Positions 1 to 64,000 of a DNA stretch of 64,000 nucleotides are shown one piece after another (positions within the stretch are counted from its first letter, which is position 1; the number at the start of each line of letters is the position of its first letter). Under the pieces are notes generated by a model. It worked only from the letters and a program-made list of their open reading frames with translations. It was not told the DNA's origin and ran no database searches. This stretch comes from Rhodothermales bacterium. GTDB lineage: Bacteria; Bacteroidota; Rhodothermia; Rhodothermales; VXPQ01. Position numbers and translations under genes: made by a program. The stretch lies in contig JAJDWX010000009.1 of the NCBI GenBank assembly GCA_022825385.1, positions 1 through 64,000 on the forward strand. Reading direction: 5' to 3'.

Positions 1-246
1 TGATTAAATCCGCGAAGCTCAGAGGCTGCGAGGGGTGCGCTGGCAAGGAATGACGAAGCAGCGTGGCAGGCCCCACGTAATGAGGAATGACACAGCCAGC
101 GTGCCCCTCGCAGCCTCCCGAAGGGCGCGTCACGTCCCCAAAGACACGAATCTACGGTGTTTTCTGCTGATTTCAACGATACAAGCATGGCGTTCTTGAC
201 TGGCGAACGTGACGCGCTGAGCGAAGTGGTTTTGATCAGAGTATCC
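1..246 (+). repeat. MITE-like repeat, copy 1 (5' end cut by window)
   Basis: This is a non-coding element that matches the reverse complement of positions 17379-17632 over its whole length, at roughly 85-90% identity by eye. Its right end is GATCAGAGTATCC (to 246). The left end starts inside the terminal inverted repeat (TGATTAAATCC at 1-11). Inside is a 23-bp imperfect stem, 22-44 pairing with 95-117 (GAGGCTGCGAGGGG...), enclosing a smaller hairpin (GTGG at 62-65 with CCAC at 73-76). There is no transposase and no convincing coding frame. It is consistent with a MITE mobilised in trans. I infer this from the terminal repeats and the second copy. Confidence 0.8.
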
Positions 247-331
247 TTTAAGGCTTGCCCGCGTTTCTGGCGCTGCGCCCGCGTCGTCGTCTTGCCTGCC
301 CATTGGGTATCCGAGGGTCGTTGTCAAGAGG

Positions 332-934
332 TCAAGAGGAAAAATCGACGGCAGGGGCTTCCTCGGCCCCGGCTTCCGCCTCGAAGGGCGTGCGTCGTTC
401 GAACCCGAACATCGCGGCGAAAATCGCGGCGGGGAAGCGGCGTATCTGCGTATTGTAGCCCCGGACCGATTCGTTGTAGTCGCGCCGGGCTACGGTGATC
501 CGGTTTTCGGTGCCTTCGAGTTGCGCCTGCAAATCCCGGAACGCTTCCGTGGCGCGCAGTTGCGGATAATTCTCGGAAACGGCGAGCAATCGGCCCAGCG
601 CGCCGCTGAGTCGGCTTTGGGCCGCTTCGAATGCGCGCAGGCGAGCCGGGTCTTCGAGATCGTCCACGTTCAGCTGGATCGAGGTGGCCTCGGCCCGCGC
701 TTGCGTGACGGCCTGGAGCGTTTCCTGTTCGAAGTCGGCGGCCCCGCGCACTGTGGCGACCAGGTTGGGAATCAGGTCGGCGCGGCGCTGATACTGCGTT
801 TCGACATTGGCCCAGGAGGCCTCGACGGTTTCCTGGCTTCCCACCATGCCGTTGTATGCGTTGCATCCCATGCATCCGCCGAAAAGCACGACCAGAAGCG
901 CGACGAGAAGGATGATCGTTCCGTTGCTGCGCAT
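332..934 (-). CDS. lemA: LemA family protein
   Basis: This 200-residue protein belongs to the LemA family of membrane-anchored, mostly helical bacterial proteins whose function is not firmly established. The N-terminus is a hydrophobic anchor (about residues 4-20) ending in a GGCMGC stretch that might serve as a lipobox. The family core follows, NAYNGMVGSQETVEASWANV, then a coiled helical region containing RRADLIPNLVATV. An upstream in-frame start at 1114 would add a 60-residue Arg/Pro-rich leader, so I chose the ATG at 934, which places the anchor at the N-terminus. It is transcribed divergently from the processing protease at 1181. Confidence 0.9.
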   Translation of the reverse strand: MRSNGTIILLVALLVVLFGGCMGCNAYNGMVGSQETVEASWANVETQYQRRADLIPNLVATVRGAADFEQETLQAVTQARAEATSIQLNVDDLEDPARLRAFEAAQSRLSGALGRLLAVSENYPQLRATEAFRDLQAQLEGTENRITVARRDYNESVRGYNTQIRRFPAAIFAAMFGFERRTPFEAEAGAEEAPAVDFSS

Positions 935-1180
935 CGTTACAAGCGTTGTTGAGCGTATGGAGAAAGAAGGACGGACTGAAGAAGTAGGGCGGCGGACGCC
1001 CGCGCGTTCCCGCCCGCATAAGGTACGACAAGGCGCCGTCGGAGTTGCGGGGATTTTCGGGCGCCCGCCTCGCCGGAGGCGCTTTTCGCATGAATTCCCG
1101 ATCCGAACGGGCACTTTCCCGGAATGATTTCGTAAAGAAAATTGATTAAGGGTTCAAACGCCTTGTCGCGCTCGAAGACG

Positions 1181-2902
1181 ATGCCCGCTTCTCTCAAACG
1201 ATTTCGGATCCTGCCCGCCGCGGCGCTGCTGCTGGCGGGCGTACTGCTTGGGGGCGCCGTTCGGTCCACGTTGTTCGGGGAGGATACGCTTACGCAACTC
1301 CGCAAACTCGAGGATGCGTTCCTCCTCATCAACAAGCAGTATGTGGAACCCGTCGATCCGGCGACGCTGGCGGAGGAGGCGATCCGCAGCATGCTGGACG
1401 ACCTGGACCCGCATTCGGTGTATGTTTCCGCCGAGGACGCCCAGGATATGCAGGAACGGTTCCAGGGGTCGTTCGGCGGCATCGGCATCTGGTTCGAGAT
1501 TGCCCGCAACGACGACGATTTGCGCGACGACACCGTGCGGGTGATGTCTGTCATTGGGGACGGCCCCAGCGAACGCGCCGGCCTGATGGCGGGGGATCGC
1601 ATTGTCCGCATCGACGATTCCACGGCGGTGGGCTTGTCGGAAGACGAGGTTACGTCCAGGCTGAAAGGGGAAATCGGAACGCAAGTGGACGTTACCGTCC
1701 AGCGGCCCGGCGCGGGGGCGCCGCTCGAATTCACGCTGACCCGCGACGCCATTCCGCTATACACGATAGACGCCTCGTACATGGTGGACGACGAGACGGG
1801 GTACATTCGCGTCTCGCGCTTCTCCCAGGAAACCTACAACGAATTCATAGAGCACGCGCGCGCGCTGAAAGACGAGGGCATGGAGCGGCTGGTGCTGGAT
1901 TTGCGCTCCAATACCGGCGGGTATATGAGCGAGGCCATAGAAATCGTGGACGAGATGGTGCCCGGACGCAAGACCGTGGTGTACACGCGGGGCCGCCGAC
2001 CGGAAACCACCAGCACGTATCGGACCCGCCGCACGGGCATTCTCGAAAAAGAGCCGGTGATCGTGCTGGTGAACGCCTATTCCGCGTCGGCCAGCGAAAT
2101 CGTGGCGGGCGCCTTGCAGGATCATGATCGCGCGCTTATCGTAGGGCAACGCACCTTTGGCAAGGGGCTTGTGCAGCATCAGTTCGCCCTGCCGGACGAG
2201 AGCGTGCTCCAGATGACGGTTGCGCGCTACTATACGCCTTCGGGACGGCTCATCCAGACCCCGTACGACGACGGCGACCAGGAAGATTATTACGAAGAAA
2301 AATTCGCTTCGCTGGAGGATGCGACGTATCGTCCCGGCGAATACTCGGACAGCATTCCCGATTCGCTGCGCTACAAAACCGCCCATGGCCGCGACGTGTT
2401 CGGCGGGGGCGGCATCCTCCCCGATTATATCGTGAAGCCGGATACGCTGGAGCCCCTCCGCCAGGTGCTGGGACGCGGCCTTGACAGGCGCTTTGCCCGC
2501 AAATGGTTCCGCGAGGACGAGCGCCGCTTGCGCGACCTGTGGCGGGACCGGGAAGAGGAATTCGGTTCTGCGTTCCATGTCTCCGACGATCTGTGGGCGG
2601 CTTTCGTAGCGTTCGCCGCCGACCCCGAGGCGGACGATTCGCTGTCCGAGGTTTCCGCGGAAGCGGACAGCGCGCGTACGGCGATGGCGGATGCCTTGCA
2701 GGCGCATCGGGAGACGCTGGAAGTGCACTTGCGCGGACGCATCGCACAGGAATTCTTCGGACACAAGGCCTGGTATGGCGTCTACAAGGAAGTGGACCCG
2801 GAATTGAACGCCGCGCTGGGTTTATGGGGGCTTGCCGAGAACCTTGCGACCTTGCCGGAATCGCTTCCGCAGGAACCGGATCGTCCGGCAGGCCGCCGAT
2901 AG
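1181..2902 (+). CDS. ctpA: S41 family C-terminal processing peptidase
   Basis: This 573-residue periplasmic or membrane-anchored serine protease of the Tsp/CtpA family cleaves proteins near their C-terminus. It has a signal anchor at about residues 8-27 (LPAAALLLAGVLLGG), a PDZ domain (about 85-170, FGGIGIWFE onward), and a peptidase S41 core. The Ser-Lys dyad is visible: Ser303 in SASASEI and Lys328 in FGKGLVQ, 25 residues apart as in E. coli Tsp. The C-terminal ~150 residues form an acidic helical extension. I chose the ATG at 1181 because the upstream start at 1142 only adds a basic leader before the signal. It is followed after 46 bp by the M1 peptidase, so the two may be cotranscribed. 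Confidence 0.93.
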   Translation: MPASLKRFRILPAAALLLAGVLLGGAVRSTLFGEDTLTQLRKLEDAFLLINKQYVEPVDPATLAEEAIRSMLDDLDPHSVYVSAEDAQDMQERFQGSFGGIGIWFEIARNDDDLRDDTVRVMSVIGDGPSERAGLMAGDRIVRIDDSTAVGLSEDEVTSRLKGEIGTQVDVTVQRPGAGAPLEFTLTRDAIPLYTIDASYMVDDETGYIRVSRFSQETYNEFIEHARALKDEGMERLVLDLRSNTGGYMSEAIEIVDEMVPGRKTVVYTRGRRPETTSTYRTRRTGILEKEPVIVLVNAYSASASEIVAGALQDHDRALIVGQRTFGKGLVQHQFALPDESVLQMTVARYYTPSGRLIQTPYDDGDQEDYYEEKFASLEDATYRPGEYSDSIPDSLRYKTAHGRDVFGGGGILPDYIVKPDTLEPLRQVLGRGLDRRFARKWFREDERRLRDLWRDREEEFGSAFHVSDDLWAAFVAFAADPEADDSLSEVSAEADSARTAMADALQAHRETLEVHLRGRIAQEFFGHKAWYGVYKEVDPELNAALGLWGLAENLATLPESLPQEPDRPAGRR

Positions 2903-2948
2903 CGCACCTTCCTGTCGTCCACATGCAGCCGCCCCGGAGCGCTTCTTC

Positions 2949-4955
2949 ATGACTTTCCGTTTTCTGCTTGCTCGGTGTTTTGCAGCGTTTGGGGCTGTGG
3001 CGCTCGCCGGGTGCGCCCCGACCAATATGGCGGGCGTAGCGCAAACGACCCATATCGAACAGGTCGCCAATCGGCCCATTCCCTGGGAGATTACCCCGCC
3101 CGATCCGTATCGGCAGGCGATCCTCCGGGGAACGCGTTCCGCGACGGGCGAGCCCGGCCTGAATTACTGGACGCAGGAAACGCAATACGCGCTGACCGCC
3201 CGCGTCTTTCCCGTGACCGGCTTGCTGGACGGGAGCGGCTCCATTACCTATACGAACCGCTCGCCGGACACGCTTTCCCGGCTGTACCTGGAGATTGCGC
3301 AGAATTTTCACGCGCCGGGGGCCCGCCGCGCCGAAGCGGCGGAAGTGACCGGGGGCATGGCGATCCGCCGCGTGGCGGCGCAGGGTCAGGAGCTTCCGCC
3401 TGGACCCGTTCCGGAAGGGCCGAATTTCCAGATCGGCGGGACCAATATGATGTTGACGTTGCCGCAGCCGATCGCTTCGGGGGAAACGGCGACCATCGAT
3501 ATAGAATGGCATTTCAACATCCCGCAGGCCGGCGCGGGCGGGCGCATGGGACGCGGCGGAGACAACCTGCTTTTTCTTGCCTACTGGTATCCGGTTATGG
3601 CGGTGTACGACGATGTGGCGGGTTGGCACACCGAGGACTTTACGGGCGTATCCGAGTTTTATCACGGTTTCGCCGATTACGACCTTACGGTGGAGATTCC
3701 CGAGGGATGGATCGTAAGTTCTACCGGCGCCTTGCAGAACCCCGAAGAGGCGCTGGCGCCGGCCATTCTCGACCGGCTCGAGGCGGCGTGGGAGAGCGAT
3801 AGCACCGTGCAGGTGATCGGCCCCGACGACTTCGCAGAGGCGGGGACGGCCGTAACGGAAGACGGTTTGTTGCGGTGGCGTTTCGCGGCGGACAACGTGC
3901 GCGACCTGGCCTTTGCCGCGACGAAGGAGTCCATCTGGGAGGCGGGCCGTACGTCCGTAGGCGACCGCGACGGCGACGGGGAAGAGGATTTTACCCGGAT
4001 CAACACGTTCTATCGCGAGGCGGCCCCGCTTTGGGCGAACGTGACGGCGTATCAGCAGCATGCCATCCGGTACCATTCCCGGAATACCGGTTTTGCGTAT
4101 CCTTGGTCCCATATGACAGCCGTAGAGGGAGCGGAAATCATGGGCGGCGGCATGGAATATCCCATGATGACCCTGATGGGGGATTATGCTGCGCGCGGCG
4201 ACAGCGCATTGTATAATGTGACGGCGCACGAACTGGCCCACATGTGGATTCCGATGATTGTCGGCGCGAACGAGCGGCGATTCAGCTGGATGGACGAGGG
4301 GTTCGCCACCTTCCACGAGAACGACGCCCGCATGGACTACCACCCGGGCCTGGACCATCATTTTCCGGATCAGCAAATCTATGTTTCGGTAGCCCGGCAG
4401 GGCCGCGAGGGGGCCATCATGCAGCCTTCAGGCTACCACGCTACGTCTGTGGCGTTCACGGTCGCGTCCTATATGAAGCCCGCTGCGATGCTGGCGGCCT
4501 TGCGCGCCGTGCTGGGCGACGAGGTTTTTTACCAAGCCACCCGCGCGTTCATTGCCGAGTGGGCGTACAAGCATCCGTACCCGTGGGACCTGTTCAATAC
4601 GTTCGAGCGGGTTTCCGGGCGCGACCTGGACTGGTTCTGGCGGTCGTGGTATTACGAAACCTGGACGCTTGATCAAGCCATCGAGTCGGTGCGGGCGGAA
4701 GGGAACGAAACGACCATTACGGTGCGCGACAAGGGGTTGGCGCCCATGCCCGTGTTCCTTGCCATCGAACTGGCGTCCGGCGAGGTGCTCGGAAGGCGGA
4801 TTCCCGTTACCGCCTGGCTGAACGGCGCCACCACGGCTTCGTTTACGCTTGCCACGGAAAGCCCGGTCGCGCGCGTCGTGATCGATCCGGAAAATCTGTT
4901 GCCGGACGTGGACGGTTCGAACAATAGCTGGCCTTTCGAGGAGGCGGGCGAGTAA
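2949..4955 (+). CDS. M1 family zinc metallopeptidase, lipoprotein
   Basis: This 668-residue aminopeptidase-like protein is predicted to be a lipoprotein: residues 1-20 form a signal peptide ending in LAGC, with Cys20 the probable lipidation site. The M1 zinc site is intact: His427-Glu428-x2-His431 in HELAHMW and Glu450 in DEGFATF, with the canonical 18-residue spacing. The exopeptidase motif GGGMEYP lies just upstream of the zinc site. The N-terminal ~300 residues are the beta-rich M1 substrate-binding domain. The role is inferred to be envelope peptide degradation. The start at 2949 was chosen because it begins the signal peptide. Its stop lies 5 bp from the convergent stop of the dehydrogenase at 4961. 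Confidence 0.93.
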   Translation: MTFRFLLARCFAAFGAVALAGCAPTNMAGVAQTTHIEQVANRPIPWEITPPDPYRQAILRGTRSATGEPGLNYWTQETQYALTARVFPVTGLLDGSGSITYTNRSPDTLSRLYLEIAQNFHAPGARRAEAAEVTGGMAIRRVAAQGQELPPGPVPEGPNFQIGGTNMMLTLPQPIASGETATIDIEWHFNIPQAGAGGRMGRGGDNLLFLAYWYPVMAVYDDVAGWHTEDFTGVSEFYHGFADYDLTVEIPEGWIVSSTGALQNPEEALAPAILDRLEAAWESDSTVQVIGPDDFAEAGTAVTEDGLLRWRFAADNVRDLAFAATKESIWEAGRTSVGDRDGDGEEDFTRINTFYREAAPLWANVTAYQQHAIRYHSRNTGFAYPWSHMTAVEGAEIMGGGMEYPMMTLMGDYAARGDSALYNVTAHELAHMWIPMIVGANERRFSWMDEGFATFHENDARMDYHPGLDHHFPDQQIYVSVARQGREGAIMQPSGYHATSVAFTVASYMKPAAMLAALRAVLGDEVFYQATRAFIAEWAYKHPYPWDLFNTFERVSGRDLDWFWRSWYYETWTLDQAIESVRAEGNETTITVRDKGLAPMPVFLAIELASGEVLGRRIPVTAWLNGATTASFTLATESPVARVVIDPENLLPDVDGSNNSWPFEEAGE

Positions 4956-4960
4956 TTTTT

Positions 4961-7855
4961 CTACCGCAGCGCGTCCAGCAGAATTTCCGCCGGATGCAGC
5001 GCCTGTCGCTTTGCGGTATCGAAAATCTGGGCGCGGCACGAAACGCCTGCGGCGGCGATGAGCGTGTCTTGCGGCGCATTGCGGACCGCCGGGGCAAGCC
5101 GCCGCTCCGCCATGGCGATGGACAGATCGTAATGCTCCGCTTCGTAGCCAAAGGCGCCCGCCATGCCGCAGCATCCCGAATCGACGGGGCGCACCGTGTA
5201 GTTCGGGGGCAACGCCAGGCAAGCGGCGGTGGCGTTCGCGCCCTTTAGCGCTTTCTGGTGGCAATGCTCGTGCAGGAGTACGTCGCGGGTTTCGTCCGTC
5301 CATTGCGCCGCGCCGGCGGCAAAGGCGTCCGCCCGGTCGATCACGAATTCCTCGAAGGTAAATACCTGTTCGGCGAGGCGGGCTACGCGGGCGTCGCCGG
5401 GCAAGAGGATGCGGGCTTCGTCCCGGAACGTAAGGATGCAGCTGGGTTCGAGGCCGACCACGGGAAGCCCCTGTTCGGCCCATGGATACAGCGCGTCGGC
5501 GGCTTGCCGGACTTGCTGCCGCGCGGCCTCCAGAAACCCTTTCGTGAAGAGGGGGCGCCCGCAACAAAGCGTTTCCGACGCGACCTGCACGGCGAAGCCG
5601 GTCCGTTGCAGAAATTCCGCGGCGGCCCGGGCTGTTTCGGGGTGGTTCCAGTTGTTGAACGTATCGACGAAAAGGAGGACGGGCGGGGCGTTCGCCGGAG
5701 CGCGTTGTGGCGCCTGTTGCGCCTGTTTCGCAAACCATTGCGTGAACGGTTCGGGGGCGAACGAGGGCAATGCGCGGCGGGCGGAAAGCCCCAGGGCGCG
5801 TTCGAGCAGCCGGCGGAAGCTCCGGCTTTTTTGCAGTCTGCCCGCGAGGCGGGCTGCGGTTGCGGGCATCCGCCGGATTGTCTGCGGCATCTGCGCAAGA
5901 AGCCGCGTACGCAAGGACGGCGCCTGTTTTTCCCAGTACATGCCCAGCCATTCGGACTTGATCCGGGCCATGTCCACGTTCGACGGACATTCCGTTTTGC
6001 ACGCCTTGCACTGAATGCACAGGTCCATCACTTCGTACATCCGTTTGCCCGTCAGCGCCTCCTTCGGCAGCCCGCCGGAGAGGGCTTCGCGCAGGGCGTT
6101 GGCCCGTCCCCGCGTATTGTCCTGCTCGTTGCGCGTGACCATGAACGGAGGACACATCGCGCCGGCGTCGAGTTTGCGGCAGGCGCCGTTGCCGTTGCAC
6201 AATTCGACCGCCCGCGCGAACCCGCCCTGATCGGAAAAATCGAGTCGTTCGACGACCGGAAGCGTTTCGTATCCCGGGCCGATGCGCAGGTTTTCGGTCA
6301 TGGGCGGGGCCTCGACGATCTTTCCCGGATTCAGCAATCCGCGGGGGTCGAAGAGCCGTTTCGTTTCCTGATAGACCCGGTACAGGTCCGTGCCGAGCAA
6401 CGGTTCGATGAATTCGCTGCGGGCCAGTCCGTCTCCGTGCTCCGAGGAGATCGTTCCGCCGAATCGGCGGGCGAGCTCCATGGAGCCTTGCGCAATGTCG
6501 CGCATTTTCGCCACGTCCGCTGCGTCCCGGGTATTAATGAACGGGCGAATATGGAGGGTGCCGGCGGAGGCGTGGGCGTACAGGACGACGCGGGTTCCCT
6601 GCAAAAGCGACAGAAGCGACGCTACGTACTCGGCGAGATGCTCGACCGGCACGGACGCGTCTTCGATAAAGGCGATGGGTTTGTGCTCTCCCTGTACGCC
6701 CATGATCAGGCCCAGGCCCTCCTTGCGGACGGCCCATACGTTGGCGATTTCTTCCGGCGTACGGGCGAGGGCGACCGCGTACCCGGCATGGTTGCGGGCA
6801 AGCGTTTGTTTGAGGTCGTTCAGCCGGGCGGTCAGTTCCTGCTCGCTCTCGCCAAAGTATTCCGTGATCAGGACCGCCTCCGGCTCGCCTTCGACGAACG
6901 TAAGGCGATGCGCAAACCCCGGCGCGCGGCGGGTCTGTTCGATGGCGATGCCGTCGAAGAGTTCGACCGCCGACGGGCCGGTTTCCAGAATGGCGGTTAC
7001 GGATTCGAGCGCTTCCCGCAACGTGGCGAAGTGCGCGACGCCCAGCGCCGAGCGCTTCGGGCGTTCGACCACTTGCAACCGGATTTCCCTGGTGACGGCC
7101 AGCGTGCCTTCGCTGCCGCACAGGAGGCGCGCAGGGTTCCGGGACGCCTTGCCCGCGAGATGCTCCAGCCGATACCCGCTGTTGCGGCGCCAGTGCCGGG
7201 GCGTATCCCGTTGGATCGTTTCCGCATGGGTTTCGAGGAGTTGGCCCAGCCCGCGAAAAATGCGTCCTTCGCTTCCGCTGGCGCGGGCGCGTTGATCCCA
7301 TCGTTCGGGGGAGGTTTCTTCGAGGCGGACCAGGGCGCCGTCGTCGAGAAAGACGTCCAGCGCATGCACATGGTCGATCGTATTCCCGTACAGAATGGAA
7401 TGGGCGCCTGTGGCGTTGTTGCCGACCATGCCTCCGAGCGTGGCACGGTTGCTGCTCGCGGGGTCTGGTCCCGCCATCAGTCCGCGGGGCGCCAGCGCGG
7501 CGTTGAGGCGGTCCAGCACCAGCCCGGGCTCTACGCGAACCTGCCGCGCTTCCTCGTCTATTTCTATAATACGGTCAAGATGCTTCGTAAAGTCGATGAC
7601 CAGGGCTTCCGCCACCGTTTGTCCGGCCAGGGAGGACCCGCCGCCGCGCGGCAGCGCCGGCATTCCGAAACGCCCGGCTTCTTCGATCGCCGCCTGCACG
7701 TCGTCCATCGTGCGCGGAATCAGCACGGCGCGCGGCTTCATGCGGTAGATGCTGGCGTCGGTCGCGTACAGCGCCCGCGACATATCGTCGAAAAGCAGCT
7801 CGCCCGCAATGCGGGGCGCAAGCGTATGCCGAAAGTCCTGCAAGGCGTCGTTCAT
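4961..7855 (-). CDS. FAD-linked oxidase / Fe-S dehydrogenase (YdiJ type)
   Basis: This 964-residue two-part oxidoreductase combines an N-terminal FAD_binding_4 domain (PRGGGSSLAGQT at 69-80, GMVGNNATGAHS about 50 residues later) and FAD-oxidase C domain with a C-terminal ferredoxin-like and CCG (cysteine-rich) half. The 4Fe-4S cysteines are in LCIQCKACKTECPS, and the CCG signatures are CCGRPLFTKG and CCGMAGAFGYEAEH. The architecture matches E. coli YdiJ-type D-2-hydroxyacid (2-hydroxyglutarate-like) dehydrogenases; the exact substrate cannot be read from sequence. The start at 7855 (MNDALQDF) gives the expected domain start, while in-frame sequence upstream overlaps the preceding gene. It is the last gene of a minus-strand run with the nuclease and aldolase. 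Confidence 0.9.
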   Translation of the reverse strand: MNDALQDFRHTLAPRIAGELLFDDMSRALYATDASIYRMKPRAVLIPRTMDDVQAAIEEAGRFGMPALPRGGGSSLAGQTVAEALVIDFTKHLDRIIEIDEEARQVRVEPGLVLDRLNAALAPRGLMAGPDPASSNRATLGGMVGNNATGAHSILYGNTIDHVHALDVFLDDGALVRLEETSPERWDQRARASGSEGRIFRGLGQLLETHAETIQRDTPRHWRRNSGYRLEHLAGKASRNPARLLCGSEGTLAVTREIRLQVVERPKRSALGVAHFATLREALESVTAILETGPSAVELFDGIAIEQTRRAPGFAHRLTFVEGEPEAVLITEYFGESEQELTARLNDLKQTLARNHAGYAVALARTPEEIANVWAVRKEGLGLIMGVQGEHKPIAFIEDASVPVEHLAEYVASLLSLLQGTRVVLYAHASAGTLHIRPFINTRDAADVAKMRDIAQGSMELARRFGGTISSEHGDGLARSEFIEPLLGTDLYRVYQETKRLFDPRGLLNPGKIVEAPPMTENLRIGPGYETLPVVERLDFSDQGGFARAVELCNGNGACRKLDAGAMCPPFMVTRNEQDNTRGRANALREALSGGLPKEALTGKRMYEVMDLCIQCKACKTECPSNVDMARIKSEWLGMYWEKQAPSLRTRLLAQMPQTIRRMPATAARLAGRLQKSRSFRRLLERALGLSARRALPSFAPEPFTQWFAKQAQQAPQRAPANAPPVLLFVDTFNNWNHPETARAAAEFLQRTGFAVQVASETLCCGRPLFTKGFLEAARQQVRQAADALYPWAEQGLPVVGLEPSCILTFRDEARILLPGDARVARLAEQVFTFEEFVIDRADAFAAGAAQWTDETRDVLLHEHCHQKALKGANATAACLALPPNYTVRPVDSGCCGMAGAFGYEAEHYDLSIAMAERRLAPAVRNAPQDTLIAAAGVSCRAQIFDTAKRQALHPAEILLDALR

Positions 7856-7875
7856 GCGGGTCTCGTCCTGTAGAC

Positions 7876-9276
7876 TTACAATTCGACGGGTATGCCTTCC
7901 TCGGGTATTACGACGTTGATGTTCGGGTACTCCTTCCGAATCCTGTCGGCCATCCAGTTTCGCGCGTCCGTCTCGCCGTGCACGAGCGCGACGGTTGCGG
8001 GCGACAGGCGTTCGACCAGGTTGATGAGATCGCCCCGGTGACTGTGCCCGCTGAAGCGGAATTTTTGGACTTCGCACCGGACGGGTTGCATCGGTTTCGT
8101 CCGGTCGAGCTGGACCTCGATATTTTCGCCCTTCTCCTTTGCGGCGGCGAAGAGTTGGGCCGCCGGAGAATCTTCCTTGGCGAATCCCACCAGAAAGATG
8201 GCGTTTTTTTCGTCCTCGACGAGGCGGCGCGCCAGCGTGTTGGACAGGGTGCGCTCGAACATCATCCCGCTGGCCGCCACATGGATGGCCGGCCCCTGCA
8301 ACGCCTGGTTGAGCAGCCCCGGCTTGCGGGGCAGACGCATTTGCTCCACGTCGAGCACCTTGAATTCCTCGTCGAGGCGGGGCGTGTTGAAGCGCGTGCG
8401 ATCATAGATTTCGGCAAACGCCCGCATGGAGCCGGCGGTGTAGACCGGAATGTCCGCCGGAATGCGCTTCCGTTTCTTGAATCGGTCAATGAGCGCAAGG
8501 ACTTCCTGCGCGCGCCCGAACGCGAACGAGGGAATAAGCGCCGTGCCGCCCCGCTCCAGCACCTTCGCCAGGGCGTCGCCGAATTTCTTTTCCTCTGCCT
8601 TGCGCGTGGTCTTTTCGGCCGTCTTGTCGGCTCCCAGCGTGGATTCGAGGATCAATATATCTACGGGAGGGTCCGGATATTCTCCGCCCGGAACAATGGA
8701 CTGCGCATGCCGATTGGTGTCGCTCGTGTAGAACGCCCGCCGGGTTCGTCCATCGACTTCCCAGGAAAAAAGGACGCCCGCGGCGCCCAGCACGTGCCCG
8801 GCATGGTAAAACCGGGCCGTGATCCGGCATTGGCCGCGAAGTCCGGTTACGTCGAAATCGGTGTTGAGGTCGCGGGGAGCGTACACGAATTGCTGCTCTT
8901 CCAGTTCCTCTTCGCCAAACAGGGGCGCATGAATCGACGTGCCTTCCTCAAGTTTGCGCTGTTGCAGGCGCGCGGAGGCGGGAAGCACGAAATCCGTCAA
9001 ATCGCGCGTAGCCCGGGTCATATGGACGCGCACATGCGGGAAATGCTGGATCAGCACGGGCAACGAACCGATGTGGTCGTGGTGCGCATGCGTAACCAGC
9101 GCATGGTCCACGTGCCAGTCGGGCCGCTGGTGGATCGCGGCGAAATCCGGCAACGAGTCCGGCCCTTCTTCGTCGGGGTCGGCCCCCGCGTCGATGAGGA
9201 GGCCCGTATCGCCGATCAGCGCAAGGTGACAGCTGGCGCCGATGGCTTCTGTTTTCCCAAGAGAAACAAACTGCAT
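7876..9276 (-). CDS. MBL-fold / beta-CASP RNA nuclease-like protein
   Basis: This 466-residue metallo-beta-lactamase fold protein of the CPSF/beta-CASP class is a likely RNA-processing nuclease. The metal site THAHHDHIG supplies His63, His65, Asp67 and His68. Further motifs are GHVLGAAG and ILESTLG in the MBL core, a beta-CASP insert carrying SFAFGRAQE, and a C-terminal RMMBL region with FSGHSHRGDL and VHGETDA. Length and order match bacterial members annotated as exonucleases of the beta-lactamase fold. It lies 13 bp downstream of the aldolase gene and 20 bp upstream of the FAD dehydrogenase on the same strand. Confidence 0.92.
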   Translation of the reverse strand: MQFVSLGKTEAIGASCHLALIGDTGLLIDAGADPDEEGPDSLPDFAAIHQRPDWHVDHALVTHAHHDHIGSLPVLIQHFPHVRVHMTRATRDLTDFVLPASARLQQRKLEEGTSIHAPLFGEEELEEQQFVYAPRDLNTDFDVTGLRGQCRITARFYHAGHVLGAAGVLFSWEVDGRTRRAFYTSDTNRHAQSIVPGGEYPDPPVDILILESTLGADKTAEKTTRKAEEKKFGDALAKVLERGGTALIPSFAFGRAQEVLALIDRFKKRKRIPADIPVYTAGSMRAFAEIYDRTRFNTPRLDEEFKVLDVEQMRLPRKPGLLNQALQGPAIHVAASGMMFERTLSNTLARRLVEDEKNAIFLVGFAKEDSPAAQLFAAAKEKGENIEVQLDRTKPMQPVRCEVQKFRFSGHSHRGDLINLVERLSPATVALVHGETDARNWMADRIRKEYPNINVVIPEEGIPVEL

Positions 9277-9289
9277 TCCGTACCCGCCG

Positions 9290-9949
9290 TTACGCCGATG
9301 CGGCTGCTTCGTATTCCCGCCAGTCGGCGAGGAACCGCTCCAGGCCGATGTCTGTGAGCGGGTGATGGAGCAGCTTCTTGATCACGCCAAGCGGCATGGT
9401 GGCTACGTCCGCGCCGACGAGGGCCGCCTCGACCACATGCAGCGGGTGCCGGATGGAGGCCGCCAGCACCTCGGTGGCGAAGTCGTATTGCCGGTATATC
9501 TGGACGATTTGCTCAATGAGCTCCATGCCGTTCGTCGAGATGTCGTCGAGGCGTCCGATAAACGGGCTGATGTAGTTGGCGCCCGCCTTCGCGGCGATCA
9601 GCGCCTGCGTCGGCGAGAAACAAAGCGTACAGTTGGTCCGGATGCCTTCTTCCGAACAGGTTTTCAGGGCCTTGATTCCGTCGGGAATGAGCGGCACTTT
9701 CACCACGACATTTTTGTGAATGGGCGCCAGTTGCCGCGCCTGCTCCATGATGCCGTCGTAATCGACGGCGGTGACTTCGGCGGACACGTCCCCATCCACC
9801 AGTTCGCAAATGCGGTAGATGTGTTCGTGAAAATTCACGTTGCCCGCTTTTCTCATGAGCGACGGATTCGTGGTTACGCCGTCCAGGACGCCCAGCGAGG
9901 CGGCCTCGCGGATTTCCTCGAGGTCCGCAGTGTCTACGAAAAATTTCAT
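9290..9949 (-). CDS. fsa: Transaldolase / fructose-6-phosphate aldolase family
   Basis: This 219-residue protein is the short transaldolase type (FSA/TalC), a TIM barrel that forms a Schiff base with its ketose substrate. The N-terminal signature [16 protein letters not shown] and the GVTTNPSL motif are present, and the Schiff-base lysine is Lys84 in [12 protein letters not shown] (fructose-6-P cleavage) and TalC (true transaldolase) cannot be told apart confidently by eye. It heads a minus-strand set with the nuclease and FAD dehydrogenase. Other pentose-phosphate genes (gnd, gntK) lie 5 kb away. Confidence 0.93.
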
Positions 9950-10063
9950 GGCGAAGCGGCAATGTGAGCGAAAACGATACGACGTATATGATACGGAACG
10001 CAGCGCTATATGATACGCAACGAAGCGATGGGATTCGAGAATATTCGCGGAAAGACAGGCTGA

Positions 10064-11821
10064 TTATGCGGGAGGCTCCGCGCGCGCGGCCCGTTTGACC
10101 ACCAGCATGGTGAGATCGTCGGACAATTCCTCCGCATTTCCTGTAAACTTCGCAATGTCCTTCTGGACCAGATCCACGATGTCCGCCGCCGATTTCGTAT
10201 GCGCCCGATGGAGCGCGGCTTCGAGGCGTTCTTCAAGATATTCTTCTCCGGCAGGGTTCATGGCCTCCGTTACGCCGTCCGTAAACAGCGCCACGACGTC
10301 TCCCGGCTCCAGGCGGACCGCGCCGCGTTCGTAGCCTGCCCGGTCCATTACGCCCAGCAGCAGTCCGCCGCTGCTTAGCAATTCCGTAGCGCCGTTTCGC
10401 CGTACGACCAGGGGCGGGTTGTGCCCCGCGTTCACGTATTCCATATAGCCGGAATCGAGATGCAGGATGGCCATGAAGAACGTAATGAACCGGTCCGCGT
10501 CGGTGTTTTCGCACGTGACGCGATTGATATGTCCTACCGCCTGCTCGATGGTCATGTCCATGGGCAGCACGACATGCAGGCTGGCCTGCAAATTCGCCAT
10601 AAGGAGCGCGGCGGGCATGCCCTTCCCTGTTACGTCGGCGATAGCGAGCAGGAGCCGTTCGCCCTTGAGCCGCGCCATGTCGTAGTAGTCGCCGCCTACG
10701 ACGCGGCTTGGCCTGGCGAGCGCGGCGACTTCGTAGGGGTCCGTGCCGGGGGTTTCCCGGGGCAAGAGCCGTTCCTGAATGCGCCGCGCGATGCGCATCT
10801 CTTCCTCCAGGCGTTTTTTCTCGATCTGTTCTTCGACCAGAAACGAATTTTGCACCGAAACGAGGGTCAGATTGCCCAGGGCGGACAGAAATTCGATGTC
10901 TGCGGGCGCGTACGGTTGCCCGCTTTGCTTGGGACCGAGGCACAAGGCCCCGCACGGCTGTCCCTGGTGTTTCAGGGGCAGCGCAAGGGTCAGTCCGAGG
11001 TCCCGGAGTCCCTGTCGGAGCGCGTCGGGAGGCGTTGTCTCGTCGCTTGGCGCCGCGAGGCGTTCCAGCGCGCAGAGCTGCTGCGCCAGCGCGGGGGCCA
11101 TCCGCTCCGACAAGTCCCCGGAGGCGGCGACGAACAGGTCTGGCCGGGTCGGATCCTCGTTCGTCCGGCTTCGTCGCACCAGAAACATGTGCCGGGACGC
11201 CAGCATTTGTCCCATCAGGGCAAAGGAGAGCAATTTGACGACCCGCTCCCGGTCGATGGCGGCGTTGAATTCCTGCGACAGCTCGAAGAGCGTGTTCAAC
11301 TCCTGAATTCGCGCGTCCAGGTCGCGGTTCGCCAGTTGCAGTTCTTCCACCATCAGGGAGTTGTGCACCGCCGTGGAGGACATATGCACCAGCGACCGGA
11401 CGAATTCCAGCTCGAACGGATCGTACGGTTCGCCCGTCGCTTTGCGCCCGGCGGCGAGCATCCCGATGTCCCGGCTTCCGAACCGGATCGGGGCCGCCAG
11501 TTCCAGGCCGTGTTCCCGCAGCGCGTCCGGGGCTTCGTGGCCTGTCAGCACGGCGTCCTCCGGCAGGTCCGGCGTTTCGAGCACGACGCCTTCCCGAAGC
11601 GTCTTTATGTTCCTTGTGGCGGCCACGCGGTATCCGTTCTCGACCGGATCGCGCATCAGCACGGCGGCCCGGGTCGTCAGCAGTTTGCTCATGACGGTCA
11701 GGAGCAAACTGTTCAGCACGAATTTCAGGTCGAGCGACGTGCTTAGCAGGCGACTCGTTTCGTATAGCGCCCGCAGGTCGAAGCGTTCGCTTCGCATGGG
11801 AGATGGTTCCGGATTGGGCAT
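10064..11821 (-). CDS. GAF-domain PP2C-type (SpoIIE/RsbU) phosphatase
   Basis: This 585-residue cytoplasmic signalling protein has two GAF-like sensor regions (about 20-170 and 190-330), a short coiled linker (EEQIEKKRLEEEMRIARRIQ), and a C-terminal SpoIIE/PP2C serine phosphatase domain. Metal-binding motifs are present: GGDYYD, IADVTGKGMPAA and ALFTDGVTEA. Such proteins normally dephosphorylate anti-anti-sigma factors in partner-switching stress responses. No anti-sigma partner is in the window, so the target is unknown. An alternative ATG 24 bp inside (MRSERF) is equally possible. It starts 18 bp after the phosphoesterase stop, suggesting one transcript with that gene and the OPT transporter. 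Confidence 0.9.
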   Translation of the reverse strand: MPNPEPSPMRSERFDLRALYETSRLLSTSLDLKFVLNSLLLTVMSKLLTTRAAVLMRDPVENGYRVAATRNIKTLREGVVLETPDLPEDAVLTGHEAPDALREHGLELAAPIRFGSRDIGMLAAGRKATGEPYDPFELEFVRSLVHMSSTAVHNSLMVEELQLANRDLDARIQELNTLFELSQEFNAAIDRERVVKLLSFALMGQMLASRHMFLVRRSRTNEDPTRPDLFVAASGDLSERMAPALAQQLCALERLAAPSDETTPPDALRQGLRDLGLTLALPLKHQGQPCGALCLGPKQSGQPYAPADIEFLSALGNLTLVSVQNSFLVEEQIEKKRLEEEMRIARRIQERLLPRETPGTDPYEVAALARPSRVVGGDYYDMARLKGERLLLAIADVTGKGMPAALLMANLQASLHVVLPMDMTIEQAVGHINRVTCENTDADRFITFFMAILHLDSGYMEYVNAGHNPPLVVRRNGATELLSSGGLLLGVMDRAGYERGAVRLEPGDVVALFTDGVTEAMNPAGEEYLEERLEAALHRAHTKSAADIVDLVQKDIAKFTGNAEELSDDLTMLVVKRAARAEPPA

Positions 11822-11839
11822 GCGCGGCGGCAGGGTATC

Positions 11840-12325
11840 CTATAGATGCACGACGTCTGCTTTGCGGGCGCTTCCGTCGGCTATTTCCAGCAACACGCAG
11901 GTCTTGACCTGGTGCAACCCTTGTCGTCCCGCCGCGCCGGGGTTAACGTACAACATGCCTGCGGGATGGCGCACCCGTTCGATGCGCAGGATGTGGCTAT
12001 GCCCGCAGATGAAAATATCCGGCGGGTCGGCGGCAAGCGCGTCGGCGATGGCGGGGTCCCAGCGTCCGGGCCGGCCCCCGATATGGGTCATGCACAGGCG
12101 GACGCCGTCCATTTTCTCGCGCAAGACTTCGGTGGTCCGAAACCGGACGCCGGGTCCGTCCACGTTGCCCCAGACAGCCTTGACCGGCGCAATTTCTTCC
12201 AGGCGATCCAGAATGGCCGCATCGCCTACGTCTCCGGCGTGGAGAATGCAGTCCGCGCCGGCGAAATACGTTGCGACCGCCGGATGCAAATACCCGTGCG
12301 TGTCCGAGATGATTCCGATTTTCAC
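11840..12325 (-). CDS. YfcE/MJ0936-type metallophosphoesterase
   Basis: This 161-residue calcineurin-like phosphodiesterase has metal-ligand motifs in order: IISDTHG, HAGDVGD, GNVDGPG, MTHIGG and CGHSH. The best start is a GTG at 12325 (VKIGIISDTHG), since the family begins directly at its first beta strand. Longer in-frame versions would run into the OPT transporter coding region. Substrates of this family are generally small phosphodiesters; none can be assigned here. It lies 28 bp downstream of the OPT gene. Confidence 0.88.
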   Translation of the reverse strand: MKIGIISDTHGYLHPAVATYFAGADCILHAGDVGDAAILDRLEEIAPVKAVWGNVDGPGVRFRTTEVLREKMDGVRLCMTHIGGRPGRWDPAIADALAADPPDIFICGHSHILRIERVRHPAGMLYVNPGAAGRQGLHQVKTCVLLEIADGSARKADVVHL

Positions 12326-12353
12326 CAGTCTGTCCGGTTGCCCTGGAAAACGG

Positions 12354-14420
12354 TCATGCCCGCCGCGCCACGCGGTACAGCCACGCAATGAAGCAGCCGA
12401 AAGCGACCAGCCCAAGCGCGTCGGCGACGGGCGCAAAGCCCTCGGGCGCGAGGGCAAGCACTTGCGTGCTCTGCGCCGCCGCGAACGGAATGGCCAGGAG
12501 GATGCCCACGAGGGCTTCGCCGGTGATCAAGCCGGAAGCGAACAACAGCCCCCGCCGTTTCGCCTTTCGCACGGCTTCTTCGTACGCGACTTCGCCCCCG
12601 ATCTGGTCCTGGCGCCGCCGTAGCGACCGCTGGGCCAGGAAAGCGATCAGCCCGCCGACGAAAATGGGGACGGTCAATTCCAGCGGCAAATAGACGCCCA
12701 CGGCGACAGCCAGCACCGGCGCGCGAAATGCGGCGCCGCGCCGCTCCAGGTACTTGTCGAGGACAATGATGGCGGCGGCGATGAGCGCCCCGATCGTAAT
12801 CATGTTCCACGGCAGGTCCTGACGAAATACGCCGTCGGCCACCGAACTCATGAGCGTGGCTTGCGGCGCCTGAAGCGCTTGCGACGGGTCCATGCCTTCT
12901 CTCGGAAATATGTCGCCCAGGCCGTACGCCTGAAACAACAGGTCCAGGATGGGGGCCAGGGCTAGCGCAGCGGCCACGACGCCCACCACCTGCATGATTT
13001 GCTGCCTGAAGGGGGTGGCGCCTACGAGGTACCCGGCCTTCAGATCCTGCATGTTGTCCCCGGCGATGGCGGCCGCGCAGCATACGACCGCCCCGACCAG
13101 AATCGCCGTCGCCGCCGCCGTGGTGGCTTGCATCGCATCGACGGCGAAATTGATTTGCGACCCCAGAACCCAGAGCAGGAGCAAGGAGGTGCTGAGGATG
13201 GTCGCGATGGTGACGCCAGAGATGGGATTGTTCGACGACCCCACGAGGCCGGCCATGTATCCCGCTACGGATGCAAACAGGAACCCGGCGAGGAGCGCGA
13301 AAACCAGGCCGCCCGCCAGCGTGCCCCAGTACAACCCCGCCGTGATGCCGAGGGCTTCCTGATCCACGATGAACAGGAAGCTGACGAAAATGGGGAGGGA
13401 CATGGCGAGGGTTCCCCAGAGTACGATGTGAATGGGGGTATCCCGTTCGGTTCGGGCGATGTCCGAACGATCTCCCGAGCGCGCCTCCCGGACGGCGGAC
13501 AGCGACGAACGGATGCCGTCCCGGATGGGCTTGACCAGCGAAAGCAGTGCCCAGACGCCTCCGAGGGCCATGGCCCCCACGCCAAGGTACCGAATGCGCC
13601 CGCTCCATACCGCAAGCGCCGCTTCGTATCCCGCGGCGCCTTCCGTAAGGGCCGCCAGTTCTTCCGGCGAGACCATTGCCGTATAGAGGGGGATGCCGAA
13701 CAGCCACGAAATCAGCCCGCCCGCAAACACCAGGACGGCGATGTTCAATCCCACAATGTACCCTACGCCCAGCAACGCCACGCCCAGTTCGGTGCCGTAT
13801 CCGAAAACGGCCCGCCCTGCCTGAACCGCTCCGGCCGCCGAGTCCGCCACGAGACGGAATCCGGTCTGGAACAGTTTCAGGAGCGCGCCCGCCACGCCCG
13901 CCAGCGCGATATACCGGGCGCCTTCTCCGCCTTCCGCGCCCGCCTTGAGCACTTCGGCCGTGGCCACGCCTTCCGGGAATTGAAGTTGGGCCTCGATAAT
14001 GAGCGCCCGCCGCAAGGGAATGGTGAACAACACGCCCAGCACCCCGCCCGTAAGCGCGATGGACATGGTGGCCAGAAAGTCGAATCCCTGCCAGTATTGC
14101 AGCATCAGCAGGGCGGGGAGCGTAAAGATGACGCCCGCCGCAAGCGATTCGCCCGCCGACGCCGCCGTTTGCACGATATTGTTTTCGAGGATATTCGACT
14201 CGCGGAAAAAGCGCAGGATCGCCATGGAAATGACCGCCGCCGGAATGGAGGCGGACACCGTGAGTCCGACCTTGAGTCCAAGGTAGGCGTTGGCTCCGGC
14301 CAGCACGGCGGACAGAATAAAGCCGAGAATCACGGCCTTGACCGTAATTTCAGGCAAGGACTTCGACGCCGGGATATAGGGCGTAAAGGCGGGGGACTGT
14401 TTTCCGGTAGACGTGTTCAT
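12354..14420 (-). CDS. OPT family oligopeptide/metal transporter
   Basis: This 688-residue integral membrane protein of the oligopeptide transporter (OPT) superfamily has about 14-16 hydrophobic segments along its length. The first helical region carries GANAYLGLKVGLTVSAS, typical of bacterial OPT proteins, and NPISGVTIATI and AGDNMQDLKAGYLVGATP are family-conserved stretches. The substrate (peptide or metal-siderophore) cannot be deduced. The ATG at 14420 (MNTSTGKQ) was chosen over an upstream in-frame start at 14459, which only adds 13 residues. It is the first gene of a three-gene minus-strand run, and it faces gnd across a 186-bp divergent promoter region. Confidence 0.92.
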   Translation of the reverse strand: MNTSTGKQSPAFTPYIPASKSLPEITVKAVILGFILSAVLAGANAYLGLKVGLTVSASIPAAVISMAILRFFRESNILENNIVQTAASAGESLAAGVIFTLPALLMLQYWQGFDFLATMSIALTGGVLGVLFTIPLRRALIIEAQLQFPEGVATAEVLKAGAEGGEGARYIALAGVAGALLKLFQTGFRLVADSAAGAVQAGRAVFGYGTELGVALLGVGYIVGLNIAVLVFAGGLISWLFGIPLYTAMVSPEELAALTEGAAGYEAALAVWSGRIRYLGVGAMALGGVWALLSLVKPIRDGIRSSLSAVREARSGDRSDIARTERDTPIHIVLWGTLAMSLPIFVSFLFIVDQEALGITAGLYWGTLAGGLVFALLAGFLFASVAGYMAGLVGSSNNPISGVTIATILSTSLLLLWVLGSQINFAVDAMQATTAAATAILVGAVVCCAAAIAGDNMQDLKAGYLVGATPFRQQIMQVVGVVAAALALAPILDLLFQAYGLGDIFPREGMDPSQALQAPQATLMSSVADGVFRQDLPWNMITIGALIAAAIIVLDKYLERRGAAFRAPVLAVAVGVYLPLELTVPIFVGGLIAFLAQRSLRRRQDQIGGEVAYEEAVRKAKRRGLLFASGLITGEALVGILLAIPFAAAQSTQVLALAPEGFAPVADALGLVAFGCFIAWLYRVARRA

Positions 14421-14606
14421 GGCGTATGTTCGACGGGCAGGCTCGGCGATTGCGTCCAAACGAAGCGCATACCCGAAAATAGCGCAAGAACAGGCGAAGA
14501 ATCAAACGGCTTGTACGGTATCCTTCGGATAGGCGGGTTAAAGTAGATCGGGGGCGTTATCTTCTTTGGGAACGCGTATGGTTTTTTCCGCTCAAAGGGG
14601 CTGAAT

Positions 14607-15518
14607 ATGGAAATTGGCATGATCGGGCTGGGGAAAATGGGGGGCAATATGGCGCTTCGGCTTCTGCGGCATGGCCGCCGCGTCGTTGGATTCGACCTTT
14701 CGCCCGAGGTCGTTTCGGAATACGAGCAATCCGGCATGGCCGTCGCAGATTCGCTGGAAGCCCTGGCGAACCGGTGCGCCGCGCCCCGGCGCATCTGGAT
14801 GATGGTGCCCGCCGGCGCGCCGGTGGACGAGACCCTTGCTGCGCTTGCGCCGCTGCTTGAAGCAGGCGACGTCGTGATCGACGGCGGCAATTCCGATTAT
14901 CGCAATACGGTTCGGCGCGCCGCTGCCATGAAGGAACGCGGCCTGCGCCTGGTCGATGCGGGGGTGAGCGGGGGCGTCTGGGGCCTTGCGGAAGGGTATT
15001 GCCTGATGGCGGGCGGGGATGCAGAGGCTGTCGAACCGCTTGCGCCGGTTTTCGACGCGCTGGCGTGCGATGGCGCGGAAGGCTGGGCGCATGTCGGGCC
15101 TGCCGGGGCGGGCCATTTCGCGAAAATGGTGCACAACGGCATCGAGTACGGCATGATGCAGGCGTATGCGGAGGGGTTCGCGATCCTGGCGGGAAGCGAC
15201 CGTTTCGATCTGGACGCGCGGGCTATCGCGGAGGTATGGCGTCACGGAAGCGTGGTTCGGTCCTGGTTGCTGGATCTGACGGCGGACGCGCTGAAAGAGA
15301 ATGCGGACCTCGGCGGCATTGCGCCCTTCGTGCCCGACTCCGGCGAGGGGCGATGGACGGTCCGCGAAGCGATCGACCTGAATATTCCCGCCCCGGTTAT
15401 TACCGCTTCGCTGCTTCAGCGCATTCAGTCCCGCGACGACCGGTCCTTTGCGCACCGCCTTCTTTCGGCCATGCGCAACCGGTTCGGGGGGCATTCCGTA
15501 AAAGAAGAGGGCGCGTGA
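14607..15518 (+). CDS. gnd: 6-phosphogluconate dehydrogenase, decarboxylating (short type)
   Basis: This 303-residue cytosolic enzyme converts 6-phosphogluconate to ribulose 5-phosphate. The Rossmann motif is GLGKMGGN at residues 7-14. VIDGGNSDYRNT, the substrate-loop signature VSGGVWG and the catalytic lysine region KMVHNGIEYG are all present. The length matches the NAD-preferring short (YqeC/GntZ-like) class rather than the 470-residue form. It is convergent with gluconokinase (36-bp gap), so the window carries both steps from gluconate into the pentose phosphate pathway. Confidence 0.95.
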   Translation: MEIGMIGLGKMGGNMALRLLRHGRRVVGFDLSPEVVSEYEQSGMAVADSLEALANRCAAPRRIWMMVPAGAPVDETLAALAPLLEAGDVVIDGGNSDYRNTVRRAAAMKERGLRLVDAGVSGGVWGLAEGYCLMAGGDAEAVEPLAPVFDALACDGAEGWAHVGPAGAGHFAKMVHNGIEYGMMQAYAEGFAILAGSDRFDLDARAIAEVWRHGSVVRSWLLDLTADALKENADLGGIAPFVPDSGEGRWTVREAIDLNIPAPVITASLLQRIQSRDDRSFAHRLLSAMRNRFGGHSVKEEGA

Positions 15519-15554
15519 TAGCTCGCCGGGCGCGCCGGAGGATTTAGCAGGCGT

Positions 15555-16100
15555 TTAGCGGGCGTTTTGCAGGGCGTTTTCGAGCAGGGCTATCACGGCG
15601 GCCGTAACGCGGTCGAGCGGTTCTCCCGCCTGGACCGCGAGGGCCTCTTCCGGCTCCTCAAGCGCCGCGTACTGGCTGTCGAGCAGATTTTCTCTAAAAT
15701 AATGACCGCGTCGGGCGCCTATTCTTTTTGCAACGATGTTTCGTTCTGCCTGCAGGTAGACGAACAGGACTTCGCGGCTATCCTGCCGGAGCGCGTCCCG
15801 GTACTTTTTTTTCAACGCCGAACACGTTACGATGGCCGGGCGCCGCTCGTGCAGACACTGCCCGATGCGGGCGCGCAAGGCATTCAGCCAGTCGGCGCGG
15901 TCGGCGTCGTCCAGGGCGACGCCTCGACGCATTTTGTCGATATTGGCCGCCGAATGAAAATCGTCTCCGTCGAAGAGGGGCCACCCGAAATGCGCCGCCG
16001 CCGCTTGCCCGACTGTCGTTTTGCCCACGCCGGATACGCCCATGAGCACCGCGACCAGCGCGCGTCGCGGCGGCGCGTCGGAAACAGGTCGGACCGTCAT
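15555..16100 (-). CDS. gntK: Gluconokinase
   Basis: This 181-residue P-loop kinase phosphorylates gluconate to 6-phosphogluconate. Walker A is GVSGVGKTT at 21-29, followed by the gluconokinase-specific DGDDFHSAANIDKM and TCSALKKKYRD. C-terminal helices include HYFRENLLDSQYAALEEP. The product is the substrate of the neighbouring gnd. It is divergent from the phosphofructokinase gene, with 153 bp between the starts. Confidence 0.95.
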   Translation of the reverse strand: MTVRPVSDAPPRRALVAVLMGVSGVGKTTVGQAAAAHFGWPLFDGDDFHSAANIDKMRRGVALDDADRADWLNALRARIGQCLHERRPAIVTCSALKKKYRDALRQDSREVLFVYLQAERNIVAKRIGARRGHYFRENLLDSQYAALEEPEEALAVQAGEPLDRVTAAVIALLENALQNAR

Positions 16101-16253
16101 GGCGCCGCTGCGTTTTCGGAGAACCTTGTCCGGGAGGGCCGCCGCCGGGTTTCGGGGCGGAACGTAACGGGACGTTCCTTCTTTTCATAGCGAGCCATCG
16201 GGTTCCTCGTTAATCCTTGCTATCTTTCGTTTCACCCTTTATCGCCTGTCATT

Positions 16254-17378
16254 ATGTCCAGTTCCATGCGCGTAGGCCTTCTCACCGGCGGCGGCGACTG
16301 TCCTGGCCTCAACGCCGTCATTCGGGGCGTCGCCAAATGCCTCATTTTGCACCACCGCGCCGAGGTGGTCGGCGTCGAGGATGGTTTTCTGGGGTTGATC
16401 GAGCGGCGCACCCGTCCGCTTCCCTACCGCGAGGTTAGCGGCATTCTTACGCTTGGCGGCACGATCCTTGGCTCCAGCAACATAGCCAATCCATTCAGCT
16501 ACTACAAACAGGACAATGCAGACGTCTCGGAACAGGTCTGCGAATATTGTCGCCTGATCGGACTTGACGCGCTGGTCGTCATCGGCGGGGACGGCACGAT
16601 GTCTATTGCGAATGGCCTGGCGAAGATGGGCATGAACATCATCGGCGTGCCCAAGACGATCGACAACGATCTGATGGGCACCGAGCGTACGTTTGGTTTC
16701 GACACCGCCGTTTCGATCGTTACGGAGGTGGTTGATCGCATTCATACGACCGCGCAGAGCCACGACCGGGTGATGATCATCGAGACGATGGGGCGCTATG
16801 CGGGGTGGATTGCCCTGTACGCCGGGCTGGCGGGCGGCGCCGACGTCATTCTTATTCCCGAAATCGAGTATACGGTGGAAGACGTGGCGTGGGTCTGCCG
16901 CCAACGGGAAGCCCGGGGGCAAAACTTTACGATTATCATGATCGCCGAGGGCGCCCGGACCCAGGGCGGCGATATGGTCGTCAAGCAGGTTGTCGAAAAC
17001 AGTCCGGACCCCGTGCGCCTTGGGGGCGTGGGCAAAGCGCTCGAACAGGCCCTGAGCGCGCAGATTGACAGCGAGGTGCGCACCACGATTCCCGGGCACA
17101 TGCAGCGGGGCGGCACCCCGACGGCGTTCGACCGCGATCTGGCGACCGCCTTCGGCGTATACGCCGGCGCCATGGTCGCCGAAGGACGGTTCGGACACAT
17201 GGTTGCATTGCAGAACAACCGGCTCGCAAGCGTTCCGTTCGAAGAGGTCGCCAACAAAACCCGCATGATCCCGCTGAATCATCCGATGATCGCTACGGCC
17301 CACGCCACCGGGGTTTCCTTTGGCTTGCGCGACTTCGATTGCCGCATCGAAAGTTCTCATATGGAAGGGATACTTTGA
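16254..17378 (+). CDS. pfkA: 6-phosphofructokinase, mixed ATP/PPi-type signature
   Basis: This 374-residue glycolytic enzyme phosphorylates fructose 6-phosphate. Motifs in order are GLLTGGGDCPGLNAV, GGTILGSS, VIGGDGTMSIANGL, PKTIDNDLMGTERTFGFDTAV and RYAGWIA. The residue equivalent to E. coli Gly104 is Gly (GGDGT), as in ATP enzymes. The position equivalent to E. coli Gly124 is Lys (PKTIDND), as in PPi enzymes, so the phosphoryl donor is uncertain. The stop codon is directly followed by the terminal repeat of the mobile element at 17379. Confidence 0.93.
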   Translation: MSSSMRVGLLTGGGDCPGLNAVIRGVAKCLILHHRAEVVGVEDGFLGLIERRTRPLPYREVSGILTLGGTILGSSNIANPFSYYKQDNADVSEQVCEYCRLIGLDALVVIGGDGTMSIANGLAKMGMNIIGVPKTIDNDLMGTERTFGFDTAVSIVTEVVDRIHTTAQSHDRVMIIETMGRYAGWIALYAGLAGGADVILIPEIEYTVEDVAWVCRQREARGQNFTIIMIAEGARTQGGDMVVKQVVENSPDPVRLGGVGKALEQALSAQIDSEVRTTIPGHMQRGGTPTAFDRDLATAFGVYAGAMVAEGRFGHMVALQNNRLASVPFEEVANKTRMIPLNHPMIATAHATGVSFGLRDFDCRIESSHMEGIL

Positions 17379-17632
17379 GGATACTCTGATTAAATCCACT
17401 TCGCTCAGCGCGTCCCGTTTGCCTGTACAAGTCGTCATGCTTGTATCGATGAAATCAGCAGAAAACACCGTAGATTCGGGTCTTAGGGGACGTGACGCGC
17501 CCTTCGGGAGGCTGCGAGGGGCACGCTGGCTGTGTCATTCCTCATTATGTGGGGCATGCCACATCGCTTCGTCATTCCTTGCCAGCGCACCCCTCGCAGC
17601 CTCTGAACTTCGCGGATTTAATCAGAGTATCC
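17379..17632 (-). repeat. MITE-like repeat, copy 2 (complete)
   Basis: This complete 254-bp element is bounded by a perfect 19-bp terminal inverted repeat, GGATACTCTGATTAAATCC at 17379-17397 and its complement at 17614-17632. Relative to copy 1 it is inverted. Internally, 17508-17530 and 17581-17603 form a 23-bp stem with two mismatched positions, enclosing a hairpin (ATGTGG/CCACAT at about 17547-17564) flanked by two GTCATTCCT direct repeats. It fills the space between the pfk stop (17376-17378) and the next start (17637) almost exactly. It encodes no transposase. Confidence 0.88.
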
Positions 17633-17636
17633 TTGA

Positions 17637-18572
17637 ATGAAGGTTTTTCTTACCGGAGGCACGGGGTTTGTCGGAAGCTACGTTCTTCGCGAATTGATCC
17701 GGCAGGGACATGCCGTGCGTTGCCTGGTGCGCGACAAGGCGCCGCCGCCCCGCGCGCTGTCGCCTCGCGTGGAGCAGGCGGTCGGCTCGGTAACCGACCC
17801 GGAAACGTTGCGCGGCTCTATGGACGGTTGCGACGCCGTGGTGCATCTCGTGGGCATTATTCGGGAAAATCCCGCCCGCGGCGTCACCTTCGACGCGCTG
17901 CATTTCGAGGGGACGAAAAACGTGGCGGACGAAGCCCGCAAGGCAGGCGTCCCGGGGTTTGCGCACATGAGCGCCAATGGCGCCCGCCCGGAGGGCGTAT
18001 CCGCGTACCAAACCTCGAAATGGCGGGCGGAAGAATATGTTCGGGGGGCGGGTTTCGCCCGCTGGACGATTTTCCGCCCTTCGCTCATTTTCGGGGATCC
18101 CGGCCCGGGCGGGTTCGAATTCGCTTCCGAGTTGGCCCGTACGCTGGTTCGTCCCTGGCCCGTTTTGCCCGTTTTCGGCGACGGGCGCTACGAAATGCAA
18201 CCCGTTTCCGTCGAGGAGGTCGCGGCGGCGTTCGCGCAGGCGCTTACGCTGGAGGCGGCGCAGGGCGCGACGTATTGCGTCGGGGGGCGGGAACGCCTGA
18301 CTTTTTCCGCCTTGCTGGACCGCATAACCGATGCGACAGGGCATGCCCGCAAGCCGAAAATCCCCCAACCGGTCCGGCTTGCGCGTCCGTTGGTGCGTTT
18401 TTTCGACGGAACGGGCCTGTTGCCTGTTTCCCTCGACCAGTTCGACATGCTTCTCGAAGGGAATACCTGCGACAACACGGCGTTCTATCGCGATTTCGAT
18501 GTGGTATTCAAGCCGTTTTCGCCCGAAAATTTGTCGTATCTGAACCGGCGCGGCAAGCCGGGGTCGGCATGA
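17637..18572 (+). CDS. NAD(P)-binding SDR (NDUFA9-like / atypical extended SDR)
   Basis: This 311-residue Rossmann protein has an N-terminal dinucleotide motif TGGTGFVGSYVL (residues 6-17) and the pattern of complex-I-NDUFA9-like atypical SDRs. No canonical YxxxK is obvious: SAYQTSKWRAEEYV offers a Y-x3-K-like stretch at about 121-125, and MSANGARP precedes it. The substrate is unknown; family members often act on quinone or lipid precursors or serve structurally. The start lies 4 bp after the MITE-like repeat, so its expression may depend on the element. It overlaps the next gene by ATGA. Confidence 0.82.
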   Translation: MKVFLTGGTGFVGSYVLRELIRQGHAVRCLVRDKAPPPRALSPRVEQAVGSVTDPETLRGSMDGCDAVVHLVGIIRENPARGVTFDALHFEGTKNVADEARKAGVPGFAHMSANGARPEGVSAYQTSKWRAEEYVRGAGFARWTIFRPSLIFGDPGPGGFEFASELARTLVRPWPVLPVFGDGRYEMQPVSVEEVAAAFAQALTLEAAQGATYCVGGRERLTFSALLDRITDATGHARKPKIPQPVRLARPLVRFFDGTGLLPVSLDQFDMLLEGNTCDNTAFYRDFDVVFKPFSPENLSYLNRRGKPGSA

Positions 18573-20557
18573 ACGCCTCGCTTCGATGCATTGCGCTGGC
18601 CGGGTGTTTGCTGTGCCCCGCCGCCCTCGCCCAGGAGCCGGATACTACGGCGTTGGGCAATGTTCCGTCCCCGGCGGACTCCCTTGCCCGGGCGCCGTTG
18701 CATCTCATGGGATTCGGGGATGCGCAGCCTGCGGCGGGCGCGTTCGAGTGGGCGCTTTCCGACTCGCTTCCGGCGCTTCGGCCCGATATCCGCCTCACCG
18801 AACTGCTCGCCGACGCGCCCGGCAGTTTTACCTATCTGTTCGATCGCCCGGGCTGGCCCGACGGCTGGAGTCCGTTCGGGTTGTCCCCCAACGCGCGCCC
18901 GCTTTCGCTCGGCGCCATTCCGTTCACGGATATTTTCACCGGGCGCCCGGCCTGGGATATGATACCTTTGCCCCTTGTCGCGCCGCCCCGGTTCGATCCG
19001 GTCGAGGCCGGGGTGCGTACGCAATTGCGGTCGTACGAAGGCGCGCCGCCGCGTACGGAGGCCACCTACTGGCGCGACGGAGAAGGGCTCCAGAGCATCG
19101 ACGTGGTCCATGCCCAGCGTCGTCGGCGGTCGCTTCGGGGGCACCCCGGATTGCTGCAAGCGCTTGGTTCGTATGGCGGTCGCGCCACGAGCATTCCGTA
19201 TCCGGGAAGCAACCTGACGCGCGGGCGGCGCAGTCTTTTGCGCGTCCGGTACGCGCAGCGCGCCTGGTCCGCGGAGGTATTGTATATGAGCCAGCGCCGC
19301 CGCGTGGGCGCGCACGGCGGCGTCGTGATTCGGTCCGGCGATCCGAACGCGATTTACCAAAGCGATATCGCCGAAGTCGTCCAGCCGGAAGCCGAGCGCC
19401 GCATCGTTCGCAACGATCTGGCGGGGGTCGCGCGCGCGCAGTGGTTTTCCGCCGGCCCGACGTCCGTCGCCCTGTACCGTTCCACGGAAAAATTCCGGTA
19501 CCACAATGCGCTTGATACGCTGGGCGTTCGATCGATCCGCGCCGGAGCGCATATTCGCCAGCCCTTGTTGCGTACGGCAAGGAGCCGCCTTGCGCTTCGC
19601 GTAGCGGCGTGGTCGGAGCATGTGTCGCCCCGCGCATCGTTTCGGGAAAGCGCGCAACGGCGTTTTGCGCTGGACGCGCAAGTGAGCGATTCGCTTCGTT
19701 TGGGGCGGGCTGGCGCAGGGGAGGCGGCCCCGCGATGGATTCTGGCGCCGGAAGCAAGCTGGTTTTTTCACCGGAGCGGCGGTCCGGAGGGCGCTGTCCG
19801 CCTCGCGCGGAGCGGGCCCCGAACGGCTTTGCGCATGGGCGTTTCGACCGCCCGGCCGCGCGTCGCTACGGTGTACCATACCGGATTCGCCGCGCTGCGC
19901 GGGCGGCGCGACGCGGAGCCGGGGCGGACCGTTACGGTCCATATGGAAGGCGCCCTGCAGGCCGCGCCTTTCGTCTTGGGGATCGGGGCGTTCGGGCATC
20001 GGGCGGGCCGCCCGGTCGATCTGTTTGTCGAAGGGGACGGCGTGGTCGTGGCGACGGCGGGCTCGCCGCTCCGGCAGGTCGCTTTGTATGCGGATCTGGG
20101 CTGGCGGCGTTCGGCCCGGCGCGGGTTCTACGCCCTGGCGCGTCCCACGTTTATGTACGTTGCGGCGCCGGGCGACGCCCCGCTCGATGCGCGCCGCGCC
20201 GATACGGCGCCCCGGTGGTTCGCCCGGGCGCGTTTCGGCGTACGGTACATGCTTTTCGAGGGGGACTTGCGGTTCGATCTGTATGCGGAAGGCATGGCCT
20301 GGTCTTCCTTTCGCAGCCGTTCGCTGCATGCGCCTTCCGGGTTGCTCGCCGTGCCAGAGGCGTCTTCCCTCTTGCTTGGCCCCTCGAATACGGCGAATAT
20401 CGTGGCGGAAGCGCGCGTTCGCACGGCTCGTCTTTTCTTCGCGTACGATCACCTGCCGGCCGGCGCTTCGCTGATTCCGGGGACCATGCTGGCGCCTGTG
20501 TACCCGCTTCCCGCCGGGCGTTTTCGTTTCGGCGTACACTGGCCGATCCTGGGATGA
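18569..20557 (+). CDS. Outer-membrane beta-barrel protein (putative porin-like)
   Basis: This 662-residue protein of unrecognised family has a clear signal peptide (MNASLRCIALAGCLLCPAALA, cleavage near 21-22). Proline- and aspartate-rich N-terminal sequence is followed by many alternating beta-strand segments rich in Arg and aromatic residues. It ends in FRFGVHWPILG, compatible with a barrel whose last strand ends at the C-terminus. No TonB plug is apparent. The start overlaps the SDR stop (ATGA), indicating translational coupling. I assign an outer-membrane location, but no transported substrate. Confidence 0.7.
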   Translation: MNASLRCIALAGCLLCPAALAQEPDTTALGNVPSPADSLARAPLHLMGFGDAQPAAGAFEWALSDSLPALRPDIRLTELLADAPGSFTYLFDRPGWPDGWSPFGLSPNARPLSLGAIPFTDIFTGRPAWDMIPLPLVAPPRFDPVEAGVRTQLRSYEGAPPRTEATYWRDGEGLQSIDVVHAQRRRRSLRGHPGLLQALGSYGGRATSIPYPGSNLTRGRRSLLRVRYAQRAWSAEVLYMSQRRRVGAHGGVVIRSGDPNAIYQSDIAEVVQPEAERRIVRNDLAGVARAQWFSAGPTSVALYRSTEKFRYHNALDTLGVRSIRAGAHIRQPLLRTARSRLALRVAAWSEHVSPRASFRESAQRRFALDAQVSDSLRLGRAGAGEAAPRWILAPEASWFFHRSGGPEGAVRLARSGPRTALRMGVSTARPRVATVYHTGFAALRGRRDAEPGRTVTVHMEGALQAAPFVLGIGAFGHRAGRPVDLFVEGDGVVVATAGSPLRQVALYADLGWRRSARRGFYALARPTFMYVAAPGDAPLDARRADTAPRWFARARFGVRYMLFEGDLRFDLYAEGMAWSSFRSRSLHAPSGLLAVPEASSLLLGPSNTANIVAEARVRTARLFFAYDHLPAGASLIPGTMLAPVYPLPAGRFRFGVHWPILG

Positions 20558-20711
20558 TTGCGGGCGCATGTTGCGGCGTATCCCGTATTTTCGCAACTTT
20601 GCCAGCGCATTCCTGTATTTTACCTTAGGGCGTTCTGGTCTATGTGGACTTGTTCATCCAGAATGTCCTCATTGAGACGACAATTACACCGCCAAGCGAA
20701 TTGACGCGCTT

Positions 20712-21971
20712 ATGAGCAGAAGACATAACATCATCCGGTGTTCGTTCTGCGGACAATCGGTGGACAGCGCCGAGTCCATGGTGCAGGCTCGGGAACCCGG
20801 CGTATACATTTGCGACCGGTGCATCGGCGAAGCGGCGAGCGTGATCGGGGGCGTTCCGGAAACGGAGGTTGCTTTTCGCTCGTCGTCGTTCAAGCCGCGC
20901 CTGCTTGCTCCGCGCGAAATCAAGTCGTCGCTGGACGAATATGTCATCGGCCAGGACTATGCGAAAAAGGCACTGGCCGTCGCCGTGTACAACCACTACA
21001 AACGGATAGACAAGGATCGGTACGTGCACCAGTACGAGGAGGTGGAACTGGAAAAATCCAATGTGCTGCTCCTTGGACCTACCGGCGTCGGGAAAACGCT
21101 GCTTGCCCGTTCCCTGGCGCGCATTCTGGACGTGCCTTTTTCCATTTCGGACGCCACGGCGCTGACGGAAGCCGGGTATGTCGGCGAGGATGTCGAAAGC
21201 ATTCTGACCCACCTTCTGCATGCGTCCGATTTCAACGTCGAGCGCGCCGAACAGGGCATCATTTATATCGACGAGATCGACAAGATTGCGCGCAAAAGCG
21301 ACAATGCGTCCATTACGCGCGACGTGTCCGGGGAAGGCGTGCAACAGGCCTTGCTGAAAATTCTGGAAGGCACCGTGGCCGGCGTGCCGCCGAAGGGCGG
21401 TCGCAAGCACCCGGAACAGAGCCTCATCAACATTGACACCCGGAATATTCTTTTCATCGTAGGGGGCGCGTTCGACGGGTTGCAGGAAATCGTCGCGCAC
21501 CGGCTTTCCATGAACACGATCGGGTTCATGTCGGAGGGGCGGAAGGTATTCGATCGCAACGATCCTGCGATTCTGCAAAGCGTGGAGCCGGACGATCTCC
21601 TGAAATTCGGGATCATTCCCGAACTGGTGGGGCGCGTTCCGGTCATGGCGTCCCTGAAGCCGCTTACCGACGCCGCCATGCGGCAGATATTGCTCGAACC
21701 GAAGAACGCGCTGGTGAAGCAATACCAGAAATTGTTCGCCATGGACGGGGTGCAACTCGCGTTCGACGACGACGCGCTGGAGATCATTGTGCAGCGGGCG
21801 AAAAAACTGGGCACGGGCGCGCGCGGATTGCGTTCCGTCATGGAGCAAATCATGCTCGAAATCATGTATGACCTGCATGCCCAGCCCAATGCGGCCGTCT
21901 GTCGGGTAACGCGGGATACGGTGCTGCACGGCGCCGACCCCGTTTACGAAAAGCGCAAGGCGAGCGCATAG
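20712..21971 (+). CDS. clpX: ATP-dependent Clp protease ATP-binding subunit ClpX
   Basis: This 419-residue AAA+ unfoldase feeds substrates to ClpP. The N-terminal zinc-binding domain has Cys10, Cys13, Cys34 and Cys37. Walker A is GPTGVGKT at 122-129, with the pore-loop neighbourhood ISDATALTEAGYVGEDVE, Walker B IIYIDEIDKIARK, and sensor regions GRVPVMASLKPL and GTGARGLRSVME. An IGF-type ClpP-docking loop appears as HRLSMNTIGFMSEG. clpP is not adjacent, unlike in many bacteria. It is followed after 30 bp by the AI-2E family permease. Confidence 0.97.
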   Translation: MSRRHNIIRCSFCGQSVDSAESMVQAREPGVYICDRCIGEAASVIGGVPETEVAFRSSSFKPRLLAPREIKSSLDEYVIGQDYAKKALAVAVYNHYKRIDKDRYVHQYEEVELEKSNVLLLGPTGVGKTLLARSLARILDVPFSISDATALTEAGYVGEDVESILTHLLHASDFNVERAEQGIIYIDEIDKIARKSDNASITRDVSGEGVQQALLKILEGTVAGVPPKGGRKHPEQSLINIDTRNILFIVGGAFDGLQEIVAHRLSMNTIGFMSEGRKVFDRNDPAILQSVEPDDLLKFGIIPELVGRVPVMASLKPLTDAAMRQILLEPKNALVKQYQKLFAMDGVQLAFDDDALEIIVQRAKKLGTGARGLRSVMEQIMLEIMYDLHAQPNAAVCRVTRDTVLHGADPVYEKRKASA

Positions 21972-22001
21972 CAGGCCGCCGTCGCATTAGCCCTCGCAGA
22001 C

Positions 22002-23264
22002 ATGTCCGACGCATCCCCAACGAGCAACGTCCCTGCGCCGTCCCAACGGATGACCCCGTTTCGGATTGCGCTCATTGCGGGCGGCGTACTCCTGTTTCTG
22101 GGGATGACCTACCAGATAAGCAGCGACTTTCTGGGGCCGCCGCTGATCGCTTTCGCCGGCATGGTGTTATTGTGGCCTCTGCGCAAAATCCGCTCGGTGC
22201 GGACCTTGCTGGTGGCGGGCGCGCTGATGTTGCTTCTGTGGGCGCTCAAGGACCTTGCCGTCATTCTGATTCCTTTCGCGACCGTCTATTTGTTTGCGTA
22301 TTTGTTCGATCCGCTGGTTACGACGCTGCACGGTCGGTTTCGCATTCGGCGGGGGATCGCTTCGTTCGCCATGACTGCGGTCCTGCTTGGCGTTGTGGCT
22401 TCCTTCGCCTTTCTCGTGCTGCCTACGCTGCTCACCCAGTTCGAAATTCTGTTTGTGCGCCTGACGGACACCATGGACGATTTTCGCGCCTGGCTGCAAT
22501 CCGCCACGCTGCTGGACAATCTCGAAAGGGTGGGCGTGGATCGGGAGCAAATCGTGCGGGACCTGACCACGTTTCTGCAGGAGCAGGCCACGATTCTGGC
22601 CACGAGCATTCCGAACGTCTTGCAGTACGTTATGAATTCGATCGGCACGGTGCTGGGCGCGGTGGCGCTGATCGCCGTGCTGCCGGTGGTGCATTACTAC
22701 CTCCTGAAGGACTTTCCGCACATCAAGGAACGCCTCGTGGAACTGTTTCCCACGCTCGGCGGCCGCCGCGATTACTTGTTCCAGACCGGCGAAGTGGTCG
22801 GAAATTACCTGCGCGGCCAGCTCATCATTTGCGCCATTGCGGGGTTCAACGTTACGGTGGCGCTCATGATTCTGGACGTTCCGTTCGCTCTTGTGATCGG
22901 CATCGTGGGCGGCCTCCTGAATCTGATTCCGAACATCGGCATCATCGTTACGAACGTCGTCGGGATAGGGATCGGGCTGTTTTTTGGCGATCCCTGGTTT
23001 ATCGACGTACTCAAGATCGTCGCGGTGCTGATGGGGCAGTCCATTCTCGAACAAGCTGTGCTGGTTCCGAACGTAATGGGCCAGCAGATGGGGCTTCACC
23101 CTGTTCTGATCATCCTTTCGCTCTTTATTTTCGCCCATTTCATGGGGTGGATCGGATTGCTCATCGCCGTTCCCGTTACGGCGCTGCTTATGGCTGCGTA
23201 CAGGACCTATCGGGAGCATATCCGGTTCGAACTAAAGGACGCCGAAGTGGACGTCATGCCCTGA
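22002..23264 (+). CDS. AI-2E family transporter (PerM-like permease)
   Basis: This 420-residue inner-membrane protein has about eight hydrophobic segments in the AI-2E exporter/PerM layout: two near 25-60, a pair near 70-105, a strongly hydrophobic segment near 125-145, then four C-terminal helices after the soluble middle part. FVIGIVGGLLNLIPNIG-like sequence and the late GQQMGLHPVLIILSL segment are family hallmarks. Family members export AI-2 or act as Na+/H+ antiporters; the substrate is not predictable. It sits between clpX and tgt on the same strand with short gaps. Confidence 0.9.
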   Translation: MSDASPTSNVPAPSQRMTPFRIALIAGGVLLFLGMTYQISSDFLGPPLIAFAGMVLLWPLRKIRSVRTLLVAGALMLLLWALKDLAVILIPFATVYLFAYLFDPLVTTLHGRFRIRRGIASFAMTAVLLGVVASFAFLVLPTLLTQFEILFVRLTDTMDDFRAWLQSATLLDNLERVGVDREQIVRDLTTFLQEQATILATSIPNVLQYVMNSIGTVLGAVALIAVLPVVHYYLLKDFPHIKERLVELFPTLGGRRDYLFQTGEVVGNYLRGQLIICAIAGFNVTVALMILDVPFALVIGIVGGLLNLIPNIGIIVTNVVGIGIGLFFGDPWFIDVLKIVAVLMGQSILEQAVLVPNVMGQQMGLHPVLIILSLFIFAHFMGWIGLLIAVPVTALLMAAYRTYREHIRFELKDAEVDVMP

Positions 23265-23271
23265 TTCGGCC

Positions 23272-24402
23272 ATGCGATTTTCCTTATCCGGCAGGGATTC
23301 CCGCACGGCGGCGCGGGCCGGACAGATTGAAACCGGCCACGGCTCCATCCAGACCCCGGTTTTCATGCCGGTGGGCACGCTCGGCAGCGTCAAGGCCGTC
23401 GATTCGCGTACGCTGCGCCAGGAAGCGGGGGCGCAGATTATCCTGGGGAATGCCTATCATTTGTACTTGCGTCCCGGCGCGGCACTGCTCGAAGCGGCGG
23501 GCGGGTTGCACCGTTTCATGGGATGGCCCGGCCCGATGCTGACGGATTCCGGGGGGTACCAGGTTTTTTCGCTGGCCAGCCACCGGACGCTGAGCGAAGA
23601 GGGCGTGGCCTTTCGCAGCCACCTCGACGGCTCGTCCCATTTTATTACGCCGGAATCGGCGGTGGACATTCAGCGCAGCATCGGGGCGGACATTATGATG
23701 GCGCTGGACGAATGCCCGGCGGCGGACGTGTCCCGGGAATATGCCCGCGCTTCGCACGAAATGACCCTGCGCTGGGCGGCGCGCTGCAAAAAGCGATTCG
23801 AGGAAACCGCGCCGTTGTACGAACATGGGCAAGCGCTTTTCCCCATTGTGCAGGGGGCGGCGTTTGCGGATATCCGGCGGGAGTCCGCCCGGCGCCTGGT
23901 GGATATGGATTTTCCGGGATATGCGATCGGCGGGCTCTCGGTGGGCGAGCCGGACCACGAGATGTATGCCATGGTCGAGGTGGTCAACGAGATATTGCCC
24001 GCGGACAAGCCGCGGTACCTGATGGGCGTGGGCACGCCCGTCAATTTGCTGGAAAACATAGCGCGGGGCGTGGATATGTTCGATTGCGTCATGCCCACGC
24101 GCAATGGACGCAACGGCATGCTGTTTACGACGGAGGGGATCGTCAACATTCGGAACCGGAAATGGCGCGACGATTTTTCGCCGCTCGATCCTGGTCTGGA
24201 CGCCTATGTTTCCCGGACTTTTTCCAAGGCGTATGTCCGGCATCTTTTTATGGCGAACGAGATTCTTGGTTTGCATATTGCGTCTGTCCAGAATTTGTCC
24301 CTGTACGTTTCGCTGATGCGCAAGGCGCGCGAAGCGATTCTGGGCGGTTCGTTTCTTCCCTGGAAGGATGAGACCATTCCGCGCGTCCGTCGCAGGTTGT
24401 GA
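23272..24402 (+). CDS. tgt: Queuine/preQ1 tRNA-ribosyltransferase
   Basis: This 376-residue enzyme exchanges guanine 34 in Asp/Asn/His/Tyr tRNAs for a queuosine precursor. It has the start motif GHGSIQTPVFMPVGT, the active-site region MLTDSGGYQVFSL with its Asp, GGLSVGEP and the nucleophile-region DMFDCVMPTRNGRNGM. The usual C-terminal zinc ligands C-x-C-x2-C are absent: the site reads PLDPGLDAYVSRTFSKAYVRHL (positions of Leu, Ala and Ser replace Cys). The stop is 114 bp from ispH. Confidence 0.95.
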   Translation: MRFSLSGRDSRTAARAGQIETGHGSIQTPVFMPVGTLGSVKAVDSRTLRQEAGAQIILGNAYHLYLRPGAALLEAAGGLHRFMGWPGPMLTDSGGYQVFSLASHRTLSEEGVAFRSHLDGSSHFITPESAVDIQRSIGADIMMALDECPAADVSREYARASHEMTLRWAARCKKRFEETAPLYEHGQALFPIVQGAAFADIRRESARRLVDMDFPGYAIGGLSVGEPDHEMYAMVEVVNEILPADKPRYLMGVGTPVNLLENIARGVDMFDCVMPTRNGRNGMLFTTEGIVNIRNRKWRDDFSPLDPGLDAYVSRTFSKAYVRHLFMANEILGLHIASVQNLSLYVSLMRKAREAILGGSFLPWKDETIPRVRRRL

Positions 24403-24516
24403 TCGGGATCCGTCCGGGGATTCACGTTTCCGATTGAACTTGCATCGTTTCGGGGCGTAGAATGTAAGCCCCTTGTTTGTTGCCTTGAAAAACGTCCCTG
24501 TCAACCCTCGGTAGCC

Positions 24517-25758
24517 ATGGCTGCGCGCAAGTTCAACGTTCCCGGCGCCTACGCGAGTTCTATCGTATCGATCGTGAAAAATGCGCGCAGCGCCGCCGAT
24601 CCGCGCAAGCGAGACCTTTCGCCGTCCATACTGGACTTTGGTCCGCTTCGCTTCAAGATCGCCCGCCATTTCGGGTTTTGCTTCGGGGTCGAACATGCGA
24701 TCGACATTGCCTGGCGGGCCCTGGAGGAAAACCCTGGACGCCGCATTTTTCTCCTCTCGGAGATGATTCATAATCCGCGCGTGAACGGCGATTTGCGGGC
24801 GGCGGGCGTGCAGTTCCTGCGGACGACCACCGGCAAGCAATTGATTCCGTTCGAGACGTTGACCCCCGACGACGTGGTGATCATCCCCGCCTTCGGCGCC
24901 TCGCTCGATGTCGAGAGCAAACTGGCCGAATGCGGCGTGGACACCATGACCTACGACACCACCTGTCCGTTCGTCGAAAAAGTATGGAACAAGAGCGAGC
25001 GGATTGGCGGGGACGGGTATACCGTGATCATACACGGCAAACGGTACCACGAAGAAATGCGGGCCACGTTTTCTCGCGCCAGCCGGAATGCCCCTGCTGT
25101 CGTGGTGCGGGACCTGCGCGAAGCGGAAGACCTTGCCCGGCTCATCCGCGGCGAAGCCGACGCAGCGTTTTTCTTTGATCGATTCCGCGACAGATATTCT
25201 CCCGGTTTCGATCCGCGTCGCGACCTGCAACGCATCGGCGTAGTGAATCAGACCACGATGCTGGCCACCGAGACGCAAGCCATCGCCCGTCTGTTTCGAC
25301 AGGCCATACTGGATCGATACGGCGAGGCGGAATTGTCTGATCGATTCGCCGACACCAGCGATACGCTATGCTACGCGACCAACGAGAACCAGAACGCCAC
25401 GCTGGAACTGATTGCGTCCGGGGGCGACCTGGGCATTGTGGTGGGCGGTTACAACTCGTCCAACACCACGCACTTGCTGGATCTTTGCACAGAAAAGATG
25501 CCCGCCTATTTCGTGCGCGACGCCAGCGAACTCGTATCTTCCGAAACCATCCGGCATTTCGATCCGCAAGCGGGAGAACGCCGGGTTACGAACGGATGGC
25601 TTCCCGTCCGCCGTCCGCTGGATGTCGTGCTTACCGCAGGCGCTTCTTGCCCGGACGCCTTGCTGGACGAAGTCATTCGCAAGATGACCGGATGGACGGA
25701 GAATGCGCGCGCCCTGGAAGATGCGCTGGCGCCTTTCGCCTCTGGAAAGGCGGCGTAA
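24517..25758 (+). CDS. ispH: 4-hydroxy-3-methylbut-2-enyl diphosphate reductase (long form)
   Basis: This 413-residue Fe-S enzyme is the last step of the MEP isoprenoid pathway, making IPP and DMAPP. The three cluster cysteines are Cys55 (GFCFGVEHA), Cys150 (TTCPFVEKVW) and Cys378 (GASCPDALLDEVI). The length exceeds the ~310-residue E. coli type and resembles the long form found in cyanobacteria and some Bacteroidota. It is the only isoprenoid-precursor gene in the window and could feed the squalene-consuming sterol cluster 10 kb away. It is followed after 13 bp by a methyltransferase gene. Confidence 0.95.
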   Translation: MAARKFNVPGAYASSIVSIVKNARSAADPRKRDLSPSILDFGPLRFKIARHFGFCFGVEHAIDIAWRALEENPGRRIFLLSEMIHNPRVNGDLRAAGVQFLRTTTGKQLIPFETLTPDDVVIIPAFGASLDVESKLAECGVDTMTYDTTCPFVEKVWNKSERIGGDGYTVIIHGKRYHEEMRATFSRASRNAPAVVVRDLREAEDLARLIRGEADAAFFFDRFRDRYSPGFDPRRDLQRIGVVNQTTMLATETQAIARLFRQAILDRYGEAELSDRFADTSDTLCYATNENQNATLELIASGGDLGIVVGGYNSSNTTHLLDLCTEKMPAYFVRDASELVSSETIRHFDPQAGERRVTNGWLPVRRPLDVVLTAGASCPDALLDEVIRKMTGWTENARALEDALAPFASGKAA

Positions 25759-25771
25759 ACCGGGCGGCCCC

Positions 25772-26515
25772 ATGTGGTACGAGGAGTGGTTCGATCATCC
25801 TGAATACGAGCTCGTTTATCAGGATCGGGACGAGGACGAAGCGAAGCGTATGGTGGACTTGCTGGAGCGTATCGTCCGGCCCGCCCCCGGCGCGTCCATT
25901 CTGGATATGGGATGCGGGCGCGGACGGCATGCGCGCGCCCTTGCCCGTCGGGGGTATCATGTGACGGGGGTGGATCTTTCTGCCTACGCCATCGAAGAGG
26001 CCGCCCGCCGCGCGGCGCAAGAAGCGCTTACGGTCCTCTTTCGCCGCGGCGACATGCGCAACCCGGTGTGCGATTGCTGCTTCGACGGCGTGATCAACGT
26101 CTTTACGGCATTCGGGTATTTCGAGAACGACGAAGACCATGTGCGCGCGCTGCGGGCCATGCACCGTTCGCTGTGTCCGGGCGGATGGTTCGTACAGGAT
26201 TTTTTCAATGTGCCCTATGTGCTCGAAAATCTGGTTCCGGAAGATCGATTCGAACGGGCCGGCTCGATCATTCGACAGCAGCGCTGGGTGGAAAACGGGC
26301 GCGTCAACAAGCGGATTACGATTCGCGCCGGCGCCAGCGAACAGACCTTCGTCGAATCCGTACGCCTCTATACGCTGGAGGATTTTCGGGCGATGTACGC
26401 CTCGGCGGGCCTGCGCCTGCGGCATACGTACGGCGACTACGAAGGACATCCTCATTCGAACGCCAGCCCCCGGCTCATTTTGCATGCGGAAAAGCCAGAG
26501 ACGGATACGTGTTGA
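25772..26515 (+). CDS. SAM-dependent methyltransferase, class I
   Basis: This 247-residue Rossmann methyltransferase has motif I ILDMGCGRGRHARALA (about residues 40-55), the motif II acidic end GVDLSAYAIEEA, and a motif near INVFTAFGYFENDED. The overall pattern fits the large methyltransferase-11/25 group; the acceptor is unknown. Start 25772 (MWYEEWFDHPEYELVY) fits the family's usual beginning and lies 13 bp after ispH. The gene ends just before two small lipoprotein genes. Confidence 0.88.
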   Translation: MWYEEWFDHPEYELVYQDRDEDEAKRMVDLLERIVRPAPGASILDMGCGRGRHARALARRGYHVTGVDLSAYAIEEAARRAAQEALTVLFRRGDMRNPVCDCCFDGVINVFTAFGYFENDEDHVRALRAMHRSLCPGGWFVQDFFNVPYVLENLVPEDRFERAGSIIRQQRWVENGRVNKRITIRAGASEQTFVESVRLYTLEDFRAMYASAGLRLRHTYGDYEGHPHSNASPRLILHAEKPETDTC

Positions 26516-26528
26516 TTCCTGCCCGGCC

Positions 26529-27086
26529 ATGCTGCCGTGCATGCTGGTTGCGCTGGCGCTTGCGGCGGGGTGCGACTTGTTCGCCACGCGCGCGCCGGAC
26601 GCGCCGGGCACGGAGACCGGGACCTATCTCCAGCCGGATACGCCCGATCAGGTGCTGGACAATTTGCGTTCCGCGATCTCCGAATTGAACGCCGCCAATT
26701 ATCGGCGGTCTTTTGCGAACGAATTCCAGTTCCAGCCAACGGCGGAAGCAGAGGCCAAGGACCCTGCCATCTGGAACGGATGGAGCGCCCAGGAAGAGGA
26801 AAGTTATTTCCGCGCCCTGGTGGAGGCGGCCCGCCTTACCAGCGGCAACGAGTTGCGTTTGACCGATGTGGAGCAAACGGCGGGGCCGGATCGGTATACG
26901 GTGGACGCGGCGTATGTGCTGGCGTTCAACCACCGCAGGCCCGAACTGCCGAACGCGCTGCGCGGGCGCGTGGCCTGGTCGATAGAAAAAGGCCAGGACG
27001 GTCTGTGGTATATTGCAAGCTGGACAGATCATTCGGTTGGCGAGGCGGCTTCCTGGAGCGACCTCAAGGCGGCCTTCATCAAATAA
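26529..27086 (+). CDS. Small predicted lipoprotein, unknown function
   Basis: This 185-residue protein has a short signal peptide ending in the lipobox LAAGC (Cys15, counting from the ATG at 26529). The mature part is acidic, with DQVLDNLRSAISELNAANYRR and a C-terminal region EKGQDGLWYIASWTD resembling a small SnoaL/NTF2-like fold; that fold call is tentative. The gene starts 13 bp after the methyltransferase and is followed by another lipoprotein of similar size and layout. Confidence 0.75.
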   Translation: MLPCMLVALALAAGCDLFATRAPDAPGTETGTYLQPDTPDQVLDNLRSAISELNAANYRRSFANEFQFQPTAEAEAKDPAIWNGWSAQEEESYFRALVEAARLTSGNELRLTDVEQTAGPDRYTVDAAYVLAFNHRRPELPNALRGRVAWSIEKGQDGLWYIASWTDHSVGEAASWSDLKAAFIK

Positions 27087-27097
27087 GCGACGATGCA

Positions 27098-27616
27098 ATG
27101 GGGATACGGTGGCCCGCCCTGTTTTCGGTATTGGCGCCGGTTGCGCTTGTCGCGGCCTGCAACCCCTTTGCTCCTGCGCTTGAAGAGGGCGGGGCCTTCG
27201 GCGATTTACTGGGGGACCCCACCACCGTCGATGGCTTTTTCGCCAATTTCCGGAACGCCTACGAACTCCGGGACCTGTCGCTTTACGAATCCTTGCTGGA
27301 TTCTTCTTTCATTTTTATCTACTATGATTTCGACGCCCAGGTTGATCGCGAGTGGGGGTTCGCCCAGGAACTTGAATCCACGCGGCGCCTTTTCGAAAAT
27401 GCGACGCTGGTGAACCTGCGGTGGAACCAGATTCTTTCGCAAACCCTGTTCGAAGAGGATTTGCGCGCCCGCGTCGTGCGGCCCTTCAACCTGACTATTT
27501 CGCTTGAGGGCGGCGATGTGTTTCGGGGAGACGGGAACGTAAACTTTCTTATTGTTCGGGAAGATACGTCTGCTGTCTGGCGGCTGCTCCGGTGGCGGGA
27601 CGAAAGCGAATTGTAG
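27098..27616 (+). CDS. Small predicted lipoprotein, unknown function
   Basis: This 172-residue protein has an N-terminal signal (FSVLAPVALVAAC, Cys18). The body reads FFANFRNAYELRDLSLYESLLDSS..., ending VWRLLRWRDES. The layout (a helical start with YELRDL, then strands ending in a WRL-type motif) parallels the preceding gene's YIASW ending, so the two may be diverged paralogues of an NTF2-like fold. No function is assigned. The start at 27098 is 11 bp after the upstream stop. Confidence 0.7.
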   Translation: MGIRWPALFSVLAPVALVAACNPFAPALEEGGAFGDLLGDPTTVDGFFANFRNAYELRDLSLYESLLDSSFIFIYYDFDAQVDREWGFAQELESTRRLFENATLVNLRWNQILSQTLFEEDLRARVVRPFNLTISLEGGDVFRGDGNVNFLIVREDTSAVWRLLRWRDESEL

Positions 27617-27770
27617 CGCATGCCGCAGCGAACCCGCGGTTCCCGGTCTGTTTGCGACGCGCTATCATCCTGATCGTTGCGGGCGCTGCGGGAATTTCAG
27701 CAAGACCCAGGCGGTACACGCCCGGAACGCGCTTTTTACGTTCTGCCGGGAACGTTACATGAATGAAAGT

Positions 27771-27800
27771 ATTTAAACATAAAAGATGTTTTAAACATAT
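27771..27800. promoter_or_regulatory. AT-rich inverted repeat, possible XRE operator
   Basis: An AT-rich stretch reads TTTAAACAT, then AAAAG, then ATGTTTTAAACAT. The halves TTTAAACAT and ATGTTTTAAA are complementary, which gives a dyad, with a further near-palindrome in the right half. It lies 42-71 bp upstream of the nucleotidyltransferase-like gene that is paired with an XRE regulator. The base composition contrasts with the GC-rich surroundings. Autoregulation by the XRE protein is an inference. Confidence 0.35.
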
Positions 27801-27841
27801 TTGTTTCAAGGCAAAATCCGTCTCAGGCGGAATGTAAGAAC

Positions 27842-28401
27842 ATGATTCCGGATTTCGATCAGCGTGGGCTATTGCCGCCGGGGGAGCACTGCGCGACCTT
27901 TGAGGAGTTACGTAAATCCGTCCTTGTATCCGGGCCGTCTGCTCCGGATCTTCCTGGCTGGGACGCTCCATGTGGCGGAAGCATCTCGCGCATCAGGCAG
28001 AGATACTTGTTCGACAATTATGGCAGGTTGGCGTCGCAGAGGTATTCCTCAACGGTTCCTTCGTTGAGAACAAACTGCATCCTAACGACATCGACGGTTA
28101 CTTTGCGTGCGGCTTCAACGAATTTGTTTCGCGGAGGCTGGAGCGGCGCCTCAATGCGCTTGATCCGCACAGCGTCTGGACATGGGATCCGGCCTCGCGT
28201 CGGCCATATCGAAGCTACGCGAAGAAGCAACTTCCGATGTGGCATGTCTACCGCGTAGAACTTTATCCTCATTACGGCAGTGGGCCTCCGACAGGCATTG
28301 CCTCGCCGGCTGGAGACGAGCGGCTGTTTCCGGCTGCGTTCCGTCATCATCGCGCGACCGGCGAGGAGAAGGGCATTGTAAAGATTATACCAAATCAATA
28401 A
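27842..28401 (+). pseudogene. DUF6932-type nucleotidyltransferase-like gene, frameshifted
   Basis: Two frames together give one protein. The first begins MIPDFDQRGLLPPGEH at 27842 and runs through DLPGWDAP to about 27969. The second resumes at about 27970 with WRKHLAHQAEILVRQLWQVG and ends at 28401. The product (~186 residues) matches my memory of the family catalogued as DUF6932. It carries the nucleotidyltransferase pattern GS-x10-D-x-D (NGSFVENKLHPNDIDGYF) and conserved WTWDPASRRPYR. Continuity needs a 1-nt insertion or a 2-nt deletion near 27965-27972. The gene may be inactive, or this may be a sequencing error. It is paired with an XRE gene 42 bp downstream. Confidence 0.75.
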
Positions 28402-28443
28402 GTGCCACGACCGATAACAAACCAACCCTACGGAGAAACTGAC

Positions 28444-28902
28444 ATGATCCGCACAGACGCCGAGTACAAGCGAGCGCTTGAGAAGTTGAAGCAGGATGCT
28501 CGTTACGTTGAACAGCAGCGATCCCGCCTTCAAGAGATGAATCTAAGTACGGATGAGGAAGCGTATGCGCTCCAGCCGGCGCTTTCCTTCACCGCACAAC
28601 TCAAGGAGGAAATTGAGACCTATGAGCGGATGCGCCGGGGCGATCTGGGGCCGCTTTTCAGTTTCGCCCACATCGGGCGCTGGCTCGTGGGCGCGCGAAT
28701 CGCACGCAACCTGACGCAGCAGGACCTCGCCGACCGGCTCGGTGTTTCGCCTGCCCAGGTTTCCCGCGACGAGCGGAACGACTATCACGGGATCACCGTC
28801 GAGCGGGCACAACGGATTCTGGAAGCCCTTGGCGTCCAGTTTCGCGCCGAGGCAGCCAACCCTATCTTTGCCGACAGGGATTCTGATCTTGAATATGCCT
28901 GA
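28444..28902 (+). CDS. XRE-family helix-turn-helix regulator
   Basis: This 152-residue protein has an N-terminal helical segment (RALEKLKQDARYVEQQRSRL, probable coiled coil). A C-terminal HTH_3 domain follows at about 85-145 (LVGARIARNLTQQDLADRLG then VSPAQVSRDERND). A Shine-Dalgarno-like GGAG lies at about 28432, upstream of the ATG at 28444; an earlier in-frame start at 28402 is less likely. It is linked to the DUF6932-type gene and is a probable partner or repressor. The size and order are reminiscent of two-gene toxin-antitoxin modules, but no activity is shown. Confidence 0.85.
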   Translation: MIRTDAEYKRALEKLKQDARYVEQQRSRLQEMNLSTDEEAYALQPALSFTAQLKEEIETYERMRRGDLGPLFSFAHIGRWLVGARIARNLTQQDLADRLGVSPAQVSRDERNDYHGITVERAQRILEALGVQFRAEAANPIFADRDSDLEYA

Positions 28903-29024
28903 CGTTGCGGAACGCTATTTCCAAAATAGGCCAGTAGCGAAAAACGAAACCAACGCCATTAGGACCCGATCTTGTCCGCTCTCCATTGGTCGCCGCTGAA
29001 TAATTCCGATGGTTACAGACCGTC

Positions 29025-30224
29025 CTACCATTCCGCAACCGACCCGTCGTCCAGGCGCCATACGGGATTTTTCCAGGCGCGTTGTCCGGATGCGCGGCCC
29101 GCTTCCTTGCGTACGACCGCCTCGTCTATTTCCACGCCCAGCCCCGGTTTTTCGGGCAGCGTCATCGCGCCTTCCTGCACGGCGAATACTTCCGGGTTGG
29201 CTACGTAATCCAGCAATTCCACGCCGGCCTGGTCGTGGTAGTGCATTCCCAGGCTGGTTTCCTGAATGAAGGCGTTGGGGGAGGCGAAATCCACATGCAG
29301 CGACGCGGCCAGCGCAAGGGGGCCCAGCGGACAATGCGGCGCCAGCGCGACGTCCCAGGCCTCGGCCATCGCTGCGATCCGCCTGGTTTCGGATATGCCT
29401 CCGGCGTGGCTTATGTCGGGCTGCGCCACATCGATATGCGGCAGCGCCTTTTTGAAATCCCATCGGGAATAGAGCCGTTCGCCCATTGCGAGCGGCGCGC
29501 GCAATCCCGTTGCGAGGCCGGGTAACAAGTCTTCGTGACCCGGCGCAACCGGCTCTTCCACGAACATGGGCGCATACGGCTCCAGGGCTTCTATGGCCCG
29601 CCTCGCCATTCCGCGATGGATGCGTCCATGGAAATCCACGCCCACGCCGACATCCGGTCCCACCGCTTCGCGGGCCGCCTGCATTCGTTCGGCTATTTCC
29701 GCGATGCGCTGCGGACTGTCGATCCACCCCATTCGGCCCGACGCGTTCATTTTGACCGCCCGAAATTCTTGTCGCACCCGGCGTTGCGCGGCTTCCGCCA
29801 CCCCGTCCGGGCTATCCCCGCCTATCCAGCCGTACACGGGGATGCGGCCCCGCACCGCGCCGCCAAGCAGTTCGTATACCGGGACGCCGAGGGCCTTGCC
29901 CTTGATGTCCCACAAGGCTTGATCGATGCCCGCGAGGGCGCTCATAAGCACGGGCCCGCCTCGATAAAATCCGCCCCGGTACAGGACCTGCCATATATCC
30001 TCGATGCGGTTTGCAGGCCGCCCGATCACATACTCCTCCAGTTCTTCGACGGCGGCGCGCACGGCGCCCCGGCGGCCTTCCACGACCGGCTCGCCCCATC
30101 CGGCCAGGCCTCCCCGGGTCGCTATTTTCAGAAAAAGCCAGCGCGGGGGTACGGCGAATAATTCAAAGGATTCGACAATAAGGTCTTTTTCGAAAGACCC
30201 GAGCGGGGCTGGTTCCGTGGGCAT
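29025..30224 (-). CDS. dgoD: Galactonate dehydratase-like enolase superfamily enzyme
   Basis: This 399-residue member of the mandelate racemase/muconate lactonising group probably dehydrates D-galactonate to 2-keto-3-deoxygalactonate. It is close to E. coli DgoD in conserved stretches: GVDFHGRIHRGMA (first metal Asp, catalytic His), MFVEEPV, MGERLYSRWDFK, DVAQPDISHAGGI and ALAPHCPLGPLALA (base His). An N-terminal barrel-capping domain covers about 1-130. I chose the ATG at 30224, as the upstream extension is low-complexity. The later genes of the galactonate pathway are not in the window. Confidence 0.88.
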   Translation of the reverse strand: MPTEPAPLGSFEKDLIVESFELFAVPPRWLFLKIATRGGLAGWGEPVVEGRRGAVRAAVEELEEYVIGRPANRIEDIWQVLYRGGFYRGGPVLMSALAGIDQALWDIKGKALGVPVYELLGGAVRGRIPVYGWIGGDSPDGVAEAAQRRVRQEFRAVKMNASGRMGWIDSPQRIAEIAERMQAAREAVGPDVGVGVDFHGRIHRGMARRAIEALEPYAPMFVEEPVAPGHEDLLPGLATGLRAPLAMGERLYSRWDFKKALPHIDVAQPDISHAGGISETRRIAAMAEAWDVALAPHCPLGPLALAASLHVDFASPNAFIQETSLGMHYHDQAGVELLDYVANPEVFAVQEGAMTLPEKPGLGVEIDEAVVRKEAGRASGQRAWKNPVWRLDDGSVAEW

Positions 30225-30491
30225 GGGCGCGGGGAATGAAGAATCGAAAGCGAATGGACGCTTGCGCTGCGTTCCAGCATAGCGTCCCTGCGGAAATTGC
30301 GCAACGCCGCGGCGAATCGCAAACGGACGAGGCGAAACGGAACGCAATAACAACAAGAACAATCAGCGTATCCTCAAATACAATCAAGTTACGGCGCAGC
30401 GGATCCCGCGCCCCTGCTTGTCGTAGTACGGAAAGGGTTTGCGGAGGCGCGCCGGATGCGCCTGCTGAACGCGCTTCGCGCCCATGCCCCT

Positions 30492-30575
30492 GCCCGGGTG
30501 GCGGAATTGGTAGACGCGTCGGACTCAAAATCCGATGGCCTTCGGGTCTTGTGGGTTCGAGTCCCACCCCGGGTA
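30492..30575 (+). tRNA. tRNA-Leu (anticodon CAA)
   Basis: This 84-nt tRNA has acceptor stem GCCCGGG (30492-30498) pairing with CCCGGGT (30568-30574). The anticodon stem TCGGA/TCCGA surrounds the loop CTCAAAA, giving anticodon CAA. The long variable arm (TGGCCTTCGGGTCTT) is typical of leucine tRNAs, and the T arm is GTGGG TTCGAGT CCCAC. The CCA end is not encoded. A short hairpin (GTTGCG...CGCAAC, 30577-30593) follows without a T tract. Confidence 0.96.
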
Positions 30576-30600
30576 CGTTGCGGTTCGCGCAACCTGGCCC

Positions 30601-33600
30601 TTACAACTCGGCCAGGTCCTCGTCGATGGCTTCGAGCAATGCTTCGGTGAAGGTTTCGGGCGCGTAGGGCGCAATTTCTCGCAGCGACATGTTTAGCGCT
30701 TGCTGGAGTTGCGGATTCTCCGCCATGCCGGGCACATGCTTGTCCAGGACCGCCCTGGCCTCTTCGCGGTCCAGAATGGCTCGCAGCGGACTGTGCGTAC
30801 TCAGGCCCGCAGACGCCGCCTGCTCCGGCGTTGGCTGCGTATTTGCCGCTGTCGCCTCGCCGCTGACGAACTCCGCAGTCATGAGGACGAAAAGCCCTCC
30901 GCCCCCTTCGTGTTCGTCATTTTTGAACGTGAGGTATACGTCGTGCATTCCGGTCGCGGGCTCGAGCGCGGCGGAGAAGGGCGCGGGCATTGCAATGTCC
31001 TTGATGAAGTCGGTTGCGCCCACGAGCCGCCCGTCCGGCGCGTCCAGTCGAATTTCCACCTTGCCGCCTTGCGCCTGAAGTTGTTCGGGCGTCAGCGCAG
31101 TGAATCGCACCTCCGAAATTCCGGTCAGGTCCAGCTGTTCGAGCCGAACGTACGAATCCGGCAATAATACGACCGTCATCGGGGTCGGGAACTGGGGGGC
31201 GGCGAATTTCATGACGCCGTCGCCCAATTCGCCGTCGGCGACTACGACGGTCGGGGCGCGGAGCACCAGCGTTTCCTCGCTTTCTGCGCCGGGCAATCCG
31301 TTGCCCCCCCGGTCGGTGTACGCTGCGCGGAGCACGACAATGCCTTCCGCCGCGCCGTCCCCTGCGGCGGGGGGCGCGTAACTTCCCTCGACGGGCAGGG
31401 ACGCGGGCGTATCGGGTTCCTCCGCCAGGCTCAGGATGTATTCCACCATCTGTTGCGCCTCGTTTTCGGAGAGCTGCGGATGCGGCGGCATGGCCATGTC
31501 GCCCCAGACGCCGGCACTCCCCTCAAGGATGTTGGTCGTCAGGCGCTCCGCGGCGTCCGCCTCGCCCTCGTATTGCTCCGCTACAGCCATATAGGAAGGC
31601 CCGACGGAAGGCTGATCGACCTGATGGCAGGCGAGACAGGTTTCTCCTTCCACCAGCGTTCGTCCGGGCGCATGCGCCGCCAAAGCGTCCGCCGCGCGAT
31701 GCCCCTGCGCGATCGCTACGAGGTCGTATCCTTCCCGCAGGTAGTCTGCCGTGACCGCTACGTTCTCCGCGGCAATCCGTCCGTCTTGCAACGAGCCGTC
31801 CTCCTGGTCGCTTACGCGGACGGCGTAGCGGATCGGGGCGCCGGGAAAGAAGAACGAGCGATTCCCCGCCGCCAGGTCGATGTGCACTTCCGGCGGTTCG
31901 TTCCCCGCCACGATTTGCATTTTGGTCGTTGTGCTTGCGCCCTGCGCGTCGGTTACGGTCAGCGTGGCGGCGTATACCCCCGGCTCTTCGAACGTATACG
32001 CGGGGTGCGGTTCGCTCGCCCGGTCGAGGACGGTTCCGTCCTGGGCGGCCAGGGTCCATTCGTAGCGAAGCGCGTCCCCGTCGGCGTCGGCGGTTCCTTC
32101 GGAAGAGAATGCAACGCGGAGGGGGATGGCGCCGGCGGTCCGGTCCGCGGCGACCCGGGCGACGGGCTTGCGGTTGCCTTCGTTGTATTCGATGCGGACA
32201 AGGCGGGCGTCGTCATTGGCCGTGAACCAGGCTGTACCGTACTCAAGTACGTACAGGTCGCCGTTGGGGCCAAACGCCATGTCCATGGGGTTACTGAAGC
32301 GATGACTCGGCATGAAACGCTCCATCGACAGGAAGTCGCCATCCTCGTTCATGGTTACGGCCATAATCCAGCCGCGCATCCATTCGTACAGAAAGAGTTT
32401 GCCGTCGTACCAGGTCGGGAACGGTCGGTCGGCGTCGGCGAAATCGTCCCGATAGAAAACGGGTCCGGCCATCGCCGAGCGGCCGCCGCTGCCAAGGAGC
32501 GGAAATTCCTCCGAAGGTCCGGCGGCGTACCACAGGAACGCAGGCTGGGCCGGAGGCAGTTCGGCGAGGCCCGTGTTGTTCGGAGAATCGTTCGCGAGGC
32601 GGGCCGGATCGAAGGCGGCGCCGGGCGTTTGCGCAACGAAATCGTAGTCGTGGTACGGCGTATTGTCCCCGACGACATAGGGCCAGCCATAGTTGCCGGC
32701 GGCGCGCGCCTGGTTGAATTCGTCGTAGCCGGCGGGGCCTCGGTCCGTGGAGTCGCGGCTGGCGTCCGGGCCGATGTCTCCCCAATACAGGAAGCCCGTG
32801 CGCCGGTCTACCGAAATGCGGAACGGATTCCGGTGGCCCATCGTGTAGATTTCAGGCCGCGCGCCGGGCGTGCCGGGCGGGAAAAGGTTGCCTTCGGGAA
32901 TGGCGTACGTACCGTCCGGTTGCGGCGTAATGCGGAGAATCTTGCCCCGCAGGTCGTTCGTGTTGCCGGAGGATTTCTGGGCGTCCCAGGGGCCTCGTCC
33001 GGGCCGCTCGTCAATGGGCGCGTAGCCTGTTGCGTGCGGATTCGTGTTGTCGCCCGTGGAAAGATACAGGTTGCCGTCCGCGTCGAAGGCCATGGAGCCT
33101 CCCGTGTGGCAACATTCGTCTCGTTGCACGGCTACCTCCAGGATCGTCTGTTTCGTTTCCAGGTCCAGCATGTCGCCTTGCATGCGGTAGCGGGCAAGCA
33201 CATTCTTCGGGTCGTCTCCGGCGGGAGCGTAGTAAAGGTACAGCCAGCCGTTTTCCGCGAAGCCGGGGTCGGCGGCGACGCCAAGCAGGCCATCCTCTGC
33301 AACGCCGCCGTTCAGGTACTGCGTGCTAACCGGGATGGTCGCAATCTGCGTGACCTGTTCCGTATCGGGACGATAGAGGCGCACGGCGCCGCCCCGCTCG
33401 ATGAAAAGCACGCGCTCGTCCGGGAGCACGACCAGTTCCATGGGTTCGGCGAGCGGCTCGGCAAGCACGATTTTGGTAAAGCGGTTCTCTTGCGGGCGGG
33501 CGCGGGCGTACTCCAGCGCCTCGCTGCCCATGGCGTACCGAATCCCGCCCAGCAGATGTTGCAGGAACAGCGGCTCCGCAAACGTTTCGTCCGTATGCCC

Positions 33601-34272
33601 CATGGCGGTGTACCACGCCCGTCCCCCGTCGTACTCATGGTGCCAGCTCATCGGATGGTTCTCGCCGTTCGTTCCCCCCTCGTATGTGGTTTCGTCGATA
33701 TCGATCAGGACATGGATATCGGGACTGATGGAATGGAAGTTGTAGAATTCGTCCTCGCGTTCCCATCGGTCCGGAAGCCCCTCCGTCGAAGGATGGTCTT
33801 TGCTGAGCACCCGAAAAACGCCGCGCCGCACGTTCGGGTTGTTGGGATGGCTCTCGAAGTACGCCCCCGCAAGTTTTCCGTACCAGGGCCAGTCGTATTC
33901 CGTATCGGTGGCCGCGTGGATGCCGACGTAGCCGCCGCCCGCCTGGATAAATCGCTCGAATTCGGCCTGCTGCCCCGGATCGAGCACGTCTCCCGTCGTG
34001 TTCAGGAAGATCACGGCGCGGTAGTTCTTCAGATTGTTTTCCGTAAACAGCGCGGCGTCTTCGGTTGCGTCTACGCCAAAGCCGTGCGCTTCGCCCAGCT
34101 GGCGGATGGCCTCTACGCCTGTTTCGATGGATGTGTGCCGGAATCCCTCCGTTTTCGAGAACACCAGGACGCGATCCTGTTTGGGCGTACCGAGGCCCGC
34201 GGAGAACAGGGTTGCCGCGCAGCATAGCGCAAAGAGGAGGGGCAGACGCGAACGGAGCGAACGGTTTTTCAT
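30601..34272 (-). CDS. ThuA / sugar dehydrogenase / PKD / cytochrome c multidomain protein
   Basis: This 1223-residue secreted protein has a signal peptide (about 1-26) and then, in order: a ThuA-like domain (about 30-260, FSKTEGFRHTSIETGVEAI), a six-bladed glucose/sorbosone dehydrogenase-type propeller (about 265-730, HTGGSMAFDADGNLYLSTGD), and a PKD domain (about 735-820, FEEPGVYAATLTVTD). A cytochrome c segment follows with heme motif Cys879-x2-Cys882-His883 (CLACH) and a distal Met in MAMPPHPQLS. The C-terminus is a CBM6-like region (about 1000-1160, MHDVYLTFKND) and a short helical tail. It is a probable periplasmic or surface sugar-oxidising enzyme passing electrons to its own heme. The substrate is unknown. 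Confidence 0.88.
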   Translation of the reverse strand: MKNRSLRSRLPLLFALCCAATLFSAGLGTPKQDRVLVFSKTEGFRHTSIETGVEAIRQLGEAHGFGVDATEDAALFTENNLKNYRAVIFLNTTGDVLDPGQQAEFERFIQAGGGYVGIHAATDTEYDWPWYGKLAGAYFESHPNNPNVRRGVFRVLSKDHPSTEGLPDRWEREDEFYNFHSISPDIHVLIDIDETTYEGGTNGENHPMSWHHEYDGGRAWYTAMGHTDETFAEPLFLQHLLGGIRYAMGSEALEYARARPQENRFTKIVLAEPLAEPMELVVLPDERVLFIERGGAVRLYRPDTEQVTQIATIPVSTQYLNGGVAEDGLLGVAADPGFAENGWLYLYYAPAGDDPKNVLARYRMQGDMLDLETKQTILEVAVQRDECCHTGGSMAFDADGNLYLSTGDNTNPHATGYAPIDERPGRGPWDAQKSSGNTNDLRGKILRITPQPDGTYAIPEGNLFPPGTPGARPEIYTMGHRNPFRISVDRRTGFLYWGDIGPDASRDSTDRGPAGYDEFNQARAAGNYGWPYVVGDNTPYHDYDFVAQTPGAAFDPARLANDSPNNTGLAELPPAQPAFLWYAAGPSEEFPLLGSGGRSAMAGPVFYRDDFADADRPFPTWYDGKLFLYEWMRGWIMAVTMNEDGDFLSMERFMPSHRFSNPMDMAFGPNGDLYVLEYGTAWFTANDDARLVRIEYNEGNRKPVARVAADRTAGAIPLRVAFSSEGTADADGDALRYEWTLAAQDGTVLDRASEPHPAYTFEEPGVYAATLTVTDAQGASTTTKMQIVAGNEPPEVHIDLAAGNRSFFFPGAPIRYAVRVSDQEDGSLQDGRIAAENVAVTADYLREGYDLVAIAQGHRAADALAAHAPGRTLVEGETCLACHQVDQPSVGPSYMAVAEQYEGEADAAERLTTNILEGSAGVWGDMAMPPHPQLSENEAQQMVEYILSLAEEPDTPASLPVEGSYAPPAAGDGAAEGIVVLRAAYTDRGGNGLPGAESEETLVLRAPTVVVADGELGDGVMKFAAPQFPTPMTVVLLPDSYVRLEQLDLTGISEVRFTALTPEQLQAQGGKVEIRLDAPDGRLVGATDFIKDIAMPAPFSAALEPATGMHDVYLTFKNDEHEGGGGLFVLMTAEFVSGEATAANTQPTPEQAASAGLSTHSPLRAILDREEARAVLDKHVPGMAENPQLQQALNMSLREIAPYAPETFTEALLEAIDEDLAEL

Positions 34273-34812
34273 GGGGGCGCGCTTTTTTGTTTACCTTATA
34301 GCGGCATACGCTTCGAGGCGTATCCGGCGCCTCGGCGATCTGGTTAGGAAGCAGGCAAAAATATAGTCAAAGATTTCCTGAAAAATTCGAATTCGCTCGC
34401 AAATCAGGGTTTTCGAGGCCGCCGGACTGTCATATGTGTGCTTCAGGGCCTATCTTTTTCCGATATCCCCGTGCGACGTACGAACGGGGTTCCACCCTGT
34501 TTTTTTGACGCAAAGCCTCGAATATTCCGCCGTTCGTCGTCATCGTGCGCCTCGTTCATCGATTCTTTCTTGTCCTCGCCGCCCTTTGCGCGCTCGAACG
34601 CATGCTCCGTAAATGCAGCCTGCAAAACATTGCCATGCACCGCATCGCATAAGTCCCTTGAAAAATGCCGTTCGCTGACGTATCCTGTAGGCGAAGGCTG
34701 CTGTCGAGGGCGGCGCAACCCGCCGCAATCCCGCACGTAAAAAACGCTAAAGCATCGTTATTCTTTTTTTCGGCTTCTTTTGCCCGACAGGTCGTAATCG
34801 TTGTCCAGTAGT
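34273..34812. other. 540-bp intergenic region before the sterol cluster
   Basis: I find no supportable gene here. The possible frames (for example 34438-34740 plus strand and 34443-34736 minus strand) overlap each other, resemble no known family and lack clear ribosome-binding sites. A small perfect inverted repeat ATACGC/GCGTAT (34306-34323) lies upstream of the ThuA gene. AT-rich patches near 34360-34395 and 34495-34515 may hold promoters. The region is flanked by divergent genes (ThuA minus, SDR plus) and presumably contains promoters for both. Confidence 0.5.
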
Positions 34813-35880
34813 ATGTCCGTTTCGAATACATCCGCCAGTGTATCGCTCGCGCCGGTTTTTTTGACGGGTTCGGCCGGGCATGTCGGGGCTAATCTTGTGC
34901 GCCGATTGCTTGACGACGGCACCCGCGTCCGGGTGTTGTTGCGGCATGAGGACAACAACGAAGGATTGGAAGGCCTTGACGTGGAACGCGTGTTTGGCGA
35001 CATTCGGGATCTGGACGCCACCCGGCGCGCGATCGAAGGCTGCCAGGGGGTCTATCACGTCGCCGCCATGATATCAACCATCGAAGGCAATCGCGCCCAT
35101 CGTCGGGATGTGTTCGAGTGCAACGTGCTTGGCGCCCGCAACGTGCTGCAGGCGGCGCGGGAAGCGGGCGCCGGCCGGGTGGTGGTGACCGGCTCTTTCA
35201 GCGCGGTCGGGTACGATCTGGACCATCCGTCCGCCCCCAGCGACGAGACCATGCAGTTCTACCCCATGGAGCGTACGATGCCCTACGAGCGCAGCAAGGC
35301 GCTGGTTGAGCACGAGTGCTGGAAAGCGGCGGCGAAGGGACAGGACGTTATCGTGGCGACGTGTTGCGCGGTCATCGGAGGCCACGATTATTTTCCCTCG
35401 CGATTGGGAAGAACCTTGTGCGACCATACCCGCGGCAAGGTTCGCGCGTACGTGGATGGCGGTTTCGAGTTTGTCGCGGCGCGAGATATCGTAGAAGGAC
35501 ATTTGTTGTGCATGCGGCGGGGCCGCGCAGGGGAAAAATATATTTTCAGCAGCGAGTACAAAACCATTTCCGAAATTCTGGATTTATTTGAGGAGGTTTC
35601 GGGTGTTTTGCGTTCGAGTCGGCGGATTCCAACCCAGGCGATGCTCGTCTTTTCGGAAGTAGCAAGCTTTTATCTGAGCCGGTTTCATCCGAATTTTCCC
35701 CAGCGGTTTACGCCGGGCGCCATCCGGCTGTTGAAGAAACGCCGTCATGCGGACACCAGTAAGGCGCGAAAGGAGCTTGGTTATCAGCCAACCAGCATAC
35801 GCGATGCGGTGCATGAGGCCTATGCGTTCCATTACCATCGCAACGCGATCACGAATCCGCGCGCGAAACGCCCGCGTTAA
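34813..35880 (+). CDS. Extended SDR, SdmB/ERG26-like sterol C-4 demethylation candidate
   Basis: This 355-residue NAD(P)-dependent extended SDR (3-beta-HSD/epimerase type) has the dinucleotide motif TGSAGHVG (Gly19, Gly22, Gly25) and the catalytic pair Tyr158-x3-Lys162 in PYERSKALVE, with the Ser of the triad probably in VVTGSFSAVG. It is the first gene of the plus-strand sterol operon and is followed after 25 bp by a Rieske oxygenase. In Methylococcus, C-4 sterol demethylation uses a Rieske oxygenase (SdmA) and an NADP reductase (SdmB); the same pairing here suggests decarboxylation or 3-keto reduction of sterol intermediates. A hopanoid- or sugar-related epimerase (HpnA-like) is the alternative. 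The ATG at 34813 is preferred to the TTG at 34801. Confidence 0.8.
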   Translation: MSVSNTSASVSLAPVFLTGSAGHVGANLVRRLLDDGTRVRVLLRHEDNNEGLEGLDVERVFGDIRDLDATRRAIEGCQGVYHVAAMISTIEGNRAHRRDVFECNVLGARNVLQAAREAGAGRVVVTGSFSAVGYDLDHPSAPSDETMQFYPMERTMPYERSKALVEHECWKAAAKGQDVIVATCCAVIGGHDYFPSRLGRTLCDHTRGKVRAYVDGGFEFVAARDIVEGHLLCMRRGRAGEKYIFSSEYKTISEILDLFEEVSGVLRSSRRIPTQAMLVFSEVASFYLSRFHPNFPQRFTPGAIRLLKKRRHADTSKARKELGYQPTSIRDAVHEAYAFHYHRNAITNPRAKRPR

Positions 35881-35905
35881 TCGAAATCATCAGCATACCC
35901 CCCAT

Positions 35906-37030
35906 ATGCCTAACGCTCAACCGATGTTGCATGCGAACCCGGCGCCGGCGCCGCCGCCCGGTTTCGAAGAAGCCCGCACCTTGCGCCAGCAAGCGCGCGC
36001 GGCAGGTATGGACCCGGATTACTGGTACGCCGTGGAAGAAGCGCGGCGAATCAAGCCGGGGACCGCGGTAGAGGTCACCTTCTGGAAACGTTCTATCGCG
36101 TTGTATCGCGCGGAAGACGGCTCGTTTCGCGCCATTGAGAACCGTTGCCTTCATCGCCAGCTCAAACTCTCGATGGGCCAGGTGGAAGGATGCAGGCTTG
36201 TGTGCGCTTATCATGGCTGGGAGTACGATGGAGACGGACGCGTCGCCGCGATTCCCGATCTCTTCGGACGCAAAAAACTGCCGAAACTCTGGGTCAAACA
36301 GTATCCCGTGCAGGTTCGCTACGGTCTGGTCTGGTTGTTTCCCGGGAGGCCGGAGATGGCGCAGTCGCGCAAGATTCCCGACATTCCCGAACTTGAGGGG
36401 CCCAAGCGGTGGTCCTGCGTACCGCTAAGTTTTACCTGTTCGGCCCACCACTCCATGGTGATCGACAATGTGAGCGACTTTTCCCACGCGTATTTGCACC
36501 GTCGATACCGTCCTTTCACGGGCGCCGAACTTACCCGCAACGAGACCATCGGCGACAACGTACACCTTGCCTACAATACGCAGGTTGGGCGCGGGCGCAT
36601 CTCCGGCCTGTTTGTCGAGCACGACCGGGTGGACACCAACCACATGGATCTATGCTTCGAATATCCCTATCAGTGGTCGAATACCGATGACGAGATCAAG
36701 CACTGGCTTTTCGTCCTGCCGGTGGACGAGCGCACCACCCGGGCGTTCTTCCTGTTCTATTTCAGGTCGTTGAAGATACCCTATCTGCCTGCGCGCATTC
36801 CCCGCTGGGCCATGACCACGGTGTTGAAGTTCGCAAACCGTTTACTGATTAGCCCCCTGCTTTCCGAGGATCGCGTTGCGGTCGAAGCGGAACAGGAAGG
36901 GTACGAAAAACACTGGGACGCTCCGCCCATCGAGGTTAATCCCGTGGTGCGGGCTTTTCAAAAGGTAACTGTGCGCAAATGGCAAGAGCATTTGGCCCGC
37001 GAGGCGGAGGATGTCAATGCCAGCGGTTGA
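35906..37030 (+). CDS. Rieske oxygenase, SdmA-like sterol C-4 demethylase candidate
   Basis: This 374-residue Rieske-type non-heme iron oxygenase has 2Fe-2S ligands Cys81-x-His83 and Cys100-x2-His103 (CLHRQ... CAYHGWEYDG). The mononuclear iron region is Asn188-x2-Asp191-x2-His194-x3-His198 (DNVSDFSHAYLH), one residue shorter between histidines than the common H-x4-H. The C-terminal part has hydrophobic patches (FFLFYFRSLKIPYLP), compatible with a membrane-soluble substrate. It lies between an SDR and an ERG24-type reductase, so the best reading is oxidation of sterol C-4 methyl groups, as by SdmA. The catabolic aromatic-ring alternative is unlikely in this setting. A start at 35924 is possible. 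Confidence 0.82.
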   Translation: MPNAQPMLHANPAPAPPPGFEEARTLRQQARAAGMDPDYWYAVEEARRIKPGTAVEVTFWKRSIALYRAEDGSFRAIENRCLHRQLKLSMGQVEGCRLVCAYHGWEYDGDGRVAAIPDLFGRKKLPKLWVKQYPVQVRYGLVWLFPGRPEMAQSRKIPDIPELEGPKRWSCVPLSFTCSAHHSMVIDNVSDFSHAYLHRRYRPFTGAELTRNETIGDNVHLAYNTQVGRGRISGLFVEHDRVDTNHMDLCFEYPYQWSNTDDEIKHWLFVLPVDERTTRAFFLFYFRSLKIPYLPARIPRWAMTTVLKFANRLLISPLLSEDRVAVEAEQEGYEKHWDAPPIEVNPVVRAFQKVTVRKWQEHLAREAEDVNASG

Positions 37031-38117
37031 ACCGCACTTCCTGTGGTCTTCGCTGTCGCTCGGCGGCCTGCTTGCGGCGGCGGCCATGACGCTGGCGTTT
37101 GTCGGCGTTTTGTTTCTGGGCTCGAAGTTCCTGCCCGGACGTCGTCTTGCAGGGCCGGAAATAGCGGGACGGTCGCGGACCTATACATTCAACGGCCTCG
37201 CCCTCTTTCTTATGACAGGGGCCGGCGTGTGCCTGGCGCAGGCATTCGGCCTGTTTTCTCTTTCCGCGCTGTATACGCATTTCGCCGCGCTGTTCGTGGC
37301 GGCCAATGTTTTCGCTTTCGCCTTTTCCGCCTGGTTGTATTTTCGCAAAACAGCGGTTCGGGAGGCCTCGTCGGGAGGCTGGCGGCGTTTCTTCTTCGGA
37401 TCGGAATTCAATCCGACGTTGTTCGGCGTGGATTTGAAGATTTTCAGCTATCGTCCTTCCCTTATTGGCCTGGCGTTGTTCAATGCGTCGTTTGCGGTTG
37501 CGCAGTACGAATTATACGGGCGATTGACCCTCGCTATGGCGCTTTATCAGGGATTCGTCTTTTTGTATGCGTTGAACTATTTCCAGTTCGAACACGGGAT
37601 GGCGTATACCTGGGACATGGTTAGCGAGCGCTTCGGGTGGATGCTGGTTTGGGGAGACTACGTTCTGGTGCCCTTTTTCTATTGTCTCCCCGGCTGGTGG
37701 CTGGTCCACGCATCGCCTTCGCTGTCTCCTTTCGCCGCCGCCATGATCGCGCTGCTCTTTGTGCTCGGCTTCTGGGTTTTTCGCGGCGCCAACCAGCAAA
37801 AGCATCGTTTCAAGCGCGATCCCCGCGTCGCGATTTGGGGCAAACCCGCCGAGTCCCTCGAAGGACGCTTGCTGGTTTCCGGATTTTGGGGCATTGCTCG
37901 CCATCTGAACTATACCGGCGAGATATGCGTCTACCTGGCGTTCGCGCTTACCACCGGGTTCGCGTCCTGGGCGCCCTACCTGCTGCCTGCGTGGCTGGCG
38001 GGCTTGTTGTGGCATCGTTCGCGGCGCGACGAACGCCGATGCCGCGCCAAGTACGGCGCGTTGTGGGAACGATATACGCAGCGCGTGCCTTATTACATGT
38101 TGCCATTCATCTATTGA
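37017..38117 (+). CDS. ERG24/DHCR7-family sterol reductase, probably C-14
   Basis: This 366-residue polytopic membrane protein of the sterol reductase family (ERG24, ERG4, DHCR7, lamin B receptor) has about nine hydrophobic segments. The C-terminal signature is strong: ARHLNYTGEICVYLAFALTT, then WHRSRRDERRCRAKYGALWE and YMLPFIY, which match the NADPH-binding end of the family. It is next to CYP51, whose product carries a 14,15 double bond, so Delta14 reduction is the likeliest step; Delta7 or Delta24(28) reduction cannot be excluded. A GCGGAGG Shine-Dalgarno 7 bp ahead favours the ATG at 37017 over 37011. It overlaps the Rieske stop by 14 bp. Confidence 0.88.
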   Translation: MPAVEPHFLWSSLSLGGLLAAAAMTLAFVGVLFLGSKFLPGRRLAGPEIAGRSRTYTFNGLALFLMTGAGVCLAQAFGLFSLSALYTHFAALFVAANVFAFAFSAWLYFRKTAVREASSGGWRRFFFGSEFNPTLFGVDLKIFSYRPSLIGLALFNASFAVAQYELYGRLTLAMALYQGFVFLYALNYFQFEHGMAYTWDMVSERFGWMLVWGDYVLVPFFYCLPGWWLVHASPSLSPFAAAMIALLFVLGFWVFRGANQQKHRFKRDPRVAIWGKPAESLEGRLLVSGFWGIARHLNYTGEICVYLAFALTTGFASWAPYLLPAWLAGLLWHRSRRDERRCRAKYGALWERYTQRVPYYMLPFIY

Positions 38118-38126
38118 GAATACGCG

Positions 38127-39539
38127 GTGGCGCATACCGCTTTGCATGAAGGAACCCCGCTTTCCGCGCAGCGACCGCGGCGGGCGCCAGACGCCGTTCC
38201 CGAGCTGGCGGGCGGGTGGCCGTTGATCGGGCACCTGCTGGACTTCCGCAAGGACCCTGTTTCCATGATGAGCCGGGGATGGCGAGAGCAAGGCGAACTG
38301 GTCCGTTTCCGGCTCGGTCCCCGCGAGTGCGTTCTTTTCACGGGGCCGGAAGCCCACGACGCGTACTTCAGAGCGCCCGAGGATCAACTGGACGCCAAAG
38401 CCGTCTATCAGTTTACGGTCCCCATTTTCGGTCGCGGCGTGGCCTACGACGTCGCTCCCGAAATCATGTCCGAGCAGTTGGGGTTTCTTGTCCCGGCGCT
38501 TCGGGAAACCGCGATGCACCGGTTTGCCCGCATCATGTTCGAAGAGACGAAGCAGTTCGCCGACGCGCTGGGCGAAGAGGGAGCAATCGATCTGCCCGCG
38601 GCGATGAACGCGTTGACCGTCCATATCGCCAGCCATTGCCTGATTGGCAAAGAAATCCGGGATCAGCTGGACGCGGGCTTCGCCGAGGCCTATCGCGATC
38701 TGCAGAAAGGTATCAACGCGCTGGGATTTTTTCTTCCCAGGCTCCCTGTCCCGTCGCACCGAAGTCGCGACCGGGCCCGCCGCAAGGTGGCCGAACTCTT
38801 TAGCCGCATCATGGCGGGCCGCAGGCTGTCCGGAGCGGAGCCCGACGATTTCATGCAAACGCTCATGCGCGCGCGGTACAAGGAAGGTCGCGCCTTGAGC
38901 GACGACGAGATTACCGGAATCCTGCTGACGGTGCTGTTCGCGGGCCAGCATACCAGCGCGGTGCTTGCAACCTGGACCGGGCTGGAGCTGCTGAATGCGC
39001 CCGCCTCTCTGGCGCAGGTGCGAGACGAGATGCAAGACGTTTACCGCGCGCCGGGCGCAACCATGAATTTCGAAACGCTCAAACGACAGGCGGCCCTCGA
39101 ACGCGCCATACGGGAGAACGAACGGTTGCACCCGCCGCTTATTTTGTTAATCCGCAAGGTGCTCAAACCCATGCGATACGGGGGGCGCGTCGTGCCCGCC
39201 GGCGCGTTGGCTATGGTGTCGCCCGCCGTTTCTCACCGGTTGCCCCATATTTTCGCGAACCCGGAGCGGTTTTCGCCGGATCGTTTCGCGCCCCCCGCCG
39301 CCGAAGACAAGCAACATCACTACGCCCTGATTGGATTTGGCGGCGGCAAGCACCGATGCATGGGCAAACATTTTGCCTACATGCAATTGAAAGCAATCTG
39401 GACCCTGTTGCTGGACCGCTTCGATTTCCGCCTGGACGCTGCGATCCCCGCCCCGAATTACGGTAGTTGGGTGACGGGCCCCAGGGCGCCATGCCGAGTC
39501 CGTTATCGCCGCCGCCCGGAAGGGAGCCTGTTCCAATGA
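38127..39539 (+). CDS. cyp51: Cytochrome P450, sterol 14-alpha-demethylase
   Basis: This 470-residue P450 has both CYP51 hallmark regions: the B'-C motif YQFTVPIFGRGVAYD (Tyr94 to Asp108) and the I-helix FAGQHTSA (Gln274, His275, Thr276). ExxR is ENERLHPP, and the heme-thiolate loop is FGGGKHRCMGKHFAYMQLK with Cys411. It removes the C-14 methyl of lanosterol-like sterols. No N-terminal membrane anchor is evident. The start is a GTG at 38127, 9 bp after the sterol reductase stop; no in-frame ATG gives the P450 N-terminus. The stop overlaps the ATG of the epoxidase-cyclase gene (ATGA). Confidence 0.95.
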   Translation: MAHTALHEGTPLSAQRPRRAPDAVPELAGGWPLIGHLLDFRKDPVSMMSRGWREQGELVRFRLGPRECVLFTGPEAHDAYFRAPEDQLDAKAVYQFTVPIFGRGVAYDVAPEIMSEQLGFLVPALRETAMHRFARIMFEETKQFADALGEEGAIDLPAAMNALTVHIASHCLIGKEIRDQLDAGFAEAYRDLQKGINALGFFLPRLPVPSHRSRDRARRKVAELFSRIMAGRRLSGAEPDDFMQTLMRARYKEGRALSDDEITGILLTVLFAGQHTSAVLATWTGLELLNAPASLAQVRDEMQDVYRAPGATMNFETLKRQAALERAIRENERLHPPLILLIRKVLKPMRYGGRVVPAGALAMVSPAVSHRLPHIFANPERFSPDRFAPPAAEDKQHHYALIGFGGGKHRCMGKHFAYMQLKAIWTLLLDRFDFRLDAAIPAPNYGSWVTGPRAPCRVRYRRRPEGSLFQ

Positions 39540-42500
39540 GCGACGCCGCATTGCCGCACTATGACGTAGCCATCGTTGGCGCGGGTCCGGTGGGCAGCCT
39601 GTGCGCGCTCGCGCACGCGCGAAAGGGCGCGCGGGTCGCCTTGTTCGAAGCAAGCCCCAATTCCACCAGGAAAATGGCGGGGGAATGGCTCCATCCGCCT
39701 GCCGTGCGGATATTGCGAGACATGGGGGTCGCGCTCGATACGCAGCCGCATAGCGCCGCGGGCAAGGGGTTCGTCGTGTTGCCGGAAGACAACTCGGCCC
39801 CGATCGTGCTTCCTTATCCGAACGGATCTCACGGTTTGGCGTGCGAGCATACCGCGATTATCTCGGCTTTGCGCGACGCCGTCCAGGATGAGTCGGATAT
39901 CGACTTTATTTCCTATGCGCGGGTGCGCTCGGTCGCAGACAAACGGGTTGATTTCGCCCATGAGGGCGCCATGAAATCCGTCGCGGCCGACCGGATTGTC
40001 GGGGCGGACGGGCGGGCTTCCATCGTGCGTCGATCCTTGGGCTTGTCGATAAACCCCAAAGAGATGACCTGCTCCCGGATGGTGGGCGTTACGGTGCGGA
40101 ACGCAACGTTGCCGGTGGAGGGGTATGGGCATCTGGTTTGCGGCGGGCCGGGCCCCATTTTCATATACCGCCTGGGAGCGGATCGCATTCGGGTTATCGT
40201 CGATATCCCGCTGGAATACTGGGCGCCGGGGGACCGGGTTGGCTTCCTCTCGGACGCGGTCGGTTTTTTGCCGGAAACGCTCAGACCGGCGTTCGTGGAA
40301 GCGCTGCGGGCGGGCGAATTCCACGCGGCGGCCAATGCGCTGAGTCCGCGCGTTACGTACGGAAGCCCGGAACGCGTGCTTATTGGCGATGCGGCCGGAT
40401 ATTACCACCCCCTGACGGCCGTGGGGATGACGCTGGGTTTCGGCGATGCGCTTGCACTCGCCGAAAACGGGGATTTCCGCGGCTTTGTCTCCAAACGTTT
40501 CCAGGCGATCCGCACCCCGGAACTTCTCGCCATGGAGATTTACGAAGTGTTCGCCGACCATCGGGCCGAGACCGTGGCGGTGCGGCGTATGGTCTACCGG
40601 CGGTGGCGGGCAAGTTCCGCTTTTCGGAATCGGACCATGCGCCTGCTTGCTTGCGAAGATACCTCGACGGCTCGTCTGGGTCTGTCGGGTTTCATGATTG
40701 TGGTCCGGGCGGTGGCCTCAGAGGTTCCGCGCTCCCTGAACCGGTTCGCCTGGCGCCGGGTTCGCGACGTGGCGAACGCGCTTGCTTTTCGCGTGAAGTG
40801 GCTCCTGCGGGGCGTTCGGCAGCTGCGCAAAGCGCAAGGCGCGGGCGAACAAAAGGGCGAAAACCAGGGCGATCCAACCCCGTACCCCTTTGCCCGCGCG
40901 CTTCTGATCTCCTTGCCGTCGAGTTTTAGCGCCCCCCCGCCCGTCCGCCCGAAGGACGTCGCGTCGCCGGACGCTGCCCCGGCGTTGCGCGGCGCCACCG
41001 AGCGCTTGCTGCGCCTCCAGGGCGAAGAGGGCGCCTGGGAAGGCGAAATGACCTGGTGTTCCATGCTCACCGCGCAATATGCGCTGTTGCATTACATTAT
41101 GGAGTGCCCGATTGCGCCCGAACGCCGCCGGCTCCTGCTCCGCTCCTTCGAACGAACCCGTCTTGAAGGAGGCTTGTGGGGTTTGCACGAGCAGGCCCGC
41201 CCCAACCTGTTCGTCACCACCCTGGCGTATGTCGCGGCGAGAACGCTGGGCGTCGAGCGAGGCGATCCGTTGATAGAACCGGCCCGCCGCTTCCTGCGCG
41301 CGGAGCAGGTTCTCAACATTCCGAGTTGGGGCAAATTCTGGCTGGCGCTCCTCAATCTCTACGACTGGCGCGGCGTACGCGTGATGCTGCCGGAACTGTG
41401 GCGCTTGCCGCGCTGGATTCCGCTGCATCCCTCGAACTGGTATTGCCATACCCGGCTCATCTACATGGCGATGGCGGCGATTTATCCGCATCGGTTCCAG
41501 GCGCCGCTCACGCCCCTCGTTGCCTCGCTTCGGGAGGAGTTGTACCCCGAAGGCTTCGCCCGCGTCGATTTTGCTTCGGGACGCAATCGTTTGCGGGACG
41601 CCGACCTGTATGCCCGCCCCAGTGCGTGGCTTCGGGCCGGGTATGGGGTTGCGCGGCTCTTCGAACGGTTTCACGGCAAACGCCTGCGCGCCCGATGTAT
41701 GGAAGACCTGATCCGCCGCGTCCAGTGGGAGCTGCGAACCACCAGCCATACGAGCATCTCTCCGGTCAGCGGTTTCCTGAACATCCTTGCCTTGTGGCTG
41801 CGCGATCCGGACGACGCCGATTGCCGCAAGGCGTTCGACAAGCTGGATGACTGGATATGGGAGGACGAGGCGCTTGGCGCGCGCGTAACGGGCGCCCGAA
41901 GTTCTTCGTGGGACACCGGATTTTCCTTGCAGGCGCTGGCGCTGGCGCCCGATTCCGACGGGGTTCGCAACGCCCTCCAGCGAGGAGCCGCTTTCCTGCG
42001 CCGACAACAAATCGACGCCCGCTTCGAAGGATTTCGCGAGGCGTATCGGACCGACCCGAAGGGCGGTTGGTGTTTTCCGGGGAAATGGCATGGCTGGCCG
42101 GTGACCGATTGTACCGCGGAGGCGCTGCTGGGCATTCTGGCGGCCAATCCGAAGGCCATATCCGCCGAGGCCGTCGGGGATGCGGTCCGGTTCATGCTGC
42201 GCGGCCAGAACCGCGACGGCGGTTTCGGCAGTTACGAAGCGCGCCGCGCGGCGTTCGGCCTTGAGTGGCTGAATCCAGCCGAGATGTTTGGCGAATCGAT
42301 GACCGAGCATTCCTGGGTCGAATGCACTGCTTCCTGCCTTGCGGCGCTCGCTGCGTGCAAGAAGCATTTTCCGCAGGTTGCGGACCCGGCGGCGACGAAC
42401 GCCATGGCCAGGGGGGAAGCCTGGATTCGCCGGGCCCAGGCAAGCGACGGGGCGTGGCGCGGCGTCTGGGGCGTGCAGTTCGTTTACGGCGCCCTTTTCG

Positions 42501-42961
42501 GGATCAGGGGCCTGTTGGCCGCCGGGGCTCGCCCTGGCGATCCGGCGATTCGATTGGCTTGCCGCTGGCTTCTGGACCGTCAGTTGGCGGACGGGGGGTG
42601 GGGCGAGCGCCACACCGGCTGCCTGAGGGGCCAATACGTTCCGCATGAGGAAAGTCAGGTCATCCAGACGGCATGGGCGTTGATCGCGCTCCTCGAAGCG
42701 GACGATCCGAACTGGACCGCGATTTCGCGGGGCGTCCGGTTTTTGATCGACGCGCAGCGGGCGGACGGGACGTGGCCCAGGCAAGACATGGCGGGCGTGT
42801 TTTTCCGCACGGCGATGCTGGACTACGCCTTGTATCGACAATATTTTCCCCTGTACGCGCTGGGCGTTTACGAGCGGCGGCGGCAGGCGCGGCTCAACCC
42901 GGAGACGTCCCCCTTTCTTGCCTGCGCCGCGACCGAAGCGTTTCGTCCAGCGTATCCTTAA
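39536..42961 (+). CDS. Squalene epoxidase-oxidosqualene cyclase fusion
   Basis: This single 1141-residue open frame has two enzymes. Residues 1 to about 400 are an FAD monooxygenase: GAGPVG at 15-20, GEWLHPPAVRILRDMG, the squalene-epoxidase-like GPGPIFIYRLGADRIRV, and the second FAD motif IGDAAGYYHPLTAVGMT with Asp285. A charged or hydrophobic linker of ~80 residues follows. Residues about 485-1141 are a triterpene cyclase of the OSC class: catalytic Asp858 in DCTAE (squalene-hopene cyclases have DDTA), His638 in WYCHTR, QW repeats QNRDGGF, QASDGAW, QLADGGW and QRADGTW, MTEHSWVECT, and FPLYALGVYERR near the end. The predicted product is lanosterol-like from squalene through 2,3-oxidosqualene. 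Channelling between the halves is an inference. Confidence 0.93.
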   Translation: MSDAALPHYDVAIVGAGPVGSLCALAHARKGARVALFEASPNSTRKMAGEWLHPPAVRILRDMGVALDTQPHSAAGKGFVVLPEDNSAPIVLPYPNGSHGLACEHTAIISALRDAVQDESDIDFISYARVRSVADKRVDFAHEGAMKSVAADRIVGADGRASIVRRSLGLSINPKEMTCSRMVGVTVRNATLPVEGYGHLVCGGPGPIFIYRLGADRIRVIVDIPLEYWAPGDRVGFLSDAVGFLPETLRPAFVEALRAGEFHAAANALSPRVTYGSPERVLIGDAAGYYHPLTAVGMTLGFGDALALAENGDFRGFVSKRFQAIRTPELLAMEIYEVFADHRAETVAVRRMVYRRWRASSAFRNRTMRLLACEDTSTARLGLSGFMIVVRAVASEVPRSLNRFAWRRVRDVANALAFRVKWLLRGVRQLRKAQGAGEQKGENQGDPTPYPFARALLISLPSSFSAPPPVRPKDVASPDAAPALRGATERLLRLQGEEGAWEGEMTWCSMLTAQYALLHYIMECPIAPERRRLLLRSFERTRLEGGLWGLHEQARPNLFVTTLAYVAARTLGVERGDPLIEPARRFLRAEQVLNIPSWGKFWLALLNLYDWRGVRVMLPELWRLPRWIPLHPSNWYCHTRLIYMAMAAIYPHRFQAPLTPLVASLREELYPEGFARVDFASGRNRLRDADLYARPSAWLRAGYGVARLFERFHGKRLRARCMEDLIRRVQWELRTTSHTSISPVSGFLNILALWLRDPDDADCRKAFDKLDDWIWEDEALGARVTGARSSSWDTGFSLQALALAPDSDGVRNALQRGAAFLRRQQIDARFEGFREAYRTDPKGGWCFPGKWHGWPVTDCTAEALLGILAANPKAISAEAVGDAVRFMLRGQNRDGGFGSYEARRAAFGLEWLNPAEMFGESMTEHSWVECTASCLAALAACKKHFPQVADPAATNAMARGEAWIRRAQASDGAWRGVWGVQFVYGALFGIRGLLAAGARPGDPAIRLACRWLLDRQLADGGWGERHTGCLRGQYVPHEESQVIQTAWALIALLEADDPNWTAISRGVRFLIDAQRADGTWPRQDMAGVFFRTAMLDYALYRQYFPLYALGVYERRRQARLNPETSPFLACAATEAFRPAYP

Positions 42962-43533
42962 CGTCCCCTGCGCGCCGCGCGGCGTCTTCGAGCGGAACGC
43001 AGCGCCTGCTTGCCGTAGATGCGAAACGTGCGGAACAGGGTCGCTATGTCGAGGGTGCTGAATAGGGTGTCTGCAACGCCGAAGGGCAGCATGGAGGGGA
43101 CAGAGCCGCGCGCGTATTCAAGAATCCAGCAGTGATCGACCATGCGGTAGGCCTTGGCCTCGCGTCGCCGCAAATGCACGACATCGCCCGGGCGATATTC
43201 CTCGCGCTGCGTACTTCCCAGGCCGTAGTGCCACATTTCTCCGTCGAGAACCATCGCGTAGTCTTCGGCGAACGAATACCGGCCCGTGTGTCCCGCGGTC
43301 CCGATCGGCGTGCCGAAAAAAATCACGTATTCCCGCAGCGAGGCGTAGAGGATCGAGAGCTGTCCCATCGCGCCGCCTGCATTGGACAGGAACCACTCGC
43401 GTTCGGTCTCGATCAGGCCCGGATAGCGTTCGCCGAGATCCTTCGTAATGGCGGCGAACATATCCTCCAGCGGCAGATCGAGATGGGCGCGGGCCGCCTC
43501 GTGGAGGATTTCGGGGTCGAAAACGTACTTCAT
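42958..43533 (-). CDS. erg2: ERG2/sigma-1 receptor-type sterol C8-C7 isomerase
   Basis: This 191-residue protein aligns by eye along its whole length with fungal ERG2 and vertebrate sigma-1 receptors. Matching stretches are YVFDPEILHEAA, FLSNAGGAMGQLSILYASL, EYVIFFGTPIGTAGHTGRY, FAEDYAMVLDG, PGDVVHL, ILEYARGSVPSMLPFGVAD and LFSTLDIATLFRTF. Glu139 in LEYARG corresponds to the conserved sigma-1 Glu172. The N-terminal transmembrane helix of the eukaryotic proteins is missing, and the tail is strongly basic (RRRRAARRGR). The predicted reaction is Delta8 to Delta7 isomerisation of sterols. It overlaps the methyltransferase gene by ATGA, and its stop overlaps the convergent cyclase stop. Confidence 0.92.
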   Translation of the reverse strand: MKYVFDPEILHEAARAHLDLPLEDMFAAITKDLGERYPGLIETEREWFLSNAGGAMGQLSILYASLREYVIFFGTPIGTAGHTGRYSFAEDYAMVLDGEMWHYGLGSTQREEYRPGDVVHLRRREAKAYRMVDHCWILEYARGSVPSMLPFGVADTLFSTLDIATLFRTFRIYGKQALRSARRRRAARRGR

Positions 43534-44549
43534 TCCGCGTTTCCGGGTTTACGCGCCACAAACAGAAACATAGGCGTAAAAACACCGTGTTCGCCCCCTT
43601 TGACCAGTGCGTCGGCTGCTGCGTTGAGCAAGGTGCTGACGGCCCTCGATCCCTGCGGGACCAGACGCAGCCGTTCGCCAATCCGCAAGGTCAGATTCGT
43701 CAGGGCGCGGCCTGCGGGCGTACGCGGAATGCTCGCAAGGGAGAAATCGCGGCCTTGCAGGGCGCGGTACCACGGCGTTTCCGGATCCGATTCGGGGGCG
43801 AGGTCGCGGGCTTCGATCAGTTCGAAACCGGCGTCGCGCAACGCGCTGCAAATTTCAGACGGACTGGAAATATCCGGGAGCGCGTCCCCTATCATGATAT
43901 CGCGTTTGATGCGCAGGTGCTCCCGGTCTTCGGGGTTGAAACGCTCGGTAAGGCACCACTCGTACCCGGCAAAAAGTCCCCCCGGACGCAGTACGCGAAA
44001 AATTTCCCGAAACGCCGCCGTCTTGTCGGGCGCGTGCGGCATGGATTCGATAGCGAAGGCCGCGTCGTAGGCATTGTCGCCCTCGGGGATATCCATGTAG
44101 TCGGCGTGCAGGAAGCGGCACAGCGAGCGGACGTCCCGGGTATGTTTTCTGGCGCGCTTGATCTGATACGCGTTGTTGTTGACGCCGACAAAGCGGGCCC
44201 CGGACCAGCGAGCCATATTGCCCATGGGGCCTCCGACGCCGCAGCCTATGTCCAGGACCTGCATTTCCGGTTTCAGGGACAGCGTATCTGCAAGGTACCG
44301 CTGGTGCCTGAGCAGCGACGCCTTGAAGCGTTCGCCCCGGCGCCGGGGGGCGAAGTGAAAGGACTGGCCCCAGCCGAATTCGTAAAAATCGGTTACGAGG
44401 TCGTAGTAGTTATTGACGAACGACCGATAACGTTCTTTTCTGCCCTCCAGCCCTTCGGCGTAGATCTCGTCGTATTCGTCGACAACGGATTTTACGTCGT
44501 TCGCAGCGATAGAACGAGAGACAGATCGTTTTGCGTACGGAGAGGCCAT
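43530..44549 (-). CDS. smt: Sterol C-24 methyltransferase (ERG6/SMT type)
   Basis: This 339-residue class I methyltransferase has sterol-specific motifs. YYDLVTDFYEFGWGQSFHF (residues 48-66) matches the SMT region I of ERG6 (YEYGWGxSFHF). SAM motif I is LDIGCGVGGP (99-108). VNNNAYQIKRA, AIESMPHAPDK and YEWCLTERF follow ERG6 order, and the C-terminal part matches the sterol methyltransferase C-terminal domain (DLAPESDPETPWYRAL). The expected reaction is methyl transfer to C-24 of a Delta24 sterol. The ATG at 44549 is chosen; an upstream in-frame leader to 44774 has no family match and runs into the tandem boxes. It is the first gene of the minus-strand pair with erg2. Confidence 0.93.
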   Translation of the reverse strand: MASPYAKRSVSRSIAANDVKSVVDEYDEIYAEGLEGRKERYRSFVNNYYDLVTDFYEFGWGQSFHFAPRRRGERFKASLLRHQRYLADTLSLKPEMQVLDIGCGVGGPMGNMARWSGARFVGVNNNAYQIKRARKHTRDVRSLCRFLHADYMDIPEGDNAYDAAFAIESMPHAPDKTAAFREIFRVLRPGGLFAGYEWCLTERFNPEDREHLRIKRDIMIGDALPDISSPSEICSALRDAGFELIEARDLAPESDPETPWYRALQGRDFSLASIPRTPAGRALTNLTLRIGERLRLVPQGSRAVSTLLNAAADALVKGGEHGVFTPMFLFVARKPGNAE

Positions 44550-44740
44550 AATAAGCGGGCATAAAGCGCAGGGTAGCGACGGGGCGCGTCGTTTTCGGCC
44601 TGTAGTATACGCCGTCCGCCGCCAGATTGTCAAGGCTGTCTTGATCAAAATTCCTGCGTCCGGCGCGCCAGGCCCTCGCATGCCGCTGCGCTTTACGGAC
44701 GTACTCAGTATATCCTTACGCGGGCTTGACTGGACCTCAT

Positions 44741-44788
44741 TATGCAAAAATTGCATAGACAAAGGCCTTTTCATGCAAAAAACGCATA
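44741..44788. promoter_or_regulatory. Paired 17-bp boxes A and B
   Basis: Box A, TATGCAAAAATTGCATA (44741-44757), is a perfect 7-3-7 dyad. Box B, CATGCAAAAAACGCATA (44772-44788), is an imperfect version. The spacer is 14 bp, so box centres are 31 bp apart, about three helical turns. This is consistent with a dimeric repressor or activator binding twice on one DNA face. The regulator is unknown. Confidence 0.65.
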
Positions 44789-44854
44789 ATTGCCTTGCGC
44801 CGTCTGGAAAAAAATCCAGAATCGCCCTGATTTGCGTACGTCAGCCCGCGTCTT

Positions 44855-44902
44855 TATGCAAAAATTGCATAGACAGGGCCTTTTTCATGCAAAAAACGCA
44901 TA
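44855..44902. promoter_or_regulatory. Paired 17-bp boxes C and D
   Basis: Boxes C (44855-44871) and D (44886-44902) are identical in sequence to boxes A and B, and the 14-bp spacer is kept. A degenerate fifth box, TTTGCAAATAACACATA, lies at 45011-45027. The conservation of boxes and spacing between repeat units, while flanks drift, suggests functional constraint. Confidence 0.65.
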
Positions 44903-45211
44903 GTTGCCTTCCGCCGCCTCGAAAATACCCAAACGCGCCCTGATTTGTGTCCATCCGCCCGCGTCCTTCCTGGCGAATCCGAAAAACCGGGACCATTTTC
45001 CAGTATTATTTTTGCAAATAACACATAATTGTCTTATCGTGTTGCGTCTGGAATCAGATTCCGTTCGGGATTCAGGCGCCATGCAAGCAACCGTATATCT
45101 CCTGACCCCCAACGCCCTGAGGCCGGGAAAGCCCGCCGCGCGCATCGCGAGGCGCCGCCCAATCCTTCGCATTCCCATGCCCGCCCATTGCGTAGCCGCT
45201 ATCCTGTCGCC

Positions 45212-47986
45212 ATGATCCCTTGCGCGCGATTTATATATAATCGTCTGTGGCTGGTCGTTCTGCCGCTGGTTGTTTGCGCGATGGCGTCGCTGTCCGCAGC
45301 GGCGTTCGCGGCGCCGTCCGGGCCTACCGGAAAAATATCGGGCCGCGTCACGGAGGCCGATACGGGGTCCCCGCTTCCCGGCGTGAATGTGGTGATCGCA
45401 GGCACCGTGCAAGGGGGGACCACGGATGCGGACGGCTATTATTTTATTCTTAACGTTCCGCCCGGCGCGTACTCCGTGCAGGCCTCGTTCATCGGATTCG
45501 CGACGGTGACGGTGGAGAACGTCAAGGTCGTGCAGGACAATACCACCACCGTGGACTTTGCGCTGCGCGAGGAAATTATCGAGGGCGAAGAAGTGGTCGT
45601 GGTCGCGGAGCGCCCCATCGTCGAGATGGACCGCACGACCACCAAGGCAGTGGTCGATAGCGAGCAGCTCGAAGCCTTGCCCATCACGAACATCGGGGAC
45701 GTCATCAACCTGCAAGCCGGGGTGGTGGACGGCCATTTCCGGGGCGGGCGCATCGGCGAAGTGGCGTACCTCGTGAACGGGGTGCCCATCAACAACGCCT
45801 TCAGCCAGACGGCCTCGTTCGACGTAGAACAAAACATGGTGTCGAGCCTGGAGGTCATCAGCGGCGTGTTCAACGCAGAGTACGGGCAGGCGCTGTCGGG
45901 CGTGGTGAACATCGTTACGAAAGACTTGCCCGACCGCTGGTCCGGCTCGTTCCTGAGTTACGCGGGGGCTATCGTGAGCAACCGGGAACTGGAGTTTCTC
46001 AACCGCACCGTCGAGCCAGGGACTTTTCTCGCGCCCTCCGATTTCGTGTCCGAGCGCTATAGCTACACCGAGGCCGCCGCATTCCCCAACATCGTCGACG
46101 CGCAGGCGTCGCTGGGCGGCCCGTTGCTTCGGGACCGGCTTGGGCTGCAAGCCTCGGTGCGGTATCTGCGGGATCATTCCCATTTCATCGGGCGCGACCT
46201 TTTTTCGCCTTCCGACTCGTCGGCCAACCTGAACACCGGGCTGCCGCCCGAAGCATGGCTTGTGGAATCCACGGGCGACGGCGATTTCACCTCGCGCAAC
46301 CGCACGGAACGCCTGTCGGTGAACGGCACGGCAGGCTTTCGGATCACCCCGAAATTCAAGGTCGATTACAACTTCTTTTTCCAGGGCGGCACCTTCGATC
46401 CGTTCAGTCATTTCCGCAAATACGTCCCGGACGGGATCAACCAGGTCGAATTTCTGAACCAGACGCACATCGCCGGACTGCGCTGGACCGTAGACAACCG
46501 GTCTTTCGCCAACCTGTCCTATAGCTACCTGCACGACAAAACCGACGTGCGCCTGTACGAGGACCCCACCGATTCCCGCTACGAGTCGAGCCAACTGGGT
46601 TCCCTGCAAGGCCAGTTCGCCTTTGCGGTGGGCGGCAACGACTTGAACACCAGCGACCAGCTTACCGCCACCCATAGCATCGTCGGCGACTACACCCGCC
46701 AGGCGACGCGGGTGCACCTGGTGAAAACGGGTTTTCTGCTCCGGCTGCACAACCTCGACAACCGGGATTTCGGCATTGAAAAGTCCTTCCGGACCGGCAA
46801 TCTTCCCCAGCCTTCGCCGGACATGTGGAGCGACAACAGCCTGAACACGTCTCCGAAGGAATTTTCGGCCTATATCCAGGACAAAATGGAATTCACGGGC
46901 CTGATTGCGAACGTGGGCCTCCGCTTCGATTATTTCGACCCGGACTACCTGATTCCTCTGGACTGGCAGCAGGCGAACCTGACGGACATTCCCGATCCGT
47001 CCAATCCGTCCGCCTCGATTTCGAATCGGGAAAAAGCGCCTGTGCAATACCAGTTCAGCCCCCGCGTGGGCATCGCCTTTCCCATTTCGGCGACGGGCGT
47101 GATGCGGTTCTCGGCGGGGCTGTTCTTTCAGGTGCCGGCGTTCAGCATTTTGTATTCCAATCCCGAGTACGAAATCAACCCGACGGCCAGCGTGAACAGT
47201 TTCGGCAACCCGAATCTCAAGCCGGAACGCACGCTTTCCTTCGAAGTGGGGCTGCAACAGGGGCTGACGGACGACGTCGGCCTGGAACTGACGATCTTTT
47301 CGAAAGACGTGCGCAACCTGACCGGACAGGACATTTTGCGCAATCCCAACGGCGACTTCGCCATTCGCTGGATCAATCGGGACTTCGGCACCATTCGCGG
47401 CATGACCTTCTCGCTTTTTCAGCGTCCCGGCGGGCGGCTGAGCTGGACCCTGGACTACACGTTGCAATTCGCCGAGGGCACCTCGTCGAGTCCCGGGGAG
47501 GCGTTCGGGCGGCAGCAATCGGGTCTGGAGGCCATTCTTTCCCTCGTTCGGCTCGATTGGGATCGCCGCCACGTGCTTAACAACACGGTCACGATCAATC
47601 CGGTGGACGGGCTGAACCTGACGCTCATCAACCGTTTCCAGAGCGGCACCCCGTACACCACGATTCGCGACGACGTCGTGTCCACCCTTAAGAACAACGC
47701 CGCGCGGCCTGTTACGTACGGCACGGACGTGCGCGCGTACTACAAGCCGCCGTTCCTTGGCCCGAATGTCCAGCTCTTCTTGCAAGTGCAGAATCTCTTC
47801 GACATCAAGCAGGAAGTCAACGTGTATTCCGACACGGGCCGCGCCGACGAGTCCGTGGAACTGGAGCGGCTGCGCCGCACGGGCGGCGAGGTGGGCGGCC
47901 TGAACACCATCGACGAGTGGTTCTACCGACAGGAATTTTTCGGCGCCCCGCGAAGAATCAGCCTGGGACTCAACTACCGCTTTTAA
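45212..47986 (+). CDS. TonB-dependent receptor with carboxypeptidase-regulatory-like domain
   Basis: This 924-residue outer-membrane receptor has a signal peptide (about 1-37, ending AAAFAAP), a CarboxypepD_reg-like domain (about 42-120, GKISGRVTEADTGSPLPGVN), a plug (about 135-250, EQLEALPITNIGDVINLQAG), and a ~22-strand barrel ending RRISLGLNYRF. It resembles SusC-type importers, but no SusD partner follows. The ATG at 45212 is just after a stretch with GTCGCC; the longer frame upstream runs through the repeats. It heads an operon with the surface protein, PorV-like protein and prolyl isomerase. Confidence 0.92.
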   Translation: MIPCARFIYNRLWLVVLPLVVCAMASLSAAAFAAPSGPTGKISGRVTEADTGSPLPGVNVVIAGTVQGGTTDADGYYFILNVPPGAYSVQASFIGFATVTVENVKVVQDNTTTVDFALREEIIEGEEVVVVAERPIVEMDRTTTKAVVDSEQLEALPITNIGDVINLQAGVVDGHFRGGRIGEVAYLVNGVPINNAFSQTASFDVEQNMVSSLEVISGVFNAEYGQALSGVVNIVTKDLPDRWSGSFLSYAGAIVSNRELEFLNRTVEPGTFLAPSDFVSERYSYTEAAAFPNIVDAQASLGGPLLRDRLGLQASVRYLRDHSHFIGRDLFSPSDSSANLNTGLPPEAWLVESTGDGDFTSRNRTERLSVNGTAGFRITPKFKVDYNFFFQGGTFDPFSHFRKYVPDGINQVEFLNQTHIAGLRWTVDNRSFANLSYSYLHDKTDVRLYEDPTDSRYESSQLGSLQGQFAFAVGGNDLNTSDQLTATHSIVGDYTRQATRVHLVKTGFLLRLHNLDNRDFGIEKSFRTGNLPQPSPDMWSDNSLNTSPKEFSAYIQDKMEFTGLIANVGLRFDYFDPDYLIPLDWQQANLTDIPDPSNPSASISNREKAPVQYQFSPRVGIAFPISATGVMRFSAGLFFQVPAFSILYSNPEYEINPTASVNSFGNPNLKPERTLSFEVGLQQGLTDDVGLELTIFSKDVRNLTGQDILRNPNGDFAIRWINRDFGTIRGMTFSLFQRPGGRLSWTLDYTLQFAEGTSSSPGEAFGRQQSGLEAILSLVRLDWDRRHVLNNTVTINPVDGLNLTLINRFQSGTPYTTIRDDVVSTLKNNAARPVTYGTDVRAYYKPPFLGPNVQLFLQVQNLFDIKQEVNVYSDTGRADESVELERLRRTGGEVGGLNTIDEWFYRQEFFGAPRRISLGLNYRF

Positions 47987-48022
47987 GCATAATCGCTACG
48001 CTTGCCGGAGCCCTGCGCCATC

Positions 48023-51000
48023 ATGCAACCTTTCCGTTTCCTGTTTCCGACGCCTCCTGCGCGGCTGCTTGCCCTGGCCGCCGCGGCGTTCGTCGCGGTC
48101 GGGTTCGCTGGCGCAGGCGCGGCGCGGGCGCAGAACGCCGAGGCCATCCCCGCCGATTTGCGCGGCAACGAAGACTTTATCGCGCGCGGCATTCTGGACG
48201 GAAACCTGATCGAAACCAATTTTCGCAACCACGGCGAACTGTCCCGCTGGAACGACCTGCCGTGGGGGGTCTGGCCAAGAGGCATCGGCGGGCGGCACAT
48301 CGACGGCATCGGCGCCATCGTGGCCGGACAGGTGCCCGGCGAACGGCTCAAATGGCAAAGCCGCGGCTTCTATGCGGGCGCGCGGGGCGACACCACGCTG
48401 AATCCGTTTATTCTCACCTACCGGGACTTCGGCAAGCGGACCGGGCCTACGGGCGAACTCTGGGGCTGGCTCCCGCTGGAGGGTTTCAACAACCCCAACC
48501 GCCTCGATCCCATTACGATGAACCGGACCCCGACCCCGGCCATCAGCTCCGATCCCGGGTCATGGCCTGTATTCTGGCCCGACCGCCTCGATAGCCCCGA
48601 CGATTCCGGCTGGCGCAACGACGAGATCGACCAGGATCCCTCCGTGGCGGCGTGGAACGGCTTTTTCGGCAAGGGCGTGTTCAACGCCGACCTGGAAAGT
48701 TATTACGTGATGGACGACCACTCCGACATGGAGTACGCCATCGATCCCGTCACGAAAAATCCCAACAGCGAGTTTGGCGTGTATTACCCCAGCCCGTCCG
48801 ACTCTACGATAGGCGGTCTCGGCATGCTGAATCAGGTGCGCATTTTCCAGTGGGCGAACATCCTTGCGGAAGACATCATGTTCATTCTGTACCGTTTCTT
48901 CAATCGGGGAGAGACGGAGCACGACCGCCTGTATTTCGCCCAGATCATGGACTTTGGCCTTGGCAACGAGGAAGGGGACGAAGTCGGCGCGTACGATCCG
49001 ATTCAGGACGTGGCGTACGGTTGGGATCAGGACGGCATCGGGACGCGGGCGTCGGGCGGCACGTACGACCTGGGCTACACGGGGTTCGCCTTTCTGGAAA
49101 GTCCGGCGCGCGCCTTCGACGGCATGGACAACGACGAGGACGGCATGATCGACGAGTCGCGTTTCGGCGGCGCGGGTACGCTTATCGAAGGATCGGCTGA
49201 AATCCTGGCCGCGGCCACGGCGACGCTGGACGTGGCCAACTTCGTGCGCGCCAATGGCCCCATCGAAATGCGCCCGGCGTACCGGGCGGGCCGCTGGTGG
49301 ACGGGCGACGAAAACATGGACTGGGTGGGCTATTCGGATACGAACGAAAACGGGCAGTGGGACACGGGCGAACAGATCAACAACGACGTAGGCCGCGACG
49401 GCCTGGGACCGTTCGATCTGGGCTATCCCGGCCCCGACACCGGGGAAGCGGACGGCGTCCCGAACCTTGGGGAACCCAACTTCGACGAGCTGGACGTGGA
49501 CGAATCGGATCAGGTGGGCCTCACCGGCTTCGACCTGCAAACGCGCCCCTTCTACGAGTCCGGCGACAACCTGCGCGACGACGAATGGATGTGGGATCGG
49601 CTTTTCAACGTGGCGCAGTTCCCCCTCGGGACCACGCCGGACGTGATCGAAGCGGATATCGAGCCGTTTCTCATGTTTTCCTCCGGCCCGGTCAACCTTC
49701 CGCCGAAGCGCACCGACTTTTTCTCGACCGCGTGGATATTCGGCTCTGACGAGCGCGACTTTTTCAAGAACCGCCGTACGGTGCAGAGTATTTTCAACGC
49801 CGACTACACGTTCGCGCAGCCGCCGTTTACCCCAACGCTCACGGCCATTCCGGGCGACGGCCGCGTGGTGCTTAGCTGGGATACGCTTGCCATAGCCAGT
49901 TTCGACCGGTTTTCCCAGGAGTTCGACTTCGAGGGCTTCAAACTTTACAAGGGAACGGACCTGTTGCTTAGCGACGCCCGGAACATCACCGACGTTACGG
50001 GCGAGGGCACCTTCTTCGAACCCATCGCCCAGTTCGACCTGAAGAACGGCATCACCGGCTCCAGGACCGTGCTGGAAGGCGATGCGGTGTACTACATGGG
50101 CGACGACACCGGCTTGCAATTCTTCTATGTGGACGAAGAGGTGACGAACGGACTTACGTATTATTATGCGCTGGTGGCGTACGACCGGGGGGTGGGCAGC
50201 ATCGATCCGCAGGAAAACACCTTCCGCATCAGCGCGACCCAGGCCGGAAACATCACGGGCGTCACGAAAAACGCCGCCGTGGTGATTCCGCGCAGCCTGC
50301 CGGCGGGGTACGTCCAGGGCGGAGCCAACGAAACGCTGGAGCAAGTGAACGGCGGCATTGGCACCGGCTCCATTTCGGTCAGCCTTTTCCAGGAGGAAGC
50401 GGTCGATTTCGATACCTTCTACCGTCTTGAATTCTTCGATACCCCCGACCCGGTCAACCCGGACCTGTACGCTACGACCGGATACCAGGTTATGCGTCTT
50501 TCGGACGGGAAGGTCGTTTTCGGCCCGGCCCGATTTAGCGACGTATCGCCGCCCATCGAAGGGTTCACGGTGTCGTTCGCCAACGACACGCTCGTGGTGC
50601 TGGACGAAGAACGCACGGGGTACGTGTCCAACCCCGGATCGCCGAACGAATTGCTTGGCCCGGACCCTACTACGCTGGACGGTTTCTCGACCGACTGGGT
50701 GGCGCATATCCGCGAAGATACCACGGCGGCGTACAGGCCCTCGGCATGGACCTACGAACTGCACTGGGTAGACCCCGCGGATTCGCTGTACCGTCCGCCG
50801 CGGACGTTCGGCTTCCTCCGCGAGGAGGTCCCGATCTTTCCCGTCAATGCAACCAAAAAGCGGCTTGCAGACCTGCTGATCGAGGATCGGAACGAAAACA
50901 GGATGTTCGATCCCGGGGACGACCTCATCATATTCGAGCGCGTGGATAGCAGGAGTCCGCGGCTGTACCGCTACCGGGTCACCTTTTCCGCAGGGGCCAA

Positions 51001-51436
51001 TTCCACGCCGCCCAGCCCGGGCGACGTGTTGCGCATCTCGGTCACCCGACCCTTCGCCACGGGCGATTTCTTCCAGTTCTCGCTCAAGCCGTCCGCCATC
51101 GACGCCGAAGCGGCGCGGAACGAACTGGAGGATATCGCCGTGGTCCCGAATCCGTACGTGGGCGCCTCGGCCTACGAGCCGCGCTCCCAGATCGAAGGCC
51201 GCGGCGAGCGCCGGGTGCAGTTCATCAACCTGCCCCAGCAATGCACCATCAGGATATTCAACATCCGGGGCGAGCTCATAAAAACCCTGGAGCACGACGG
51301 ATTCCTTGCGGACGGCGCCATGTTCTGGGACCTCCGTACGGAAGACCAGCAGGACGTAGCCTTCGGCGTGTACGTATTTCACGTGGAGGCCCCCGGCATC
51401 GGGGAACACGTGGGCAAGTTTGCGCTCATTAAATAG
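48023..51436 (+). CDS. Large secreted surface protein with Por-type C-terminal domain
   Basis: This 1137-residue protein has a signal peptide (about 1-40, ending GAARAQ). The long beta-rich body contains acidic EF-hand/dockerin-like loops (DTNENGQWDTGE, DNDEDGMIDES). A fibronectin-like stretch lies around 600-760 (GDGRVVLSWDTLA...). The C-terminal region has VVPNPYVGAS, CTIRIFNIRGELIKTL and AFGVYVFHVEAP, the pattern of T9SS/FlgD-like sorting domains. It is a likely cell-surface partner of the TonB receptor upstream (36-bp gap). The ATG at 48023 is chosen; a TTG at 48002 is an alternative. Confidence 0.78.
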   Translation: MQPFRFLFPTPPARLLALAAAAFVAVGFAGAGAARAQNAEAIPADLRGNEDFIARGILDGNLIETNFRNHGELSRWNDLPWGVWPRGIGGRHIDGIGAIVAGQVPGERLKWQSRGFYAGARGDTTLNPFILTYRDFGKRTGPTGELWGWLPLEGFNNPNRLDPITMNRTPTPAISSDPGSWPVFWPDRLDSPDDSGWRNDEIDQDPSVAAWNGFFGKGVFNADLESYYVMDDHSDMEYAIDPVTKNPNSEFGVYYPSPSDSTIGGLGMLNQVRIFQWANILAEDIMFILYRFFNRGETEHDRLYFAQIMDFGLGNEEGDEVGAYDPIQDVAYGWDQDGIGTRASGGTYDLGYTGFAFLESPARAFDGMDNDEDGMIDESRFGGAGTLIEGSAEILAAATATLDVANFVRANGPIEMRPAYRAGRWWTGDENMDWVGYSDTNENGQWDTGEQINNDVGRDGLGPFDLGYPGPDTGEADGVPNLGEPNFDELDVDESDQVGLTGFDLQTRPFYESGDNLRDDEWMWDRLFNVAQFPLGTTPDVIEADIEPFLMFSSGPVNLPPKRTDFFSTAWIFGSDERDFFKNRRTVQSIFNADYTFAQPPFTPTLTAIPGDGRVVLSWDTLAIASFDRFSQEFDFEGFKLYKGTDLLLSDARNITDVTGEGTFFEPIAQFDLKNGITGSRTVLEGDAVYYMGDDTGLQFFYVDEEVTNGLTYYYALVAYDRGVGSIDPQENTFRISATQAGNITGVTKNAAVVIPRSLPAGYVQGGANETLEQVNGGIGTGSISVSLFQEEAVDFDTFYRLEFFDTPDPVNPDLYATTGYQVMRLSDGKVVFGPARFSDVSPPIEGFTVSFANDTLVVLDEERTGYVSNPGSPNELLGPDPTTLDGFSTDWVAHIREDTTAAYRPSAWTYELHWVDPADSLYRPPRTFGFLREEVPIFPVNATKKRLADLLIEDRNENRMFDPGDDLIIFERVDSRSPRLYRYRVTFSAGANSTPPSPGDVLRISVTRPFATGDFFQFSLKPSAIDAEAARNELEDIAVVPNPYVGASAYEPRSQIEGRGERRVQFINLPQQCTIRIFNIRGELIKTLEHDGFLADGAMFWDLRTEDQQDVAFGVYVFHVEAPGIGEHVGKFALIK

Positions 51437-51455
51437 GGGACCTTGCGCCCCGCCA

Positions 51456-52493
51456 ATGCTTATGCGACGAATCTTGCCTCTCATGCTGGCGCTGTTGCTC
51501 ACGGCGCCGAGCGTTTTTGCGCAAAGCCGGTCCGGCACCACCGCGGCGCCCTTTTTGACGCTGGGCGCGGGCGCGCGGGGCCAGGCGCTGGGTCACGCCT
51601 ACACCACGATGGCTACGGGCGGCGACGCGCTATTCTGGAATCCGGCGGGCGCGGCCCGTCCCTACGCGGGCAGCCACCGGGGCAACGTGTTCCTGACGCA
51701 CTACGAATGGTTCGCCGACATCCGCTACAACGCGGCGGGCGTCGTCGTCCCCGTGCTCGGGACCGGCGCCATCGGGCTCAGCATGGCCATGGTCAACTAC
51801 GGGGACATGGAGGTGCGCACCGTGGCTTTCCCGGAGGGGACCGGAGAAACGTTTTCGTCGAACGACATGAGCATGGGCCTGACGTATGCGCAGCCGCTTA
51901 CGCAGGCGTTTTATTTCGGGGGAACGGTCAAGTACGTCCGGCAGCAGATACGCGACATGGACGCAACCGCCGTGGCGTTCGATTTCGGCTTCATTCTGGA
52001 AACGCGCTACCTGAACGGCATGAACATCGCCGCGTCGATTCGGAATTTCGGGAGCAAGATGCAGATGCAGGGAATCAACGGGCAGGTGTTCGTGGATATC
52101 GATCAGACGACGGCGGGCAACAATCCCGATATTCCGGCGCGCATCGACATGGACCGATGGGACTTGCCGCTGGCGTTCAAGTTTGGCGTCATGGTGCCCA
52201 TTCCCCTTGCGTTTAATACGGAACTTCAACTGCTCGCCGACGCGAATCAGGGGAACGACAACAGCCTCAACGGCGATCTGGGCGCGCAACTTCATTACGG
52301 CTCCAATACGTTCAATCTGGACCTGCGCGCAGGATACAAGGATGCGTTCATCGACAACGTGGACAGCCACTTGACCTTTGGCCTGGGGCTGGACGTGCGC
52401 GTGAGCGCGGTGCGGCTCGGGTTCGATTTCGCCTATATTCCGTTCGATATGCTGGGCGACACGCAGATGGTCGACCTGCGCATCTATTATTAG
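51456..52493 (+). CDS. PorV/PorQ family outer-membrane protein
   Basis: This 345-residue beta-barrel protein has a signal peptide (MLMRRILPLMLALLLTAPSVFAQ). The family start is TLGAGARGQALGHAYTTMA followed by ALFWNPAGAA, typical of PorV/PorQ and related FadL-like barrels used in type IX secretion. The C-terminus is DLRIYY, a barrel end. A start at 51462 (MRRILPL) is equally possible. It sits between the large surface protein, which carries a sorting-type C-terminus, and a prolyl isomerase, supporting a role in surface attachment or secretion of that protein. Confidence 0.85.
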   Translation: MLMRRILPLMLALLLTAPSVFAQSRSGTTAAPFLTLGAGARGQALGHAYTTMATGGDALFWNPAGAARPYAGSHRGNVFLTHYEWFADIRYNAAGVVVPVLGTGAIGLSMAMVNYGDMEVRTVAFPEGTGETFSSNDMSMGLTYAQPLTQAFYFGGTVKYVRQQIRDMDATAVAFDFGFILETRYLNGMNIAASIRNFGSKMQMQGINGQVFVDIDQTTAGNNPDIPARIDMDRWDLPLAFKFGVMVPIPLAFNTELQLLADANQGNDNSLNGDLGAQLHYGSNTFNLDLRAGYKDAFIDNVDSHLTFGLGLDVRVSAVRLGFDFAYIPFDMLGDTQMVDLRIYY

Positions 52494-52499
52494 CGCCGC

Positions 52500-54200
52500 A
52501 TGCGGGGCCAGGGGTTTTGCCGGGCGTTTTCGATCTTGCTCGCGTTGGGCCTGGCGGCCTGCGCGGGCGACGGCCCGCCGGACGAGCGCGACCGCGTGGT
52601 GACGAATGCGGACGGGACGCCGATTACCGTAGCGGATTTCGAGACGTCCTATGTGGCCTTTCTCATGGCCACGGGGCAAAACGACACGCCCGCGAACCGC
52701 TACCTGCATCTTGCGCAGCGGGTAGACGCATCGCTCCTTGCGGACGAAGCGGCCCGCCGCGACTACGGAGCCGACAGCGCATTTCAAGCCCTTATGGAAC
52801 GGACGCGGCGGCAAGCCGTCGGCGGGCGCTTCTTCGAAACCGCTTTCCTCGAAACCCTGCCCCCCATGGACGATGCCGAGGTGCGGCGGGCGTTCGTCCG
52901 GTCGAAGCAACACGTGGTGGCGCGGCATCTTTTTTACCGCGACCAGGCCGCGGCGCAAGCCGCCCATGCGCGCCTGCTGGCCGGAAGCGATTTTCTGGAA
53001 GAAGCCGTCCTGTGCTACGACCTCCCCGCCGTCGATTCGTCGGCAGGCATGCTGGGTCCCATCCGGTATTTTCAGGTGGACGACGCCTTCGCCGAAGCGG
53101 CCTTTGCGCTGGACGTCGGCGAAATATCGGCGCCGGTTCGCTCGCGCTACGGCTACCATATCATTCGGGCGGAAGAAAAGACCAGTACGCCCATCGTTAC
53201 GGAATCCGAATACCAGTACCGCAAGGAGGGCCTCGCGTCGCAGGCGGCGCTTCGGACGCGGCGGCTGGAAGGGGATCGCTTCGTCCGCTCGTTCATGGAG
53301 GGGCTGGACGTACAGGTGGACGCGCCCGCCGTCCGCAGCCTTGCGCAGGCCGTGCGCCGCCTCGAAAACCGCGCCGCTTCGGCCTCCGTGGAACTGGACG
53401 TCGAACCGGAAACGGCCCGTCCCGATTTGCGGGCGCTACGCAGCGAACTTACGCCGGACACGCCGTTGGCCACCTATCTTTTCGAAGGCGAAACCGTGGT
53501 TTTTACGGCGGGCGACTATTACTTCTGGCTGCCCGAACTGCCGTTTTCCGAAGCGACCGCCCGGACGGCCGCCTCTGTGGGACGCGCCTTGCGCAACGAC
53601 GCGCTTTTTCGCGCGGGTCTGGAGCGGGGGCTGGATAGCGACCCTGCCGTGGCCGACGAAATGGCGCGCGAAGGCCGCCGCGAACTTACGCGCCGTATCC
53701 GGGATACGCTCCGCGCCCATCCGCCTGCCGCGCTCCCCGAAACGGAGCTCCGCGCCGCCTTTGATCGCAGCCCCGCCGCCCGCCGCCGCCGCTGGATCGC
53801 CGACTTCTGGATCGTTCCCTTCGCCTCGCAGTCCGAGGCGGAAGCGGCGCAGGCCCTGCTCGCATCCGATCCGTCCGGGGCAGCGCGCTACGCAGGGTAC
53901 GTCTGGCATGAAGAAGCGAACCTGGACGCCTTGCCGGAATGGGCCGCGACCGTGCGCCAGGCGCCCCTTGCGCAGGTTCTGCTTGCCCGCCAGGCTTCCG
54001 GCGCCTGGGCGCTGGTTCGCGTGGAGCGGCGCCGCTCGGAGCCGGCCGCTGCGTACGACGACGCCGTACGCGATTCGCTCCTGCGGGCCGTGGCGCCGCG
54101 CTACAACGAGTATCGCCTCCTCCAGCGTTTGCACGAGCGGGCCACGGTGCGCACGGACAGCGCGCTGTTCCGGCAGATGATGCAGCTGGGCCGGGAATGA
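52500..54200 (+). CDS. Parvulin-type peptidyl-prolyl isomerase lipoprotein (SurA/PpiC-like)
   Basis: This 566-residue protein has a lipoprotein signal (lipobox LAAC, Cys21) and a SurA-like N-terminal helical part. A parvulin rotamase domain lies at about 125-225 (VARHLFYRDQAAAQA, GSDFLEEAV, GMLGPIRYFQVDDAFAEAAF, SRYGYHIIRAEE). A second, degenerate parvulin-like repeat lies at about 400-520. It is the expected periplasmic chaperone for outer-membrane proteins, here encoded 6 bp after the PorV-like gene, so probably dedicated to that operon's products. Confidence 0.87.
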   Translation: MRGQGFCRAFSILLALGLAACAGDGPPDERDRVVTNADGTPITVADFETSYVAFLMATGQNDTPANRYLHLAQRVDASLLADEAARRDYGADSAFQALMERTRRQAVGGRFFETAFLETLPPMDDAEVRRAFVRSKQHVVARHLFYRDQAAAQAAHARLLAGSDFLEEAVLCYDLPAVDSSAGMLGPIRYFQVDDAFAEAAFALDVGEISAPVRSRYGYHIIRAEEKTSTPIVTESEYQYRKEGLASQAALRTRRLEGDRFVRSFMEGLDVQVDAPAVRSLAQAVRRLENRAASASVELDVEPETARPDLRALRSELTPDTPLATYLFEGETVVFTAGDYYFWLPELPFSEATARTAASVGRALRNDALFRAGLERGLDSDPAVADEMAREGRRELTRRIRDTLRAHPPAALPETELRAAFDRSPAARRRRWIADFWIVPFASQSEAEAAQALLASDPSGAARYAGYVWHEEANLDALPEWAATVRQAPLAQVLLARQASGAWALVRVERRRSEPAAAYDDAVRDSLLRAVAPRYNEYRLLQRLHERATVRTDSALFRQMMQLGRE

Positions 54201-54256
54201 CGCGGCGGCTTGCGACCGCTATGCGCAGGCTTGCCTTTCCGCGTTTCTCCGAGGCG

Positions 54257-55525
54257 TTATTGCGGCGGGCGCTGGAGCCGCTCCCGCACCCCCTCTACCG
54301 CCGGATTCCCTTCGCCGTACCGAAAGGCGCGATGCAGCGCAGCGTCCGCCTGGGCCATTTCCCCCGCCCGCAGATACAGCAAGCCAAGGTTCGCCCACGC
54401 CTCGGCATGGGTCGAATCCGTGCCGAGGACCTGACGAAACAACGCTTCGGCTTCGTCCGGCCGGTTTGTTTGCGCATAGAGCGTGGCGATGTTGGCTTGC
54501 AGCGCCAGGTTGTTCGGTCGCAGGCTGAGGGCGACATGATAAGCGTTCAGCGCTTCCGCAAGCCGTCCCGAACGCCGCAGGGCGTCGGCGTACGTCAACC
54601 ACCCCTGAAAACTTTCCGGCGCAAGGAGCGCCTCGCGGCCGTAGCGTTCTACGTCTTGCTGCTCGGCGCGCAACCGATTGCCTTGCTCCAGCACGCGGGT
54701 TGCTTCGTCCAGTTGCCCCAGGTCGCGCAGGGACTGGCCCAGTAAGAAGGCGGCCTGGTAATTCCAGGGTTGCGCGTCCAGCACGGCGCGCAAGTGCGGC
54801 AGGGCCGCCGCGGGCTGCCCGGTTCGTCGCAAGAGGGCGCCTGTCTTGTAGCGCCAGTCAAGGTGGTCGTCGTCGAGCGCGAGCGCCGCTTCGGCGTGCG
54901 CCAGCGCGGTCGGGAAATCTCCTTCGCGTTCGTGCCAGTCGGCCAGCGCGGCATGGGCAGGCGCGTAGTTCGGATCGACGACGAGGGCCTGTTCGTAGGC
55001 TTCCCGCGCTTCGGCGGGGTCGCCCAGCGTTTCGTACGTAGCCCCCAGTCCGTGCCATGGATTGGGGTCGCGGTTGCGCGCTGTTTCGAGCGCGTAGTAC
55101 GCCAGCGCGTCGCGGTACCGCTTCTGCTCGAACGCCACATTGCCGAGGTTGTGGGCCAGTCCGGGATAATCGGCCTGTATGCGCTGCGCCTCGCGGTAGG
55201 ACGCCCCGGCTTCGTCCATGCGCCCCAATTCGAACCGGATCAGGCCCTGTACGAAGTGCCCGTCGGGCGCAAAGGGCGCATGGGTTATCGCGCTGTCGGC
55301 CCAGGCAAGCCCCTGTGCGTACTCCCGCCGCCCCAACGCCCGCCGCGCCGCGCGCACGAAGCGTTCTGCGTCGGGGGACAAGGGAATGACGGCCGGGACC
55401 GCTGCGGGCGCCTCGGCTCGCTTGTCGCCCTCGTTTGCCCCAGAACGGCACCCGCCGATGATGCACGCCGTGGCGACAAGGAGCGAAAAACAGGAGCTAT
55501 GGCGAAGAAACCGGGCCGGGCGCAT
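54257..55525 (-). CDS. TPR-repeat lipoprotein
   Basis: This 422-residue protein has a lipoprotein signal (lipobox IGGC, Cys26) and about ten tetratricopeptide repeats covering about 45-415 (for example HFVQGLIRFELGRMDEAGAS, NIATLYAQTNRPDEAEALFR). It is a scaffold with no assigned partner. Its promoter region carries the same two 17-bp boxes as the TonB/sterol intergenic region, which suggests shared regulation. It is convergent with the prolyl isomerase gene. Confidence 0.9.
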   Translation of the reverse strand: MRPARFLRHSSCFSLLVATACIIGGCRSGANEGDKRAEAPAAVPAVIPLSPDAERFVRAARRALGRREYAQGLAWADSAITHAPFAPDGHFVQGLIRFELGRMDEAGASYREAQRIQADYPGLAHNLGNVAFEQKRYRDALAYYALETARNRDPNPWHGLGATYETLGDPAEAREAYEQALVVDPNYAPAHAALADWHEREGDFPTALAHAEAALALDDDHLDWRYKTGALLRRTGQPAAALPHLRAVLDAQPWNYQAAFLLGQSLRDLGQLDEATRVLEQGNRLRAEQQDVERYGREALLAPESFQGWLTYADALRRSGRLAEALNAYHVALSLRPNNLALQANIATLYAQTNRPDEAEALFRQVLGTDSTHAEAWANLGLLYLRAGEMAQADAALHRAFRYGEGNPAVEGVRERLQRPPQ

Positions 55526-55553
55526 GCCGAATTTCCAGAGGAAACGATGGATC

Positions 55554-55601
55554 TATGCAATAATTGCATAAAATAGCCCTTTATTATGCAATAAGCGTAT
55601 A
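55554..55601 (-). promoter_or_regulatory. Paired 17-bp boxes F and G upstream of the TPR gene
   Basis: Box F, TATGCAATAATTGCATA (55554-55570), is a perfect dyad. Box G, TATGCAATAAGCGTATA (55585-55601), is an imperfect one. The spacer is again 14 bp and the second box again has a GCGTATA/GCATA-type right arm, exactly as in boxes A-D 10.8 kb away. The pair lies 29-76 bp upstream of the TPR gene ATG, immediately after the stop of the DUF5916 gene. Confidence 0.65.
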
Positions 55602-55606
55602 GATCC

Positions 55607-58312
55607 TTACGAACTGAACCACCAGTTCATTTTCAGCACGAACACGTTTCTCGTGGGCGCGTCGGCCAACTGGTCGAAGGACGAGCCGAACGCGAAGTAC
55701 GGGTCGTCCGTGGCGTCGGATCGTTGCTGCGTCCAGACAAGATACAGCGTGGAGCCGGGCCGGTATTCCCAGCGCGCCACCGCCGTTCCCCGGAGCGAGG
55801 CGAAGTTGAAATCCCGATTGGGAAGTTCGAACGCCTGGGCGGGTCCGCCGGGTCCGTCCGGATCCGCCGTCCGCGTTTCCTCGTCGAACGTCGAGCCTTC
55901 TTCGCCGTAGCGTATGAAATCGTAGGACCGGGCGCGCGCCAGTTCCTTGTATTCGGAATAATCCCCCACGGAAACGAGCGGCTGCGCATACAGCTGGAAA
56001 CTCAGTTCCGGGGTGAATGTCCAGTTGAGCCGGATGGCGGACGACAGCGTGATCTGGTCGAGTTTGGCGAATACGTAGCGTTTCCCGAAGGTTTGGTCGG
56101 CCAGCGGATCGTCGAAGGCGTCGACCCATTGGCTTTTGCTGGTCGTCCATTCGACGGACGGGTTCAGGGACAGGGCCACGTTCGAGGCGGCTTGCCATTC
56201 GATGTCTACGCCCAGTTCCGTTTCCTTTCCGGACCCCCTGCGTTCCAGGTCCGCCTCAAGTCCGAACACGAACGCCTTGCGCCGGTCGGAGTACGCGTTC
56301 AGGCCCATGCCCCATCCCGCCGGTTGCAGCGTCAGCGGGCCGCCCCGCGTCCGCCGCGTATTTACGGTTTCCGGGTTCGCGAAGAAGCGTCCGAATACCG
56401 AGTAGTAATTCGGAAACAGCGCGCGACCGAACAGGAACGCCCCCGACGAGAACACGTTGCCGTCGTAGTCGACGCCGCGGAAGAGGGCGGCCATTACGAA
56501 GGCGTCTCGCGTAAATCGGGTGGGATCGTTCCAGCTGTATCCCGTGGCGACATGCGCGTTCACGTTGCCCGAACTGTACTGGAACCCGGCGTCGTTTACG
56601 TCGAAAGAAGAGGATACGGCTTCGATCGCCGTATTGACGCTCAACCGTCCGCGTTCCCTGGTCAGACCCATGCGCCCGGTCCATCCGCTCAGGGAGGTGG
56701 CGGCGCTGTCGATGCGGACATGCTTCCTGTCCGGGCGCTGGAAGTAATGCACCGAACTTCGCTGAATGTCCAGGAGCCGCGCTTCGGTTCCTGTCACGCG
56801 GGACCACCCCGCAGAACCGTTCAGCACCCAGGTTTTTTCCTCGTCGAGGAAAGTCCAACCGTCCATGCCGAAGACCAGGGACTGCTTGTTCATCTGGTCC
56901 ATGAGGCGCTCGTCCGAAAAGAACCGCTGGTTGACGGTGGACAAAAAGCCCAGGCCATGGCGTCCCTCCGCGAACTCTTTCTGGGCGCGGTATGCGCCGT
57001 ACCAGGCGGCTGGCTCTATTTCCGCTTCGGATTGCGCGCCGGATTCGCTTTGCAATCGGGCGTGTTCCCGCGCCGTTAGCGCCTGCATGGCGCCTACGTT
57101 CCAGTCGCCCGCCAGTTTGCCCACGATTTTGGCGGCGCCGAGTATGCGCGTGCCGTCGGGCACGTCTGCAAACGCATGGTCGGGCAAATTCCCCGTGGGC
57201 GCCCGCCCGATCCGGCGGCTGTAGAAAAAGGAGAGGCCGTTGTGAAAATTCACGTTGAAACTGGGGCCGCCTCGTCCGAAATCGCCGAATACGGACGCGC
57301 CTTCCACGAAGAACGGGCGTTTTTCCGAGAAGTACGTTTCGTAATCCCCCAGGTTGACGACGGCCGGGTCTACTTCCACCTGCCCGAAATCAGGATTTAC
57401 CGTGGCGTTCATCGTCAGGTTGGAGTTCAAGGCGTAGCGTATGTCCAGGCCTCCGTCCAGTGCGTACGCGGAGCCGTCGTTGAACGGGTCGTCCTCGCCG
57501 ACCGCCTGATCGTAGTCGCCTCGGGACGTAACGTACGGGATCAGCTCCAGCTGGCGCCGGGGACGAATATCCCGAATGCCCGCCAGTTCCGGGAACCGGC
57601 TTACGAAGCCGCTTTCGTCGCTGGGGGTGTACGCGAGATAGGCGCGTTCCTGTTTGCGGGAAATGCCGCGCATGAAGTTGATCCCCCATACGTATTCGTC
57701 CTGCTGGTAGAATCGCAGCTGCGAATACGGGATGCGCATTTCTGCCGTCCATCCGTACGACGTGCGCTGTACGCGCCCCTGCCATACGCCATCCCAGTCG
57801 GAATCGTCGTGGTTGTCGTTCATGAACACCCCGTCGTGCAGCGTACCGGCGGCGTTCAGGCCGAAGTAGTACCCGCTTCGGCGGTCCCGGTACGGGTCCA
57901 GGGCGACCGCGAAAAAGTCGGATTCCAGGTCCGCGTCGCGGCGGCCCAGGCGGGCGACGATGGAGTCTGGCGCGCTGTCGAACAGGCGGGCCCCGACGTA
58001 GATTGCTTCGCTATCGTACAGGACGATGGCTTCGGTGCGTTCGGTTGCGGGCGCTCCCTCGTCGGGGTCCGATTGAAAAAACCGGTCGGCGGGCGCGCCC
58101 CGCTCCCATGCCGGCTCGTCCAGCCGCCCGTCGATCCGTATGGCCTCCGTCGCCGCCGCGGCGGTTACGGTTTGCAGAAGGTTGCGCGGCGCCTCCGCAT
58201 CTCCCGAGGAGGCGTCCTCTGAACGATCTGCCCGGGCGTATGTCTGGCCCCGGCTTGCGGGAGCCGAAAAGACGAGTATGAAAAAAAGCAGAATACGGGC
58301 GGTCGCAAGCAT
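55607..58312 (-). CDS. DUF5916 protein: CBM9-like domain plus outer-membrane barrel
   Basis: This 901-residue protein has a signal peptide (about 1-22) and a carbohydrate-binding family 9-like domain (about 55-230, IRIDGRLDEPAWERGAPA, EAIYVGARLFDS, TAEMRIPYSQLRF). A long barrel of the DUF5916 type follows (YFSEKRPFFVEGASVF, the family's EKRPFF hallmark), ending VFVLKMNWWFSS. It is an outer-membrane protein of unproven role, often near peptidase or glycan genes. The ATG at 58312 begins the signal peptide. Confidence 0.88.
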   Translation of the reverse strand: MLATARILLFFILVFSAPASRGQTYARADRSEDASSGDAEAPRNLLQTVTAAAATEAIRIDGRLDEPAWERGAPADRFFQSDPDEGAPATERTEAIVLYDSEAIYVGARLFDSAPDSIVARLGRRDADLESDFFAVALDPYRDRRSGYYFGLNAAGTLHDGVFMNDNHDDSDWDGVWQGRVQRTSYGWTAEMRIPYSQLRFYQQDEYVWGINFMRGISRKQERAYLAYTPSDESGFVSRFPELAGIRDIRPRRQLELIPYVTSRGDYDQAVGEDDPFNDGSAYALDGGLDIRYALNSNLTMNATVNPDFGQVEVDPAVVNLGDYETYFSEKRPFFVEGASVFGDFGRGGPSFNVNFHNGLSFFYSRRIGRAPTGNLPDHAFADVPDGTRILGAAKIVGKLAGDWNVGAMQALTAREHARLQSESGAQSEAEIEPAAWYGAYRAQKEFAEGRHGLGFLSTVNQRFFSDERLMDQMNKQSLVFGMDGWTFLDEEKTWVLNGSAGWSRVTGTEARLLDIQRSSVHYFQRPDRKHVRIDSAATSLSGWTGRMGLTRERGRLSVNTAIEAVSSSFDVNDAGFQYSSGNVNAHVATGYSWNDPTRFTRDAFVMAALFRGVDYDGNVFSSGAFLFGRALFPNYYSVFGRFFANPETVNTRRTRGGPLTLQPAGWGMGLNAYSDRRKAFVFGLEADLERRGSGKETELGVDIEWQAASNVALSLNPSVEWTTSKSQWVDAFDDPLADQTFGKRYVFAKLDQITLSSAIRLNWTFTPELSFQLYAQPLVSVGDYSEYKELARARSYDFIRYGEEGSTFDEETRTADPDGPGGPAQAFELPNRDFNFASLRGTAVARWEYRPGSTLYLVWTQQRSDATDDPYFAFGSSFDQLADAPTRNVFVLKMNWWFSS

Positions 58313-58573
58313 GAAAGGGGTTCAGATGGGTTACTCGAAGCCTTGGGAAGGGCCAAAAAGGCGAGACGGGGCGCCGCCTCCTCGACGGCAAGCCTGTTTG
58401 GCCCACGACCCTTCTTGCGCAATACGAAAGAAACGGGAGATGGTTACGCCGGGGGGCTTGCCATCGTTACGCGGGGGTATAGCGCGCTATGGCGCAACCA
58501 TGCCCTTCTTGCCTTGTCGATTCGCAAGGCTGTTTTTCCTGACGATCTGCTTGCGGATGCGCGGACGCCCTGC

Positions 58574-60634
58574 TTACCGCATCGCCGTCAGGGGCGTTGT
58601 CAGGAGGTGCGTGCGCTTGCCGTCATCCAGGAAGAGGCGCGAGAAATACATGCCGGGAGGCAGCGTCGGGCGTAGGGTCATGGCGTGCGTTCCCGTAGCG
58701 AACGCTTCCGGGGCCCGGGCATATACGGTGCGTCCCAGTACGTCCACGATTTCGAGGCGGGCGCGTACGGGCCGGTCGGTTCGGAACGCCAGCTGGACTT
58801 CTCCGGAAAACGGATTGGGCCAGGCTCCTTCCAGATGCATTCCCTCCGGTATTTCCTCGGCTTGTTCGGCGGAAGTGGCCTGCTTGAGCGTAAAGCGCAT
58901 CCGGTTTACGTTGAAGCCCCCGGTGCGCACATTCATTCTCAGGATATGCTCCCCGGCGGGCAGCGTCACGTCGCGCAGCCATATCGAGGTCCATTTTTGC
59001 CATCCGCCGGTTACGGGCGCCCTGACAAACGGACCGATGCGCTCGCCGTCCACCGCCAGGCTCAGAAGGCCGCCGCTGCCTCCCGAAGCCACGCGAATTT
59101 CCACGTCATAGATTCCTTCCGTATCGACCTGCACCGTCCAGGTCAGCCATTCGGTCGTTTCGATCCACCCCACATTGTATTCGAATCCTTCCGGGTCCTC
59201 TGATTTCTGGATGTCTACGCCGTCGTTGCGGTATTCGTACCCCTGATTGCCGACGCCGTCTCGTCCGTCGACGCGCATGAGATCGCGGTCCTGGTAGGTG
59301 GTCCCCGCATGTCCGACGTCGTAATCCGCGGCATTGATAATGCCTGGAATGCGGTGTTCCTTGAAGGGTTTGCGCAGCCTGGCGTAATCCGGGTCCAGCA
59401 GCGACGCCAGAACGCCTGGCCGCACGTCGCAGGAATCAAGGTCCAGCCCCATGGCCATGGAGAAAAGCCCCTCGGCGGCCGCCCGGCTGTTCGGTCGAGG
59501 GTTGTTTTCAGGGTTGTTCAGGTAATTGATCACGTTTACGTATCCTGGCGTAAACGGCGCGGAAAGCGGGCTCGTAATCGTGGCTATTTTCTTGTGCGTC
59601 CACCAGTTCCATCCGATCCCGTGCGTTTCCGCAAGCCGGGTCACTTCGAAGAACCACGGGTTGGAGTTCTCCCCCGATTCGCCCAGCCACAGCGGCGCAT
59701 CGTTTTTTCTGCTAAAATCCAGCAGGTAGTTGATGGTGCCCACGTCCGTCGCGTTCCAGTACTTGTGGAAGGCATAGACGATATTGTCGTCCCCCAGATT
59801 TTCCAGTTGCGGGGGGAACGTGGTGGCGTAGTAATTCCCTTCTATGAAGAGGATATGGTTCTGGTCGATCTGGCGGATGGCCTCGATGAGGCGCACGTAC
59901 AAGGCGCGCAGGGCTTCCGATTGCGCCACGCCGTCGCCGATGGCGTCGGGCGTTACGGGTTCGTTGATCAGGTCGTACCCGATGATGAGCGGCTCGTCTG
60001 CGTAGCGGCGGGCGATTTCGGTCCATATAGTAACCAGCTGGTCCTGGTACGGGTCGGGTTCCGTCCACAGGCGGGCTGTGCCGTCGCTGTCGCTGATGGG
60101 GCCGGCGTTCTGTCCGCCGGGCGCGGCGTGCATGTCCAGAATGACGTCGATTTCGTATTTGCGGCACCACTCGATAAACGTGTCGATCAGTTCGAACCCG
60201 CTTTCGATGAACGTTTCCGTATCGGGGTCGAAGAGCAGATTGTAATGCATGGGGAGGCGGAGATGATCGAATCCCCAGTCGGCGATGGCCGCAATATCCT
60301 TTTCGTCGACATAGTTGGCCCGGTATAGCTCGAAGAAACGGTCCGCGCCCGCTTTGCCGATCAGGTCTTCGATTTGCGCCCGGATGGTGCGGGGAGAGCC
60401 GCCGTCGATGGCGGTCATATGCACCATGTACCCCTCCGGCACGAGCCAGCCGCCCAGGCCGAGGCCGCGTATGACCACCGGATCGCCGTCCCTGTTGAGA
60501 ATCTGCGTGCCTTCGGCCCGGAAGAAACCTTGCGTTTGCGCCTGCGCCGGAAGGATCAGGAGGAGGGCCGCCAAGGCGCCTGCAATTCGGGAGAGGTTCA
60601 ATAGCAACAGGGTGCGTTCGCGGCGGCTTTTCAT
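58574..60634 (-). CDS. GH5 family endoglucanase with CBM and Por-type C-terminal domain
   Basis: This 686-residue secreted glycoside hydrolase has a signal peptide (about 8-33, ending AQAQ). The GH5 barrel spans about 35-385, with acid/base Glu225 in LINEPV and nucleophile Glu319 in LGESGEN. A CBM6/35-like beta-sandwich lies at about 430-570 (GFEYNVGWIETTEWLTWTV), followed by a sorting-type C-terminal domain (AWPNPFSGEVQLAFRTDRP, LPPGMYFSRLF). It probably attacks beta-glucan or mannan; subfamily is not assignable by eye. It is divergent from the CBM9-like protein gene. Confidence 0.9.
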   Translation of the reverse strand: MKSRRERTLLLLNLSRIAGALAALLLILPAQAQTQGFFRAEGTQILNRDGDPVVIRGLGLGGWLVPEGYMVHMTAIDGGSPRTIRAQIEDLIGKAGADRFFELYRANYVDEKDIAAIADWGFDHLRLPMHYNLLFDPDTETFIESGFELIDTFIEWCRKYEIDVILDMHAAPGGQNAGPISDSDGTARLWTEPDPYQDQLVTIWTEIARRYADEPLIIGYDLINEPVTPDAIGDGVAQSEALRALYVRLIEAIRQIDQNHILFIEGNYYATTFPPQLENLGDDNIVYAFHKYWNATDVGTINYLLDFSRKNDAPLWLGESGENSNPWFFEVTRLAETHGIGWNWWTHKKIATITSPLSAPFTPGYVNVINYLNNPENNPRPNSRAAAEGLFSMAMGLDLDSCDVRPGVLASLLDPDYARLRKPFKEHRIPGIINAADYDVGHAGTTYQDRDLMRVDGRDGVGNQGYEYRNDGVDIQKSEDPEGFEYNVGWIETTEWLTWTVQVDTEGIYDVEIRVASGGSGGLLSLAVDGERIGPFVRAPVTGGWQKWTSIWLRDVTLPAGEHILRMNVRTGGFNVNRMRFTLKQATSAEQAEEIPEGMHLEGAWPNPFSGEVQLAFRTDRPVRARLEIVDVLGRTVYARAPEAFATGTHAMTLRPTLPPGMYFSRLFLDDGKRTHLLTTPLTAMR

Positions 60635-60771
60635 GGTTTCGTCCGGGCGTGGCGAGGGGGGAGGGCGAAAAAATTGCTGTATTAATGAATTTATCTTGCA
60701 TGTTATGTAAATTTATTGTAAATAGCCAAGCCGTACGCATTTTCCTTCCAGATAATCCCCAAGAGGACCTT

Positions 60772-63051
60772 ATGACTTTGCGTTACCGTATCAGCCGCGC
60801 TACGCATTCCTTTCGCCACGCCATAACCCGCTTGGCCGGAGGCGCTTTCGCGCTTCTGCTTTGCGCGGGCGTCGTCGCGCATACCGCCGAGGCGCAGGCC
60901 CCGGCGCTGGGCGATAGCTTCATCTTTTTCGTGGATGGGGTGAACGTCGAGCTTGAAGGGGTCGATGGCGGCGAGGTCGTCGCCGATCCGAAAGACGTCG
61001 ACAACAAGGTGCTGAAGCTCGACAATGGGAACTACAATTATCACGGGTTTCGTTTCGGCAGAGGAAACACCACCGCGGAAAAAACAGGTTCTCCTCGCGA
61101 CCTGACGGCCAATCGGGACGCCGGGAACGTCCTCCATTTTCGCATTATGGTGGACCCGGCGAATCCGAACATGGACGGAAGCGGCGACATCGTGCAGCAG
61201 TACCGCCTTGCGATCCAGTTTGAGGATTACAGGGAGAATCAGGGAGAAGCCGAAAATAGCAATAACCCCTTCCGTCTGCGCTGGGCCATAGCGGACAGCC
61301 TGCGCGACGGGGAGTGGCACACTGTGTCTGTGACACTGCCGCCCGCCACATGGGCGGAACTCGAAGCCGCCAAAACGGATGGCTCCCTGACGGGGCATGA
61401 ATCCCAGTGGCTATACGCCGGTTCCTGGGCAGGCAGCTTCGCGATCGGGCTCGATTTGTTGGGACCGGACGCTACTACACAACGGGCCGATTTGTGGACA
61501 GAATTTGAATGGGACAATGTGGAGGCCCTGGGCATTCAGTGGGACTGGGGCGAAGGCGAAGCAGAGGGCGCCCCGATTTACCTGGACGATGTGTATATCG
61601 GGCCGGCTGGCCTGGATCTTTCTGACGCGACGGGGGAGCCTGCGGCCATGTCCAACATTATGGGCACTGCCGACGGCCCCGTCAATGTGGTTTCCTGGAC
61701 CCATAATCCCGATTTCGGGGGGTACAATGTGTATTGGAGCGCAGCTCCGATCACGGATGTGACTTCCGACGAGGTATATTCTCTCAAGACGGTGTCCGAG
61801 GCGCCTTACGAGGCGCGGCACGAAATTGAGATTCCTCATTCGTTTTCTGTGGAAGGTTCGACGCTTTACTATGCAGTAACCAGTCTGAGCCAGTTTGGCG
61901 TGGAGAACCGGGATGTGTCGGGTAGCGCGGTGGCGATAGACAACCAGGACCTTGCCGTTTCGCCCGCGATCCTGTCGTTGACGCCTGCCCAGGACGAAAT
62001 GTTGTTCGATGCGGTCAATGCGGGGATGGCGTCGAAGGAAGGTTTTCCTGAGAAGTCCATGCCGTTCGTGGTTGACGACATGCATTCGCAGCTTTCCGAG
62101 AACGGCGTCACCTTGCCTGCAAGCAACGACGACCTTTCCGCCTTCGTATGGGTAGCGTATTTCCCGGGGGATGTCGACATGGGTCTGACTACGAACATAT
62201 GGGTGTACGCGGAAGTCACCGACGACGTGGCGGATTACGCTCCGGACAACGTTCCCCTGAACGAAGCCTGGAAATACGATTCCATTGAAATCGGCTGGGG
62301 CAGCTACGACGTGCGCGACGCCGGCGGTACGATTCTCAGCGGCTCTCCGCACGAAAACTTCATGCGCGGCAACTTCCCTGATTACCAGCTCCGCGTGTCT
62401 CCGCACGGGGCCAAAGCCGACGCGGAAGCAAAGACCTTCGTGTTTAGCGACGTCGACACGCCGAATCCCGGCGGCGCGGCGTACGCTGCTACGGCGAAAG
62501 GGTACAATATCCTGGCGGCCTTCGATACTTCGGTTATGCAGAAACCCGAGGATACGCCCAAACCGTTCCCGGGCGAGGGCGAAGTCCGTTTCATGCCGTT
62601 TACGATTACCTTGAACGACGCAGACGGGGAAGGGGCCGATCCGCCGCGCGTACACCAGATATCCTGGAGCAACAATCCCACGTTGAACAATACTTGGTGG
62701 AATACGCCGAGCCAGTGGCAAGTCGTAGGGATGGTCGGTCCCGGGGGCGTCACTTCGTCGGAAGGGGATTCGGAACTGCCGACGACGCATGCCCTCGAAC
62801 AGAACTATCCGAATCCGTTCAATCCGGCTACGACCATTCGTTTCCAGCTGCCGCAGGCCGAGCAGGTGACGCTGCGCGTATTCGATGTGCTGGGCCGCGA
62901 AGTGGCCGCGCTGCTTGACGATGCGTCGATGACGGCGGGCGAGCATACCGTGCGGTTCGACGCTTCCGGGCTTACGTCCGGGGTGTACTTGTACCGTCTC
63001 GAAGCGGGAGCCTCCTTCGTGCAGACCCGCCGCATGTTGCTGGTGAAATAG
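60772..63051 (+). CDS. Secreted CBM9-like protein with T9SS sorting domain
   Basis: This 759-residue secreted protein has a signal peptide (about 20-41, ending AEAQA). N-terminal beta-sandwich sequence (about 45-290) contains WAIADSLRDGEWHTV and ends at APIYLDDVYIG, as in glycan-binding jelly rolls. A fibronectin-like segment follows (VNVVSWTHNPDFGGYNVYWS), then a CBM9-like region (about 470-650, NEAWKYDSIEIGWGSYD). The C-terminal domain NYPNPFNPATTIRFQLP...GVYLYRLEAG is the clearest type IX sorting signal in the window. A purine-rich AAGAGGA 6 bp before the ATG at 60772 decides the start. No catalytic site is recognised. Confidence 0.82.
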   Translation: MTLRYRISRATHSFRHAITRLAGGAFALLLCAGVVAHTAEAQAPALGDSFIFFVDGVNVELEGVDGGEVVADPKDVDNKVLKLDNGNYNYHGFRFGRGNTTAEKTGSPRDLTANRDAGNVLHFRIMVDPANPNMDGSGDIVQQYRLAIQFEDYRENQGEAENSNNPFRLRWAIADSLRDGEWHTVSVTLPPATWAELEAAKTDGSLTGHESQWLYAGSWAGSFAIGLDLLGPDATTQRADLWTEFEWDNVEALGIQWDWGEGEAEGAPIYLDDVYIGPAGLDLSDATGEPAAMSNIMGTADGPVNVVSWTHNPDFGGYNVYWSAAPITDVTSDEVYSLKTVSEAPYEARHEIEIPHSFSVEGSTLYYAVTSLSQFGVENRDVSGSAVAIDNQDLAVSPAILSLTPAQDEMLFDAVNAGMASKEGFPEKSMPFVVDDMHSQLSENGVTLPASNDDLSAFVWVAYFPGDVDMGLTTNIWVYAEVTDDVADYAPDNVPLNEAWKYDSIEIGWGSYDVRDAGGTILSGSPHENFMRGNFPDYQLRVSPHGAKADAEAKTFVFSDVDTPNPGGAAYAATAKGYNILAAFDTSVMQKPEDTPKPFPGEGEVRFMPFTITLNDADGEGADPPRVHQISWSNNPTLNNTWWNTPSQWQVVGMVGPGGVTSSEGDSELPTTHALEQNYPNPFNPATTIRFQLPQAEQVTLRVFDVLGREVAALLDDASMTAGEHTVRFDASGLTSGVYLYRLEAGASFVQTRRMLLVK

Positions 63052-63084
63052 CTGAAAAGCGTTGGCAAGCAGGGGGCGCGGGTT

Positions 63085-64000
63085 TTACTGCGCCTCCTGC
63101 AACGCTTCTGCGAATCCGTAGTAGGCGGGTTTGGGAAGCAGTCGTGCGTCGAAGAGGAGCGGCCATTCCGGTCGGTCGTAAAAATCGATGAGCCAGGTGT
63201 CCGGGTCGCGCAGTCCCCACAGGGTGATGGCGAAGCGTTGCGCTTCGGGAATCCGGTTGAAGGCGGCTACGACCTCCTTGACGCGCTGTTTCTGAATGGC
63301 GCCCCGCTCCTGGCTCCAGGACCGCAGGTTGCCGTCCGTGTTGATGCGCACGTCCAGTTCGGAAAGGTGCAGCTTGAGGCCACGCTTCGTCACTTCGTTT
63401 ATGGTGGCCGTAATTTCTTCGAGCGGCGGGCCGTCCCAGGCCATGTGCATTTGCAATCCCACGCCGTCTATGGGAATGCCGCGTTCCTGAAAATCGTCCA
63501 GCATGCGCAGTACGGCGCGCCGCTTGGGCAGGCTCCAGGTGAGTCCGTAATCGTTGTAGAAAAGCAGCAGGTCCGGGTCGGCTTCCCGGGCGTACTGGAA
63601 CAGACGGGCAATGTAATCGTCGCCCATTCGCTGTCGGAACACGCTGTTGCGCAAGACGCCCTGCGCATCGTCGAACGCTTCGTTGATCACGTCCCAACTT
63701 ACGACGCGCCCCTTGTATCGCTGTATGACGGTCGTTATGTATTCCTTGACGGCTTGTTCGAAGGCCTCGTCGTCTCCGCGGAAATTTTCCAGCCAGGAGG
63801 GCGTCGTTTGATGCCACACGAGCGTATGCCCGTGCACCTGCATGCCGTTCTCTTCGGCGAAATCCACCAGCGCATCGGCGCCGGTCCAGTTGTATGCGCC
63901 CGGCCCGGTGGATATGGGGTTCATTTTCATTTCCCACTCCGCCGTGATGCTGTTGAAGACCTTTTTGATTACGGCGGTGCGTTCCGTTTCGGACAAATGC
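63085..64000 (-). CDS. GH10 endo-1,4-beta-xylanase, 5' part beyond window
   Basis: At least 305 residues of a GH10 xylanase are present; the frame is still open at the window end, so the N-terminus and any signal peptide lie outside. Motifs are FNSITAEWEMKMNP (family hallmark), GHTLVWHQTTPSWL, the acid/base Glu in WDVINEAFDD, YNDYGL and the nucleophile Glu in LHLSELDVRI. The WGLRDPDTWL segment closes the active site. It is convergent with the CBM9-like gene (33-bp gap), making a small xylan/glucan locus with the GH5 enzyme. Confidence 0.93.
   Translation of the reverse strand, partial: HLSETERTAVIKKVFNSITAEWEMKMNPISTGPGAYNWTGADALVDFAEENGMQVHGHTLVWHQTTPSWLENFRGDDEAFEQAVKEYITTVIQRYKGRVVSWDVINEAFDDAQGVLRNSVFRQRMGDDYIARLFQYAREADPDLLLFYNDYGLTWSLPKRRAVLRMLDDFQERGIPIDGVGLQMHMAWDGPPLEEITATINEVTKRGLKLHLSELDVRINTDGNLRSWSQERGAIQKQRVKEVVAAFNRIPEAQRFAITLWGLRDPDTWLIDFYDRPEWPLLFDARLLPKPAYYGFAEALQEAQ

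Follow-up and report, generated by a model that had tools for sequence, protein, structure and literature searches.

A small IS5-type mobile element of the Rhodothermales with a maintained fold that suggests structured RNA or single-stranded DNA

The window under study, namely the whole 64,000-nucleotide stretch at the start of contig JAJDWX010000009.1 (Rhodothermales bacterium, assembly GCA_022825385.1), contains a 254-bp element. Its left end directly follows the stop codon of a phosphofructokinase gene, and on its right only a 4-bp duplication, TTGA, separates it from the ATG of an epimerase gene. The interval is exact, with the target duplications positioned outside of it. The features are as follows.

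16254-17378, plus strand: phosphofructokinase gene pfkA (PF00365)
17375-17378: left copy of the target site duplication, TTGA, overlapping the pfkA stop codon TGA
17379-17397, plus strand: left terminal inverted repeat (TIR), GGATACTCTGATTAAATCC, with an imperfect extension to 17408
17614-17632, plus strand: right TIR, GGATTTAATCAGAGTATCC
17633-17636: right copy of the target site duplication, TTGA
17637-18572, plus strand: gene for an NAD-dependent epimerase/NAD(P)H-binding protein
1-246, minus strand: second element copy, cut by the contig start

As stated in a preliminary description of this DNA, the TIRs are perfect over 19 bp; over 31 bp they are imperfect (84%). The chance expectation for the TIR pattern, with up to three mismatches allowed, is 0.02 occurrences in the window. 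The two copies present there, at 17379-17632 and 1-246, had been described as lying in the same orientation. This holds only after one of them is reverse complemented, and in the window itself their orientations are opposite. Neither a promoter nor a terminator was found at the 17379-17632 copy.

The family is present in all six sampled species of one genus, represented by Rhodothermales MAGs, with dozens to more than 100 copies. The source genome carries at least 41 near-full or partial copies among the BLAST matches listed, and 127 TIR end matches. The element also occurs in five further species of the genus, two of which have single-contig genomes with 219 and 277 end matches. Contigs of the source genome often end inside element copies, as at positions 1-246 of the window, and copy counts from draft genomes are therefore lower bounds. 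A further 34 genomes of the order gave no match to the TIR pattern. When 114 genomes of the order were scanned with a covariance model of the structured core (hairpin B, described below), it matched six, every one of them in this genus, and none of the 108 others. Full-length copies number 138, of which 134 are 252-258 bp long. A search of Rfam yielded no known RNA family, the match to MIR533 (E = 0.05) falling far under its cut-off, and no phage or plasmid sequence matching the element was found. Viral contigs bearing the TIR pattern are devoid of the structured core and were dismissed as unrelated.

The element is a non-autonomous MITE of the IS5 type, and the "MITE-like" label of the preliminary description is thus confirmed by its mobility, TIRs, target duplications, and empty orthologous sites. 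With a duplication width of exactly 4 bp, the flanks are 71% identical versus 49% when shuffled, and the consensus is TTAA. Only this width stands clearly above the shuffles, with an exact duplication observed in 43 of 132 copies. One genus member (G001) has an empty site at the window locus; the genes on either side share 91% identity, and the junction there is longer by 12 bp. In syntenic DNA of two other species, G002 and G004 (OX638295.1, a Rhodothermales MAG), 21 full-length G002 insertions could be classified: G004 cleanly lacks 14 of them and shares 5, and 2 fall into neither group. Some empty sites show a single, unduplicated target. The copies found opposite empty sites are mutually only 80-89% identical, and thus several diverged source lineages have moved.

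The affiliation with IS5 is provided by decayed IS5-family transposons in G004 that carry the MITE's own terminal repeats (L068, L061, and L065). In L068 both TIRs are present, 666 bp apart, and the transposase is internally deleted. The ends of the L068 and L061 relics read GGATACTCTGATTTAATCC / GGATTGATCAGAGTATCC; matches to PF01609 and PF05598 were found, the relic transposase domains being DDE_Tnp_1 and DUF772. Relatives of these relics in other MAGs show 59-69% protein identity. Related complete IS5-type elements carry GGAACCTCTGATTAAGTCC ends. GGAACCTCTGATTAAGTCCC ends, some of which directly adjoin TTAA, occur in related elements from other phyla. A search for a transposase with matching terminal repeats, as proposed in the preliminary description, thus led to decayed relics in a sister species and to no intact gene in any of the six genus genomes, although draft genomes may miss one; all of the strong relics are those of G004. 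The autonomous partner is accordingly lost, unsampled, or defunct. An intact partner in the same genome is not a strict requirement for a MITE. A second IS5-family element (L062, L064, and L066; ends TAGGGCCTGTTAACACTA) was considered as the mobilizer and rejected because its ends differ. At L062 1444-2300 in G002, an IS5-family element with TAGGGCGTGTTAACACTAA ends and a TA duplication is inserted in the right end of a MITE copy.

The interior of the element is non-coding, with three-base periodicity absent and ORF length not conserved. Coding on the minus strand, in an ORF starting from AAGGAATGACG, was likewise rejected, for the ORF ranges from 2 to 67 aa in length and shows no codon periodicity. 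Genome G003 contains two identical 63-bp copies and one 55-bp copy consisting of little beyond the ends, each at its own insertion site (L207, L212, and L213). They are among the smallest mobile units in these data. Given that such TIR-only derivatives have moved, the interior, and with it the fold, is unnecessary for transposition.

On the minus strand the fold comprises a helix closed by the element ends, hairpin A, and hairpin B. Its parts, in window coordinates, are given below.

17409-17418, minus strand: hairpin A arm, pairing with 17490-17499
17490-17499, minus strand: hairpin A partner arm
17508-17603, minus strand: hairpin B, the 96-nt structured core (covariance model R1)
17581-17603, minus strand: hairpin B outer stem, minus-strand 5' arm, pairing with 17508-17530
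17508-17530, minus strand: hairpin B outer stem, minus-strand 3' arm
17567-17578, minus strand: tandem G.A region, 5' side (GGAAUGACGAAG), in register with 17534-17545
17534-17545, minus strand: tandem G.A region, 3' side
17547-17564, minus strand: inner hairpin of 6 bp (17559-17564 with 17547-17552), the region of strongest covariation

The loop of hairpin A is variable, and in a 187-bp subfamily it is deleted with the stem retained (GCGCTTCACG..CGTGAAGCGC). The outer stem of hairpin B is the 23-bp internal stem of the preliminary description, and its arms are 91% complementary. What appears to be an internal loop in hairpin B reads, on the minus strand, G-C, G.A, A.G, A-U, U-A, G.A, A.G, C-G, G.A, A.G, A-U, G.A. 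The G.A series lies in exact register, and each position is retained in 129-138 of the 138 copies. On the plus strand the same positions would be C.U mismatches. The arrangement, three successive tandem G.A modules with Watson-Crick pairs between them, was not recognized as a known motif.

The pairing was first suspected from the two window copies. Read on the same strand, the inner hairpin is G-C-GTGG..CCAC-G-T in the 1-246 copy and A-T-GTGG..CCAC-A-T in the 17379 copy, and the changes beside GTGG/CCAC are C:G to T:A and G:T to A:T, exactly as claimed. Across the 138 full-length copies from the six species, there are 60 double compensatory changes from one Watson-Crick pair to another, distributed over 27 pairs that span up to 245 nt. 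Slid partners give 0-3 such changes, and random partners a mean of 2.3 and a maximum of 11. One inner-hairpin pair is TA in 110 copies, CG in 28, and mismatched in none. When all ∼31,000 column pairs are ranked, the top two are pairs of the structure. Under a tree-based null (home-made and R-scape-like, conservative, and heavy-tailed), only the pair 170:185 is individually significant (E = 0.03), with 34:118 at E = 0.7. Among 22 diverse hairpin B sequences, two-sided changes occur at 10 pairs, a number attained in at most 1 of 500 shuffles, with slid partners giving 0-3. Recombination between copies may have raised the number of double changes counted in the short inner hairpin, an explanation that does not extend so easily to the distant covarying pairs 34:118, 137:218, and 5:250. 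In addition, every class of change that leads out of Watson-Crick pairing accumulates more slowly in stems than in loops. The proposal that the paired changes reflect a maintained structure is therefore supported; over many copies and six species covariation neither disappears nor reduces to recent duplication.

The maintained fold belongs to the minus strand, invariant tandem G.A pairs included, which refines the earlier reading. Changes in stems from Watson-Crick pairs to A.C on the plus strand, which are G.U on the minus strand, amount to 149 events versus 66 to G.T on the plus strand (125 versus 62 when six majority-mispaired columns are excluded), whereas transitions in loops are nearly strand-symmetric. 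Relative to loops, G:C to A.C proceeds at 51% of the rate and G:C to G.T at 17%. The asymmetry is weaker when counted per pair (26:16, p = 0.16; Wilcoxon p = 0.06), and it is absent in hairpin A. Of 133 copies, 121 fold more stably on the minus strand than on the plus, and covariance model R1 scores hairpin B at 118.7 bits on the minus strand versus 44.8 on the plus. The assignment follows from the positions of the G.U wobbles, which fall on the minus strand, and, independently, from the G.A series, which forms only there. Two other causes of the A.C excess were rejected: selection against a plus-strand fold, because changes out of pairing are slower than those in loops rather than faster, and gene orientation, because the wobble asymmetry is equal in all four gene contexts.

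All of the insertions are intergenic, with predicted genes interrupted by none of the 138 copies. Genes were predicted with a purpose-built dicodon model, which recovered the genes already known near the window. Between codirectional neighbors the plus strand is sense in 63 cases and antisense in 21 (p = 5e-6); a further 29 sites are divergent and 9 convergent. There is no bias with respect to the direction of replication (23:18, p = 0.53). Since the minus strand is antisense to the neighboring genes at most codirectional sites, a read-through mRNA would carry the plus strand, which counts against a minus-strand RNA.

In 600 kb of unselected syntenic DNA, G002 and G004 have five full-length insertions in common, all of them 99.2-100% identical, with flanks at 91-96%; a first estimate, based on the top 40 matches, was biased by that choice. 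Examples of shared full-length pairs are L123/L186, L092/L131, and L171/L140. In the neighboring genes of these two species, third codon positions differ by 16.7% and second positions by 2.6%. In most cases, the conservation extends beyond the element by no more than a few bases to some tens. Truncated copies shared by the same species diverge by 0 to about 24%. Copies shared by other species pairs (G002/G005, G003/G004, and G000/G002) diverge by roughly 7-17%, about like their flanks. The strong conservation of the full-length copies may reflect selection or, alternatively, an exchange of element alleles by G002 and G004.

Taken together, these data suggest a small mobile element bearing a structured RNA or a structured single-stranded DNA. 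On balance we favor an IS5-type MITE bearing a selected, minus-strand structured RNA with a presumed cis-regulatory role. In such a scheme, an IS5-family transposase would mobilize the MITE in trans through its TIRs, leaving 4-bp TTAA-like duplications. Transcription of the minus strand would yield an RNA consisting of the TIR-closed helix, hairpin A, and hairpin B with its three tandem G.A modules and small capped hairpin. This RNA may influence how transcripts near the insertion are expressed or processed, as ERIC and Correia/NEMIS elements do, and insertions that are retained would join host regulation. Regulatory roles for the retained insertions would explain both why shared copies are so strongly conserved and why insertions are biased in orientation relative to genes. 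A broader proposal, offered only tentatively, is that a DDE transposon has dispersed a functional non-coding RNA across the genus as a MITE payload, its insertions becoming regulatory loci conserved above the neighboring protein genes.

Alternatively, the minus strand might be maintained in its folded form as single-stranded DNA, for instance in replication, repair, or a single-strand mobility step, with parallels in REPINs, IS200/IS605, and attC sites. DNA, too, forms strand-specific hairpins with G.T and G.A pairs, compensatory changes are reported for REPINs (PMC3116915), and long-term maintenance combined with mobility would suit a role in movement. We regard this as unlikely, given that the TIRs, the 4-bp duplication, and the relic transposase all belong to the DDE type, which acts on double-stranded DNA, that the TIR-only derivatives of 55-63 bp moved, and that the insertions are indifferent to replication direction. 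Of the two states allowed by the preliminary description, RNA or single-stranded DNA for transposition, the latter is accordingly weakened.

It is rather improbable that the element is an ordinary, functionless MITE in which covariation and conservation are products of shared ancestry, of repair templated by the hairpins, or of copies recombining with one another. Recombination could indeed spread what look like double changes in the short inner hairpin, the significance under the tree-based null is modest, and bacterial MITE transcripts are in general highly base-paired (PMC2229807). Correction of one arm by the other, however, would favor neither strand and would erase the G.A positions, which are 93-100% invariant in the 138 copies; moreover, 27 different pairs covary, some of them distant, and the slower change of stems extends to every class out of pairing. 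Finally, the nearly invariant plus-strand direct repeats GTCATTCCT at 17529-17542 and 17566-17579 could mark the core as a protein-binding site in double-stranded DNA, with the stems a by-product of palindromic ends, but this is very doubtful because complementarity runs in register past the repeats (hairpin positions 34-38 with 58-62) and the outer and inner stems covary independently.

Bacterial MITEs are usually viewed as decaying scraps of insertion sequences, their hairpins being by-products of the inverted repeats. Here, an interior fold is maintained by compensatory change and by near-invariant non-Watson-Crick pairs, on one strand and in at least six species, and yet it is dispensable for movement. 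The ability to jump is thereby separated from being kept folded, and the purpose of bacterial MITE folds becomes directly testable.

With the IS5 family (IS5 group), the element has in common TIRs of the type GGA(A/T)(A/C)CTCTGATTAA, 4-bp TTAA/YTAR-like duplications, and the DDE_Tnp_1 and DUF772 domains of its relic transposases. In its own sequence it shares only the TIRs, the 200-bp interior being structured, selected, and not IS-derived. ERIC and Correia (NEMIS) elements are similarly short, intergenic, and TIR-bounded, with tens to hundreds of copies and transcripts that fold (PMC2229807), and the effects of ERIC depend on orientation (PMC10969869). The element differs from them in its IS5-type ends and in a tandem G.A core on one strand only, and searches of Rfam and of phage and plasmid sequences detected no relation in sequence. 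REPINs are extragenic mobile hairpins in which length and pairing are conserved and compensatory changes are common (PMC3116915). They are associated with RAYT Y1-type transposases and with hairpins predicted in single-stranded DNA or mRNA, whereas the present element has TIRs. Mobilization of the REPIN type, by a RAYT Y1 enzyme and without a TIR-type target duplication, would not fit the 4-bp duplication and the DDE relics that are present. Structured bacterial MITEs such as ERIC and Correia (PMC2229807, PMC10969869), as well as REPINs (PMC3116915), are already known, and to these the element adds a variant rather than a new kind.
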